Of a stretch of DNA of 48,458 nucleotides, positions 1-48,458 are shown one piece after another. Source of the DNA: Candidatus Hydrogenedentota bacterium (GTDB taxonomy: Bacteria; Hydrogenedentota; Hydrogenedentia; Hydrogenedentales; SLHB01); contig JACRLJ010000003.1 of assembly GCA_016215105.1 (NCBI GenBank), positions 27,597 through 76,054 of the forward strand, read 5' to 3'. The translations under genes were made by a program, and so were the position numbers. The stretch's first letter is position 1. Every line of letters begins with the position of its first letter. Under the pieces are notes generated by a model. The model had not been told where the DNA came from and searched no databases. It saw only the letters and a program-made list of their open reading frames with translations.

Positions 1-1453
1 CGTCGGTGGGTCCGATGCCAGCGCGCACCAGCGCGAGGTCGACCCGGGTTGCAGGGCCGTCCGCGACGACCACGTTGTTGATGGTCTGACTCTGATAGCC
101 GTGCGACGAAAATGTTAATGAGTAGGTACCGGGAAGCAGCAGGCGGTGATAGTTGCCCACGGCGGGGTCGGTGAATACGGGGTGCGAATTACCGGACACC
201 GTGACCTTCGCCCACAGTGGGACGCTGGTGACAGTATCGGTAAGTATGCCGCGTACCCCGATGTGTACGGCTTCGAGATAACTGAACATAGACTCTTCGT
301 TGTCAGTCCAGAGGCTGGGCAATAGGGACTGGCTAGGAGTCTTGTTGTCGGACAATTCGATAGTCACGTCATTGCAGGATACGTATCGGTAGTTCCAGTC
401 CTGCATGCCGCCGGTGATCACGTACCAAACCGCGCCGTTTACGATTCCGTGGGTGAATGAAGAGGATGTGTACATGGGACCGTTTGGCGTGGAGTATCGC
501 AACGCGAGGTCCCTGAAGAGCGCGTCGTCGGGGGTAGGCGAATTGACACCGCTCAGAAAGCCGTCGTCATCGTAGGGGTAATTGACCACGAGCGAGCCGG
601 TGTGGAAGTTGGCGGACAACGTGAAATGGTGTTGCGCGGTCCATTGCATGACGCTCGCGACTTCAGGTTCGCGGCCTTCAGTGTGCAGCGGTTCGCCGTC
701 GTAGATCGAGCCGCTGAATTCGGAGGGGTAGCTTGGGAACGTGCGGTTGAGATCCACGCCGTGCGCGTTGAATCGGGTCCCAAGTTCGCGGCCGTCGGGG
801 TTCATGAGCGGGAGGAGCCAGACCATCGTGGAATCGACCAATTGGGTGACTCTCGCGTTTGTCCCGTAGCCGTTGAGCAGCGTATCGATAAAGTACAAAC
901 AGTTTTCGGTTCCCACCTGTTCGTCGCCGTGCATGGTCGAAATGTACTTGAACTCGGGTTTGTCTTCGTGGGCATCGGGATGGACGGTGATGCACATGGC
1001 CCAGAGTTCCCGGCCTTGGACGGATCGGCCGATGCTGATTAGCCGCGAGATGCTCGGGAATGCGGCGGCATAGGCCTGGAGGTCAGTGGTAAGGGTCGCA
1101 TAGGTGTGATAAACGCCAAGGCCCTTGGCGGGAATGGCGGGTTCCGGCGCCAGTTTGGGTGTCTGGCGGCCCACTTCGGTAAAGGCATATCCGTGGGAGC
1201 GCAACCACCGGATATCGTCCCGGGAGGCATAGACGGTTGCGGTGAGACCACGCACGTCGTCCACTACCAAGCCAGCGCGGGAGATGGTGTCGACCGCGCC
1301 GCGCTCGGGCAGGAACACGTGAAGAATAGAGACGTACGACGGCGGGGTATCGGCGCGCGCGCAGAGGGCAACCATACACACCGCGACAAATGTAACGAAA
1401 GAGCGCACGGCTAGACCTAAGTCAGTCCACCAACTCTGATGGTGAGCTTTCAT
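1..1453 (-). CDS. Secreted M14 zinc carboxypeptidase (CPD-like), 3' end cut by window edge
   Basis: Reading the minus strand from ATG at 1453 gives 484 codons with no stop, so the gene runs off the left edge. An N-terminal hydrophobic signal (about residues 14-34, ending CARA-D) predicts export. A pro-like segment is followed by an M14 metallocarboxypeptidase domain. Zinc ligands H175 and E178 sit in MHGDEQVG and H284 in NFHTG. N236/R237 in DLNRTFP match the substrate-carboxylate site, and E366 in TIELSD is the catalytic glutamate. The run GGMQDWNY before E366 is typical of the carboxypeptidase D/N branch, and a transthyretin-like beta-sandwich begins near residue 400, as in that branch. The likely role is removal of C-terminal residues from extracellular or periplasmic peptides. 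The Shine-Dalgarno is weak. The missing C-terminus may hold further adhesion or sorting domains. Confidence 0.9.
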   Translation of the reverse strand, partial: MKAHHQSWWTDLGLAVRSFVTFVAVCMVALCARADTPPSYVSILHVFLPERGAVDTISRAGLVVDDVRGLTATVYASRDDIRWLRSHGYAFTEVGRQTPKLAPEPAIPAKGLGVYHTYATLTTDLQAYAAAFPSISRLISIGRSVQGRELWAMCITVHPDAHEDKPEFKYISTMHGDEQVGTENCLYFIDTLLNGYGTNARVTQLVDSTMVWLLPLMNPDGRELGTRFNAHGVDLNRTFPSYPSEFSGSIYDGEPLHTEGREPEVASVMQWTAQHHFTLSANFHTGSLVVNYPYDDDGFLSGVNSPTPDDALFRDLALRYSTPNGPMYTSSSFTHGIVNGAVWYVITGGMQDWNYRYVSCNDVTIELSDNKTPSQSLLPSLWTDNEESMFSYLEAVHIGVRGILTDTVTSVPLWAKVTVSGNSHPVFTDPAVGNYHRLLLPGTYSLTFSSHGYQSQTINNVVVADGPATRVDLALVRAGIGPTD

Positions 1454-1497
1454 AATGTTCTGCCGATCCGGCGCCTTCTCGCAAGACCCACGCACCG

Positions 1498-1609
1498 TGT
1501 CATCCTGAGCGCTAGCGAAGGATCTGCGGCTAGTGTGCGATGGCCACGTGTTATACGCAGAGCGCTTGGTATGCACGGGGTAGATTCTTCACTTTCGTTC
1601 AGAATGACA
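1498..1609. repeat. REP/MITE-like imperfect inverted repeat
   Basis: Arms at 1498-1525 (starting TGTCATCCTGAGCG) and 1582-1609 (ending CGTTCAGAATGACA) are 28-nt imperfect inverted repeats around a 56-nt loop. The 'TCATyCTGAGCG...GAAGGATCT' type of palindrome is a dispersed intergenic repeat that I recall from many bacterial phyla. It is the only structure I see in the 318-bp spacer between the peptidase start and the acs stop. No coding capacity is evident, and the short ORFs across it look random. Confidence 0.7.
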
Positions 1610-1771
1610 CGCTAGACTGTGTGTCTCCGATCGGAAGACATAGACCGCTCTTGCGGGCTTTCTTATACCTCTGGCTTTGCCGGAGGTTGCTGATTCCAAG
1701 CAAACGCGTAACCACGTCCCTCGATGCAGGTTCGACTACACATTCATACTACCCGCGAGTAGCGCCGGGTG

Positions 1772-3733
1772 TTACGCTTCCTGTTCTTCACGCAACTTCG
1801 CCATAACGCTGAAATCTTCCAGCGTCGTCGTGTCGCCGGTGGTGTCTTTTCCGGCGGCGATGTCGCGCAGGAGGCGGCGCATGATCTTTCCGGAGCGGGT
1901 CTTGGGCAGCGTGTCCGTAAAGCGGACTTGGTCAGGCTTGGCGAGCGCGCCAATTTCCTTGGCGACGTGCTCGCGCAGCTTGTCCTTGTCTTTTTCGTTG
2001 GGAACTGTTCCGACGGGCACGGAGACGAAGGCGCAGATGCCCTGGCCTTTAATCTCGTGCGGGAACCCGACTACAGCGGCTTCGGCGACCATCGGATGGG
2101 ACACCAACGCAGACTCGATTTCCATCGTGCCGAGGCGATGCCCGGAGACATTGATTACGTCGTCAATACGCCCGATGATCATGAAATACCCGTTCGCGTC
2201 TCTATAGGCGCCGTCACCGGTGAAATACCAGCCGCGTTTCTCATATTGCGACCAGTAGACCTCCTTGTAGCGCTCATCGTCTCCGTACAAGGTTCGCAGC
2301 ATTCCCGGCCACGGCTCAGTGATGACCAACATGCCGCTGTGGTTGAGGTTGACTTCGTTGCCGTCTTCGTCGACCACGGCGGCCTTGACGCCGAAGAACG
2401 GCAATCCCGCCGATCCTGGTTTTGCGCTTGCGGCGCCCGGCAGAGTGGTAATCATGATTTGGCCGGTCTCGGTTTGCCACCACGTATCCACGATGGGGCA
2501 TCGTTCTTGCCCTATGTGTTTGTGGTACCACATCCAGGCTTCGGGGTTGATGGGTTCGCCGACGGTTCCGAGGAGCCGCAGGCTGCTCAAGTCGTTCCTG
2601 GCGGGCCATCCTTCGCCCCACTTGGTGAAGGCGCGAATCGCGGTGGGCGCGGTGTAGAAGATGGTGACTTGGTACCGCTCGATGATTTGCCAGAATCGGT
2701 CGGGCGTCGGATAGTTGGGGGCGCCTTCGTACATGACGGTGGTCGCGCCGTTGGCAAGGATACCGTACACGATGTAGCTGTGTCCCGTAACCCATCCAAT
2801 GTCCGCGGTACACCAGTATGTGTCTTCCTCGCGGAGATCGAAGACGTATTTTGAGGTGAGGTACGTGCCGACCATATAGCCGCCGGTAGTGTGCAGGATA
2901 CCTTTGGGCTTTCCGGTGGAGCCGGAGGTGTACAGGATGTACAAAGGGTGTTCCGCGTCAAGTTCCTCGGCGGGGCACACGTCGGAGGCGGACATCATGA
3001 CGTCGTGCCACCAATAGTCACGCGCGTGGACCATTTGTTGCGGCTCGTGGGTGTGATCTACGACGACGACCTTGTCGACCGAGGGGCACTTGGCGAGGGC
3101 TTCATCGACGGCCGTCTTGAGCTTGACCACGGCGCCGCGGCGAAATCCGCCGTCCGCCGTGATAACCATTTTGGCGTGGGCGTCATTGATGCGGTCTACG
3201 AGGGCGCTTGAGGAGAACCCGCCGAATATGATCGAATGGGGCGCGCCAATTCGGGCGCAGGCCAGCATGGCGATGGCGAGTTCAGGAATCATCGGCATGT
3301 AGATGGCGACGCGATCTCCTTTCCTGACGCCAAGGTTTTTGAGGCAATTGGCGAATTTGGAGACCTGCCGATGCAGCTCGCGGTAGGTGAGTATGCGGCG
3401 TTCACCGTAGGGTTCGCCTTCCCAAATGAGGGCGGCCTTGTTCTTGCGCCACGTGGCGAGGTGTCGGTCCAGGCAGTTATAACTTACGTTGGTCGTGCCG
3501 CCTTCGAACCACTTATAGAACGGAGCGTTGTCCTTGTTGAGGACGCGTTTCCACTTCTTGAACCAGTGCAACTCCTTCGCGGCTTTGGCCCAGAACGCGT
3601 CGGGATCCTCGATTGACTGCTTGTAGAGCCGGTCGTATTCCTCCCGGGACTTGACGCTGGCGAGCTTGCAGAAGGACTCGCTGGGTTCAAACAGCCGCGT
3701 TTCGGTCAAGACGTGATCAATCGCCGTATTCAT
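1772..3733 (-). CDS. acsA: Acetyl-coenzyme A synthetase (AMP-forming)
   Basis: The 653-residue product matches the usual Acs length of about 650. It activates acetate to acetyl-AMP and then acetyl-CoA in the cytosol. Visible motifs are the phosphate-binding loop [11 protein letters not shown] (about residue 267), TWWQTETG in the middle, the hinge region [13 protein letters not shown], and the C-terminal [10 protein letters not shown]. Its K616 is the lysine whose acetylation normally silences the enzyme. The ATG at 3733 (MNTAIDHVL) is chosen over the longer frame to 3844 because GAGGGAG lies just upstream on the coding strand and the upstream extension has no family homology. It stands alone, with repeat-rich spacers on both sides. 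Confidence 0.96.
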
Positions 3734-3880
3734 CGCTCTGTAGCTCCCTCTTGGTTTTCGTGTTGGGACAGGCCACGAGGGACATACCGCGCCTCGGGCC
3801 GCGCGGAGGAACCCTCTCACCGCAATCGGCGCACATTGTTCCACGATTTCCTGGAAGAATCAATTCTGCTGTGGAGGGGC

Positions 3881-3925
3881 GATCGGATAGGTCAGACAGG
3901 TCGGACAAGTCAGACGAACCGGACG
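3881..3925. repeat. Five copies of a degenerate 9-bp tandem repeat
   Basis: Consecutive 9-mers gatcggata, ggtcagaca, ggtcggaca, agtcagacg and aaccggacg share an rGTCrGACr-like core. The block lies between acsA and the esterase gene, directly left of the 96-bp inverted-repeat element. Together they fill most of the 324-bp spacer 3734-4057. Read in frame on the minus strand it encodes a Ser-Asp-Leu repeat, but no gene start or signal supports translation. Confidence 0.7.
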
Positions 3926-3934
3926 GACCGAGGG

Positions 3935-4030
3935 CTAGAGGCGCGGCCAGAAAGCCTCCTTCTGTCAAAACCCCACAAAAGCGAGCGACGGCGCTAAACA
4001 ACTTACAGATGCTTTCTGGCCGCGCCGCGT
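3935..4030. repeat. 96-bp inverted-repeat element, copy 1
   Basis: The ends 3935-3959 and 4006-4030 contain facing copies of GCGCGGCCAGAAAGC. The whole 96-bp unit recurs at 27184-27279 in the opposite orientation. The 25-nt end segments match exactly between copies, the total length is the same, and the inner 46 nt are about 59 percent identical without gaps. A third, isolated half-arm (CTTTCTGGCCGG) lies at 4042-4053, against the esterase stop codon. No protein is encoded. This looks like a non-autonomous palindromic repeat. Confidence 0.8.
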
Positions 4031-4057
4031 CAAAAAGCTGACTTTCTGGCCGGATTC

Positions 4058-4960
4058 CTAGCTTTTGAGTTGCTTGTCAAACCAATCGGCGAAGATCTTG
4101 ACTTCCTCGCTGATGGTGGGCCAGGGGTGCCCTCCGCCCGGTTTCACGATGAGTTCGGCAGAGCCACCCGCCTTCTGAAGGGCTTCGAGCATAATCTGGG
4201 ACTGCTGCAAGGGGACGCGGTTATCGGCGTCACCGTGAATCAGGAGAAACGGCGGGGGCATGTTCTTTACGCGTACCGCCGGTGAGAGCTCCTCGGCGCG
4301 CGCCTCGGCTTCGACCCTGGTGTGGCTGGCGCGGTCACCGAAGAACAGGTCCTGGAATTTGTCGGCCGGAACCGGCGAGCCGTTCCAATCCAGGAAATCC
4401 GTGGGCGGAAAGAACACCGCTACCGCCTTTACGTGGCTGCTCGACCGGTGCCCTTCGTCCTTGGCGTCTGGATTGCCCGCGTCGGCGGTGACCGCGGCCA
4501 GGCAGGCCAAGTGGCCGCCCGCAGAGGCGCCCGTCAGGCCCAGACGCTCCGGATCGATGTTGTACTCCTTTGCGTGGGCGCGCACAAAGCGAATTCCCGT
4601 CTTGACATTGGCTAGCATTTCGAGGCCGTTGAACTTGGATTTCGACCCCGGCCGAATTGCAAACACAACGTATCCTCGCGAACAGAAGATATCGTAGAAC
4701 TGGGCCCTTTCGTGGTCGCGAATCTTACCGCGATCCGAGTGCCACTCCCCGCTGGCCACATCCACAATGGCGAGACCATTGGGCTTCGCCTTGGGAGTGA
4801 ACACATCCATCAGCAGCCCGACCCCGTCGGTCTCGCCGAAAACGGTGTCCAGCTTCTGCGTATAGGGTTTGGGTTGTTCTGCTGGCTTGGCGTCTTCGGC
4901 CGTGGCCCAGAAGGGCGCAATCATGACTGCGAATATCAGTGGGACGGATTTCATCGGCAT
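4058..4960 (-). CDS. Secreted alpha/beta-hydrolase esterase (BD-FAE/lipase-like)
   Basis: A 300-residue product begins with a signal peptide (MPMKSVPLIF to about residue 21, ATAED). The alpha/beta-hydrolase core shows the nucleophile elbow GASAGG with S146, D246 in HGDADNRVP and H278 in GGGHPW, a complete Ser-Asp-His triad. This family hydrolyses carboxyl esters, often acetyl or feruloyl decorations on polysaccharides; the substrate here is inferred only. The start at 4960 is preceded on the coding strand by GAGGA at good spacing, while the longer frame to 5062 lacks a signal. It is transcribed away from the secretion operon and could be exported by it. Confidence 0.88.
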   Translation of the reverse strand: MPMKSVPLIFAVMIAPFWATAEDAKPAEQPKPYTQKLDTVFGETDGVGLLMDVFTPKAKPNGLAIVDVASGEWHSDRGKIRDHERAQFYDIFCSRGYVVFAIRPGSKSKFNGLEMLANVKTGIRFVRAHAKEYNIDPERLGLTGASAGGHLACLAAVTADAGNPDAKDEGHRSSSHVKAVAVFFPPTDFLDWNGSPVPADKFQDLFFGDRASHTRVEAEARAEELSPAVRVKNMPPPFLLIHGDADNRVPLQQSQIMLEALQKAGGSAELIVKPGGGHPWPTISEEVKIFADWFDKQLKS

Positions 4961-5227
4961 GTTTCGATCCTCGTCATTGAGCACGTGCGGTGGCCGCCGA
5001 GTTCTACCGGTCGAATTGGCGCTTTGAGGGGCGCTTCGACACCAGCGGTCGTACTGAAGCATACGCGATCTCGGGTAAAGGATTCAGGGACTGCCAGGCC
5101 CGGCTAGTTGTGAGACCTAGGGCGAGCAGGTGAAGGTTTCGTCTGGCGCGGGAATCGTCTATAGGGATCGGCACGGGCGAAGTTACCCGCGGCGGCACTT
5201 GTTCGTGTATCTGCGCGAGGCATCGCC

Positions 5228-5246
5228 GTGCGCAAGATTTGCGCAC
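5228..5246. promoter_or_regulatory. Perfect 19-nt dyad, candidate operator upstream of the secretion operon
   Basis: GTGCGCAAGATTTGCGCAC is a perfect inverted repeat with 8-nt arms and a 3-nt centre. It lies in the 466-bp divergent spacer (4961-5426) between the esterase and the first gene of the secretion operon. A related half-site TTGCGCG occurs near 5334. It could bind a dimeric regulator such as the NtrC-family protein encoded at 20100-21494, or form an RNA hairpin. The assignment is inference. Confidence 0.4.
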
Positions 5247-5260
5247 TTCCTCAGCCAATG

Positions 5261-5277
5261 CAGGACCAGTTCTTGCA
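5261..5277 (+). promoter_or_regulatory. Sigma-54-like -24/-12 element
   Basis: CAGGACCAGTTCTTGCA carries the invariant GG (5263-5264) and GC (5275-5276) exactly ten bases apart, with a good -12 half (TTGCA) and a weak -24 half. It lies about 150 bp before the first ATG of the operon and just downstream of the 5228-5246 dyad. A sigma-54 activator is encoded at the distal end of the same operon, so autoregulation is plausible. A single motif of this quality can occur by chance. Confidence 0.35.
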
Positions 5278-5426
5278 CAATCCACGCTTTGACGCATTGG
5301 AACTACACGACTTACGACGCAGGCGCCAAACTTGCGCGTTCTGGTGTTTAAGTTGCGGGGTCCAGTAGCGTGAACTGGATTTCTCTGCGCTTACATCCGG
5401 GACCAAAAAGAGTGGAGGAGCGATTC

Positions 5427-6047
5427 ATGAGACTTGCGACATGTTCCTTGGCGGTACTATTTGTGGCGGCGATTGCGATTTCCGTTGACAGCGGCGTGGC
5501 CGCAGCGCAGGACAATCCGCAGCCGCAGGCCCAGGGTGGCTCCGGAAATGCCGGTGGTGGCGGTGGCGCCCGGCGCGGATTCGATCCGGCGCAGATGTCG
5601 CAGATGATGAAAGAGCGTTTGGGGGCGACGGACGATGAGTGGAAAGTGATCGAGCCGCGCCTTCAGAAAGTCATGGAACTTCGCCGGGGCCGCATGGGCG
5701 CCCTGTTCGGCGGACGCCGAGCCGCAGCTGGGGCGCCGGGCCAAGGCGCCGCCCCTGGTGGCGATGCACAAGCGCAGGGCGGTCAAAATGCGCCGGCTCC
5801 GGGCGGTCAGGGTGGACCAGGCCGCGTCCGCGGTTTCGGTGGCCCGCAGACGCCGGAAGCGCAAGCATTGCAGAAGGTACTGGACGACAAGGGTTCCAGC
5901 CCCGACCAGATTAAGTCGGCCTTGAAAGCGTATCGCGAGTCCGTGGAAAAGCAGGAGAAAGAGGTCCAGAAGGCGCGTCAGGATCTTCGCGAGGTGCTGA
6001 GCTTGCGCCAGGAGGCCCAGTTGGTGCTGATAGGGATGCTCGACTAG
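5427..6047 (+). CDS. Small secreted Gly/Gln/Ala-rich protein heading the T2SS operon
   Basis: The 206-residue product has a clear signal peptide (residues 1-28, ending VAAAQ), so it is periplasmic or secreted. Residues 29-55 and about 95-150 are low-complexity Gly/Ala/Gln/Pro stretches. They flank two charged helical segments, FDPAQMSQMMKERLG and a C-terminal amphipathic helix rich in Lys, Glu and Arg. The layout loosely resembles Spy/CpxP-like helical periplasmic proteins, but I do not recognise the family. The ATG at 5427 has a strong GGAGGAG six bases upstream. It ends 26 bp before gspE and so probably belongs to the same transcript. Confidence 0.8.
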   Translation: MRLATCSLAVLFVAAIAISVDSGVAAAQDNPQPQAQGGSGNAGGGGGARRGFDPAQMSQMMKERLGATDDEWKVIEPRLQKVMELRRGRMGALFGGRRAAAGAPGQGAAPGGDAQAQGGQNAPAPGGQGGPGRVRGFGGPQTPEAQALQKVLDDKGSSPDQIKSALKAYRESVEKQEKEVQKARQDLREVLSLRQEAQLVLIGMLD

Positions 6048-6073
6048 AATTTCCTTTGTGACTAACCGAGAAC

Positions 6074-7774
6074 GTGAACGATTCCTGTATGAGTGAATTA
6101 TTGGATGAAATGGTTGCCGCCCGCCAGCTTTCGGCGGGCGACGCCTTGTATCTTGAGCGGGAGGCCCAAGTCCACCATCCGGATTTGGTCGAGAACGAGA
6201 GCGCCGTCCTGCGCTGGCTGGCGCAGGAGTACGATGTGGCGTTCACCGACTTAGACGGCCTCGAGCCGGACCGGGAATTGCTGTCCCTGTTTCCAGCGCG
6301 CGTTCTTCTCAAAGAGGAGTTGCTTCCACTTCGCCGCAGCGGCGATGACGCGGTGGAAATTGCGGTCAGCCGCTTGTTTGCGCCCGAAGGTCTGGACATG
6401 TTGAAGGCGCTGACTGGCGCGCGGCTCATGCCGGTACTGGCTCCCCGCGAGGCGATCTTGCGCGAATTAAAGAAGCATTTGGGGGTCGGCGCGGATACGT
6501 TGGGCACGCTGGACGAGCGTTCGCCCATCCAGGTGCTCGAAGACAGCGACAACGACGACGTGGATTTGGCGGAAGCGGCCGAAGACGCGTCGATTATCCG
6601 ATTTGTGAACCAGGTTCTGACCGACGCGATCGCGTTCCGTGCAACGGATATTCATCTCGAGCCGTTCGAGGACGAGTTGCGAATCCGGTACCGCATTGAC
6701 GGAGTACTCCAAGATGTGCCGGTGCCGCCGCAACTGAAGCGGTACCAACCCGCGATCGTGTCGCGTATCAAGATCTTGAGCCATTTGGATATCGCGGAAA
6801 AGCGGCTTCCGCAGGATGGCCGCATCAAAGTCCGCCTGAAAGATATTGACGTTGACGTGCGCGTGTCCCTGATACCGATGCTCCACGGCGAGGCCGCGGT
6901 GCTTCGCTTGCTCCAACAGGATTCGGCGGCGGAAGGGTTGGCGCGGCTGCGAATGGGGCCGAAGGAAAAACGCTTCTTTGACAGGCTCTTGGAATTGCCG
7001 CACGGCATCATTTTGGTTACGGGTCCGACCGGCAGCGGCAAGACGACAACCCTCTATTCGGCGCTGAACCAGATCAACGACAGCACGCGGAAAATCGTCA
7101 CCATCGAAGACCCCATCGAGTACCACATTCGCGGAGTCAATCAAATCCAAGTTTCGGAAAAGGCCGGCCTGACCTTTGCGCGCGGTCTTCGCGCGATCTT
7201 GCGGCATGACCCCGACGTCGTGCTCATCGGCGAAATCCGCGACGGTGAGACGGCGCAGATCGCCGTACAGGCGTCACTGACGGGCCACCTCGTGTTTTCG
7301 ACGTTGCATACGAACGATGCGCCGGGCGCGGTGACGCGGCTGGTGGACATGGGCGTGGAGCCGTATCTAGTCGCCTCTTCGCTCGAAGCGTGCATTGCGC
7401 AACGTCTCGTGCGGGTGTTGTGTCCCCACTGCCGGGCGGAGGACCGCTCACCGGCGGCCCAATCCATTAAACGACAGATCGGCGTGGCTGAAAGCGGCTT
7501 GATTTTCCGGGCGGTGGGATGTGAGTTGTGCCGAAACACGGGATATCAAGGCCGTCAGGCGATATTTGAGCAGATGCTCATGACGGACGAAATCCGGGAA
7601 CTCATACTCGGCGATTGCTCGTCGGTGGCGATTCGTGAAGCCGCCCGGCGCCAGGGTATGCAATTGCTCTCCGAGGATGGATGGAGATTAGTGCGCGACG
7701 GTGTCACTACGGCAGACGAGGTGCTTCGCGTTTCAAAGAGTCAAACCCGCGCCGACGCCGACGCCGAGGAGTGA
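6074..7774 (+). CDS. gspE: Type II secretion ATPase GspE
   Basis: The 566-residue product is the cytoplasmic hexameric ATPase that drives pseudopilus assembly. An N-terminal MshEN-like domain (about 1-150) precedes the ATPase core. The Walker A GPTGSGKT begins at G317 (K323), and the Walker B/Asp-box region DPDVVLIGEIRDGET has E387. STLHTND follows. The zinc motif is C450-x2-C453-x29-C483-x2-C486, the spacing characteristic of GspE. The start used is GTG at 6074; an in-frame ATG at 6089 is an alternative, and neither has a strong ribosome site. GspF follows after a 129-bp gap, the largest in the operon. Confidence 0.95.
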   Translation: MNDSCMSELLDEMVAARQLSAGDALYLEREAQVHHPDLVENESAVLRWLAQEYDVAFTDLDGLEPDRELLSLFPARVLLKEELLPLRRSGDDAVEIAVSRLFAPEGLDMLKALTGARLMPVLAPREAILRELKKHLGVGADTLGTLDERSPIQVLEDSDNDDVDLAEAAEDASIIRFVNQVLTDAIAFRATDIHLEPFEDELRIRYRIDGVLQDVPVPPQLKRYQPAIVSRIKILSHLDIAEKRLPQDGRIKVRLKDIDVDVRVSLIPMLHGEAAVLRLLQQDSAAEGLARLRMGPKEKRFFDRLLELPHGIILVTGPTGSGKTTTLYSALNQINDSTRKIVTIEDPIEYHIRGVNQIQVSEKAGLTFARGLRAILRHDPDVVLIGEIRDGETAQIAVQASLTGHLVFSTLHTNDAPGAVTRLVDMGVEPYLVASSLEACIAQRLVRVLCPHCRAEDRSPAAQSIKRQIGVAESGLIFRAVGCELCRNTGYQGRQAIFEQMLMTDEIRELILGDCSSVAIREAARRQGMQLLSEDGWRLVRDGVTTADEVLRVSKSQTRADADAEE

Positions 7775-7903
7775 TAGTGCGAGACGGCTTCTGTGAGGGG
7801 CGCGTTAAGCGCGGGCTGGTCCGGTGACGCAAGCTGTTACATGGTACCGCTGAAGATGCCGGCAGGGATGCCGGCGTTACGGGAATGCCAGGAGATGTAA
7901 ACC

Positions 7904-9130
7904 ATTACGCTGTATTACCGAGCCGTCCGTGAAGACGGCACGATTGTAGAGGGCCAACTGACCGCGGGCGGCCGCCAGGAGGCGCTGCGTCAATTGGAAA
8001 CGGAAGGGCTGCGCCCTATCGAGGTACGTGATTCTGCGCGGCCGGCGGGTTCTGGTTCCGTCATGGCCTGGAAACGTGACCCGGCCACTCAGAAGGTTCC
8101 CCACCGGGTGGTAGAAGAGTTCGTTCGTCAACTTTCCAGTCTCTTGGCGGCAGGGGTGTCGTTGAGCCGGGCACTGAGTATTCTTCACCGCGAAGCGTCC
8201 GTGCCCGCAGCCAAAACTCAGTGGAAGGCGATCCACGACGCGGTAGTGGATGGCACGTCGTTGGCGTCCGCAATGGCCAAACACCCGCAGACGTTTCCGC
8301 GTGTCTATACGGCGATGGTTCAGGCGGGAGAGACCGGCGGGTTCTTGGCGACCGTTCTCGATCAAATCGCCGAGTTTCAGAGCCGGAGCCGGGACATGAA
8401 GGGCAAAGTCTTGTCCGCCATGATCTATCCGCTTGTGTTGCTTGGTCTTGCCATAGCGGTAATTATCTTTTTGATGCTGTTTTTTATCCCGCGATTCAAA
8501 GTGGTGTTTGCGGGGTTTGGCGCGCAATTGCCACTTATTACGCGCGCCATCGTCGCTTGTAGCGAGAGCTTGACGCATTACGGGATCTATGCCGCGGTTG
8601 GTCTGGCCGCTGCGGCGTGGTGGGCCCATCATTGGATCAAGACGGAACACGGCAGCCGCGTCTGGCAGCGGTGGGTGCTGCGGTTTCCGGTTGCGGGCGC
8701 GCTGCTCGCCCAGTTCGCGATGGCGCGGTTCTGCCGAATGCTGGGTACGTTGCTCGAGGCCGGCGTTCCGTTAATCTCGGCGTTGCGCGTGGGATGCGAC
8801 TCGCTGGGTAATCAGACCTTGGCTGACGCATTGACGGAGTCCATCGACCGCGTAAAGAAGGGCAGCGGCCTGGCCGCCAGCCTGCGCGACTGCAAGTCGA
8901 TCTTCCCGAGCACGGTATTGGAGATGATCAGTGTCGCGGAGGAAACGGGGCGGCTTGACAAGGAATTGATGCGGCTGGCGGCGGTGACGGAGTCGGACTT
9001 GGACCGCCGCTTGCGCACGGCCGTATCTCTGGTGGAACCGTTGCTGCTTTTCGGCATGGCCGGATTTATCGGCACGATATTCATCGGGATGGTGCTCCCG
9101 ATTTTCTCGCTGCAAGATTACATCAAGTGA
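7904..9130 (+). CDS. gspF: Type II secretion inner-membrane platform protein GspF, unusual start
   Basis: The product is about 408 residues with two T2SSF four-helix domains and three transmembrane helices (a first pair around the middle, the last near the C-terminus). The family N-terminus is plainly encoded from 7907 on (TLYYRAVREDGTIVEG), upstream of any ATG, GTG or TTG in frame. The only in-frame ATG (7895-7897) is followed at once by TAA (7898-7900). GGAG at 7891-7894 is ideally placed for an ATT start at 7904, which I use. Starting at the TTG at 7994 would delete a conserved segment. Just upstream, a 12-bp unit beginning GATGCCGGC is tandemly repeated (7855-7878). GspF connects GspE to the GspL/M platform. 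Confidence 0.88.
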   Translation: MTLYYRAVREDGTIVEGQLTAGGRQEALRQLETEGLRPIEVRDSARPAGSGSVMAWKRDPATQKVPHRVVEEFVRQLSSLLAAGVSLSRALSILHREASVPAAKTQWKAIHDAVVDGTSLASAMAKHPQTFPRVYTAMVQAGETGGFLATVLDQIAEFQSRSRDMKGKVLSAMIYPLVLLGLAIAVIIFLMLFFIPRFKVVFAGFGAQLPLITRAIVACSESLTHYGIYAAVGLAAAAWWAHHWIKTEHGSRVWQRWVLRFPVAGALLAQFAMARFCRMLGTLLEAGVPLISALRVGCDSLGNQTLADALTESIDRVKKGSGLAASLRDCKSIFPSTVLEMISVAEETGRLDKELMRLAAVTESDLDRRLRTAVSLVEPLLLFGMAGFIGTIFIGMVLPIFSLQDYIK

Positions 9131-9149
9131 ACCTGTGGAGGAGTATTCA

Positions 9150-9611
9150 ATGTTGACCGTAATACAGCTTCGGCGGCGCGCGATGAGACGCAGAGGGTCA
9201 TGCGCGGGCTTTACTCTGGTGGAACTGCTACTGGTGTTGGCGATTCTGGCCACTTTGGCCGCCATCGTCATCCCAAAGTTTTCGGGCCGCACTGAGCAGG
9301 CGAACGTTACAGCGGCCAAGACGCAGATCTCCAATTTAGGGACGGCGTTGGACTCGTATGAGGTCGATACCGGCTCGTATCCCGACAGCAACCTGGGATT
9401 GCAGGCGCTGCTGGTCCAGCCCGGGGAGATCTCGAATTGGCGCGGGCCCTACATGAAGCAGGACATTCCGATGGACCCCTGGCAACATCCCTATGTGTAC
9501 GAATTTCCGGGTAAGCACGGCGAAGGCCACTACGACCTGTATTCATTCGGTCCGGATGGCCGCGCGGGTACCGCAGATGACATCACGAACTGGACGACCA
9601 CAACGAAATAG
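9150..9611 (+). CDS. gspG: Major pseudopilin GspG
   Basis: The 153-residue product is a prepilin: a basic leader ends at G20, followed by FTLVELLLVLAIL with the conserved glutamate at +5 (E25). The globular part shows the GspG core (LGTALDSYEVDTGSYPD) and the C-terminal calcium-site region SFGPDGRAGTADDI, typical of type II secretion pseudopilins. ATG at 9150 has GGAGGAG at 9137-9143; an in-frame ATG at 9183 would give a shorter leader. It forms the shaft of the periplasmic pseudopilus after cleavage by a prepilin peptidase that is not encoded in this window. Confidence 0.95.
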   Translation: MLTVIQLRRRAMRRRGSCAGFTLVELLLVLAILATLAAIVIPKFSGRTEQANVTAAKTQISNLGTALDSYEVDTGSYPDSNLGLQALLVQPGEISNWRGPYMKQDIPMDPWQHPYVYEFPGKHGEGHYDLYSFGPDGRAGTADDITNWTTTTK

Positions 9612-10206
9612 CGGCTCCGGTGTCACTTTGCTCGAGCTGATTCTGGTCATGGCGGTTCTGGCGATTGTCATGGCCGTAGCGGTTCCGCAGCTCAAGGGAT
9701 TCTCGGCGGGACGAAAGTACGACGCGGAGTGGAACAGGTTCATGACGGCGCTCCGCTATGCGCGGAACGAGGCGATTTCGCGATCCGTGCCGGTGGAGAT
9801 TCGATTTGACACCGAGCGGAATGTGTACAGCCTCGCCGGCGGGTATGGTTTCGATCATTTGCCTGACGGAACGACTGAACACGCGCTTCCCGAGGAACTC
9901 GAGTTCGAAATCACTCAGGAAACGAAGACGGAAACGGGTCCGGCCTCGACGACGAACCTGCCAGCGACAACGCCGGCGTCAGCGATCTCGGTTGCGCCCG
10001 AAACAGAGGCCGCGTCAGCCGCCGAGTCTGTGGACGACACGCAGTCGGTTCTCTTTTGGCCGGACGGGACCGTAGATGACGCCAGCCCGGCCGAAATCCG
10101 AATTACGGAGCGCAATGGGGTCTTTTCAAAGGCTGTTCAAAAGAACGCCGTATTGGGATATTCCGTTCCAGCGGAGGGTTTCGATGAATTGCTCCAGCCA
10201 GAGTAA
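9577..10206 (+). CDS. gspH: Minor pseudopilin GspH
   Basis: The 209-residue product has a prepilin signal cleaved after G15 (NSGSG then VTLLELILVMAV, +5 glutamate E20). The globular domain begins with the GspH-like RYARNEAISRSVPVEIRF. An insertion rich in Thr, Ala, Pro and Glu (about residues 108-153) interrupts the beta domain. The start is placed at ATG 9577, which overlaps the end of gspG by 35 bp and gives a normal leader length. The upstream extension is out-of-frame gspG sequence. Confidence 0.86.
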   Translation: MTSRTGRPQRNSGSGVTLLELILVMAVLAIVMAVAVPQLKGFSAGRKYDAEWNRFMTALRYARNEAISRSVPVEIRFDTERNVYSLAGGYGFDHLPDGTTEHALPEELEFEITQETKTETGPASTTNLPATTPASAISVAPETEAASAAESVDDTQSVLFWPDGTVDDASPAEIRITERNGVFSKAVQKNAVLGYSVPAEGFDELLQPE

Positions 10207-10606
10207 TACCCGGGGCCGGAGTGGCGGGTTCACCTTGGTCGAGGTATTGGCGGCGATGCTGTTTATGGCGATCGTTATTCCGGTTGTGGTTGAAGGCATA
10301 AGTATCGCCGGCCGCGCGGGCGTCGCCGCGGAGCGCCGTCGTGAGGCGGCGCAGTTGGGCGACGAGAAGCTGACTGAGAAGGTGATCACGGGCGAATGGC
10401 AAGACGGAAATCAGGCTGGCGATTTCGGGGAAGATCATCCGGGATTTCGCTGGGAGCTAGACACGTCTGATTGGGACCAAGACACGATGAAGGTGGTCAC
10501 CCTGGACGTGATATATACCGTGCAAGGCGTGGAATCGACGGAGCGGCTTACCACATTGGTCTCCGAACCGACCACGACCAGTGCGGCGCCGAGCGCAACA
10601 CCATGA
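10184..10606 (+). CDS. gspI: Minor pseudopilin GspI
   Basis: The 140-residue product has its prepilin leader cleaved after G15 (GRSGG then FTLVEVLAAMLF, E20 at +5). A short globular domain contains GFRWELDTSDWDQ and a VDYT-like VIYTVQG strand, consistent with GspI. ATG at 10184 has GGAGGG six bases upstream and overlaps gspH by 23 bp. Its order between gspH and gspJ supports the call. It likely forms the pseudopilus tip with GspJ and GspK. Confidence 0.88.
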   Translation: MNCSSQSNTRGRSGGFTLVEVLAAMLFMAIVIPVVVEGISIAGRAGVAAERRREAAQLGDEKLTEKVITGEWQDGNQAGDFGEDHPGFRWELDTSDWDQDTMKVVTLDVIYTVQGVESTERLTTLVSEPTTTSAAPSATP

Positions 10607-11373
10607 TGACGCGGCGAATAGAGGAAAGAAGAGCACTGGGGTTCACGTTGTTGGAGCTTCTCATTGGCACAATTATCTCGGCCGTGCTGCTTGCCGCCCT
10701 CTACTCGGCGTTTCAGGGCATGCTTCGGACACAGTCTCACGCGTACGCCGTTCTCGAGGAGACCGTGCCTCGCTCGCACATCGCCGACGTGATACGAAAA
10801 GATATCGCAAACATGGTCATCCCCAACGCGGCGCTGAGCGGCAATTTACTTGGTCAAACGCTGACACAGGGCGACGATCGGTGGGACACGTTGGAGTTCT
10901 TCACGACGACCGCGCGCATCAGCAATGCCAGGCCGTGGGGCGAAACGCAGAAGGTCTACTATGCGCTTGTCGACGCGGATCCCCTGGATGAAGCGCATAG
11001 GCTCCAGCTCACGCGGACGGTGACGCGCAATCTCCTGCCGCCCGACACCATGGTCTCAACTATCAATGGGATGAGTGGCGCAGCGAGCGGCGACTTGATC
11101 GGCGGCACGGACGACAGCGCATACAGCGACGCGGACACACTGGGAGATACCACGGTGTTGTTGGACGATGTGAGTTCGCTCGCGATCGAGTACTACGACG
11201 GAGAAACGTGGACGGACACGTGGGACTCAGCCCAGTTGAACAAGGCGATCCCATCGGCGGTGCATGTGCGAATAGGCTTTGAGACACTCGAGGATCGGGG
11301 CATTGCCACGGCGCCAATTGACGTCATGTGCGAAGTCGCCGCCCAGAACCCGGTCACGGAGCCGGCGGCATGA
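10603..11373 (+). CDS. gspJ: Minor pseudopilin GspJ
   Basis: The 256-residue product starts with ATGATG at 10603, overlapping the gspI stop by 4 bp (ATGA). The prepilin site follows G13 (RRALG then FTLLELLIGTII, E18 at +5). The globular domain has LEFFTTTARISN and, near the C-terminus, the strand PSAVHVRIGFE that is common in GspJ proteins. It is somewhat longer than proteobacterial GspJ because of a loop around residues 150-190. It is a pseudopilus tip component together with GspI and GspK. Confidence 0.9.
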   Translation: MMTRRIEERRALGFTLLELLIGTIISAVLLAALYSAFQGMLRTQSHAYAVLEETVPRSHIADVIRKDIANMVIPNAALSGNLLGQTLTQGDDRWDTLEFFTTTARISNARPWGETQKVYYALVDADPLDEAHRLQLTRTVTRNLLPPDTMVSTINGMSGAASGDLIGGTDDSAYSDADTLGDTTVLLDDVSSLAIEYYDGETWTDTWDSAQLNKAIPSAVHVRIGFETLEDRGIATAPIDVMCEVAAQNPVTEPAA

Positions 11374-12803
11374 GTAGGGTGACGTTCTGGATAGCGACGC
11401 CAAGTAACTGGTACGACGGTAACCGGCGCGGATTTGTACTGGTGATCGTGTTGTGGATTGCGTTGGGGTTGATCGCGATTGTGTTGCTGTTTGGAGAAGG
11501 AATGAGAATGGAATACCGGGCCGCAGCGAACAGCGCTGGTGGTATCGAGGCGGATCAGGCCATGGCGGGCGTCCGCCGTTACATCACGTACTCGCTGGGC
11601 AACCTGGACGCGCCAGGAACCGTGCCGGACCCGGTCACGTATGCCGTGGAGGACGTTCCAATTGGCGAGGCGTCGTATTGGCTGCTTGGCCGGGCGGACC
11701 AAGACCAGATGATCGCTCCGGACACGCCAGCCTACGGCTTTATCGACGAGGCGTCGAAACTGAACCTGAACGCGCCCACGACTACGCCCGAAATGCTCGT
11801 GGCATTGCCGAACATGACCCAAGATGTGGTGGACGCCATCCTGGACTGGAAGGACGCCGATAGCGACGCTCGGCCCAGCGGCGCCGAGTCCGATTACTAC
11901 TTGCTTCAGAATCCTCCCTACAACTGCAAGAACGGGAATTTCGAGAGCGTCGAGGAACTGCGCCTGGTGAAGGGCGTAACGACGGATCTCTTGTTTGGAG
12001 AAGACACGAACTTGAACGGAGTTCTGGATCCGAACGAGAACGACGGGGCCGCATCCTCTCCCGACGACGACGCAGACGGCAAGTTGAAGCGGGGCCTGCT
12101 CGATTTCGTAACCATTTACAGCCAGGAACCGAACACTCGTGCCGACGGATCGCGGCGTCTGAACGTGAACGCAATTGAACGGCAACAATCGACAGGTCCG
12201 GTGACCGGCGACGTTGCGCTCTCCGTGGAAAGATACCTCAACGACACGCTTGGCGCTCGCCGAGGCACAGATATCGTAAAGGCGAACGGAAGGGACCTCC
12301 CTCCACGAAGTGTACTCGAGTTCTACGTGCGCGCAGCGGTGACTGTGGAAGAGGCGGCAAAAGTGGAAGACGCGCTGACGGCGTCCGATCCCAGCAAACC
12401 GATTGACGGCCACGTGAATGTGAATACGGCTCCGCGCGAGACGCTGGTGAGTCTGCCGGGCATTGGCGAGCAATTTGCCGACGCGCTCGTGTCCTTGCGC
12501 AAGACCAAGACGGCGGACCAATTGAACACGGTGATGTGGATCACGGAAGTAGTCGATCGAGCCAATGCCGTCGCGGCCGGTCCGTACATTACGACAAAAG
12601 CGTACCGGTTGTCGGCGGATGTTGCGGTGGTGGCGGCGAACGGGCGCGCTTTCCGTCGTACGTGGATGGTTTTCGACACGAGCAAGACCCCGCCGATGGT
12701 GATTTACAGCAGGGATCGCTCCGGTTTGGGGTGGCCGTTGGGCTCGGAGATGCGCGACGCGTTGGACAATCAACAACAACTGGTCCGAAAGGGGCTGCAA
12801 TGA
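11370..12803 (+). CDS. gspK: Minor pseudopilin GspK
   Basis: The 477-residue product starts at ATG 11370, overlapping gspJ by 4 bp. The leader ends at G21, followed by FVLVIVLWIALG; isoleucine rather than glutamate at +5 is characteristic of GspK, which caps the pseudopilus. Two helix-hairpin-helix-like segments are visible (KLNLNAPTTTPEMLVALP and HVNVNTAPRETLVSLPGIG). Between them lies an EF-hand/dockerin-like calcium loop, DTNLNGVLDPNE, near residue 212. The protein is longer than proteobacterial GspK (about 330 residues), mainly through the calcium-loop region. Confidence 0.92.
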   Translation: MSRVTFWIATPSNWYDGNRRGFVLVIVLWIALGLIAIVLLFGEGMRMEYRAAANSAGGIEADQAMAGVRRYITYSLGNLDAPGTVPDPVTYAVEDVPIGEASYWLLGRADQDQMIAPDTPAYGFIDEASKLNLNAPTTTPEMLVALPNMTQDVVDAILDWKDADSDARPSGAESDYYLLQNPPYNCKNGNFESVEELRLVKGVTTDLLFGEDTNLNGVLDPNENDGAASSPDDDADGKLKRGLLDFVTIYSQEPNTRADGSRRLNVNAIERQQSTGPVTGDVALSVERYLNDTLGARRGTDIVKANGRDLPPRSVLEFYVRAAVTVEEAAKVEDALTASDPSKPIDGHVNVNTAPRETLVSLPGIGEQFADALVSLRKTKTADQLNTVMWITEVVDRANAVAAGPYITTKAYRLSADVAVVAANGRAFRRTWMVFDTSKTPPMVIYSRDRSGLGWPLGSEMRDALDNQQQLVRKGLQ

Positions 12804-14191
12804 AGTTCCGCCGGAATGGAGCCATCCTGGGGCTGTCCCTCGAACCGGACGAAGTGAAGATTTGCAGTCTGCGCCGGCAAGGCAAAGGTATCGAGGCGTC
12901 GAAGCCGGTCAGCGCGCCATTATCGGCGCTGGCGTTTAAGAACGATCCGGTCAACACTGGGACGGTTCTGCGCCACCATCTCAAGGCCGCCGGGATACGG
13001 CCGGGCCGTTGTGTCGTGTGTATTCCGCTCACGTGGGCGTTTACGGCGGCGGTGGACCTTCCAGAGTTGACGGTCGCCGATCTGCAGGGCTTTGTCGAAC
13101 TCGAAGCGGAACGCCGGTTCCCTCTTTCGGCCACTGAACTGCAAGTCACCGTAGTTCACCCGCATGTTGAACAGGGCGCGCGGCGTGGTCTGCTAGTCGG
13201 CGTTCCCACGCAATTCGTGTCAAGCGTCGAAGCGGCGCTCAAAGCCGCGCGGCTGCAGCCGGTGGCCATCACTCTAGCCATCTCCGCGCTTGCCGACGAT
13301 GCTTCCATCACAGATGGAGTCCTTCTCCAACTTGGCAAAGGGTATGTGGATCTTGCAGTTGTGGGCGAAGGCGGGTTGCTGGCGATACGCAATCTGGTTT
13401 GGTCGGAGAGTACTTCCGAGGCGGCAAACTTGCCCGATGTCCGCGAGATAGCGCGGCAGTTGCGCATCTCTCTGGCGCAAGCCACGCCCGAGCGGCGGGG
13501 TCTCCTGAAATCGGCGGTGTTGTATGGCGTGGAAGACTGGCCGCCGGCGCTACGGCACAGGCTGTCGGAGTCTCTTTCCACGCTCGGAATAGCGGTGACC
13601 GCGGGAAGCCTTAGCTCCGTTTCAACCCCGGTCCAGACGGCCCCTGCGTTGCACGCCGCCGCCGCGCGGGCTCTGCTGGGTTTCCCGCTGTCGGTGAACG
13701 TATTGCCGAAGCGGAAATCGCGCTTTCACGCTTCGGCGCGGCTCTCGTCCGGTGGTATTCGCCGCGCCATCATTGGGGCGGTAGCCGCGGTAATCCTGAT
13801 TATCGGGGCCTTCTGGTGGCAAGGGCAGCGTTTGGCGTCCCTCGACGCCACGTGGGCGGCCATCGGCCCACGCGTGACCGCGGTCAAGGACCTTCAAGAC
13901 CGGGTGCGCAAGTATCGAACGTGGTACGATGAAGCGGTACCGAGTCTATCCATACCCAAGTGTATCGCGACTGCGTTTCCGGAAGACGGTACCGTCTGGG
14001 TGAAGACGCTGAACGTCAAGGACGGGGTGAACGTGACCTGCACCGGCAGCGCCCGAAGCCGGAGTGAATGGATGCAGGTGATGGACAAGCTGGGCAAGAG
14101 CGGCGAACTCGATGACCTTCAGGTCGTGCAAACCCGGGGCGACACTCCATTTGGGTTTGCGCTGACCTTTCGTTGGAAGAGGAGAGAGTAG
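12800..14191 (+). CDS. gspL: GspL-like assembly platform protein (PilM/PilN-type fusion)
   Basis: The 463-residue product starts at ATG 12800, overlapping gspK by 4 bp, with AAAGGGG upstream. The N-terminal about 310 residues form an actin-like fold of the PilM/GspL-cytoplasmic type (ILGLSLEPDEVKICSL and LPELTVADLQGFVELEAERR). A single transmembrane helix (about 322-341) is followed by a periplasmic PilN-like domain. It would anchor GspE to the inner membrane and pair with the next gene product. The N-terminus resembles PilM enough that a type IV pilus origin is possible, but gspK and the pseudopilins indicate type II secretion. Confidence 0.85.
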   Translation: MKFRRNGAILGLSLEPDEVKICSLRRQGKGIEASKPVSAPLSALAFKNDPVNTGTVLRHHLKAAGIRPGRCVVCIPLTWAFTAAVDLPELTVADLQGFVELEAERRFPLSATELQVTVVHPHVEQGARRGLLVGVPTQFVSSVEAALKAARLQPVAITLAISALADDASITDGVLLQLGKGYVDLAVVGEGGLLAIRNLVWSESTSEAANLPDVREIARQLRISLAQATPERRGLLKSAVLYGVEDWPPALRHRLSESLSTLGIAVTAGSLSSVSTPVQTAPALHAAAARALLGFPLSVNVLPKRKSRFHASARLSSGGIRRAIIGAVAAVILIIGAFWWQGQRLASLDATWAAIGPRVTAVKDLQDRVRKYRTWYDEAVPSLSIPKCIATAFPEDGTVWVKTLNVKDGVNVTCTGSARSRSEWMQVMDKLGKSGELDDLQVVQTRGDTPFGFALTFRWKRRE

Positions 14192-14724
14192 TGGATCCTG
14201 AACGGCGAAAGAGGCTGCTGATCATAGCCGCGGCCATTTGTATAGGGGCGTTTGCGCTGGACCGCCTGGTGATTACGCCCAGTTTCGAGTATTGGAACGG
14301 ACGGTCGGCCCAAATACAGGAACTCGACAAAGAGATTGCGGAGAGCGGCGGTCTGTTGGATCGCGAGGGCGAACTCCGTCAACGCTGGGACACGATGAAG
14401 ACCCAATCGCTTCCCAAACGGGTTTCCGACGCGGAGTCGTTGGTATTCCAATCGGTGAGCCGGTGGGCGAGCGAAAGCAAGTTGAGCGTGACTTCGTTGA
14501 AGCCCCGCTGGGTCAAAGTTCCTCCCATGGCGCAGACGCTCGAAATCCAATTAGAGGGCACGGGCAACATCGAGAATCTGTCGAAGTTTCTCTTCGCGCT
14601 GGAGACTGACGCGCTGCCTTTGCGAGTGGAAGACCTGCAAGTTTCGGCGCAGGACGACAAAGGAGAGAAGTTGGCGCTGAGCGTGCGCTTCAGCGGACTC
14701 GTGCTCGAGGAGACATCGACATGA
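14191..14724 (+). CDS. gspM: GspM/PilO-like inner-membrane protein
   Basis: The 177-residue product starts at GTG 14191, sharing one base with the gspL stop codon and preceded by GGAGAG. One transmembrane helix (about 8-26) is followed by a coiled-coil segment (ELDKEIAESGGLLDREGELR) and a ferredoxin-like domain of the PilO/GspM type. Its position after the GspL-like gene supports a periplasmic GspL-GspM heterodimer. Sequence identity to named families is low, so the call rests on topology and context. Confidence 0.75.
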   Translation: MDPERRKRLLIIAAAICIGAFALDRLVITPSFEYWNGRSAQIQELDKEIAESGGLLDREGELRQRWDTMKTQSLPKRVSDAESLVFQSVSRWASESKLSVTSLKPRWVKVPPMAQTLEIQLEGTGNIENLSKFLFALETDALPLRVEDLQVSAQDDKGEKLALSVRFSGLVLEETST

Positions 14725-15668
14725 TGGCGCGCGCGAAAAGGGCAATGGCGCCTATCGGTCTCTTCCTCATTGTTGCATTCGGTGCATTTTGGGACGCAGC
14801 GAATGAGCGCGCCTTGGCCGAAGAGGCGGCGCCTGCCGGTGCGGCTTCCGCTTCCCCGAATGAGTCTTCTGCTTCAGCGACTCCGGTGGTGGGGGCTGAA
14901 CATGCGCCAGCGGCGCTGGAGGAACATGCCGAGAAGGCGCCCCAAACTTCCGAGGGGGCGCCTGCGAAAGAGGCGGCCCCGGAGACGCCCGCCGGTCACA
15001 GCGACGCGGCCGAGCCCGCGCCAGGCAAACCCGAGGATGCCGAGGCCGAGCCGGCGAACGAAACGGAGATGAATGACGGGGCGCCCAAAGCGGCCGCCGC
15101 GTCCGGAGCGAAGAGCGGGCGGGTGAAACGAAATGGGAAGCCACGCAATGCGCAGGCGCCTGCAAACGAATTGGCTTCAGACGCGCAGCCCAAAGGCCCA
15201 AATTTCGACCTGTTTCGCATCGTGGTAGATCGCAACATATTCAGTTCGAAACGAGTCCCCAAGACGGCCGAAGCAAAGCCGGACGATGCTGCGAAGCCGC
15301 AGGCCAAGGCGCTTCGGCTGATGGGCACTTATTTGACCCCGGAGAGAACACTTGCGCTATTCGAAGGGACCGACGAGATCCCCGGTGGAGGGATCCAGCA
15401 GGGTGAGACCATTGCGGGATACCGAGTTGAGGAAGTGCGGGTGGACGCCGCTGTATTGATCAACGACAAAGGCAAGATTGAAGTCCCGGTCGGTTCCGGA
15501 CTAGCCAAGAACGATGACGGAACGTGGACCCTCGTGGACAAACCGGCTGTCGAGCCGCCGGCCGCTGCGCCTGACTCGGGCGACGCGGCCTCCGCGCCGT
15601 CCGGCGCCAAGTCAGATGATCCAGTCGAGAAACTGCGCGCGCGCAGGAGAAAGGAGTTAGGGCAATGA
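14721..15668 (+). CDS. gspC: GspC-like protein with HR domain and long Ala/Pro/Glu linker
   Basis: The 315-residue product overlaps gspM by 4 bp. An N-terminal membrane or signal helix (about 10-30) is followed by a low-complexity Ala/Glu/Pro-rich linker (about 35-150). The C-terminal region resembles the GspC homology region/PilP: FDLFRIVVDRNIF, then LMGTYLTPERTLALFEG and GETIAGYRVEEVRVDAAVL. That domain normally contacts the N0 domain of the secretin, and the secretin gene is next. No PDZ domain is present; a charged tail follows the HR domain. Confidence 0.82.
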   Translation: MMARAKRAMAPIGLFLIVAFGAFWDAANERALAEEAAPAGAASASPNESSASATPVVGAEHAPAALEEHAEKAPQTSEGAPAKEAAPETPAGHSDAAEPAPGKPEDAEAEPANETEMNDGAPKAAAASGAKSGRVKRNGKPRNAQAPANELASDAQPKGPNFDLFRIVVDRNIFSSKRVPKTAEAKPDDAAKPQAKALRLMGTYLTPERTLALFEGTDEIPGGGIQQGETIAGYRVEEVRVDAAVLINDKGKIEVPVGSGLAKNDDGTWTLVDKPAVEPPAAAPDSGDAASAPSGAKSDDPVEKLRARRRKELGQ

Positions 15669-17212
15669 ACGCGATATTTGGAAGGGCGAGCCTGCCAATT
15701 GTGCTCGGCATGTTGTGCTTGAGCGCCTACGCGGCTGACGATCCGGCGGTTACCCCTGGTCCCGCTGCGCAAGCCCCGGCGTCGAGCCCGAAACCCGTCG
15801 AGTCGGCGCCGGCGCCTGTCCAGACGGAAACTCCCATAGCCGCGGATGCGCCTGCCCCCGCGACAGCCGGCCCGACGGTTGAAGCAGTTGCACCGGGAGG
15901 GAGCGACGATCTGCGCCTCAATTTCAGCGATGCGCCATTGGACAAGGTACTCGACTACTTGAGCGAGGCGGCGGGCTTCATTGTGATCAAAGAAGCCAAG
16001 GTGGACTCGACTGTCAATGTGGTAAGCCACAAGTCGCTAAACAAACAAGAAGCGGTGGACTTGCTCAACACCGTACTGAGCGAAAAGGGATTTGCGGCGA
16101 TTCGCAACGGACGCACGCTGACAATCATGAAACGTGAAGACGCGAAGAAGAGAGACATTCCGGTGAAATCGAGCGGTGATCCGGAGACCATTCCCAAGAA
16201 TGCGGAAATGGTGACGCAGATCATTCCCGTCCGGCACGCGGACGCGGCGCAGCTTCTGGAGAACTTGACGCCGCTTCTGGCTTCCGATGCGGTGGCCAAC
16301 GCGAACAAGAGCAGCAACGCGATTGTACTGACCGACACACAGGTGAACGTACACCGCATGGCGGAAATCATCAAGGCCCTCGATACCTCGATATCGGCGA
16401 TTTCCGAGGTCAAGGTCTTCCAACTGACGTACTCGAAGGCATCCGACACGGCGAAGCTGGTCAACACGCTATTCCAAGCGCCTGCCGGACAGCCCAACGC
16501 CAATGCAGCGGTGGCGCAACTCTTTCAACGTATGCGCGGTGGCGGACCCGGCGCCGCGGCCGCGCAAGCGCAGCCAGACAGCGCGGCGCGTCAAGCGGCG
16601 ACGCGCGTCCAGGCCGTCGCGGATGATCGCACGAATTCCGTCATTGTAAGCGCGCCGAACGAACTCATGCCGCTCATCGACGATGTCATTCTTCAGATAG
16701 ACAGGGTGGGTGCGCCAGCGACGGAGATTCGAGTATTTCCCCTGAAATTCGCCAACTCGGATGAGATGGCGCAGGTGATTAACGACGCCTTCACTCAGAC
16801 TACGACGGCGGGCGCCGGCGCCGCGCAAAGCGGAGGACGGTTCTTTGAGCGATTCGGCGGCGGCTCACCGAGCCAGGACGTGCAGCGCGTTACGGATACT
16901 ACTGTCCGCGCGGTTTCGGATTACCGGACCAACTCGGTGATTGTGACCGCTGAGTCGGGATTGATGGACCAGATTGTGGTCATGGTCGAGCGCCTGGACA
17001 GCAATCCCGCGCGCGAGCAGAAAGTCTTCGTCTACAAAGTCGAAAATGCGGACGTGGCGGACGTGGCATCCTTGATGCAGGGAATGTTCTCGCAGCAAGG
17101 CACCACGACGCCTCGTCCAGCGCAGTCCAGCACGCGAGCGACCACTACACCGAGAAACACCACAAGTTCCAATTTAGGTTCGCGGCGCAGCGCGTCGACG
17201 TTGGGCAGGTAG
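15665..17212 (+). CDS. gspD: Secretin N-domain protein (N-terminal half of split GspD)
   Basis: The 515-residue product overlaps gspC by 4 bp. A signal peptide (1-23) and a Pro/Ala linker precede an N0 domain (about 80-150, LRLNFSDAPLDKVLDYL). N1 (about 180-243), N2 (247-345) and N3 (352-445) are KH-like secretin_N domains; N2 and N3 each contain DxRTNSVIV. A fourth N-domain begins (KVFVYKVENADVADVASLMQ, about 453-472) but stops halfway, running into a Ser/Thr-rich tail and TAG at 17210. There is no secretin barrel here; it is in the next gene. This half would form the periplasmic vestibule and recruit GspC and substrate. Confidence 0.9.
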   Translation: MNAIFGRASLPIVLGMLCLSAYAADDPAVTPGPAAQAPASSPKPVESAPAPVQTETPIAADAPAPATAGPTVEAVAPGGSDDLRLNFSDAPLDKVLDYLSEAAGFIVIKEAKVDSTVNVVSHKSLNKQEAVDLLNTVLSEKGFAAIRNGRTLTIMKREDAKKRDIPVKSSGDPETIPKNAEMVTQIIPVRHADAAQLLENLTPLLASDAVANANKSSNAIVLTDTQVNVHRMAEIIKALDTSISAISEVKVFQLTYSKASDTAKLVNTLFQAPAGQPNANAAVAQLFQRMRGGGPGAAAAQAQPDSAARQAATRVQAVADDRTNSVIVSAPNELMPLIDDVILQIDRVGAPATEIRVFPLKFANSDEMAQVINDAFTQTTTAGAGAAQSGGRFFERFGGGSPSQDVQRVTDTTVRAVSDYRTNSVIVTAESGLMDQIVVMVERLDSNPAREQKVFVYKVENADVADVASLMQGMFSQQGTTTPRPAQSSTRATTTPRNTTSSNLGSRRSASTLGR

Positions 17213-17278
17213 TTGGAGCTGGAACACCAACCGGCTGGCCAAAATCGGGTCGTGGCCGCTGATGAGAGGAAGAGTGAA

Positions 17279-18562
17279 ATGCGCGGTTATCGAGTTTGGG
17301 TGCTCTTGGGCTTGCTGCTTGGCAGCGCCATATGTTGGTGCGCGGAGGCGGCCCAGGCGCCGGCGCGCGCGGGACAAAGCGCCACTGGCCAGAGCCGCAA
17401 GGCGGGTCTGCGCGGAGACGCCATGTTTCAGTATGACGAGGAGACCGGCTCTCTCATAGTCGTGACCGACGAGGACACGAACAAGGAAATAGGCCGTGTC
17501 ATAAAGACGCTGGACAGGCCGGTGCCGCAAGTGTTGATCAAAGTCTTGTTTCTCGAGGTGACCCACACCAATGATCTTGACTTGGGCTTCGAGGGCACGT
17601 GGACAAAAAAGACGAAGCACAACTTCAGCACGCAGGTGGACACGCAGACGGTACAAGATCTATTCGGGATCGCAAACCAGACTACGGGCGGTTTCTATCG
17701 AATCCTTACGCAGGACTTGAACCTGACGCTGCGCGCGCTTTCGGAAGTTACCAAGTTCGAGGTGCTTTCGCGGCCGTCAATTCTGACCCGGAATAACAAG
17801 CAGGCGACGATCAACGTGGGCCAGAAGGTTCCAATCATCACGAACAGCACAATTTCGGCTTTGGGTCAAATCAATAACACCGTGACGTATGTCGATTTCG
17901 GCATTCTCCTCGATGTCACGCCGCACATTTCCGAAGACGGCCTGGTCGCCATGGATGTCGCGCCGCAGACCTCGGCGGTGACGGACCAAACCGTGCCCAT
18001 TGGAAACAACGTCGAAGCGCCTGTCTTTTCAACGCGTTCGGCTACCACGTCGGTAGTTGTTCCCGACGGCGCCACGGTCGTGATTGGCGGCTTGATGGAA
18101 GATAACAACACGAGCAACAACAAGAAACTCCCGCTGCTTGGGGACATCCCCCTGCTGGGCGCGGCGTTTCGCAACAAGAGCGATTCCAAGACGAAGACTG
18201 AGCTTCTGATCTTTCTTACACCCCACGTTGTATCTGGCGCGAGCGATCTCGCGGCAATGACGGTTACCGAAAACAGCAAGGCGACTCTGCCCGCAAAGGC
18301 GTTCAAGGAAGAGGAATTGAACCGTTTCGTGGACTTGCCCAAAGGGGCCCCCGCGTCTCCCACGGAAGGCCTCCAATTGGAGCATCCCGAGGCGCAAGAC
18401 GCCGCGCCGTCAGTGGATGCGCCGCAGGCTGCGCCGACGCAGGACGCAGCGCCCGCGGCGGACTCGATTCCGATGATATCCCCTGAGCCCCGCGCGCCTG
18501 CGCCTCAAGCCGGTGGACGTAAGTCTGGCAACAAAGGAGTGATGGGAAGATCAAGGCGCTAA
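17279..18562 (+). CDS. gspD: Secretin barrel protein (C-terminal half of split GspD)
   Basis: The 427-residue product has its own signal peptide (MRGYRVWVLLGLLLG to about residue 25) and a Shine-Dalgarno GAGAGGA before ATG 17279. Residues 47-80 (FQYDEETGSLIVVTDEDTNK onward) look like the missing second half of the last N-domain of the preceding gene. The secretin domain follows: VLIKVLFLEV, the gate region, VVVPDGATVVIGGL and LLGDIPLLGAAFRNKS, ending in LLIFLTPHVV. A Pro/Ala-rich tail (about 330-427) closes it. It should form the outer-membrane barrel. The gene lies in the same frame as its upstream partner, separated by one TAG and 66 nt. Confidence 0.92.
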   Translation: MRGYRVWVLLGLLLGSAICWCAEAAQAPARAGQSATGQSRKAGLRGDAMFQYDEETGSLIVVTDEDTNKEIGRVIKTLDRPVPQVLIKVLFLEVTHTNDLDLGFEGTWTKKTKHNFSTQVDTQTVQDLFGIANQTTGGFYRILTQDLNLTLRALSEVTKFEVLSRPSILTRNNKQATINVGQKVPIITNSTISALGQINNTVTYVDFGILLDVTPHISEDGLVAMDVAPQTSAVTDQTVPIGNNVEAPVFSTRSATTSVVVPDGATVVIGGLMEDNNTSNNKKLPLLGDIPLLGAAFRNKSDSKTKTELLIFLTPHVVSGASDLAAMTVTENSKATLPAKAFKEEELNRFVDLPKGAPASPTEGLQLEHPEAQDAAPSVDAPQAAPTQDAAPAADSIPMISPEPRAPAPQAGGRKSGNKGVMGRSRR

Positions 18563-18608
18563 ACCATTCTTCGGACGAACTTCAGCGAATCTGGGCAACG
18601 AGGCAACG

Positions 18609-20099
18609 ATGAGTTCGCGGCGAAACGGCATAGCATACTCGCTACTGATTCTGGCGGGAGTCCTTATCTGCTCGTGGCAGAGCGTGGAACATCTGCGCGC
18701 GCGTGAATCGGCGCGCTCGGCGCTCTTGAACCGTGCTCTCGATATCTCCAACACGCTCGGGGGAATCATTCGTTCGCAGGCAGTTTTTGGAATGGTGTTT
18801 CAGACGCGCCTCGAAGTCGCCTTGAGAGAACTGACGAAATCGGGGGGGCTCAAGTCGGTCGCGCTGCTCTATGCCTCGGGCGAAGTGGCGGCGTCCGCCG
18901 GTCAGCCCGTGCGGCCCGAAACAGAGGCCTCGGTGAAAGAGGGAGTCGAGTGGGGCCGTGACGAACTGACGGTCGTGAATCCGGTCGACCTGGGCACAAG
19001 CGCGGAGGACGGGGGGAAGCCGCAGACCTCCATCGTCATTCCCGAGGGCCAGACCATGGAGCAGTACCGGCCTCCGCGGCCGCGCGAAGATCGGCCCCGC
19101 GAGGACAAGGCGAAGGAAGACAAACCGAAGGTAGATACGCCCGGCGAGGACAAGCCAAGAGAGACCAGGCCGAGAGAACGCCGGCCGCCGCCGACGTTTG
19201 GCCGGCCATCCTGGATGGATGAGCGGCGCTATCAGGACTTGGTCAACAAGCAGGGCGTGCATTACTTTGTCGTGTCGCTTTCCACAGACGACTATTGGGC
19301 GGCGGTGCGGGCTGACCTTCGGACGCGGCTATTGATGGCTGGAGTGGCTCTCGTTGCGGTTGGCGGGTTGGCTCTTGCCTGGCGCAATTCGAATCGGTTC
19401 TCGAACCTGCAATTGGACTTGCTTCGCGCTGATGAGATGAACCGCCACCTTCAGGAGATGAATCTTGCCGCCGCGGGGTTGGCGCACGAAACACGTAACC
19501 CGCTCAATATCATTCGCGGGTTTGCCCAGATGATTTCCCGCCGGGACGACGCGCCGGGCGACATCCGGGAGACGTCGTGGCGCATCGCGGATGAAGTGGA
19601 CCGCGTTACGGAGCGCCTGAACGGATTCATCGCGTATTCCCGGCCCCCGGAGGCGAAACCGGCGCCGACGGACTTGAAGGCGGTGGTGACGGATGTGGCT
19701 CGGACCTTGGAAAGCGATCGCGAGGACAAAGATATTCAATTTGAACTCGACGGACCTGACTTGATTGTTCAGGCGGATGAATCATTGCTGCGGCAGGTCG
19801 TATTCAACTTGCTTCTGAACGCAATCCAAGCCTTGCAGCGAGGCGGAAAGGTCTCCGTGCTATTGGCGAAAGATCCCGGAGGCGCCGCCAGTCTGGAAGT
19901 CCGTGACAACGGACCGGGTGTGCCGGAATCCGTGCGCGAGGACATCTTTCGCCCCTATTTCACCGCGTCGGAGCAGGGCACGGGGCTTGGTCTGGCGGTG
20001 GTCCGACAGGCCGTGCTTGCGCACCGGTGGGATGTGTCCTATGCGCCGTCCGAGGACCGCGGCGCGGTGTTCCGCGTGAGCGGGCTTCAGGTCGTCTAG
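18609..20099 (+). CDS. Membrane sensor histidine kinase
   Basis: The 496-residue product has transmembrane helices near 8-25 and 239-258 bounding an extracytoplasmic sensor. That sensor contains a highly charged Pro/Arg/Glu/Asp/Lys repeat tract (about residues 155-195, PRED/KEDK/GEDK units). There is no HAMP domain. The dimerisation helix has the H-box LAHETRNPLN with H293. The HATPase_c domain shows the N-box LLLNAIQAL, DNGPGVP and GTGLGLAVV. It resembles AtoS/ZraS-type kinases that partner NtrC-family regulators. ATG 18609 follows GAGG, and the gene abuts its regulator (TAG then ATG). It may sense envelope or secretion status. Confidence 0.93.
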   Translation: MSSRRNGIAYSLLILAGVLICSWQSVEHLRARESARSALLNRALDISNTLGGIIRSQAVFGMVFQTRLEVALRELTKSGGLKSVALLYASGEVAASAGQPVRPETEASVKEGVEWGRDELTVVNPVDLGTSAEDGGKPQTSIVIPEGQTMEQYRPPRPREDRPREDKAKEDKPKVDTPGEDKPRETRPRERRPPPTFGRPSWMDERRYQDLVNKQGVHYFVVSLSTDDYWAAVRADLRTRLLMAGVALVAVGGLALAWRNSNRFSNLQLDLLRADEMNRHLQEMNLAAAGLAHETRNPLNIIRGFAQMISRRDDAPGDIRETSWRIADEVDRVTERLNGFIAYSRPPEAKPAPTDLKAVVTDVARTLESDREDKDIQFELDGPDLIVQADESLLRQVVFNLLLNAIQALQRGGKVSVLLAKDPGGAASLEVRDNGPGVPESVREDIFRPYFTASEQGTGLGLAVVRQAVLAHRWDVSYAPSEDRGAVFRVSGLQVV

Positions 20100-21494
20100 A
20101 TGAAGACTCCTGCGAAGAATACGGAACCCTCTCCAGAGACAGCGAATGGCTACCGCATCCTTGTCGTGGACGATGACGAAAGCCAGCGGAGTCTTCTTGT
20201 TTCATTCCTTTCTAGCCAGGGATTTTCGGTGACCGCCGCAAGTTCTGGAGAAGAAGCATTGACCGTGCTTGGAGGCGCCCTTTTCAATCTGCTCATTTCC
20301 GACGTGCGCATGCCCGGCCTTAGCGGCCTGGATACGCTGCGCCGCCTGCGTCAGGAGAACAATCCGATTCCGGTATTGCTTGTTACCGCGTACGCGGACG
20401 TGCGTGACGCTGTAGGGGCGATGCGCGACGGCGCCGCGAACTACCTCGAAAAGCCGATAGATCTCGATGAGCTACTCGAGTCGGTGTCTCATTCGCTGGG
20501 CGCATCGGACGTGATGAAGATCTCATCGCTGGCCGAGTTACCGATCCCGGACTCCGTTGTGGCTCAGAGCCCGCAAATGCGGCGCGTTCTTCAGGAAGCG
20601 GCGCTGGTGGCGCCTTCTGACAGCCGGGTGTTGATTACGGGTGAGAGCGGGGCTGGTAAAGAGGTCGTTGCGGACTTGATTCACGCCTGGAGCCGCCGCT
20701 CCGCCGCTCCGATGATCAAGGTAAACTGCGCCGCGATTCCGGAGACGCTTCTCGAGAGCGAACTGTTCGGTCACGAGAAAGGCTCCTTCACCGGAGCCGT
20801 AGCCCAACGGGTCGGGCGTTTCGAGGAGGCCGCCGGTGGAACGATCCTGCTCGATGAGGTGGCCGAGATGTCGTCGGGGTTACAGGCGAAGCTGCTTCGG
20901 GTTGCGCAGGACGGAACGTTTCAGCGTGTGGGGTCGAATCTTGAACGGGCTTCGGACGTGCGGGTCCTGGCCGCGACGAACCGCGATTTGGAGAAGGAGG
21001 TCTCGTCGGGCCGTTTCCGGGAAGACTTGTACTACCGGTTGAATGTCGTGGAGATCCACGTGCCGCCGCTGCGCGAACGGCCGGCGGACATTCTGGAAAT
21101 GGCCCACAGATTTGCGGAGTTCTTTCTCAAACGAAAAGTACGGCTTTCGCCTTCCGTGATCTCGTGCCTGGAACTCTACGAATGGCCGGGAAATGCGCGA
21201 GAACTCCGGAACGCCATGGAGCGGGCTACGCTCATGGCGCGAGGTGATCTCATGCTTCCCGAGCACTTTCCAAAGCGGGTTTCTGAGGCGGGGCGCAGCG
21301 CCGAGCGTGAAGTGGGCGAAGGCGCTGGCGGATCGCGCATCGACGACGTCGAGCGTGTTCTCATTTTGAAGACGTTGCGCGAGAACGCGTACAACCGCAC
21401 GGAGACCGCGAAAACTCTGGGCATCAGCCGGCGCGCATTGATCTACAAGCTTCGACGGTATCGTGAACAGGGGCACGCCACCGAAAACGGGTGA
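20100..21494 (+). CDS. NtrC-family sigma-54-dependent response regulator
   Basis: The 464-residue product has a receiver domain with phospho-acceptor D68 (LLISDVRMPG). The AAA+ sigma-54 interaction domain has Walker A GESGAGKE (K187) and the sigma-54 contact loop GSFTGA at 228-233, a Ser variant of GAFTGA, followed by the Walker B ILLDEVAEM. A Fis-type helix-turn-helix closes the protein (NRTETAKTLGISRRALIYKL). It is encoded directly after its kinase with no gap. The likely target is the secretion operon itself, given the -24/-12-like element at 5261. Other targets cannot be excluded. Confidence 0.95.
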   Translation: MKTPAKNTEPSPETANGYRILVVDDDESQRSLLVSFLSSQGFSVTAASSGEEALTVLGGALFNLLISDVRMPGLSGLDTLRRLRQENNPIPVLLVTAYADVRDAVGAMRDGAANYLEKPIDLDELLESVSHSLGASDVMKISSLAELPIPDSVVAQSPQMRRVLQEAALVAPSDSRVLITGESGAGKEVVADLIHAWSRRSAAPMIKVNCAAIPETLLESELFGHEKGSFTGAVAQRVGRFEEAAGGTILLDEVAEMSSGLQAKLLRVAQDGTFQRVGSNLERASDVRVLAATNRDLEKEVSSGRFREDLYYRLNVVEIHVPPLRERPADILEMAHRFAEFFLKRKVRLSPSVISCLELYEWPGNARELRNAMERATLMARGDLMLPEHFPKRVSEAGRSAEREVGEGAGGSRIDDVERVLILKTLRENAYNRTETAKTLGISRRALIYKLRRYREQGHATENG

Positions 21495-21600
21495 CGGAAG
21501 CCGCCGGGCGCAGCCGCAGAAAAAGGCCTCACCCTCGAACCAGTCCTCACGTTTTTTCCGCTCCATGCTCTTCTTGCGCCTGTTGTCGTCACGAACCACG

Positions 21601-21630
21601 TTGACAGTGGTACACTGATGCGGCTACGGT
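21601..21630 (+). promoter_or_regulatory. Candidate sigma-70 promoter upstream of the E1-E2 genes
   Basis: TTGACA (21601-21606) and TACGGT (21625-21630) are 18 bp apart in the 316-bp spacer 21495-21810, upstream of the 2-oxoacid dehydrogenase genes. The -35 box is perfect and the -10 box weak. The spacer shows no clear terminator for the preceding operon and no coding sequence. Confidence 0.35.
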
Positions 21631-21810
21631 CTTGGGGGTCAGATTCGGCCTTGACCGCGATCCACGCCGTTGCGGCCGGGCGGCCTTAGCTTCTTGGTTA
21701 GGTTAACGGCTTTACTGTAAATTGCGTGGCTGGCGCTGGTAGCAAGGTCACGCCACAGACCATGTCTGTGCGGTTCAGCCGCCTTAAGGTGAGTAAGGTT
21801 GGGCGCTTCA

Positions 21811-23793
21811 ATGGAGGAGTTGGTGGAGAATAGTACGTCACGCAGCCTGCCTGCGGTTGAGCTGCTTCGATTGATGCTGCTATCGCGCGAAGGAGATCGG
21901 CGCGAGGGATTGCTGCTGCGCCAGAACCGAGGGTGGTTTCAGGTTTCCGCCATGGGACACGAGGCGCTCGCCGCGCTGGCGTATCACCTCGAGCCCGGCG
22001 ACTATATGTACTTGTACTACCGGGACCGCGCACTGGCCCTCGCGCGGGGCATAACCAACGCTGAATTGGCTTCCGCCTACTTCGCGAAACGTGAATCGAG
22101 CTCGGGGGGGCGCATGATGCCGGGGCATTACAGTTCCCGGGGTCTCAACGTATTTAGTTGCGCCACTCCCACGGGGTCGCAATGCCTTCCGGCGGCAGGC
22201 ACGGCGTGGGGGTTCACACTAAGCGGCAGCCGCAATGTGGTCCTATGCACCATCGGCGACGCGGCGACGCGTCAGGGCGAGTACTACGAGGCGGTTGCAA
22301 TCGCTCTGCAAGAGAAGCTTCCTGTGGTCTTTGTTGTCGAGGACAACGGATACGGCATTAGCACGCCCACGGCAAAGTTCAATCCGTACTCGTTGGGCGC
22401 GCTCGGCGCGGATCACATGACCTTGGTCAACGGACGCGACGTGTGCGAGGTGTACGCTCGCGGGGGCGAAGCGATCGCCAAGGCGCGGGCGGGCGGGGGG
22501 CCCACGGTATTGTGGTGCGAGCTAGACCGGCTATCTTCGCACACCTCCAGCGACGATCATCGCGTGTACCGTCCGGCGGATGAGCTTGAAGAGGCCGCCC
22601 AACGCGATCCGCTTCCCACTCTGGCCGCGCAGTTGATAGCCGAAGGGAAGCTGACCGAAGATGCGTGGAACGAAATGCGCGAGTCCGTCCACCGCGAGGT
22701 AGATCAGGAGTACCGCGCCGCCGAATCGGAAGACGATCCAAAGCGTGACGAGGTTACGGGCCACGTGTACGGCTCTCCGGGGCCGGCAGAGGGGCCGCCG
22801 ATTCACGCATCCGAGTCTATGACAATGGTTGGCGCGATTAACGCCACATTGAGCGCTGCGCTTGCGCAGGACAACAAGGTCATACTCTTTGGAGAGGACA
22901 TTGAAGATCCGAAAGGCGGTGTTTTTGGATTGACCAGAGGGTTGTCTACCGAGTTCCCAGGGCGCGTGTTCAATTCCCCGCTGGCGGAGGCGACCATAGC
23001 CGGTGTCGCGGTAGGATTGTCCGTTGCGGGATACACTCCGGTATTCGAACTGCAGTTCATCGATTTTGTTCCCGCAGCGCTGAATCAACTGATTACGCAG
23101 GCGTCCTCGTTGCGCTGGCGCACACAAGGTGATTGGTCCTGCCCGATGGTGTTGATGGCCCCTTACGGCGCGTACCTTCCCGCCGAGGCGATCTGGCACA
23201 GCGAGAGCAAGGAATCTCTGTTCGCGCACATTCCCGGAATTTGTATCGCCGTTCCTAGCACGCCGGAGGACGCCGCCGGACTACTCTGGACGGCCATTCA
23301 CGGAAATGACCCGGTCCTTTTCCTCGTTCCGAAACACCTGTTTCGTCAACGCGCGCCAATTCCCGATACACTCTCCCCTGTGCCCTTGGGTGAGGCGGTC
23401 ATACGTCGTGAAGGGGAAGACGTGACCATTGTCGCGTGGGGCAATTGCGTGGAACTGGCGCTGCTCGCAGGTGAGGAGCTGGACAAGGAGGACGTTTCGA
23501 CCGAGGTGATCGACCTGCGTACGTTATCGCCGTGCGACTGGGACACCGTCGAGATGAGTCTGGCCAAGACGGGCCGATTGGTAGTCGTGCAAGAAGATAA
23601 CCGGACGGGCGGATTTGGCCAAACGATTATTTCCGAGGCCGTCGCCTGTTCGAAGCGCTGGGACCTCTTCCTCGCGCCGCCCCGTTTGGTTGCGCGCACG
23701 GATACGCCGGTTCCTTACCATCCCATTCTCGAGTACGCGGCGCTGCCGGACGTCTCCAAAGTGTGTGCCGCGATTCGGTCAATTCTGGAGTAA
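21811..23793 (+). CDS. Fused alpha-beta E1 component of a 2-oxoacid dehydrogenase
   Basis: About 660 residues combine the two subunits that are usually separate. The alpha half holds the thiamine-diphosphate motif starting GDAATRQGEYYEA and ending VVEDNGYG. The beta half starts near residue 335, with FGEDIEDPKGGVFG, FNSPLAEATIAGVAVGL and the C-terminal transketolase domain (TEVIDLRTLSPCDWDTVE). It decarboxylates a 2-oxoacid (branched-chain, pyruvate or similar) and transfers the acyl group to the lipoyl domain of the next gene's product. Substrate specificity cannot be read from sequence by eye. The start is ATG 21811; GTG 21823 after GGAGGAG is an alternative. Confidence 0.9.
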   Translation: MEELVENSTSRSLPAVELLRLMLLSREGDRREGLLLRQNRGWFQVSAMGHEALAALAYHLEPGDYMYLYYRDRALALARGITNAELASAYFAKRESSSGGRMMPGHYSSRGLNVFSCATPTGSQCLPAAGTAWGFTLSGSRNVVLCTIGDAATRQGEYYEAVAIALQEKLPVVFVVEDNGYGISTPTAKFNPYSLGALGADHMTLVNGRDVCEVYARGGEAIAKARAGGGPTVLWCELDRLSSHTSSDDHRVYRPADELEEAAQRDPLPTLAAQLIAEGKLTEDAWNEMRESVHREVDQEYRAAESEDDPKRDEVTGHVYGSPGPAEGPPIHASESMTMVGAINATLSAALAQDNKVILFGEDIEDPKGGVFGLTRGLSTEFPGRVFNSPLAEATIAGVAVGLSVAGYTPVFELQFIDFVPAALNQLITQASSLRWRTQGDWSCPMVLMAPYGAYLPAEAIWHSESKESLFAHIPGICIAVPSTPEDAAGLLWTAIHGNDPVLFLVPKHLFRQRAPIPDTLSPVPLGEAVIRREGEDVTIVAWGNCVELALLAGEELDKEDVSTEVIDLRTLSPCDWDTVEMSLAKTGRLVVVQEDNRTGGFGQTIISEAVACSKRWDLFLAPPRLVARTDTPVPYHPILEYAALPDVSKVCAAIRSILE

Positions 23794-23799
23794 GCAACG

Positions 23800-25029
23800 A
23801 TGCCAAGCCATGATATCCGCATCCCGCAACTAGGCGAGGGCCTGGTCGAAGTCAGGATTGTCCGCCTGTTGAAGCGTCCGGGAGACGGTATCCGCCGTGA
23901 CGAGCCAATCTACACGATGGAAACCGACAAAGCGGAAGTGGATATCGAGAGTCCGGCCGATGGGGTGCTCGAGTCCTGGGCGGTGGCGGAAGATGATATC
24001 GTTCCGATCGGAAATGTGGTGGCCCGCATTACGGTCACATCCTCTGGCGACGTGCCGGGGCTCGATGAGCATTCTAGCGCTGACGCAATACGTCCGGGAG
24101 TGTCCGTAACGTCTCACGGCGCTCAACACCACATCCCGCGTAATGCCGACGTTTCGCCGAGAACGCGGGCGTACGCGAAACAACGGGGTGTTCCATCGGA
24201 GGCCATAAAGGAAATTCCCATTGCCTCGGACAAGCTCACGCCTGCCGATATAGACCGCTATCTCGAACGGCGTGCCGCGCCGTCGGCCTCGGCCGCCCGA
24301 AACGGGGAATGCGAAGAGATCCCGATGTCGGCGCGGCAACGCACTCTGTTTTACCGGCTCTCGAACGCGTCCGCCCAAGTCGTCCCAGGAACGATCGAGG
24401 CCCCGGTGAGCTGGGAACCGGTCGAGCGCGTTCATGCCTGGTTCAAGAGTAGAGGCCTGCCGGCCGTGGAGACACCGAGCGCGTTCTTGCTGGTGGCGTG
24501 GTGTCTGGCGCTCGCCGCTGCGAGACACGAAGTCTTCCGATCCACGATTGTTGATGTGAACACTCTGCGGCGCTACAAGCACGTGAACCTCGGCATTGCT
24601 GTTGCGCTTCCCAATGATGAGCTCACCTCGGCGGTGGTCGAGCGGGCGGACGCGTTGACGTTTGCGGAGTTTCTGAAAGTGGCGCGCGCGCGCATTCAGG
24701 ACGCGCGCGAAGGAATGGATCAGGCAAGCCGTGTCGTGGCGCATGTTTCCCTCACGGGCATGGCCGCGTTCGGGCTGCGCACCGCCGTCCCGGTCGTCGT
24801 TCCGCCGTCTGTTGCGACGCTGTTTGTGGGCGCTCCCTACGAGATCGTCGAGCGTTCAAGCGGGGATGGTGTACGGTTCGCACGCGTTGCGCACTTGGCC
24901 TTGACTATTGACCACCGCATCATTAATGGAGCGGGCGCCGCACACTTTCTCAACGCGGTGCGCGAACGTATCGTTGGACTGCCGGACGAGTTCAAGGTCC
25001 CGCCGGCGGAGGACAGGCCGGCACGTTAG
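23800..25029 (+). CDS. Dihydrolipoamide acyltransferase (E2)
   Basis: The 409-residue product has a lipoyl domain with K44 in METDKAEVD, a peripheral subunit-binding domain (PRTRAYAKQRGVPSEAIKEI, about 124-143) and a C-terminal acyltransferase domain. The catalytic motif reads TIDHRIINGAGAAHFL: H372 is retained, but the position usually occupied by aspartate (DHRxxDG) is N376. It starts 6 bp after the E1 gene and forms the complex core with it. No dihydrolipoamide dehydrogenase (E3) is in the window. Confidence 0.92.
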   Translation: MPSHDIRIPQLGEGLVEVRIVRLLKRPGDGIRRDEPIYTMETDKAEVDIESPADGVLESWAVAEDDIVPIGNVVARITVTSSGDVPGLDEHSSADAIRPGVSVTSHGAQHHIPRNADVSPRTRAYAKQRGVPSEAIKEIPIASDKLTPADIDRYLERRAAPSASAARNGECEEIPMSARQRTLFYRLSNASAQVVPGTIEAPVSWEPVERVHAWFKSRGLPAVETPSAFLLVAWCLALAAARHEVFRSTIVDVNTLRRYKHVNLGIAVALPNDELTSAVVERADALTFAEFLKVARARIQDAREGMDQASRVVAHVSLTGMAAFGLRTAVPVVVPPSVATLFVGAPYEIVERSSGDGVRFARVAHLALTIDHRIINGAGAAHFLNAVRERIVGLPDEFKVPPAEDRPAR

Positions 25030-25082
25030 CCGTTGTGCCGAACGCTGAATGATTGGTGAACTGAGTGTTTGCGCCGCCAACG

Positions 25083-27005
25083 CTACAGCGTGGCCTCGGC
25101 AAGGGCGTCGAGTTCGTGCTGAATGCTTTGCGTGACGGGAAAGCGGAAGCCGGTCTTGGGGTCGAGGTCGAGGTCCATGACCTTCATGGTCACGGGAAGC
25201 TGTTCGCGTTTCCATTGGTTGTACGAGAACAGCTTGCCGAAGCGGCCGGTCCAGTCGCGCAATTGCTCCGGCGTCTGGTCCGTATAGCGGTGGCACAACA
25301 CGCGCCAGCAGTCCGCCAGCGACAAGCGCCGGCGCCCATAGAGGTAGAGCAGGTCGTCGAGAACGATGTAAGGCATCAGATCGGCCTCATCGCGCTGGTC
25401 CGGCGCGAGTTCCGCGCTTGGCGGAATGTCGAGCACGCGCTGCAGCGACTTGACTCCATCACGCTTCGCGATATAGGCCAGCAAATGGCTGATGAGCGAT
25501 TTTGGCACGTTGGCGATAGGCGAGTACCCGCCCTGATTGTCGCCGCCGGTCGTGGTGTATCCTACGGCCGCCTCGCTCAAGTTCGACGTGACCAACAGCA
25601 AGCCGCCCGCGCTGTTGGCCCAGTTCAACATCATCGCGCCGCGCACCCGCGCCTGCAGGTTTTGCCGGGCTAATGGCGTTACCTTGTCGAGTCCCCCCGC
25701 GAGTTCAGCCGCCTTGCCAAGCGCAATTTCAGCTTCTTCGGCGATGGACACCACCTGGAACGGAACGCCCAACTCCTCCGCAAGAGATCGCGCGGCGTTC
25801 TCCGTGCCGCTCGAGCTGAACACTTTATTCGGCAGGTAGACTGCACGGATACGATCGGCGAATTTCTTCGCATTTGCGCCGTGATTCAAGGCCTTTGCCG
25901 CATGGACCGCCAGCAGGAGGCACAAGGCGCTATCGCGGCCACCGGACAAGGCCACGAGGAAACGCTGAAACGCGCCGACCTTTTCAAAGTAGTCGCGCAA
26001 TCCCAGCGTCAGCGCGTCGAACAATTCGTCGAGATAGGCGTCGGCCTCGTTGTGTGGCGCACGCGCTTCGACAAAGAAAAAGCTCTTCGGCATCTGCGCT
26101 ACGAAATCCGCGAGCGGCGCCGGCTCGAACTTTCCGGGTACCTCAACAATTTGGGTATCGCCCACGCCATCTCTGCGCGAAGCCTGTAGCCGCCACGTTG
26201 TGTTCTCGACGCGCACCCGACTGACATCGTCCAAGTCGACTACACCGCTCGACAAAGTCCAGGGCGTTTTCGCCAACAAAGGACCCTCGCACACAATACC
26301 ATCCGGCGTGGCGACGATGCCGCCGCCGTCAAACACCAAGCGGCTGTTGTCGCACCCCAGCAAGTTCGAATACGCGTACACGCAGGCGAGACCGCCCGCC
26401 GCGCCCTGTACCAGCCGCTTGCGCTGCTCGTTCTTCCGCGGCGTAAACGGTGACGCGCTTCCGTTGCAGATGATTTCCGCGCCGGCCAGCACCCGCGCAT
26501 GCGCCGGGGAATTTGGCGACCACATGTCTTCGCAGATTTCCGCGCTCACCATGCCGTACGGAAGCCGGAAGACCAAGTCACCCGCGGGGACGCCGTGGTA
26601 TTCGGTGACACCCTTCTCCCACGCGGTCCAATTGCGGCCTTCGTAGAAGATACTGTAGGTCGGCAGGAAGCGCTTGAGAATCAACCCCCGAACTTCGCGG
26701 TCGTGTACCAACGCCGTTGCGTTGTACATCATCGAATCAAGCCGGACCGGCAGGCCGATGAACACGCTAATACCCGCGCAGGCCTCGGCGATGCGCAACA
26801 GGGCGCTCCAGCTCTGGTGTGCGATTTCGGGCCAGAACACGCGGTCCTCGAGGCTGTAGCCCGAGACGCACAATTCCGGCGTCACCAAGAGATGTACGCC
26901 GCGCGCGCGCGCGTCGTCTATCAGCGCCGTCAGCCGCGCACTGTTTCCGGTGAAGTCGCCTACCTTCACCGAAACCGCGCCAACACCGATGCGAACCAGC
27001 CTCAT
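25083..27005 (-). CDS. nadE: Glutamine-dependent NAD+ synthetase
   Basis: The 640-residue product has two domains. The N-terminal nitrilase-type glutaminase has the triad E44 (TPELCVSGY), K111 (LKRFLPTY) and C158 (AEICEDMW). The C-terminal ammonia-dependent synthetase has the PP-loop SGGRDSA (around 350) and a TTGGDNQGGYSPIAN stretch. It converts nicotinate adenine dinucleotide to NAD+ using glutamine and ATP. ATG 27005 follows GAGGA on the coding strand. It converges with the E2 gene (52-bp spacer, no strong terminator seen) and lies downstream of pncA-pncB in the same direction, completing a salvage cluster apart from nadD. Confidence 0.96.
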   Translation of the reverse strand: MRLVRIGVGAVSVKVGDFTGNSARLTALIDDARARGVHLLVTPELCVSGYSLEDRVFWPEIAHQSWSALLRIAEACAGISVFIGLPVRLDSMMYNATALVHDREVRGLILKRFLPTYSIFYEGRNWTAWEKGVTEYHGVPAGDLVFRLPYGMVSAEICEDMWSPNSPAHARVLAGAEIICNGSASPFTPRKNEQRKRLVQGAAGGLACVYAYSNLLGCDNSRLVFDGGGIVATPDGIVCEGPLLAKTPWTLSSGVVDLDDVSRVRVENTTWRLQASRRDGVGDTQIVEVPGKFEPAPLADFVAQMPKSFFFVEARAPHNEADAYLDELFDALTLGLRDYFEKVGAFQRFLVALSGGRDSALCLLLAVHAAKALNHGANAKKFADRIRAVYLPNKVFSSSGTENAARSLAEELGVPFQVVSIAEEAEIALGKAAELAGGLDKVTPLARQNLQARVRGAMMLNWANSAGGLLLVTSNLSEAAVGYTTTGGDNQGGYSPIANVPKSLISHLLAYIAKRDGVKSLQRVLDIPPSAELAPDQRDEADLMPYIVLDDLLYLYGRRRLSLADCWRVLCHRYTDQTPEQLRDWTGRFGKLFSYNQWKREQLPVTMKVMDLDLDPKTGFRFPVTQSIQHELDALAEATL

Positions 27006-27183
27006 GTCTATCCTCGATTGCTTTCGAATTTAAGCCGCGCGAAAAACAGCTTACGTTGAACGCGTTTGCCATCCTGTACTACAGAAGAATCATAGCAGGA
27101 ATGCAGTGTCTATTTCAGGATGGCGCCCGCGCGGAAAAGCGTCCAATTCGCCGCCGGCACTACAACGCTATTCGCCATAGTAG

Positions 27184-27279
27184 ACGCGGCGCGGCCAGAA
27201 AGCATCTGTGAGTCGTTCAATACCGGCGCTGGCTCATACGGACTCTTGCTGTGCGGAGGCTTTCTGGCCGCGCCTCTAG
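27184..27279. repeat. 96-bp inverted-repeat element, copy 2, overlapping the pncB stop codon
   Basis: Ends 27184-27208 and 27255-27279 are the reverse complements of the two ends of the element at 3935-4030. The total length is the same (96 bp), and the inner 46 nt are about 59 percent identical when one copy is inverted. The TAG stop of pncB (27276-27278 on the minus strand) falls within the last bases of the element. It occupies part of the 270-bp gap between pncB and nadE and may fold into a long hairpin in the transcript. Confidence 0.8.
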
Positions 27280-28736
27280 TCCGGATTCTTCAGCAGCTCT
27301 TCTTTCATCTTCCCGACCTCGGGTGAAAGGTTGACGCGATAGATCTCCGGATTGCGCAGGCGCTTGAACTCCTCGGGAAGCGCCGCCACCTGGTCCAGCG
27401 CGCGCTGACGCACGGCGTGTATGGACGGCGCCTTTCCGACCCGGCGCCCACCCTCAAACACGACCTCCAACAAGTCTTCGGATCGAACCGCGCCGCGCAA
27501 TCGCACTTCGAGATGCGGCTGGGTACGGCTACGTCCCGGGATCACGCCGTCGGCGGGCTGCGGCTCTTCGTGCAGGCCCATCACGTCTCCTATAGGTTGA
27601 TTGGAGGCGTTGTAGTAGCGTGTCAGGCGTTTGTAACCGGGGTCAGTGGCCTTGGTCTCGTTTGACGATATTTTGATTCGCGGCTGCCATTGCCCGTTCT
27701 CGCGCAACGCGACCAGTTTGTACACGCCACTGAGCGCCGGACAGTCGTGACTGGTAATCAGATGGGTGCCCACCCCCCACGAATTGATTTTGGCGCCCTG
27801 CCGCTTCAGGTCCGCGATGAGGTCCTCCTCGAGATCGTTCGAGGCTACGATCAAAGGGTTTTCGAGGCCGGCCTCGGTCATCATGCGGTACGCGATCTTG
27901 CTCAATTTGGCGAGATCGCCTGAATCCAGGCGTATGGCGGGGCGCGCCATAATGCCTTGCGCGCGCATCTCCTTGTACGCGGTGATGGCGTTTGGTACGC
28001 CGCTCGCGATGGTGTCGTACGTATCCACCAACAGCACACAACGCTCCGGATATAGGCGGATGAACGCGCGAAAGGCCTCGAGTTCGCTGTTGAAGCTCAT
28101 TACCCAACTGTGCGCGTGGGTGCCCGCCACCGGTATGCCGTAGAGCTTGCCGGCGAGCACGTTCGACGTGGACGAGCACCCGCCGATGTACGCCGCCCGC
28201 GACCCGCTCAGTCCGCCGTTCGGGCCGTGCGCGCGGCGCAAGCCGAATTCGAGCACCGGTTCGCCATTGGCCGACTGACAAATGCGGGCGGCTTTTGTGG
28301 CGATCAAGGTTTGGTAATTGAGCATGTTGAGTAAGGCGGTTTCGAGCAGTTGCGCCTCGAAAATGGCGCCCTCGACCTGCGCGATTGGCTCGTGCGGAAA
28401 TACTAGCGTTCCCTCTGGAACCGCGCGAACGCGGCACGTCGGCCGGAAGTCACGAAGGAAATCGAAAAACGCCTCGTCGAAAACGCCCAGTGAACGCAGG
28501 TACGCGATGTCGTCCTCTTGGAATTGCAGGTTCTCGAGATAGTCCAGAAAAGGTTCCAATCCGGCCGCGATACCGTACCCGGCGTGCGGGGGAAGGCTGC
28601 GAAAGAAATACTCGAAACAGACTTCCTGCTCGGCGCGCCGTTCTTTGAGGTAGCCCGCCCCCATGGTGAGTTCATAGAAATCGGTTAGCAGCGCAAGGCT
28701 GGCGCCGTGCCGCCAATGCGAAGCGTCTGCGCTCAC
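27276..28736 (-). CDS. pncB: Nicotinate phosphoribosyltransferase
   Basis: The 486-residue product makes nicotinate mononucleotide from nicotinate and PRPP. Recognisable family segments are LLTDFYELTMGAGYL at the N-terminus, FFRSLPPHAGYGIAAGLE, EFGLRRAHGPNGGL, GTHAHSWVMSF and VLLVDTYDT with IRLDSGDL. The start is GTG 28736, whose bases overlap the pncA stop by 4 (GTGA) and which is preceded by GGGAG. The longer frame to 28832 would run deep into pncA. The stop codon lies in a 96-bp repeat, so the element may have set the present C-terminus. Confidence 0.95.
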   Translation of the reverse strand: MSADASHWRHGASLALLTDFYELTMGAGYLKERRAEQEVCFEYFFRSLPPHAGYGIAAGLEPFLDYLENLQFQEDDIAYLRSLGVFDEAFFDFLRDFRPTCRVRAVPEGTLVFPHEPIAQVEGAIFEAQLLETALLNMLNYQTLIATKAARICQSANGEPVLEFGLRRAHGPNGGLSGSRAAYIGGCSSTSNVLAGKLYGIPVAGTHAHSWVMSFNSELEAFRAFIRLYPERCVLLVDTYDTIASGVPNAITAYKEMRAQGIMARPAIRLDSGDLAKLSKIAYRMMTEAGLENPLIVASNDLEEDLIADLKRQGAKINSWGVGTHLITSHDCPALSGVYKLVALRENGQWQPRIKISSNETKATDPGYKRLTRYYNASNQPIGDVMGLHEEPQPADGVIPGRSRTQPHLEVRLRGAVRSEDLLEVVFEGGRRVGKAPSIHAVRQRALDQVAALPEEFKRLRNPEIYRVNLSPEVGKMKEELLKNPD

Positions 28737-29308
28737 GCTAGGTCTCCCGAAGAGCACTTGGTTACGCCGGCCGCGCGCATCTCTTCGACGGCTCGGGCCA
28801 CGGAACCCGCCGGAAGGTCCACACCGCGGCACGCATCCTCGATGAGGATCGCCTCAAAGCCGTGCTTAACGCCGTCGAGCGCCGTTGCCTTCACGCAGTA
28901 GTCGGTCGCCAATCCGCACACAAACGCACGGCGAATGTTCATCTCGCGAAGCGTTGCGGCAAGCTCGGTTCCGTCAAAGCCGCTGTACGCGTCGCGGTCC
29001 CGGTGTTCCGCTTTGCTTACAATTAGCGCGCCGGGAAGGACAGCCAGATCAGGATGGAATGCGGCTCCGGGAGTGTCTCGCACGCAATGGCGCGGCCAGC
29101 TTCCATCCACCCACTGCGGTGTCTCGCTGAAACAGCAATGATCGGCCGGATGCCAATCGCGGGTGTAGACGTGACACTGGAAGCGGGGCGCAAGCCGGTT
29201 TATCACTGGGACGATCTCATTCCCGCCCGTTACGGCCAGCGCGCCGCCGGGACAAAAGTCCACTTGCACGTCTACGACGATTAGCGCGTCGCTGTCTTCT
29301 ATCGTCAT
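28733..29308 (-). CDS. pncA: Nicotinamidase
   Basis: The 191-residue product deamidates nicotinamide to nicotinate. The catalytic triad is D13 (VVDVQVDF), K99 and C138 (GLATDYC). The metal site is D51-x-H53-x3-H57 in DWHPADH. ATG 29308 follows GAGGTGG, which overlaps an in-frame GTG at 29317 and decides between the two. It overlaps pncB by 4 bp, so the two steps are translationally coupled. Confidence 0.96.
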   Translation of the reverse strand: MTIEDSDALIVVDVQVDFCPGGALAVTGGNEIVPVINRLAPRFQCHVYTRDWHPADHCCFSETPQWVDGSWPRHCVRDTPGAAFHPDLAVLPGALIVSKAEHRDRDAYSGFDGTELAATLREMNIRRAFVCGLATDYCVKATALDGVKHGFEAILIEDACRGVDLPAGSVARAVEEMRAAGVTKCSSGDLA

Positions 29309-29483
29309 ACCGGCCACCTCGTGGGCGACGGACAGGCGCGCGCACTAGCGCCGCTGGCCATGTATTACCGCCTTGGACATGATGGATTCAGTCCTATTTT
29401 ACCACGTTTGTGAATTCCCCGCGGACGTGGGCGCGTGACAATATCGCGCCGGCGAAGTGTGGTCCACCTTCGGGGTCAACGCG

Positions 29484-30446
29484 CTATCGTTCCTCGCTAC
29501 GTAGATCGAGCCAGGCCAACTCCTTCTCCGTCAGCTTGATGTCCAGCGCCGCAATGTTCTTTTGCAGCTCCTCTTTGTTTGGGCAGCCGACGAGCGGGAA
29601 CAGGTTCATCGGCTGATTCACCACATATGCCAGCGCAATCTGGGGCACGGAAAAGCCCATTTCCTTCGCCAGAATCTCGACCCGATGGAGGCGCCGCATG
29701 TTGTCTTCGGAGTAGTAGCAGCGCATGAACAGCGTGTCTTTGTTTTCGGCAACGTTCGTGCGATTGAAACGGCCTGAGAAGAAACCCGCCGCCAGACTGG
29801 ACCAGCAGCACACCGCAATCAGTTCCTTGCGGTACCACTCGAGCTGATCCCGGTGCTTCGGTCCGCCGACGCTTACGCAGTTCTCCCAGGGTTCCTGGAT
29901 TTGCTCCGCGAGACTGTAATTGGGGCTGCTCGCCACAAAGGGCGTCAGTCCGCGCGCATTGGCGTACGCGTTGGCCTCGGCGATACGTGATGCGGTCCAA
30001 TTGGACCCACCAAACGCATGAATGCGGCCGGCCTTGTGGTGCTCATTCAACACTTCGACGATGGGTCCAACCGGCACATTCGGATCGTCGCGGTGGAGGA
30101 GGTACAGGTCCATGTAATCGAACTTGAAGCGGGCGAGCGAGTCGTAGATGTCCGCGGTAATATCGAACGGCGTCACGCGCCGCCGGTCCGCATTGTGGTG
30201 GGCGCCTTTGCCAATGATCACGACCTTGTTGCGAATGCCGCGCTCGCGCACCCAGCGTCCCACTGTGCGTTCGTTATCCCCGTTCCCGTAGACGTGACCG
30301 GTGTCGAAGGTGTTGCATCCGGTCTCGAAGAAACCGTCGTACATTGCGAACGTCTTCTCCAGTTCCGCGGAGCCGCCCATCAGGGTGCCTTGCACCAGCC
30401 GGGAAACAGGTTTCGTGACTCCAGGTATATTGCCGTACTTCATCAT
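29484..30446 (-). CDS. Aldo/keto reductase
   Basis: The 320-residue TIM-barrel oxidoreductase has the catalytic tetrad D48 (FDTGHVYG), Y53, K80 (IIGKGAH) and H118 (YLLHRDD), plus the NADPH-binding C-terminal part. It probably reduces or oxidises a sugar-type carbonyl. ATG 30446 is preceded by AGGAAGGA. It starts 50 bp after the Gfo/Idh gene in the same direction, so the two likely act on related sugar substrates. The exact substrate is unknown. Confidence 0.92.
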   Translation of the reverse strand: MMKYGNIPGVTKPVSRLVQGTLMGGSAELEKTFAMYDGFFETGCNTFDTGHVYGNGDNERTVGRWVRERGIRNKVVIIGKGAHHNADRRRVTPFDITADIYDSLARFKFDYMDLYLLHRDDPNVPVGPIVEVLNEHHKAGRIHAFGGSNWTASRIAEANAYANARGLTPFVASSPNYSLAEQIQEPWENCVSVGGPKHRDQLEWYRKELIAVCCWSSLAAGFFSGRFNRTNVAENKDTLFMRCYYSEDNMRRLHRVEILAKEMGFSVPQIALAYVVNQPMNLFPLVGCPNKEELQKNIAALDIKLTEKELAWLDLRSEER

Positions 30447-30496
30447 TGCTCGTTCCTTCCTAGGCGAGATTTCGTTATGCGGGTAGTTGGGACGCG

Positions 30497-31495
30497 TTAT
30501 TCCATCGGGTACTTCAGTCCCCACTGAGCCCGGATGGTATCCATGGTTTTCATGATCGCCAACGACTCGTCGAGCGGCATCGTGGCGCTTTCGAGTTTTC
30601 CGGCGCGCACGCAGTCGCCGACCTCGACGGCCTCATAGTTGTAGCCGTTTCCGGTGTGCGGCAACTCGATAGTTTCCGAACCTTTTCCGTCACGCGACAA
30701 GGTTGCCGTGGTCGCCTTCCAGAACGGCGCATGAATCTTTATTTTGCCTTCCGTGCCGAGTATCCACACTTCGTGCGGAGTCGTCGCGCATACCGAAGTG
30801 GATAGCGCCGCCAACTGGCCCCGGCCATACCCGAGGATCATAGCCGCATTGTCATCTACGCCGGTTTCGCAGAAATGCGCCATACTGGCAATACGCGCCG
30901 GTTGCTCGCCGTACACCATCGACGCGAACGACACCACGTAGATACCCACGTCGAGCAAGGCTCCGCCGCCCAACTTTGGATCGAACAAGCGGCTCTTGGG
31001 ATCGAATCCCGCGCGGAATCCGAAATCGCCGGTCAGCATTTTCACTTCGCCGATAGCCCCCTGGGACAGCCATTCGCGTACGCGGCAGATGATCGGAATG
31101 AAGCGGGTCCACATGGCTTCCATGAGAAACACCTTGCGGTCTCTTGCCACCCGGAGCATTTCTTCCGCCTCGCGCGCATTCATGGCGAACGGTTTCTCGC
31201 AGAGCACGGCCTTTCCCGCCTTTAGACACAGAATCGTATTGTCCTTGTGCATGGGATGCGGCGTGGACACGTAAATGGCGTCCACTTCCGGGTCCGCCGC
31301 CAAGGCCTCGTAACTGGCGTGCCGCTTGGGCGCGTTGAAATCCTTGCCGAAAGCGTCTGCGGTGGCGCCCGTGCGGGATCCCACTGCCACGAGCCGCGCA
31401 TCCGGAACAGCTTGAAGGCCCCGCGCGAACTGCTTTGCGATGCTGCCCGTACCCAATATGCCCCAACGCATTTCCTTACTCATTACCTTACTCAT
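30497..31495 (-). CDS. Gfo/Idh/MocA-family NAD(P)-dependent oxidoreductase
   Basis: The 332-residue product has an N-terminal Rossmann fold (WGILGTGSIAKQFARGL), followed by CEKPFAMN, whose lysine is the conserved catalytic residue of the family. A C-terminal alpha/beta domain includes LLDVGIYVVSFA. Such enzymes oxidise or epimerise sugars and inositols. The start is ATG 31495 after AAGGAGAA. A 12-bp tandem duplication gives MSKVMSKEM, with three candidate start methionines (31495, 31483, 31471). It heads a two-gene unit with the aldo/keto reductase. Confidence 0.92.
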   Translation of the reverse strand: MSKVMSKEMRWGILGTGSIAKQFARGLQAVPDARLVAVGSRTGATADAFGKDFNAPKRHASYEALAADPEVDAIYVSTPHPMHKDNTILCLKAGKAVLCEKPFAMNAREAEEMLRVARDRKVFLMEAMWTRFIPIICRVREWLSQGAIGEVKMLTGDFGFRAGFDPKSRLFDPKLGGGALLDVGIYVVSFASMVYGEQPARIASMAHFCETGVDDNAAMILGYGRGQLAALSTSVCATTPHEVWILGTEGKIKIHAPFWKATTATLSRDGKGSETIELPHTGNGYNYEAVEVGDCVRAGKLESATMPLDESLAIMKTMDTIRAQWGLKYPME

Positions 31496-31499
31496 TACC
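31476..31499. repeat. 12-bp tandem duplication across the start codon of the Gfo/Idh gene
   Basis: TTACTCATTACC occurs twice in direct succession (31476-31487 and 31488-31499). On the coding strand this duplicates GTAATGAGTAAG and therefore the start codon, adding four residues (MSKV). Only the upstream ATG is well spaced from the AAGGAGAA ribosome site. Confidence 0.85.
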
Positions 31500-31688
31500 G
31501 ACTTCTCCTTCCCAAGCGGGCGTTGCGCTTCCGCCAGTAGTTGAAATGTGGAAATGAGTGTACGGAAGCGAGGGCGCAAAAGCCACCCTGCGAACAGTCC
31601 CAATATACGTGTATGCCGACGGCAGACTCCGCTTGGGCGCAACCGCACTCGAATCTCCAGCGTCAAAGTGTGGCGCGCGCGATTTGAC

Positions 31689-31730
31689 CGCCTCCAGGAG
31701 GCGCACGAAACCCATCGATTCGTGTATACT
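31689..31730 (+). promoter_or_regulatory. Candidate promoter/operator region for the small ORF and comEC
   Basis: A perfect palindrome CGCCTCCAGGAGGCG (31689-31703) precedes a good -10 hexamer TATACT (31725-31730). No convincing -35 box lies 16-18 bp upstream, where the palindrome sits, so an activator- or repressor-controlled promoter is possible. GTATACT (31724-31730) is also inversely repeated as AGTATAC (31773-31779), next to the ribosome site of the 51-residue ORF. Confidence 0.35.
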
Positions 31731-31780
31731 AACCCCGAAACTCGACGCATGAAAGGGGCATACGCCTAGGAGAGTATACG

Positions 31781-31936
31781 ATGCACCTGTTTGATTCGCT
31801 ACTCGGCACGCTTAACGTTCTTCTTCACCAAAGCTTGCTGAATATTCCGCTCGGCAACTCGGAGAGCGTTCTTTACGTATTCTTCAACGTGATTCTGCAG
31901 TGGCTCGCGCGAATAGGCGTCTTCACCCCGGCCTAG
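31781..31936 (+). CDS. 51-residue small hydrophobic protein, unknown function
   Basis: An ATG at 31781 with AGGAGAG seven bases upstream opens a 51-codon frame ending in TAG at 31934. The product starts MHLFDSLLGTLNVLLHQ and ends RIGVFTPA. It is rich in Leu, Val, Ile and Phe, with a possible membrane or amphipathic helix in the second half (VLYVFFNVILQWLARIGVF). I do not recognise it. The gene lies 78 bp before comEC in the same direction. A GC-rich hairpin (CGCGCC 31963-31968 with GGCGCG 31976-31981, no T-run) follows. A chance ORF is possible, but the ribosome site and upstream -10 favour expression. Confidence 0.55.
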   Translation: MHLFDSLLGTLNVLLHQSLLNIPLGNSESVLYVFFNVILQWLARIGVFTPA

Positions 31937-32014
31937 GGGTGTCTGCGCGATTGAGTACGTGACGCGCCGCGAAGGGGCGCGATCAGACTGTCAGCGGCAA
32001 GGGGGTGAATTCCC

Positions 32015-34468
32015 GTGAACCGGCCAATGCTATGGGTGGGTGTGGCGTTCGCCGCCGGCACCTTCGCCGCCGCCCAAGGGTTTTGCGCCGGCCTCCTCGT
32101 TCCCGTTCTTCTCCAACTCGCCGGATTGGCGGCGCCGCAGCTCATTCGAAAACGCATCGATCTGCGCACTGTGAGCGTTGTCCTCTGCTTTTTCGGACTG
32201 GGCGCGTTTCTGTGGAATCTGCGCATGTCCGGCCCGCCCGGCGACCCGCTCAGCCGTTACGCAATCGACCATCCAGGCGAGAGTCTCGCACTCGAAGGCC
32301 GGATTCGCGCCACCAACATCATGCTGGCGGACGGCAAGTATACATCGTTCGAACTAGCGGTGGACCGCGTTACTGCACGAGGCCAAACGTTCGCGTTGGA
32401 AGGCCACATCCTCGTACGTTGGGCCAAGACAACAGGCGCCTTGCTTGCCGACCAGCAGGTTCGAATTACTGGTGTAGTGGACCAGAACATCGGTCACGTC
32501 AATCCCGATATCGGCGATTTCGAGGAGTATTACCGCAGCAAGGGCATCCAGAGCGTTACGCACATCTACGGCGAGAAGGCCGTCGAACACCTTGGGCCGC
32601 CTCGCCGGACGTCGCTGGCCTACTGGGCTTCTCGCCTGCGCAACTATCAGGCGGAACGCCTCCACGCGTGTTTGCCCTCCGATATCGAGCACTTTGTGTT
32701 CGCGGTATGGCTGGGCGATCGCGTCGGCATGGCGGACACGGAATACCAGTCCTACGTCGAATCCGGAACTGCACATATCCTGTCCGTTTCCGGCATTCAC
32801 ATGGCCATCGTGTTCACCACGTTTGCGTTTCTGGTCCGAATGTACGTGCGCAGCCGCAGACTGCGAAGCGTTCTTGCGCTTGTGGTCGTGCTGATGTTCA
32901 CCGTCATGTCCGGCGCGCGGCTGGCGACAGTCCGATCCGCGGTTATGATCGCGGCGTACCTGATGTACGACTTCTTTGAGCGCGAACCCGACGCAAAGAC
33001 GGCGCTGAGTTGGTCCGGTCTGCTGGTGCTGCTCGCGGACCCAACCAGTCTGTTCGACGCCGGATTCCAGCTTTCGTTTCTCAGCGTTGCGTCCATCCTC
33101 ATCTATTCCGAATCATTCACCAAGGCTCTCGAACCCGCCCCGCGCATCGTGCGATCAGCCGTCGGCGTCTCACTGGCAGCCCAATTGCTTCCCTTACCGC
33201 TTGCGCTCCGCATCTTCCACCTGATTCCTCTCGTGGCTCCGCTGGCCAACCTGTTCATTGTCCCGCTCCTGAGCGGAGTACTCTGGCTCACGTTCGCCAC
33301 GGCCTTTTTCGCCATGTTCTCCCACGATGTGGGGCTGATTTTTGGCAACGCGCTGGCGCCGCTCGTCTATTTGATCCGTTATGTCGCGGGCCTCACTGCG
33401 CAGAGTGTCCTCTTGCCGAGTCCGACGCTTGTGGCCATGGCAATCTACTGGGGGACGGTTGTCTGGCTGGGGCTCGCTCCAGTTGCCAAGGAATCGTGGC
33501 CGACCCGCGCAGGCGTTGGCCTGCTTTTGTTTACTCTGATGGTACTGTGCTGGCAGCCCCTCAGCGCGCAGCCGCGCGTCGTCTTCCTCGATGTCGGGCA
33601 CGGCGACGCCACGTTCGTTCAGACTCCCGGCGGCACAACATTGGTGATTGATGGCGGAGATCGCTACAGCACATTGGACTACGGGGCGCGCGTTGTCGCG
33701 CCGTACCTCTGGGCCAATCATCTGACCAGCGTGGACTATGTCGTGGCTACCCACCCCGACAAAGACCACATTGGAGGCCTGCTCTATGTGCTCCAGCAAT
33801 TTCGCGTTGGAACTGTGATCATGGGCGCCGTCGCCACCGGCGACCCGCTCGAAGCGGAGCTGCTTGAACTCTGCCGGTGGCGGAATATCCCCGTCTGGCG
33901 CGTCCAGCGCGGTGAGGAGATTCCCGTCGAAGGCGCGACGCTTAGCGTTCTGCATCCAACTGCAACGTGGTCCGACGCCAGCGGGATAAACAATACGAGC
34001 GTCGTCCTGCGGCTGGCTTGGCCGGGGTTATCCGTACTTTTTGCCGGTGACATCGAACGGCTCGCGGAAAACTCCCTTGAACCCGGAGCGTTCCAGGCCG
34101 ATATCGTTCGAGCGCCGCATCACGGTTCGAAGACCTCGAGTTCGCCGTCGTTCGTGCGCGGTGTGGGGGCGCGCCACGTCATCCTGTCGACCGGTCCCAT
34201 GTCGGGCCGCACGATCACCGATCCGGATGTCGTTCAACGCTATGTGGATCAGGGCGCGAGTGTATGGCGGACCGACTTCGACGGGGGCATCACTGTCACA
34301 ACCAAGGACGGCGAGTTGCTTCTGGAAGGCGCCCGGGAACGGCGCGGCTATCTCGTGCGGCCTTCCGGCCAGTCAAACTCCCCGATTGACATCACCGGAT
34401 CGATTCCGGGGCCTTATCTTGTACGGGTCGGAGGCCCGCGGCGACGCCACTCCGGAAAGCGACATTGA
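32015..34468 (+). CDS. comEC: ComEC/Rec2-family DNA-uptake channel
   Basis: The 817-residue product has N-terminal transmembrane helices and a DUF4131-like region (about 1-170). The central multi-pass Competence domain begins near FVFAVWLGDRVGM and contains HILSVSGIHMAIV. A C-terminal metallo-beta-lactamase-like domain has DVGHGDATFVQTPGG and T-H580-P-D582-K-D584-H585. It would transport single-stranded DNA across the inner membrane. GTG 32015 follows AAGGGGGTG. The last 35 or so residues after YLVRPS are atypical and lie over the start of the downstream MNT gene, suggesting a shifted stop codon. Confidence 0.94.
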   Translation: MNRPMLWVGVAFAAGTFAAAQGFCAGLLVPVLLQLAGLAAPQLIRKRIDLRTVSVVLCFFGLGAFLWNLRMSGPPGDPLSRYAIDHPGESLALEGRIRATNIMLADGKYTSFELAVDRVTARGQTFALEGHILVRWAKTTGALLADQQVRITGVVDQNIGHVNPDIGDFEEYYRSKGIQSVTHIYGEKAVEHLGPPRRTSLAYWASRLRNYQAERLHACLPSDIEHFVFAVWLGDRVGMADTEYQSYVESGTAHILSVSGIHMAIVFTTFAFLVRMYVRSRRLRSVLALVVVLMFTVMSGARLATVRSAVMIAAYLMYDFFEREPDAKTALSWSGLLVLLADPTSLFDAGFQLSFLSVASILIYSESFTKALEPAPRIVRSAVGVSLAAQLLPLPLALRIFHLIPLVAPLANLFIVPLLSGVLWLTFATAFFAMFSHDVGLIFGNALAPLVYLIRYVAGLTAQSVLLPSPTLVAMAIYWGTVVWLGLAPVAKESWPTRAGVGLLLFTLMVLCWQPLSAQPRVVFLDVGHGDATFVQTPGGTTLVIDGGDRYSTLDYGARVVAPYLWANHLTSVDYVVATHPDKDHIGGLLYVLQQFRVGTVIMGAVATGDPLEAELLELCRWRNIPVWRVQRGEEIPVEGATLSVLHPTATWSDASGINNTSVVLRLAWPGLSVLFAGDIERLAENSLEPGAFQADIVRAPHHGSKTSSSPSFVRGVGARHVILSTGPMSGRTITDPDVVQRYVDQGASVWRTDFDGGITVTTKDGELLLEGARERRGYLVRPSGQSNSPIDITGSIPGPYLVRVGGPRRRHSGKRH

Positions 34469-34658
34469 TTTGTTGCTCTTGTTGCGCGGGCCAGTGCGTC
34501 AATGGGACGATGCCTACGATGCGAATCTGGCAATAAGCGACCTGCAAGGCAGCGTAGATAGCCGGATGATACATCCCATACCCGTGGACGAGTTGGACTA
34601 CCGCGAAGAGAAGTACGCCCTGTATCGCACCGTGAAACGGGAGGGAATACCCGCGTGA
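34386..34658 (+). CDS. Minimal nucleotidyltransferase (MNT, MntA-like antitoxin)
   Basis: A 90-residue frame contains the nucleotidyltransferase signature GSEARGDATPESDIDLLLL (GSx10DxD type), followed by a small alpha/beta remainder ending KREGIPA. MNT proteins modify and neutralise HEPN toxins, and a HEPN gene follows with a 4-bp overlap (GTGA). The only near in-frame start is TTG 34386, without a recognisable ribosome site. The first helix seen in most MNTs is missing or lies inside comEC. The frame overlaps comEC by 83 bp, so expression may depend on coupling, or the 5' end may be damaged. Confidence 0.75.
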   Translation: MTSPDRFRGLILYGSEARGDATPESDIDLLLLLRGPVRQWDDAYDANLAISDLQGSVDSRMIHPIPVDELDYREEKYALYRTVKREGIPA

Positions 34659-35065
34659 ACGATCTTGCGCGTGCGTTCTGGCTGCGCGCCATTCGGGCTT
34701 TGGCTACTGCCTCAAGCGTTACACAATCGGATCCGGACTGTGCCGCGTCAAGGGCGTATTACGCGGCATTCTACGGTGTATCGGCTCTATTCGCCCTCCA
34801 AGACAGGCTGTTCAAGAAGCACACTGCCGTCCAGGCTGCGGTTCATCGGGAGTTAGTCAGCAGCGGGCGCTGGTCGAAAGAACTCGGCGCGCAGTATTCG
34901 AGTCTCCTCGAATCACGCGAAATCGGAGACTATGGTTTGATGGAAAGCATGACTTCTGCGAGTGCGGAGAAAGCCGTTCGCGCAGCGCAATGCATTCTGC
35001 AGGCCGTACAATCGATGTGCCCTGAATTGGCGGATGACATACCTTCCCTGGAGTCATCGCCCTAG
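34655..35065 (+). CDS. HEPN-domain protein (UPF0332/PF05168-like), partner of MNT
   Basis: The 136-residue helical protein has the family hallmarks SRAYYAAFYGVSALF (about 32-46) and SREIGDYG. GTG 34655 overlaps the MNT stop by 4 bp and is preceded by GGGAGGG. HEPN proteins paired with MNT act as RNase-type toxins or as nucleotide-binding partners. An R-x4-H (R51-H56) is present but not at the usual C-terminal helix position, so nuclease activity is uncertain. The pair resembles a chromosomal toxin-antitoxin module; a defence role is possible but unproven. Confidence 0.82.
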   Translation: MNDLARAFWLRAIRALATASSVTQSDPDCAASRAYYAAFYGVSALFALQDRLFKKHTAVQAAVHRELVSSGRWSKELGAQYSSLLESREIGDYGLMESMTSASAEKAVRAAQCILQAVQSMCPELADDIPSLESSP

Positions 35066-35121
35066 TTTTCTACCCTGCGTGATTGCTATGATCACGCTTT
35101 CTCAACCCAAGGAGACTCACC

Positions 35122-35946
35122 ATGACCATCGTTTCTCTCATCGCAGCCATAGCTGTGGCCGCGAGCCCCGCCGTCTTTAGTCCCGAACTGCCCATCAAAC
35201 CGCCCAAGCACGGCGGGGTGTACGTCATGGCCCACCGTGGCGCGCACCAGGGCATCCCGGAAAACACGCTGGCGGCCTACCAGAAAGGCATTGACCTTGG
35301 CGTGGACTTCGTCGAGATCGACATTCGCACGACCAAGGACGGAAAGTATGTGAGTTGTCACAACGCCACAGTTGACTCGTATACCAACGGCACCGGCACG
35401 GGCAAGGTCCGCGATCATACGCTGGAAGAGTTGCGGGCAATGGATTTCGGAAGCCGTGTCGGCCCGCAGTTCAAAGGTACGAAGATTCCCACCTTTGAGG
35501 AGATCTTGAACCTCTGCAAAGGCAAGGTCGGTATCTATCTCGATTTCAAAGACGCCGACATGGCCGAAGTAGCCAAGATCATCAAAGATCACGGAATGGA
35601 GCACGAAGTCGTCTGGTACCTGTACAAGGAGCAGGCCAAACAATTGCAGAAGATCGCGCCGGACTGCATTCCAATGCCCGATCCCGGCCCGGAGAGCGGT
35701 CTGGCCGACCTGATCAAGGAAACGCACCCGCGCATCATTGCCTCGTCGATGGACGACTGCTCAAAGACGTATGTCGAGACCTGCCACGCGGCCAAGGCGA
35801 TTGTTGTCGCCGACTGCATGCCCAACGACCCGAAAGTGTGGGAAAAGGCCATGAGTTGGGACTTGGATGGCCTTCAAACGGATAACCCAGCGGAGTTGAT
35901 CGCGTGGCTGGATAAGAACCCCAAAGCCAAACCATTCAAGCCATGA
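35122..35946 (+). CDS. Secreted glycerophosphodiester phosphodiesterase
   Basis: The 274-residue product has a signal peptide (about 1-18) and a GDPD TIM-barrel: H38-R39 (VMAHRGAHQG), E47-N48 (PENT), metal ligands E65 and D67 (VEIDIRTTKDG) and H80 (SCHN). It hydrolyses glycerophosphodiesters to glycerol-3-phosphate and an alcohol outside the cytoplasm. AAGGAG precedes ATG 35122 at good spacing. It overlaps the next gene by 4 bp, so the two are coupled. Confidence 0.93.
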   Translation: MTIVSLIAAIAVAASPAVFSPELPIKPPKHGGVYVMAHRGAHQGIPENTLAAYQKGIDLGVDFVEIDIRTTKDGKYVSCHNATVDSYTNGTGTGKVRDHTLEELRAMDFGSRVGPQFKGTKIPTFEEILNLCKGKVGIYLDFKDADMAEVAKIIKDHGMEHEVVWYLYKEQAKQLQKIAPDCIPMPDPGPESGLADLIKETHPRIIASSMDDCSKTYVETCHAAKAIVVADCMPNDPKVWEKAMSWDLDGLQTDNPAELIAWLDKNPKAKPFKP

Positions 35947-38252
35947 GCCTGGTCTGGGCGTGCGCCCTGTTTAGCCTCGTGACCGCGCCCGACCTCAGTA
36001 TCGAGCCGCCGCTCGATCCGATCTCGGGAACCTTCACCACGGTCGCGTATTGGCGCGGCGCTACGCCACCGGCCTCGGTTGCGTTTCAGCTTGCCAACGC
36101 CACAAGCCATGTGGTCTGGCAAGATTCGACGGAGTTTTCCTCGCCGCTGCGGCGCGCGGCGTTGCGATGTGATACCGGCGCGATAGCCGATGGCGCGTAT
36201 ACGCTGACCGCGAAGGCGGGCGATCAATCTGCATCCGTTACTTTGACACTCCGGCAAGGCCGCGAAAGCCTGCCGGAGTGTCGGCCTTTCCGAAGCCGTA
36301 TGCTGTGGATGCCCATGACCGGGTACACCGACACGCAACTCGACGACGCCGCCAGTGCGGGTTACGACACGCTCTTTACCAAAGTTGCGCCGCCGTATGC
36401 GGGCCCCGGCGTCCCGCTCGATTTCACGGAGGCCGACGGTCTTATCAAGAAGGCCCAGGCGCGCGGCATGAAAGCAGTGGTCGGCTGGCTGCTCTGGGTA
36501 GGCCTGCCCCCGGGCCAGTTCGGACTCGCGCGCGCGGATGGCTCGCAGATAGCCAATCAAATCGACCCCTGTTGCGACGCCGCGATGGCGCAAGTGAAGG
36601 CCTACGCCGAACAGTTGCTCGACCATTACATGGGCTGCCGCGACATCATCGCGCTGACCCCTACCTGGGGCATCTACGGCGAGGCGGGGTACACGGAATT
36701 CAACAGCGGCTACTCGCTGTACGCGCTCGAGAAGTTCAATCGCTGGCTCGTCGCGCGCGGCGAGGCGCAGGTCGCGAAATTGCCCGACGCTTCGGACGCG
36801 TACCATTGGCTCCTCTGGCATCGGTTCCGCTTCGAGTACCTGCCTCAAGTGTGGGGCGAATTCAACGGCCACCTGAAGCGCCTCGAACCGAACGGCGTCA
36901 AGATTGGCGCGTGGCAGGAAATCTACAACGGCCACATGTACGACCTCGCGTTGAGCGAGGCGCCCGGCGCGGACTTCGCTATCAACGAGATGTGTTTCCC
37001 TTGGGGTATGACCTACGACCAGCCCAAGGCCATCGGCGAAACCATGGGAATCCGCTACAAGTGCAATGCGTACACCGACTACAAGGACTACTATCTCCCG
37101 CTAATCGCGCGGAAGTGGGCCGAAGGCCAGCAAGCCATTGGCTGTCAACTCTCGAACTCCTACGCGGAAGAGAATTACGCGTGGCAATCCGGCACGGCCG
37201 CCCGCCTCGAATTTGACCGCTGGGAGGACCAGTTCGCGCCGGTTATCCGCCGCGTTCGCGACACCGTCGTGATTGACGAGTCCGCCGATGTGGCCTACGT
37301 GCAGATGACCTATCCCGCAGCGATTTACCCTGACGCCGGGAACACCGTAACCGACATCAATCTGTACGAAATCGTCTTGCGCATGTACGGTGTGGCCTAC
37401 GACCGCATTCCCATCACGCGCCTGTCGCGTCTGCGCGCCGCGGACCTCGCCAAGTACAAACTCATCGTTTTTCCTGGCGCCTGGTATCTGGATGACGCGA
37501 TGTGGCTGAAACTCAAGGCGTCCGGCGCCAACGTTCTCGTTACTGGCGGCGCCATGCAAGCGGGTGACGGCGGCATCATCGCTGACGGCGGCGTGCGTTC
37601 CCTCGACGGTCTCAACCTCGAATACGGGAAAACCGCCGGTGGCGACCCGGAAATCGCGCCCGGATGTCCGGAATCGTTTTCGCGCGACATCGCCGAGTTC
37701 CTACGGCAGACACCCGTGGCGCTTCCCGCCGACATCGGGATCAGCAATCTCGCTAATGCCGAGACGCTGCTATCGCTGGGCGGAAGACCGTGGCTTGCGC
37801 GAAGCGGGGCGTTCCACTTCATTAGCAACCGCATGCTCTACGCCTGCGCCTACGATCCCCAACGCGTTATCCCTAAACTCAGCGGATCAAAAGATCCTTC
37901 GGCCAACGAGGGGGACCCCTGGGGCCTCGCGTCATCCGCCAGCCCAGCCAATCGCCTTGGCGAGTTGATCCTGCGCAACGTTGTTGAATCCAGCGGCGCC
38001 ACCATCCGTATTTCCGATCCGCTGCCCCGCATGTCGAGTCCTTACCTCGGCGACCATGTCGAACGCATCAACGTTACCGGCAACATCGCCGTCAACCTCG
38101 ACAAGGAAGCGCATACAGTTTCCATAGTGTGTGCGCGCCCCGTAACGAATTTTCCGTGTGCGGCCGACGGAACGCGCTGGAAGGCGCAAGTCACCATTCC
38201 CGCCTACGATTTTGTGGCTTTGACCTATGATGACGCCGGGGCCGCCCGTTAA
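35943..38252 (+). CDS. Large secreted glycoside-hydrolase-like protein (GH42-like architecture)
   Basis: The 769-residue product has a short signal-like N-terminus and an Ig-like domain (about 15-105). A TIM-barrel-like region (about 115-430) has candidate catalytic glutamates E247 (WGIYGEAGY) and E349 (INEMCFPWG). An alpha/beta region resembling the GH42 trimerisation/GATase-like domain follows (KLIVFPGAWYLDDAMWLKLK, then VLVTGG), and then a beta-rich C-terminus. The domain order suggests a beta-galactosidase-like or related hydrolase. The exact family and substrate are inference. It is translationally coupled to the phosphodiesterase gene. Confidence 0.75.
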   Translation: MSLVWACALFSLVTAPDLSIEPPLDPISGTFTTVAYWRGATPPASVAFQLANATSHVVWQDSTEFSSPLRRAALRCDTGAIADGAYTLTAKAGDQSASVTLTLRQGRESLPECRPFRSRMLWMPMTGYTDTQLDDAASAGYDTLFTKVAPPYAGPGVPLDFTEADGLIKKAQARGMKAVVGWLLWVGLPPGQFGLARADGSQIANQIDPCCDAAMAQVKAYAEQLLDHYMGCRDIIALTPTWGIYGEAGYTEFNSGYSLYALEKFNRWLVARGEAQVAKLPDASDAYHWLLWHRFRFEYLPQVWGEFNGHLKRLEPNGVKIGAWQEIYNGHMYDLALSEAPGADFAINEMCFPWGMTYDQPKAIGETMGIRYKCNAYTDYKDYYLPLIARKWAEGQQAIGCQLSNSYAEENYAWQSGTAARLEFDRWEDQFAPVIRRVRDTVVIDESADVAYVQMTYPAAIYPDAGNTVTDINLYEIVLRMYGVAYDRIPITRLSRLRAADLAKYKLIVFPGAWYLDDAMWLKLKASGANVLVTGGAMQAGDGGIIADGGVRSLDGLNLEYGKTAGGDPEIAPGCPESFSRDIAEFLRQTPVALPADIGISNLANAETLLSLGGRPWLARSGAFHFISNRMLYACAYDPQRVIPKLSGSKDPSANEGDPWGLASSASPANRLGELILRNVVESSGATIRISDPLPRMSSPYLGDHVERINVTGNIAVNLDKEAHTVSIVCARPVTNFPCAADGTRWKAQVTIPAYDFVALTYDDAGAAR

Positions 38253-38291
38253 CGTTCTTGCACTCGCCACACCTTCCCAAGTGCGCCTAGA

Positions 38292-38463
38292 GTAGACGCG
38301 CCGTCTCGCCGCGTCAGCCTGAGCGTGATGGACCTCATCCACTCGCCACAGCTACCCGTGTGAAGTTTTCTCTCCAATGCGTCTCTGACGACGCGCCCAG
38401 AATAGCCGTCGCGGCTTGCGATCCTACTGGCGCCCCGGTGACGCGGCGAGACGGCGCGTCTAC
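38292..38463. repeat. 172-bp element with perfect 25-bp terminal inverted repeats
   Basis: Positions 38292-38316 and 38439-38463 are exact reverse complements (25 of 25); the left arm begins GTAGACGCGCCGTCTCGCC. Similarity extends outward with about 12 of 15 matches (GCGCC at 38283 facing GGGCGC at 38467). The 122-nt interior has no ORF. The element lies in the 439-bp spacer between the glycoside-hydrolase-like gene and the membrane-protein cluster. It could be a MITE-like repeat or a bidirectional terminator. Nothing else convincing lies in 38253-38691 apart from the strong ribosome site of the next gene. Confidence 0.75.
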
Positions 38464-38691
38464 CTTGGGCGCAACGGTCTCATACCCCCGCCGCCACCTT
38501 TCCCAGTGCCCTCACCTGACCTCGGCTTTCTTGCTTTCGCATCGCGCGATCTCTATTCTTTTTCCGAGGATGCGAATCGGGCAGGAAGCGGGGCGTAATC
38601 CAGCGGCAATTGCCCCGCCTTCCGTAGTTCCAACACCGATGCGCGTCGTTTGGGTTTTGCATGCAGAGTACTATGAGCGAGGGGAGGCGCG

Positions 38692-39447
38692 ATGGACTGG
38701 TATTACGTCGAAAACGGCGCCCAACAGGGGCCAATCAACGACACGGAATTCCGTGACCTGCAGGCGAAAAGTGTAATCACTCCCAATACACTCGTCTGGC
38801 GCGCGGGCATGGCCGAATGGCTGCCATTGGCGCGGATTCAAGGTCTGGACGCCGCCGTGACTCCTGAAACCGCCGAGCAGCACGGCATGGCCGCCTGCGC
38901 GGAATGCGGGGCCCTGTTTCCGCAGGAGGATATGATCTCCTTCCGGAACTCGTGGATCTGCGCTACCTGCAAGCCCGTGTTCTTCCAGCGCCTCAAGGAA
39001 GGCGCCGCGTTGCCCGGCCAATTGGTCTATGCCGGATTCTGGATACGATTCGGCGCCGCGTTCATTGATGGGATCATTCTGATCGCGGTCGGAACCCTGA
39101 CCAATCTCGCGGTATCCGCCGTTACCCAATTCTTTTCGTCCGATGCCGTTTACTTTGGCTCCATGTTCTTATCCATTCTCTTGAATCAGTCCGTGGATAT
39201 CGCATACCAAACTTGGTTCATCGGCCGGTTTGGCGCGACGCCCGGCAAGATGGCGCTGGGTCTCAAAGTGGTACGGCCGGATGGAGAACCCATGACCTAC
39301 ATGCGCGCGTTTGGCCGCGCCGGCGCCAAGATCGTCAGCGGCATCATACTGAATATCGGCTACATTATGGCCGGGTTTGATGAAGAGAAACGCGCGCTCC
39401 ACGATCGGATGTGCGACACGCGCGTCATACGGACACGGCAGTCATGA
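38692..39447 (+). CDS. GYF-like and RDD-domain membrane protein
   Basis: The 251-residue product begins with a GYF_2-type domain (MDWYYVENGAQQGPINDTEF). A four-cysteine zinc knuckle follows (CAECGALFP with WICATC, about 68-101). An RDD membrane domain (about 110-245) has Arg/Asp-containing helices and RFGATPGKMALGLKVV. GGGGAGG lies just upstream of ATG 38692, and it heads the cluster. RDD proteins are poorly understood membrane proteins, some of them transporters. A second RDD protein closes the cluster at 47800-48393. Confidence 0.88.
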   Translation: MDWYYVENGAQQGPINDTEFRDLQAKSVITPNTLVWRAGMAEWLPLARIQGLDAAVTPETAEQHGMAACAECGALFPQEDMISFRNSWICATCKPVFFQRLKEGAALPGQLVYAGFWIRFGAAFIDGIILIAVGTLTNLAVSAVTQFFSSDAVYFGSMFLSILLNQSVDIAYQTWFIGRFGATPGKMALGLKVVRPDGEPMTYMRAFGRAGAKIVSGIILNIGYIMAGFDEEKRALHDRMCDTRVIRTRQS

Positions 39448-40031
39448 CCTCCGTTCTCGTCGAATGCGGCGCATGCCGCGTAGCGCTCGAACCGGTCAAC
39501 ACGCGCGGAATCTCCTCGGCGTGTCCCGTGTGCGGGGCCGCGTTCGAGATGGTGGTGTTTCCATCGCTGTTCGAGCCGCTGGCCGCCGGGACCGCGGGCG
39601 AGCGGCTTCTGACGGACACCGAGAGCAGTTGCTACTACCACACGCAAAAGAAAGCCGTCATTGCGTGCGATGGATGTGGGCGCTTCTTGTGCGCCTTGTG
39701 CGATGTCGAGCTGGGTGACAGCCATCTCTGTCCAGCGTGCATCGAGGCCGGGGCAAAGGGCGGCGCCATGGCGAAACTGGAATCGAGGCGCACCCGGTAC
39801 GACAATATTGCGTTGATGCTTGCGGTGATACCCTTGATCCTCGTCTATCCGACCCTGTTGACCGCGCCCGCGGCCCTCTTTATGTCCATCCGCTACTGGA
39901 ATGCGCCGTCCAGCATAAAGGGGCGCTTGGGAACGCGTGTCCGAATGAGCATTGCACTACTAGTCTCGGCTTTGGAGATTGTCGGCTGGGTAGCGCTCTT
40001 TGGCGCGCTGATCGTGGGGGCGTTTCGATAA
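39444..40031 (+). CDS. Zinc-finger (B-box-like) two-helix membrane protein
   Basis: The 195-residue product overlaps the previous gene by 4 bp (ATGA). An N-terminal CxxC pair (CGAC, CPVC) is followed by a B-box-like zinc module: CYYHTQKKAVIACDGCGRF, then CALC and CPAC. Two transmembrane helices occupy about 130-195. It resembles bacterial membrane proteins annotated as B-box zinc finger proteins. The function is unknown; the domain may bind protein partners at the cytoplasmic face. A related protein is encoded at 41071-41406. Confidence 0.82.
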   Translation: MTSVLVECGACRVALEPVNTRGISSACPVCGAAFEMVVFPSLFEPLAAGTAGERLLTDTESSCYYHTQKKAVIACDGCGRFLCALCDVELGDSHLCPACIEAGAKGGAMAKLESRRTRYDNIALMLAVIPLILVYPTLLTAPAALFMSIRYWNAPSSIKGRLGTRVRMSIALLVSALEIVGWVALFGALIVGAFR

Positions 40032-40762
40032 TGCCCGCGGCATCGAAGACTCCAGAATACGAGAAGCTGACACACGGTGTCCGGCGTTACGTGTCCCCCT
40101 TTGTCGCGCCCCGATACCGCTTATGGCTGGCCAAGGACCACCTGTTGCACATCTGTGACACCGGCTATACGGAGTCCTACAAACGCTTCTATTTTCAGGA
40201 TATTCAGGCCATTGTCGTGTCTGCGACACAAACTGGCAAGCTGCGGAATGTCTTGTTTGGCGTGCTTACTGTGCTGAGCGGTATGTTAGCCTTTTCCGGA
40301 TATCGCTGGTGGGCATGGGACGGCGGCGGTGTGGTATTCGTCGCCGGCGTAGCGGCCTTCTTCTTTCTGATGCTGGTCATTAATATCCTGCGGGGGCCCA
40401 CGTGCCAATGTGTCCTGTACACCGGGGTCCATGCCGAACCGATACGGGCCTTAGACCGTCTCCGTAAAGCGCGGCGAACGCTTCAGCGGCTCCAGCCGCT
40501 CATCGAAGCAGCCCAAGGGGGACTTTCCGACGAGCAACTGGCGGAAAAGCGGGCCGCGTTGTCCGGCGCGACTGCTACGCGCCGCGTCACGCCCCCGTCC
40601 AAGCTCGAGAGCCGTGGGCCGTTGCGGCACGACGAAGGCCGGTGGCACGCGCTGCTCTTGTTGTACGGCACGGATTCAAGAATGCCTTTGACTCCGCGTG
40701 GTACCTTGCCATTCTTCTCTTGGCAATCACCGTGGTGGTCAAGCAGTCGGGCACGGATTTGA
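40031..40762 (+). CDS. PH-like membrane protein, unknown
   Basis: The 243-residue product shares one base with the preceding stop codon. Residues 20-70 look like a small beta-rich PH-like domain (RYRLWLAKDHLLHICDTG). Two transmembrane helices follow (about 75-118), then a short beta segment and a coiled coil (ALDRLRKARRTLQRLQPLI). The last 45 or so residues are atypical (Arg/Pro/Ser-rich) and overlap the next frame by 121 bp, so the true protein may end earlier or be joined to the next frame by a frameshift. The family is not recognised. Confidence 0.65.
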   Translation: MPAASKTPEYEKLTHGVRRYVSPFVAPRYRLWLAKDHLLHICDTGYTESYKRFYFQDIQAIVVSATQTGKLRNVLFGVLTVLSGMLAFSGYRWWAWDGGGVVFVAGVAAFFFLMLVINILRGPTCQCVLYTGVHAEPIRALDRLRKARRTLQRLQPLIEAAQGGLSDEQLAEKRAALSGATATRRVTPPSKLESRGPLRHDEGRWHALLLLYGTDSRMPLTPRGTLPFFSWQSPWWSSSRARI

Positions 40763-41067
40763 AGGCTAAGTTAGGAGGGATGCCTTGGGCGATTATGCTC
40801 GCGGTTGCGGCCTCCTTCATGTCCATTACTGTCTACGGCATGACTCTGAGCATGTCAGATCCGACGCTGGCTCTTAACCAGACCAACATGGACATCGCTT
40901 TGCGCAGCCACCCCTTCTTCCTGGTCTACAGCGTGACGATGTGCGCGATCTACACGCTTCTGGGCATCATCGGTTTCCTGTTGCTGAGTGACTTTCGCCG
41001 GGTGTACCGCCAGACACAAACACAACGTCAACAGGCGCCGGAACCCAACGCGGTGGAGGAGACCTAG
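40642..41067 (+). CDS. Three-helix membrane protein, unknown
   Basis: The 141-residue product starts at GTG 40642 with GAAGG four bases upstream. A soluble N-terminus (RAALVVRHGFKNAFDSAWYL) leads into hydrophobic segments at about 20-34, 48-68 and 92-114, and a polar Gln-rich tail. It overlaps the previous gene by 121 bp in another frame, unusually long for this cluster. It could be the C-terminal half of that gene after a frameshift. No family is recognised. Confidence 0.65.
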   Translation: MARAALVVRHGFKNAFDSAWYLAILLLAITVVVKQSGTDLKAKLGGMPWAIMLAVAASFMSITVYGMTLSMSDPTLALNQTNMDIALRSHPFFLVYSVTMCAIYTLLGIIGFLLLSDFRRVYRQTQTQRQQAPEPNAVEET

Positions 41068-41070
41068 CCT

Positions 41071-41406
41071 ATGGCGGCCCTGGCGGAGCAGCGCTGTTTC
41101 AACCACGCTGTGCGCGAAGCGGCGGCGCGCTGTCTTGACTGCAAACGGTTTTTCTGCCGGGAATGCGTGACCGAACACGCCGGGCGCATGCTCTGCGCGC
41201 TGTGCCTGGTCAAGGCGAGCCAGTCTCCCCAGGCGCGCAGACGCGCGCGCGCTATTGCCGTTCTGGTTCGTCCCGCACAGGTTGCCGCGAGTGTTCTTTT
41301 TCTGTGGCTGGTGTTCTATGCCATTGGCCAGGGGCTATTGATGCTGCCGGATACGTTTCACAAGCAGGACTTGTGGCAGTCGTCGGTCTGGGACGACAGC
41401 AAGTGA
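41071..41406 (+). CDS. Small B-box-like zinc-finger membrane protein
   Basis: The 111-residue product has an N-terminal zinc module (CFNHAVREAAARCLDCKRF, CRECVTEH, CALC; about residues 9-50) much like that at 39444-40031. One transmembrane helix follows (about 70-92), then a short acidic end. GGAGGAG lies upstream at 41055-41061. It overlaps the following gene by 4 bp. The recurrence of this zinc module within the cluster suggests a shared scaffold or partner-binding role (inference). Confidence 0.8.
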   Translation: MAALAEQRCFNHAVREAAARCLDCKRFFCRECVTEHAGRMLCALCLVKASQSPQARRRARAIAVLVRPAQVAASVLFLWLVFYAIGQGLLMLPDTFHKQDLWQSSVWDDSK

Positions 41407-42518
41407 GCCGTAAGCCACGATCGGAAGTATCCGGGCTGACGCTCATGGAAGAGGCGTTCCATTTGGTACGCCAGTCGCCGTTTTCCGTGCTGGCCCTGTA
41501 CTACGTCGGCGCTATCCCCTTTGTCTTTGGGTTGCTGTACTTCACCGACAACATGGGCCACCGCTACGCCAACGACACCATTTGCGCCGAAGCCGCCTTG
41601 GGTTTGGCCGGACTCTTCATCTGGATGAAATGCTGGCAAACGGTCTACTCGCGCAGGTTGCTGGCTGAAGTGCGCGGGGAAGGCGCGTTCCCGTGGACCT
41701 TCCGACGGATCTGCCGAATGGTGACGGCGCAGGCCACTCTCCAGCCACTCGGATTGGTAGTCCTTCCACTTGCATTTCTCGCGGCTATTCCGTCCGCCTG
41801 GGCGTACGGGCTTTTTCAGAACATTACCGTTCTTGGAGACGGCGAGGACGACAAACTGCGGACACTGACCCGCCGCTGCTCGAGCCTGTCCGCAAAGTGG
41901 CCGCGTCAGAGTTTCTTCTGCATCTGGATACTCAGTCCCGCGCTCATCGTGCTCGCGGCGATCTTCTACGGCGGGATCGTTCCCGTCCTCTCCGCCGCTG
42001 CGGGCGAGGATATGGCGTTCTTGCTCGTGCCGCCATCGATTATCTTCGGCCTCTTCCTGGCGTTGCTGTGTCCCTTCGGGATTCTGGTCGCCGCGAATAT
42101 CGCTTCCGCCCTGGCCGCGATTCCGTTTCTGCTTCGGTCGCTTTTCGGGATCGAGACAGACTTCAGCATCGGTGGCTCGAATCGGCCACGACCGGCGCGG
42201 ACCTCCGAGTTGCCCTGCGCCGGCGGCGTCAGGGAATATCCGCGAGGTCCATCGCCATCATCGTGTTCGCGCTCCTTGCGCTGTGCGGCCGCGCCGGCGC
42301 CGAAGAAAGCGCCTCCGTTCCGATTTCGGCCGCGCCCGCGGCATCGGCGTCCACGGTGCCACCGGAAGCGCTCGACAAGGCCATTGCCAACGTACTGGAG
42401 CACCGCGATTACGCTTGGCGGATGCCCCGCGAAGAAGTCAGTGGCGCTGAACACGGGCTTCTTTACCGCTTTATCATCGCGGTTCGCGACACCCTGGTCG
42501 ATATACTCCGGACGATAG
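41403..42518 (+). CDS. Multi-pass membrane protein; C-terminal end doubtful
   Basis: GTG 41403 overlaps the previous stop by 4 bp. Residues 1-255 are a convincing membrane protein with about five to six helices (FSVLALYYVGAIPFVFGLLYF, LGLVVLPLAFLAAIPSAWAY, ALIVLAAIFYGGIVPVL, then a last long helix). The remaining 115 or so residues, from about 42165 on, are Arg/Pro/Ser-rich, lie over the start of the DUF4129 frame and look like out-of-frame sequence. Either an indel has removed the natural stop, or this gene and the DUF4129 gene are one broken frame. No family name can be assigned beyond a membrane component of the MoxR cluster. Confidence 0.65.
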   Translation: MSRKPRSEVSGLTLMEEAFHLVRQSPFSVLALYYVGAIPFVFGLLYFTDNMGHRYANDTICAEAALGLAGLFIWMKCWQTVYSRRLLAEVRGEGAFPWTFRRICRMVTAQATLQPLGLVVLPLAFLAAIPSAWAYGLFQNITVLGDGEDDKLRTLTRRCSSLSAKWPRQSFFCIWILSPALIVLAAIFYGGIVPVLSAAAGEDMAFLLVPPSIIFGLFLALLCPFGILVAANIASALAAIPFLLRSLFGIETDFSIGGSNRPRPARTSELPCAGGVREYPRGPSPSSCSRSLRCAAAPAPKKAPPFRFRPRPRHRRPRCHRKRSTRPLPTYWSTAITLGGCPAKKSVALNTGFFTALSSRFATPWSIYSGR

Positions 42519-43099
42519 GGAAGCTTTGGCAGCGGTTGGAGGACTGGCTTGACCGTTTTCGTAGCAAGGACCAAGGTCATTCCAGAGGTGACTCGCCGTT
42601 CCAATGGAAATATGTGATTCAGCCCGTGGCCTATGCCGGACTTGTCCTTCTCATCTGCATCGCCGGAATCATGGGCTGGCGCGTATGGAAAACGCGCGCG
42701 CGGGTTCGCAGCGAATTCGCATTGCCCGACTCAGCCTCGCCGCCGGACATAGAGGACGAGGGTGTGTTGGCCAGCGAACTGCCGGAAGACGGATGGCTCG
42801 CGCTTGCGCGGGAACTGGCCGGCCGGGGGGAATACCGCCTGGCGTTGCGCGCTGTATTCCTCGCCAGCTTGGCGCAATTGGCGCAGAAAGAACTAGTTCG
42901 GGTAGCGAAGTTCAAATCGAATCGCGACTACCAACGCGAGCTGTCTCGCCGCGCCCACGCTGCGCCCGAGCTTGTGAACGTGTTTTCCGCGCTGATCGAC
43001 CAGTTCGAGCAAGTGTGGTACGGAACGCGGGAAGCTACCAGCGCCCACGTTAAGCTCTTCTTTGCGGAGCAGGAAAGGATACGCCTTCATGCTCCGTAG
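42215..43099 (+). CDS. DUF4129-domain membrane protein, 5' end uncertain
   Basis: The frame encodes a signal peptide (RRRRQGISARSIAIIVFALL up to GRAGA), a helical periplasmic stretch, a transmembrane helix (about 130-152) and a C-terminal cytoplasmic DUF4129 domain. That domain is read from GWLALARELAGRGEYRLALR through FKSNRDYQREL to VWYG. There is no ATG, GTG or TTG ahead of the signal peptide. I use CTG 42215; GTG 42263 would remove the basic n-region. The start zone coincides with the aberrant tail of the previous gene. DUF4129 proteins regularly accompany MoxR, DUF58 and DUF4350 genes. Confidence 0.75.
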   Translation: MRRRRQGISARSIAIIVFALLALCGRAGAEESASVPISAAPAASASTVPPEALDKAIANVLEHRDYAWRMPREEVSGAEHGLLYRFIIAVRDTLVDILRTIGKLWQRLEDWLDRFRSKDQGHSRGDSPFQWKYVIQPVAYAGLVLLICIAGIMGWRVWKTRARVRSEFALPDSASPPDIEDEGVLASELPEDGWLALARELAGRGEYRLALRAVFLASLAQLAQKELVRVAKFKSNRDYQRELSRRAHAAPELVNVFSALIDQFEQVWYGTREATSAHVKLFFAEQERIRLHAP

Positions 43100-44516
43100 C
43101 CGCATTGCCGTCTTGGGCGCATTTGGCGTCGTGGCCGCCGCGTTCGCCTATGGAATGATCCGCTTGCTGATCGCCGCCTACGGGCTGGGGGACGTGTATC
43201 CGGAGTATTCGACGTACCGCAGCGATCCGATGGGCGCCAAGGCCCTGTACGAGAGCCTGCGCGCCGTGCCGGCGCTCTCGGTCGAACGAAACATCGTCCC
43301 CGTGGAAAAACTGAAGAACGCGACTGAGGCCTCCGCGCTCTTCGTGCTGTCCGGCAATCCGTGGGATTTTCTCGAGTTCACGCAAGACGAATTGGAGGGC
43401 GTCAACAACGTCGCCCTTCAGGGCGGACGCGTGATCGTCACCTTCTCGCCAGAAATGTTGGGACCGTACCTCAAAGGAAAATACTCCCTCGATAGGGCGC
43501 AAAGACGCGCGGAGAGGCGCGAGAAAAACCGTGAAGCCGGGCGCGAGGACAAGGATCTGGACGAGGACGACGAGGACGATGAGACCGGCGCCAAAGCGGA
43601 GAAGGTCGAAAGCGAAACGCCACAGCCCGAAAAGTCCCCGGCAGATGTTCCCCCGAGTGGAGACGAGAAGGACGCTGAAGGCAAGACGGACAAGCCGGGG
43701 GACGACGCTGACAGGGAGAAGAGCAGGAGCGAGCGGTTCCTGCCGAAACGAGTCTTCTTGCCCGGGAAATGGGGATTTCGGTTTGCCACCACGCCATTGC
43801 CCAAGGACGGTGACGAAACAACGCCGGGTTTGGCGGTGCGCGCTTCGGATGATCGCTTGCCCGACTCGGTTGTTTGGCGTTCACCCCTGGTGTTCGACGG
43901 ATTGACCGACAAGTGGCGCGTGATCTATCAAAGAGACCAGCGCCCCGTCATCATCGAGCGGCGCATGGGCGCGGGAACGATTGTGCTCTGCGCGGATTCG
44001 TATTTCGTCAGCAATGAGGCCATGCGCTACAACCGGTATCCGGCCTTGCTCGCGTGGCTCGTTGGCCCGCAGTCTCGGATTCTGTTTGACGAAACCCACA
44101 ACGGCGTCGTGGAAGAGCCGGGCATCGTCAAACTTGCGCGCAAGTACCGGCTGCACGGTATTGCTCTTGCGTTTCTTGTGCTGGCCGTCTTGTACATTTG
44201 GCAAAGCGCCTCCAGCCTCGTTCCTCCCCCGCCGGAGCGCGAGGCTACCGAGAGCGTGGGCGCGGCTTTGGGCAAAGATGCCGCATCCGCTTTTGTGAAT
44301 CTACTGCGGCGCAGCATTCCGCCGAGCAACCTATTAAATATCTGTGTTCACGAGTGGGAGAAAGCGTTCGCGCGTTCGCGGCCCGACTTGACCAAGTGTC
44401 TTCAGTGGATGAAAAGCGTGGCCGCAGAACAAGCCGCCCTTCCTGCGAACAAGCGCGACCTCCCGGGAACCTATCGAACAATGAGTCATGAACTGAGAAA
44501 GGAATGGAAACGGTGA
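43089..44516 (+). CDS. DUF4350-type membrane protein with acidic insert
   Basis: The 475-residue product starts at ATG 43089, overlapping the previous gene by 11 bp. An N-terminal transmembrane helix (8-28) is followed by a GATase-like DUF4350 domain (YRSDPMGAKALYESLRAVP and ALFVLSGNPWDF). A highly charged low-complexity insert (about 140-220) is rich in Asp, Glu and Lys. The second half of the domain follows (GAGTIVLCADSYFVSNEAM, ILFDETHNGV). A second transmembrane helix (about 355-373) precedes a C-terminal cytoplasmic helical domain. The insert is the unusual part; the rest fits the family. Confidence 0.86.
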   Translation: MLRSRIAVLGAFGVVAAAFAYGMIRLLIAAYGLGDVYPEYSTYRSDPMGAKALYESLRAVPALSVERNIVPVEKLKNATEASALFVLSGNPWDFLEFTQDELEGVNNVALQGGRVIVTFSPEMLGPYLKGKYSLDRAQRRAERREKNREAGREDKDLDEDDEDDETGAKAEKVESETPQPEKSPADVPPSGDEKDAEGKTDKPGDDADREKSRSERFLPKRVFLPGKWGFRFATTPLPKDGDETTPGLAVRASDDRLPDSVVWRSPLVFDGLTDKWRVIYQRDQRPVIIERRMGAGTIVLCADSYFVSNEAMRYNRYPALLAWLVGPQSRILFDETHNGVVEEPGIVKLARKYRLHGIALAFLVLAVLYIWQSASSLVPPPPEREATESVGAALGKDAASAFVNLLRRSIPPSNLLNICVHEWEKAFARSRPDLTKCLQWMKSVAAEQAALPANKRDLPGTYRTMSHELRKEWKR

Positions 44517-45478
44517 ATGCGGACTTGAACCACCTTAACGATATTCTCGGACGCGTCAGGCAAGAGGTCGGCAAGGTCATTATCGGCCAGGAAGCGGTGG
44601 TGGATAAGGCGCTAATCGCGATCTTCACCAACCAGCACGCGCTCATCGAGGGCGTTCCCGGTGTCGCGAAGACTCTCCTGGTGCGGACGCTGGCGCACGT
44701 GATGGGCTGTGAGTTTTCCCGCATTCAGTTCACGCCCGATCTCATGCCCGCGGATATTACGGGCACCAACGTGTTCAATCTCCAGCGCAACGAATTCACG
44801 CTGCTCAAGGGCCCCGTGTTCACTACATTTCTCCTGGCCGACGAAATCAACCGCGCGCCCGCCAAGACGCAATCCGCGCTCCTGCAAGCCATGCAGGAAC
44901 GCCTGGTGACCCTTGATCGCGAAACGCACGCCCTCAGCCCTAACTTCACCGTGTTCGCGACGCAGAATCCTATCGAGTATGAAGGCACCTATCCGCTTCC
45001 CGAGGCGCAGAAAGACCGCTTTATGCTCAAGATCCGTATGGAGTGCCCGGATCGCAATGAGGAACTCTCTCTCGCCAAACGTATGCTGGGAGCGGACTCG
45101 CCCGAGAAAACCCTTGAACGAGGCGAGGTCAAAGCGGTCATAACGCCGGACGACCTCATCCGCCTGCGGACCGAACTGGAGTCGGTCATCGTACGCGATG
45201 AACTTCTGGGCTACATAATCGACATCGTTCGCGCGACGCGGACGAACGCCAGTATTCTTGTCGGCGCCGGTCCGCGCGCGACCCAGGCTCTGCTGCTGGC
45301 CAGCCGCGTGGCCGCCGCCCTCACCGGACGCGATTTCGTGACGCCGGACGACATCAAGACGATGGTGTTTCCTGTCTTGGAACACCGCGTCATTCTGCGG
45401 CCCGAATATGAAATCGAGGGATTGTCCGTGTCCGAAGTGATCGAGCGCGTCCTTCACGAGATTGCCGTGCCGCGATGA
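44513..45478 (+). CDS. MoxR-family AAA+ ATPase
   Basis: The 321-residue product has Walker A GVPGVAKT (G47-T54), Walker B LLADEINRAPAKTQSALLQA with D110/E111, and the sensor region VFATQNPIEYEGTYPLPEAQ. MoxR ATPases act as chaperones that assemble or activate von Willebrand-domain proteins. GTG 44513 overlaps the previous stop by 4 bp and sits nine bases after AAAGGA, so I prefer it to ATG 44504. The DUF58 partner follows directly. Confidence 0.96.
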   Translation: MNADLNHLNDILGRVRQEVGKVIIGQEAVVDKALIAIFTNQHALIEGVPGVAKTLLVRTLAHVMGCEFSRIQFTPDLMPADITGTNVFNLQRNEFTLLKGPVFTTFLLADEINRAPAKTQSALLQAMQERLVTLDRETHALSPNFTVFATQNPIEYEGTYPLPEAQKDRFMLKIRMECPDRNEELSLAKRMLGADSPEKTLERGEVKAVITPDDLIRLRTELESVIVRDELLGYIIDIVRATRTNASILVGAGPRATQALLLASRVAAALTGRDFVTPDDIKTMVFPVLEHRVILRPEYEIEGLSVSEVIERVLHEIAVPR

Positions 45479-46812
45479 TTGCCCCGCGCTCGAGACTGTT
45501 GTTCTGGACCGGAATGGTCCTCTTGCCTGCGGGCTTCCTGGCGGCGGCGGTTCCGCCGTTCACGGCGTTGTGCGCCTTGGCCGCGGCCGCATTCTTGGTC
45601 ATCGCCGCCCTCGACGCTACAGCGTCCGCACGCATATTGAACGGTATTCGCGTCGAAACCCCGCCCGTGATTCGGCTCACCAAAGGCCGGCAAGGGCTCA
45701 TCAACATTACGATACACAATGACAGCGAAACGGCGCGTGCGCTGCGCCTCGGCCTGGCGCTTCCAGTCGAGATGTCTTCGGCCAACGAATATCTTGATAC
45801 GATGCTTCCGTCCGGCGCGCGGCGCCTGAACGTGGTGTGGCCCTGCACCGCGCTCAAACGCGGCAATTACGCGCTGGATCGGCTCTATTTCGAGAGTGGG
45901 TCGCGTCTTGGGTTCTGGGCGGTTCGATCTTCCGCGCCGATCCAAACCGAGATCCGAGTCTATCCGAATCTCGCGCCGGACCAGAAAACCCTTGCGGCCC
46001 TGTTTCTGAACCGGGGCGGCGCCGGAATTCACTCCCAACGGCAAATAGGCCGCGGCCGCGATTTCGAGAAACTGCGCGAATACATTCCCGGCGACGACTT
46101 CGACGAAATCCACTGGAAGGCCACCGCCAAGCGCAGCCGCCCGGTCACGAAAGTGTTTCAAATCGAACGCACGCAGGAAGTGTACGTCGTCTTGGACGCG
46201 TCACGGTTGAGCGCGCGCGAACTCGAAGAGCCGGGCGGCGCAATCGTCACGCAATTCGAGCGTTTCGTGAATGCGGCGCTCGTCTTGGGGCAGGCTGCCG
46301 AACGCCAAGGCGATCTGTACGGCGTGCTGGCGTATGCGGACAAGGTGCAGCGCTTCGTCCGCGCCCGATCCGGCAAAGCGCACTACGGCGCCTGCCGCGA
46401 CGCGTTGTACGCCCTCGAACCGCAGGTAGTGAACCCGGATTTCGACGAACTGTGCTCGTTCATCCGATTGCGGATGCGTCGCCGGGCCTTGCTGCTGTTC
46501 CTCACCAATCTTGACGACCCCGTGTTGGCGGAGAGCTTCGTGCGCAGCGTGGAACTGGTCGCGCGTCAACATCTCGTCCTCGTCAGCATGCCGACCCCTC
46601 CCGGCGTGGGGCCGATTTTTAGTGGACCCGACCCCGGCACGAGCGACGCGCTATACGGTCAACTCGGGGGGCATATGCAATGGCATACGTTGCGCGAAGT
46701 CCAACAGGTGTTGCGGCGCCGTGGCGTGGGGTTCGAGTTGCTGAACAACGAGCGGATGTGCGCGCAACTGGTCACGCAGTATTTGAGCGTCAAGCAGAGG
46801 CAGGCCCTGTGA
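45475..46812 (+). CDS. DUF58 / von Willebrand-like membrane protein
   Basis: The 445-residue product starts at ATG 45475 (4-bp overlap). Two N-terminal transmembrane helices (about 8-45) precede a beta-sandwich domain. The DUF58 signature GDDFDEIHWKATAKRSRP begins at G206. A vWA-like domain follows, with VYVVLDASR (a DxS-like metal site) and LLLFLTNLDD. The expected partner is the MoxR ATPase immediately upstream. Confidence 0.94.
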   Translation: MIAPRSRLLFWTGMVLLPAGFLAAAVPPFTALCALAAAAFLVIAALDATASARILNGIRVETPPVIRLTKGRQGLINITIHNDSETARALRLGLALPVEMSSANEYLDTMLPSGARRLNVVWPCTALKRGNYALDRLYFESGSRLGFWAVRSSAPIQTEIRVYPNLAPDQKTLAALFLNRGGAGIHSQRQIGRGRDFEKLREYIPGDDFDEIHWKATAKRSRPVTKVFQIERTQEVYVVLDASRLSARELEEPGGAIVTQFERFVNAALVLGQAAERQGDLYGVLAYADKVQRFVRARSGKAHYGACRDALYALEPQVVNPDFDELCSFIRLRMRRRALLLFLTNLDDPVLAESFVRSVELVARQHLVLVSMPTPPGVGPIFSGPDPGTSDALYGQLGGHMQWHTLREVQQVLRRRGVGFELLNNERMCAQLVTQYLSVKQRQAL

Positions 46813-47837
46813 TTATCGATCTGGAACGATTTATCGCCGAGGAACGCCCGTACTGGGGCGAGCTCGAACAGATGCTCGACAAGATGGAGCGGGACGCCGC
46901 CTACCACCTGGAACTCGAGCGGGCCATGCGGCTGCATTACCTATACCAGCGCGCGTCCGCCGGTCTCGCCAAGATAGCGACCTTTGCCTCCGAACCGGAT
47001 TTGCGCCGCTACCTCGAATCGCTCATGGCGCGCGCCTACGGCGAGTTGCACGAGTCACGCGCGCGCCAGCACCGCTTTGCTCCGCTGGACTGGTTCTTTG
47101 TCACGTTTCCGAACGCATTTCGGCGCCGGCGCCGCGCCTTTATCACGTCGGTTTCGATTACATTGGTAGGGGTGCTGTTTGGAGGACTCGCGGTTGCCGT
47201 GGACCCCGCCGCCAAAGAAGTCATCCTACCCTATCCACACCTGTCCATTAGTCCCGCGCAACGTGTCCAGGAGGAAGAACAGCATCCCGGCGACACCTAC
47301 AAAGGCGCGCACTTGTCCGGGTCCGTCTTCTACATGACGCACAACACGCAAGTCTCGGTGTTCGTAATGGCGCTGGGGCTGACCTGGGGCATCGGAACTA
47401 CGCTGCTGCTATTTGCTAACGGGGTCATGTTGGGCGCGGTGGCGCTGGACTACGTGTTGGCCGGTCAGACCCGCTTTGTCGCCGGCTGGCTTCTCCCGCA
47501 CGGGTCGGTCGAGATTCCCGCGATCCTTCTCGCAGGTCAAGCCGGCTTAGTGCTTGCCGGAGCGCTGATCGGCTGGGGTACGCGCGATTCGCTCCGCACA
47601 CGGCTGCGCAGCATATCCGCCGACTTGATCACGCTGATTTTCGGTGTGGCCATCATGCTTGTCTGGGCGGGTATCGTCGAGGCCTGCTTCTCGCAGTTCC
47701 ATGAGCCGATCTTGCCCTATTCGCTCAAGATTCTCTTTGGCGTAGTCGAACTTGTGCTGCTCACCGCGTTCTTGGGGTGGTCAGGCCGGCGGCGCGCGAA
47801 TGGCGGCGATCCGGATCGCGGTGGCGCCCGTGCGTAG
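46809..47837 (+). CDS. SpoIIM-like (stage II sporulation M / DUF95) membrane protein
   Basis: The 342-residue product starts at GTG 46809 (4-bp overlap). A soluble helical N-terminus (about 1-105, IIDLERFIAEERPYWGELEQ) is followed by about five transmembrane helices with the family motifs FVMALGLTWGIGTTLLL and LLPHGSVEIPAILLAGQAG. The family is widespread outside spore formers, usually beside RDD, MoxR and DUF58 genes; sporulation is not implied. It overlaps the following RDD gene. Confidence 0.9.
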   Translation: MIIDLERFIAEERPYWGELEQMLDKMERDAAYHLELERAMRLHYLYQRASAGLAKIATFASEPDLRRYLESLMARAYGELHESRARQHRFAPLDWFFVTFPNAFRRRRRAFITSVSITLVGVLFGGLAVAVDPAAKEVILPYPHLSISPAQRVQEEEQHPGDTYKGAHLSGSVFYMTHNTQVSVFVMALGLTWGIGTTLLLFANGVMLGAVALDYVLAGQTRFVAGWLLPHGSVEIPAILLAGQAGLVLAGALIGWGTRDSLRTRLRSISADLITLIFGVAIMLVWAGIVEACFSQFHEPILPYSLKILFGVVELVLLTAFLGWSGRRRANGGDPDRGGARA

Positions 47838-48393
47838 CGCGAAGACCAACACGCTCATCATTCAGACGCCCGAAGGCGTCGAGTTCTCGTACTTGTTGGC
47901 CGGTCCGGTTACGCGCGCGCTGGCCTGGGCCATCGATTTCGCCTGCATCGCTACCTTGGTGGCCGTGCTTGGCTCGTTGTGCCGGTGGGTTGGCCTTTTG
48001 AACCTCGACTTTGCGATGGCCATCCTCGGACTCGGCTATTTCGCCATTTCGTTTGGCTACGGAATGGTCTTGGAGTGGTACTGGCGTGGCCAGACCGTCG
48101 GCAAGAAGATGCTTCGCCTCCGCGTGATTGACGTGCAGGGATTACGGCTGCAATTCAGCCAAATTGCCCTGCGCAATCTGTTGCGCATCGTAGACTCGTT
48201 GCCGTTCCTGTATCTTGTCGGCGGTATGGCGTGTTTGTTCAATCGCCGTACGCAGCGCCTCGGTGATTTTGCGGCCAATACGGTGGTCGTTTGGAATCCC
48301 AAGAGCGTAGAGCCCAACCTTGAACAAATCATGGCCGGCAAGTTCAACTCGTTTCGTGAGTACCCGCACCTCGAAGCGCGCCTACGCCAGTGA
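47800..48393 (+). CDS. RDD-family membrane protein
   Basis: About 197 residues from ATG 47800; GTG 47821 or 47830 would be shorter alternatives, and none has a good ribosome site. An N-terminal beta segment (LIIQTPEGVEFSYLLAGP) precedes the RDD domain: RALAWAIDFACIATLV, GYGMVLEWYWRGQTVGKKML, LRVIDVQGLRLQF and RRTQRLGDFAANTVVV. It overlaps the SpoIIM-like gene by 38 bp when started at 47800, and is the second RDD protein of the cluster. Confidence 0.88.
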   Translation: MAAIRIAVAPVRSAKTNTLIIQTPEGVEFSYLLAGPVTRALAWAIDFACIATLVAVLGSLCRWVGLLNLDFAMAILGLGYFAISFGYGMVLEWYWRGQTVGKKMLRLRVIDVQGLRLQFSQIALRNLLRIVDSLPFLYLVGGMACLFNRRTQRLGDFAANTVVVWNPKSVEPNLEQIMAGKFNSFREYPHLEARLRQ

Positions 48394-48458
48394 GTGTCAC
48401 CCGATGAAGCCGGCATCGCGCTCCAGGCCCTGCTGCGCCGCGAAACGCTCGAACCGCA
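48394..48458 (+). CDS. Start of a further cluster gene (cut by window edge)
   Basis: GTG 48394 follows the RDD stop codon directly (TGAGTG) and stays open to the edge, encoding SPDEAGIALQALLRRETLEP. The composition looks protein-like and the arrangement matches the tight packing upstream, but 21 codons are too few to identify anything. Confidence 0.4.
   Translation, partial: MSPDEAGIALQALLRRETLEP

Follow-up and report, generated by a model that had tools for sequence, protein, structure and literature searches.

The window, a stretch of 48,458 nucleotides from the genome of a Candidatus Hydrogenedentota bacterium (the source genome), contains two copies of a short palindromic element, one beside an alpha/beta hydrolase gene and the other beside a nicotinate phosphoribosyltransferase gene. 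A CTAG at one end of each copy includes the TAG stop codon of the neighboring gene. The C-terminus of the nicotinate phosphoribosyltransferase lies within several residues of the ends of four homologues, as aligned by eye. In a named genome collection the best match to this enzyme had 60% identity and came from a metagenome bin labelled actinobacterium. The copies and their parts are as follows.

3935..4061, plus strand: copy 1, the full 127-bp element from CTAG to CTAG (model match G000:C17:31531-31657, 116 bits)
3935..3959, plus strand: left terminal repeat and arm 1, CTAG-AGGCG-CGGCCAGAAAG-CCTCC
3960..4010, plus strand: variable interior of nearly constant length
4011..4031, minus strand: arm 2, an internal inverted copy of the arm
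4042..4061, minus strand: arm 3 and right terminal repeat, CTAG-GAATC-CGGCCAGAAAG
4058..4061, unstranded: right CTAG of copy 1, with the TAG stop of the minus-strand alpha/beta hydrolase gene at 4058-5062
27154..27279, minus strand: copy 2, a hybrid of 126 bp with family I arms 1 and 2 and a family II right end
27158..27183, plus strand: family II end module CACTACAACGCTATTCGCCATAGTAG
27276..27279, unstranded: left CTAG of copy 2, with the TAG stop of the nicotinate phosphoribosyltransferase gene at 27276-28832

A preliminary description of this DNA had delimited the pair as units with conserved ends and a diverged interior, at 3935-4030 (plus strand) and 27184-27279 (minus strand). The pair is real, both units being 96 bp long and in opposite orientation; they agree exactly over 25 nt at the left end and 26 nt at the right, and 75 of the 96 positions are equal, the interior having diverged. 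The 96-bp extent was a trimmed one. When copies were aligned with their flanks, the sequence past the right edge of the unit proved to hold another arm and another CTAG, giving a total of 127 bp, and the unit corresponds to the left three quarters of the element at 3935-4061. Copy 2 likewise extends beyond its 96-bp unit, to about 27154, with a different right end, CACTACAACGCTATTCGCCATAGTAG. What had been taken for a lone half-arm at 4042-4053 is the right terminal repeat of copy 1 in the same alignment. The element runs from CTAGAGGCGCGGCCAGAAAGCC to GCGTCAAnAAGCnGACTTTCTGGCCGGATTCCTAG. Within it, CGGCCAGAAAG occupies positions 10-20 from each end, which places the terminal inverted repeats in register as CTAG-n5-CGGCCAGAAAG, and arm 2 is an extra copy of the arm 30 bp inside the right end. 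The interior of copy 1 was closer, by eye, to subfamily B.

The arm GGCGCGGCCAGAAAGC was detected with at most one mismatch at 129 + 123 places in the 6.68-Mb assembly of the source genome, compared with 1 + 1 for a reversed control. Sixty-one exact arm pairs were present, with the same spacing in 49 of the 50 pairs listed, an abundance far beyond chance. A sequence model gave at least 150 matches in the source genome. The many copies anticipated in the preliminary description thus exist, at a length of 127 bp rather than 90-100 bp. After palindrome reverse-strand self-matches and duplicate places in overlapping loci were removed, 157 places were recovered in the examined loci, 119 of them near-full (127 bp in 103, 126 bp in seven, 128 bp in three and other lengths in six). 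The remaining 38 comprised 13 of 97 bp and 25 truncated, hybrid or solitary ends. The source genome was the sole match among 100 genomes, no match being found in 99 relatives by a model search with strict filters, which scored at most 34 places per relative genome and could have overlooked weak or divergent copies. An exact paired-arm pattern had no match in a named genome collection or in viral contigs, where the source genome or very near records are possibly absent. None of the papers matched with the arm sequence had a title concerning a repeat family, and we do not claim that the family is absent from the literature. Among the genomes searched, the family has so far been seen in the source genome alone.

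The element was predicted to form a hairpin on both strands (z of -3.1 and -3.4), and no RNA family in Rfam matched the window. Covariation was searched in 102 copies together, with subfamilies pooled. The long hairpin of arms 1 and 2 was nearly invariant, with two double changes in 16 pairs; no helix internal to the interior had four pairs at 80% pairing; and other helices, between the interior and the arms or linker, had at most three double changes, including a local hairpin at arm 2 (74-78/93-97). There are no convincing compensatory changes through the interior. These observations bear on a REPIN-like alternative, which we regard as unlikely, in which a Y1 (HUH) transposase of the RAYT/TIRYT type would act on a single-stranded hairpin and insert it beside a tetramer resembling CTAG, with no duplication of the target. 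The layout of GI REPINs described in PMC3116915 is much like that of the element, in which inverted 16-nt arms start 71 bp apart around a diverged interior of fixed length. The lack of convincing interior compensation argues against a REPIN, as do the same tetramer at both ends and terminal repeats in register, which are DDE-like features.

A tree was built from the 102 copies, each of which was exactly 127 bp long. Terminal and internal branches carried 194 and 16 changes in the arms, compared with 370 and 138 in the variable interior (odds ratio 4.5, p = 6e-10). This contrast reads as selection for transposition followed by decay, the arms being kept in lineages that made new copies and lost in single copies. 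Copies with ruined arms that were missed by the search would weaken the contrast rather than create it. The end tetramers had the most terminal changes per site among the regions compared. On terminal branches the arms still changed at about half the rate of the interior, so that a degree of selection in place, or a bias of the search, may also contribute. The slower terminal change of the arms is also a point in favor of a host-kept intergenic element, for example a terminator, a stabilizer of mRNA 3' ends or a site for a nucleoid protein. The closest pair of copies differed at four of 127 positions (3%) and the median divergence between nearest neighbors was 8.7%. Recent movement is therefore not in evidence; with the closest pair 3% apart, the activity is old, and the family has apparently long been inactive.

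Among the examined loci, empty paralogous sites were found for five copies (L066, L079, L102, L165, and L222), and in each case the junction was gapless with exactly one end tetramer kept. The empty site of L079 in L126 reads CTAG, the sole CTAG reading among the sites of these five copies; in L132, which is also related to L079, the site is TTCA. The other sites read CTCC (L066), CTGG or CCAG (L102), CCGG or TCGG (L165) and ATGG (L222). The relatives that supply the empty site of L102 are family members or remnants, and therefore one element had landed in the CTAG end of another. Two mini-elements were also found in CTAG or TTAG beside family II tips, at L226 and L215. Self-matches of mini-elements and matches inside element sequence (L052, L071, L102 at 1408, and L153) were not counted as empty sites, nor was the majority of the 54 length-97 matches in this search, which arose from ends paired across the palindrome. 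A diverged repeat, CGCCCTCCCGG...CGGCGCC, occurs at L165, L216, L223, L089, and L208 and provides the empty site for one element copy.

The end tetramer was CTAG at the left of 74 and at the right of 62 of the 119 near-full copies. Its commonest variants were CTGG, CCAG, TTAG and CTAA, with CTAC at the right, and GTAG occurred twice at the left and once at the right. Left and right tetramers hardly covaried: left TTAG was never found with right TTAG, and CTAA was paired with CTAA twice. With variants at the two ends nearly independent of each other, faithful duplication of 4 bp is unproven. The final G was less conserved at the right (89 of 119) than at the left (110 of 119), and the right tetramer of L066 is CTAC vs. 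CTCC in its empty site; for these reasons the last base may be target DNA and the duplication perhaps only TA or CTA. Empty sites that keep one tetramer and end tetramers that do not covary also fit the Y1 mechanism of the REPIN-like alternative.

The placement of the copies relative to genes was evaluated with a simple codon-usage gene caller, which takes the longest frame. Overlap with called genes was 30 bp or less for 105 of the 119 near-full copies, and 13 of the other 14 overlapped at a called gene start, the start lying inside the element or up to 127 bp beyond it; at L048, for example, the gene start is at the element. The copy at L100 crosses a frame of weak score and lies 38 bp away from the stop of that frame. 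No well-scored gene had one of the 119 copies in its middle. This distribution makes it extremely improbable that the family belongs with coding palindromic elements such as the Rickettsia RPE, which spread in frame inside genes. Such an element would agree with the fixed length and with two frames through the arm-to-arm part that look open by eye; intact copies, however, carry TAG in their end tetramers.

Many copies lie directly after stop codons. The stop codon of a neighboring gene fell within an end tetramer in 23 of the 119 copies (24 ends, as one copy had both), and it was TAG in all cases except one TAA. This contact, the predicted hairpin and the near-constant length all favor a host-kept element of the type named above, which we nevertheless consider very unlikely. 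The gene ends neighboring the 105 non-overlapping copies included 103 three-prime and 94 five-prime ends, solitary arms and deleted forms were frequent, and the strictly filtered search of 99 relatives gave no match. The frequency of stop contact is also close to the share of non-coding CTAGs that lie at stops. In 284,864 bases of source-genome loci, CTAG was found 195 times outside elements vs. 1,033 times expected from base composition, and these 195 were divided among 17 stop codons, 84 other intergenic sites and 94 coding sites. The 23 of 119 copies in contact with a stop are about as predicted from the 17 of 101 non-coding CTAGs at stops, and no further preference is needed. On this reading, contact with stop codons follows from CTAG targeting, since C-TAG stops account for a good share of the non-coding CTAGs. 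A preference for CTAG alone would explain why many elements touch gene ends, a pattern that is easily mistaken for terminator function. CTAG was under-represented about five-fold in the window and the examined loci of the source genome. CCAG and CTGG are common among the end-tetramer variants, and a mismatch-repair bias may account for the rarity of CTAG and for these variants.

Shorter and composite forms accompanied the 127-bp element. The 97-bp form, found at 13 places, has arm 2 fused to arm 3 and, by eye, includes interiors of both subfamilies. Mini-elements of 44-46 bp, in which the two ends are joined, were found 12 times with one more at L224, and solitary right ends were also present. 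In the source genome, exact left ends numbered 66 and exact right ends 61; the solitary ends beyond the model list that were inspected were 44-46-bp mini-elements or truncated ends. For the 97- and 44-bp forms, the best reading is deletion between direct repeats within the element; by our reading of the alignment, the mini-elements are as expected from a deletion between CCAGAAAGCC and TCAAAAAGCC, which are 83 bp apart. The shorter forms may also have moved independently.

In three hybrids (window copy 2, L162/L206, and L174), the end CACTACAACGC of family II is joined to arms 1 and 2 of family I. The right end of each carries CACTACAACGCTATTCGCCATAGTAG or a sequence close to it, which is also found at the tips of the longer family II. 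The hybrids occupy three unrelated sites and represent both interior subfamilies. If they moved as units, the transposase must pair dissimilar ends at a shared YTAR-type target. We regard it as unlikely, on present evidence, that a single enzyme mobilized elements bearing two unrelated end modules and that ends were exchanged between the families. Family II, with ends CACTACAACGCTAT, was observed at L207, L208, L226 (G000:C161), L095, and L215. It is flanked by CTAG at L207 and by CTAA at L208, and at both loci it contains inverted, GTAG-tagged repeats (GTAGACGCGGCGGCTCGCCGCGTC).

The preliminary description had suggested that a transposase encoded elsewhere moves the hairpins. Thirteen Y1_Tnp and five DDE_Tnp_1 loci were found in the source genome, none of which bears these ends, and DDE_3, DDE_Tnp_1_2 and DUF772 had no matches there; among these five transposase families no matching autonomous element was found. 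A scan of 216 loci for facing ends 0.3-6 kb apart with at most three mismatches gave five pairs of solitary ends. Two pairs at L223 share a chance-like end, one at L105 consists of a full element beside a mini-element, and two at L128 enclose a gene for a pyruvoyl-dependent arginine decarboxylase. No transposase was enclosed by facing solitary ends, the gene scan covering L105 and L128. We treat the lack of an autonomous insertion sequence with shared ends among the families searched as not fatal for an old MITE family.

The 13 Y1_Tnp genes would supply the enzyme needed by the REPIN-like alternative. The element, however, bears no GTAG tag, and none of the 13 loci is flanked by its arms. One solitary arm fragment lies about 1.1 kb from the gene at L031. 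Three Y1 loci (L031, L033, and L040) carry other repeats of their own, two of the three being of GTAG type; the scan of Y1 loci for their own inverted repeats covered those outside L036-L043. GTAG-type repeats are separate from the element in this genome. Repeats of this type beside the genes are described for REP-associated and TIR tyrosine transposases (PMC3733652). The Y1 gene at L031 (G000:C137:74354-77148) lies between long inverted repeats, GACGCCAGGAGAGTAGCCGGGGGTGAC, which form a perfect inverted pair, and that at L033 (G000:C49:70367-72727) is flanked by the long inverted repeats GTAGCCCACGGCGTGAGCCGTGGG. At L040/L227 (G000:C107:1-8000), two Y1 genes are about 2 kb apart with the repeat GTAGACGCGGCGGCCCGCCGCGTC near one of them; this is likely a REP/RAYT system distinct from the 127-bp element.

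The preliminary proposal of a mobilized hairpin family, a MITE or a REP, therefore stands in its first part. At least 150 dispersed and mostly intergenic copies, terminal inverted repeats, empty sites and the signature of the copy tree all point to a MITE, and no role for a REP transposase was supported. We consider it probable that the family was moved in trans by a transposase that is lost or unfound, probably of the DDE type. The CGGCCAGAAAG arm would be the putative binding site of this enzyme, which may have been lost from the source genome or may not have been recognized in it. IS5-like targeting of YTAR/CTAG is our best guess for the mover, as IS5 is described as duplicating Py-T-A-Pu, most often CTAG (PMC5493358).

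The element is of an ordinary kind, a MITE-type family that is apparently old and inactive. It offers a clean case of such a family that filled one genome and then went quiet. The contrast between internal and terminal changes on a tree of copies is a simple test that helps to tell whether a bacterial repeat family is selected for transposition or for host function.

Several known systems share features with the element. A YTAR target, most often CTAG, is described for the IS5 group (PMC5493358, PMC10359306) and would be shared by the element, but no transposase of the group with these ends was found among the families searched and the faithful 4-bp duplication is unproven. REPINs have two 16-nt inverted arms with starts 71 bp from each other, a diverged spacer of fixed length and solitary arms as decay products in the description of PMC3116915. 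Unlike them, the 127-bp element has a third arm and CTAG at both ends, its spacer is without convincing compensation, and a GTAG tag and an adjacent RAYT are absent; the sequence CGTC is present at positions 94-97, next to arm 2 and away from the element ends. Striking as it is, the likeness to REPINs breaks down at the GTAG tag, the association with a RAYT and compensatory pairing. ERIC is an imperfect palindrome. The enterobacterial ERIC (IRU, RU-1) is described as 127 bp long, mainly intergenic and with TA at its termini (PMC2229807), as is the element studied here; its terminal repeat is 7 bp in that description vs. about 20 bp here, the two being set apart by description only, and the match in length looks coincidental. 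Different ends, a third internal arm, a CTAG-like target and the lack of a cognate insertion sequence among those searched distinguish the family from RUP, Correia/NEMIS and QMITE2, and none of the 99 relatives searched showed it. IS630-Spn1 is the insertion sequence to which RUP is attributed. With these three systems, as described in PMC2229807 and PMC10969869, the family shares a size of about 100-200 bp, terminal inverted repeats, many copies that are mainly intergenic, and truncated derivatives.
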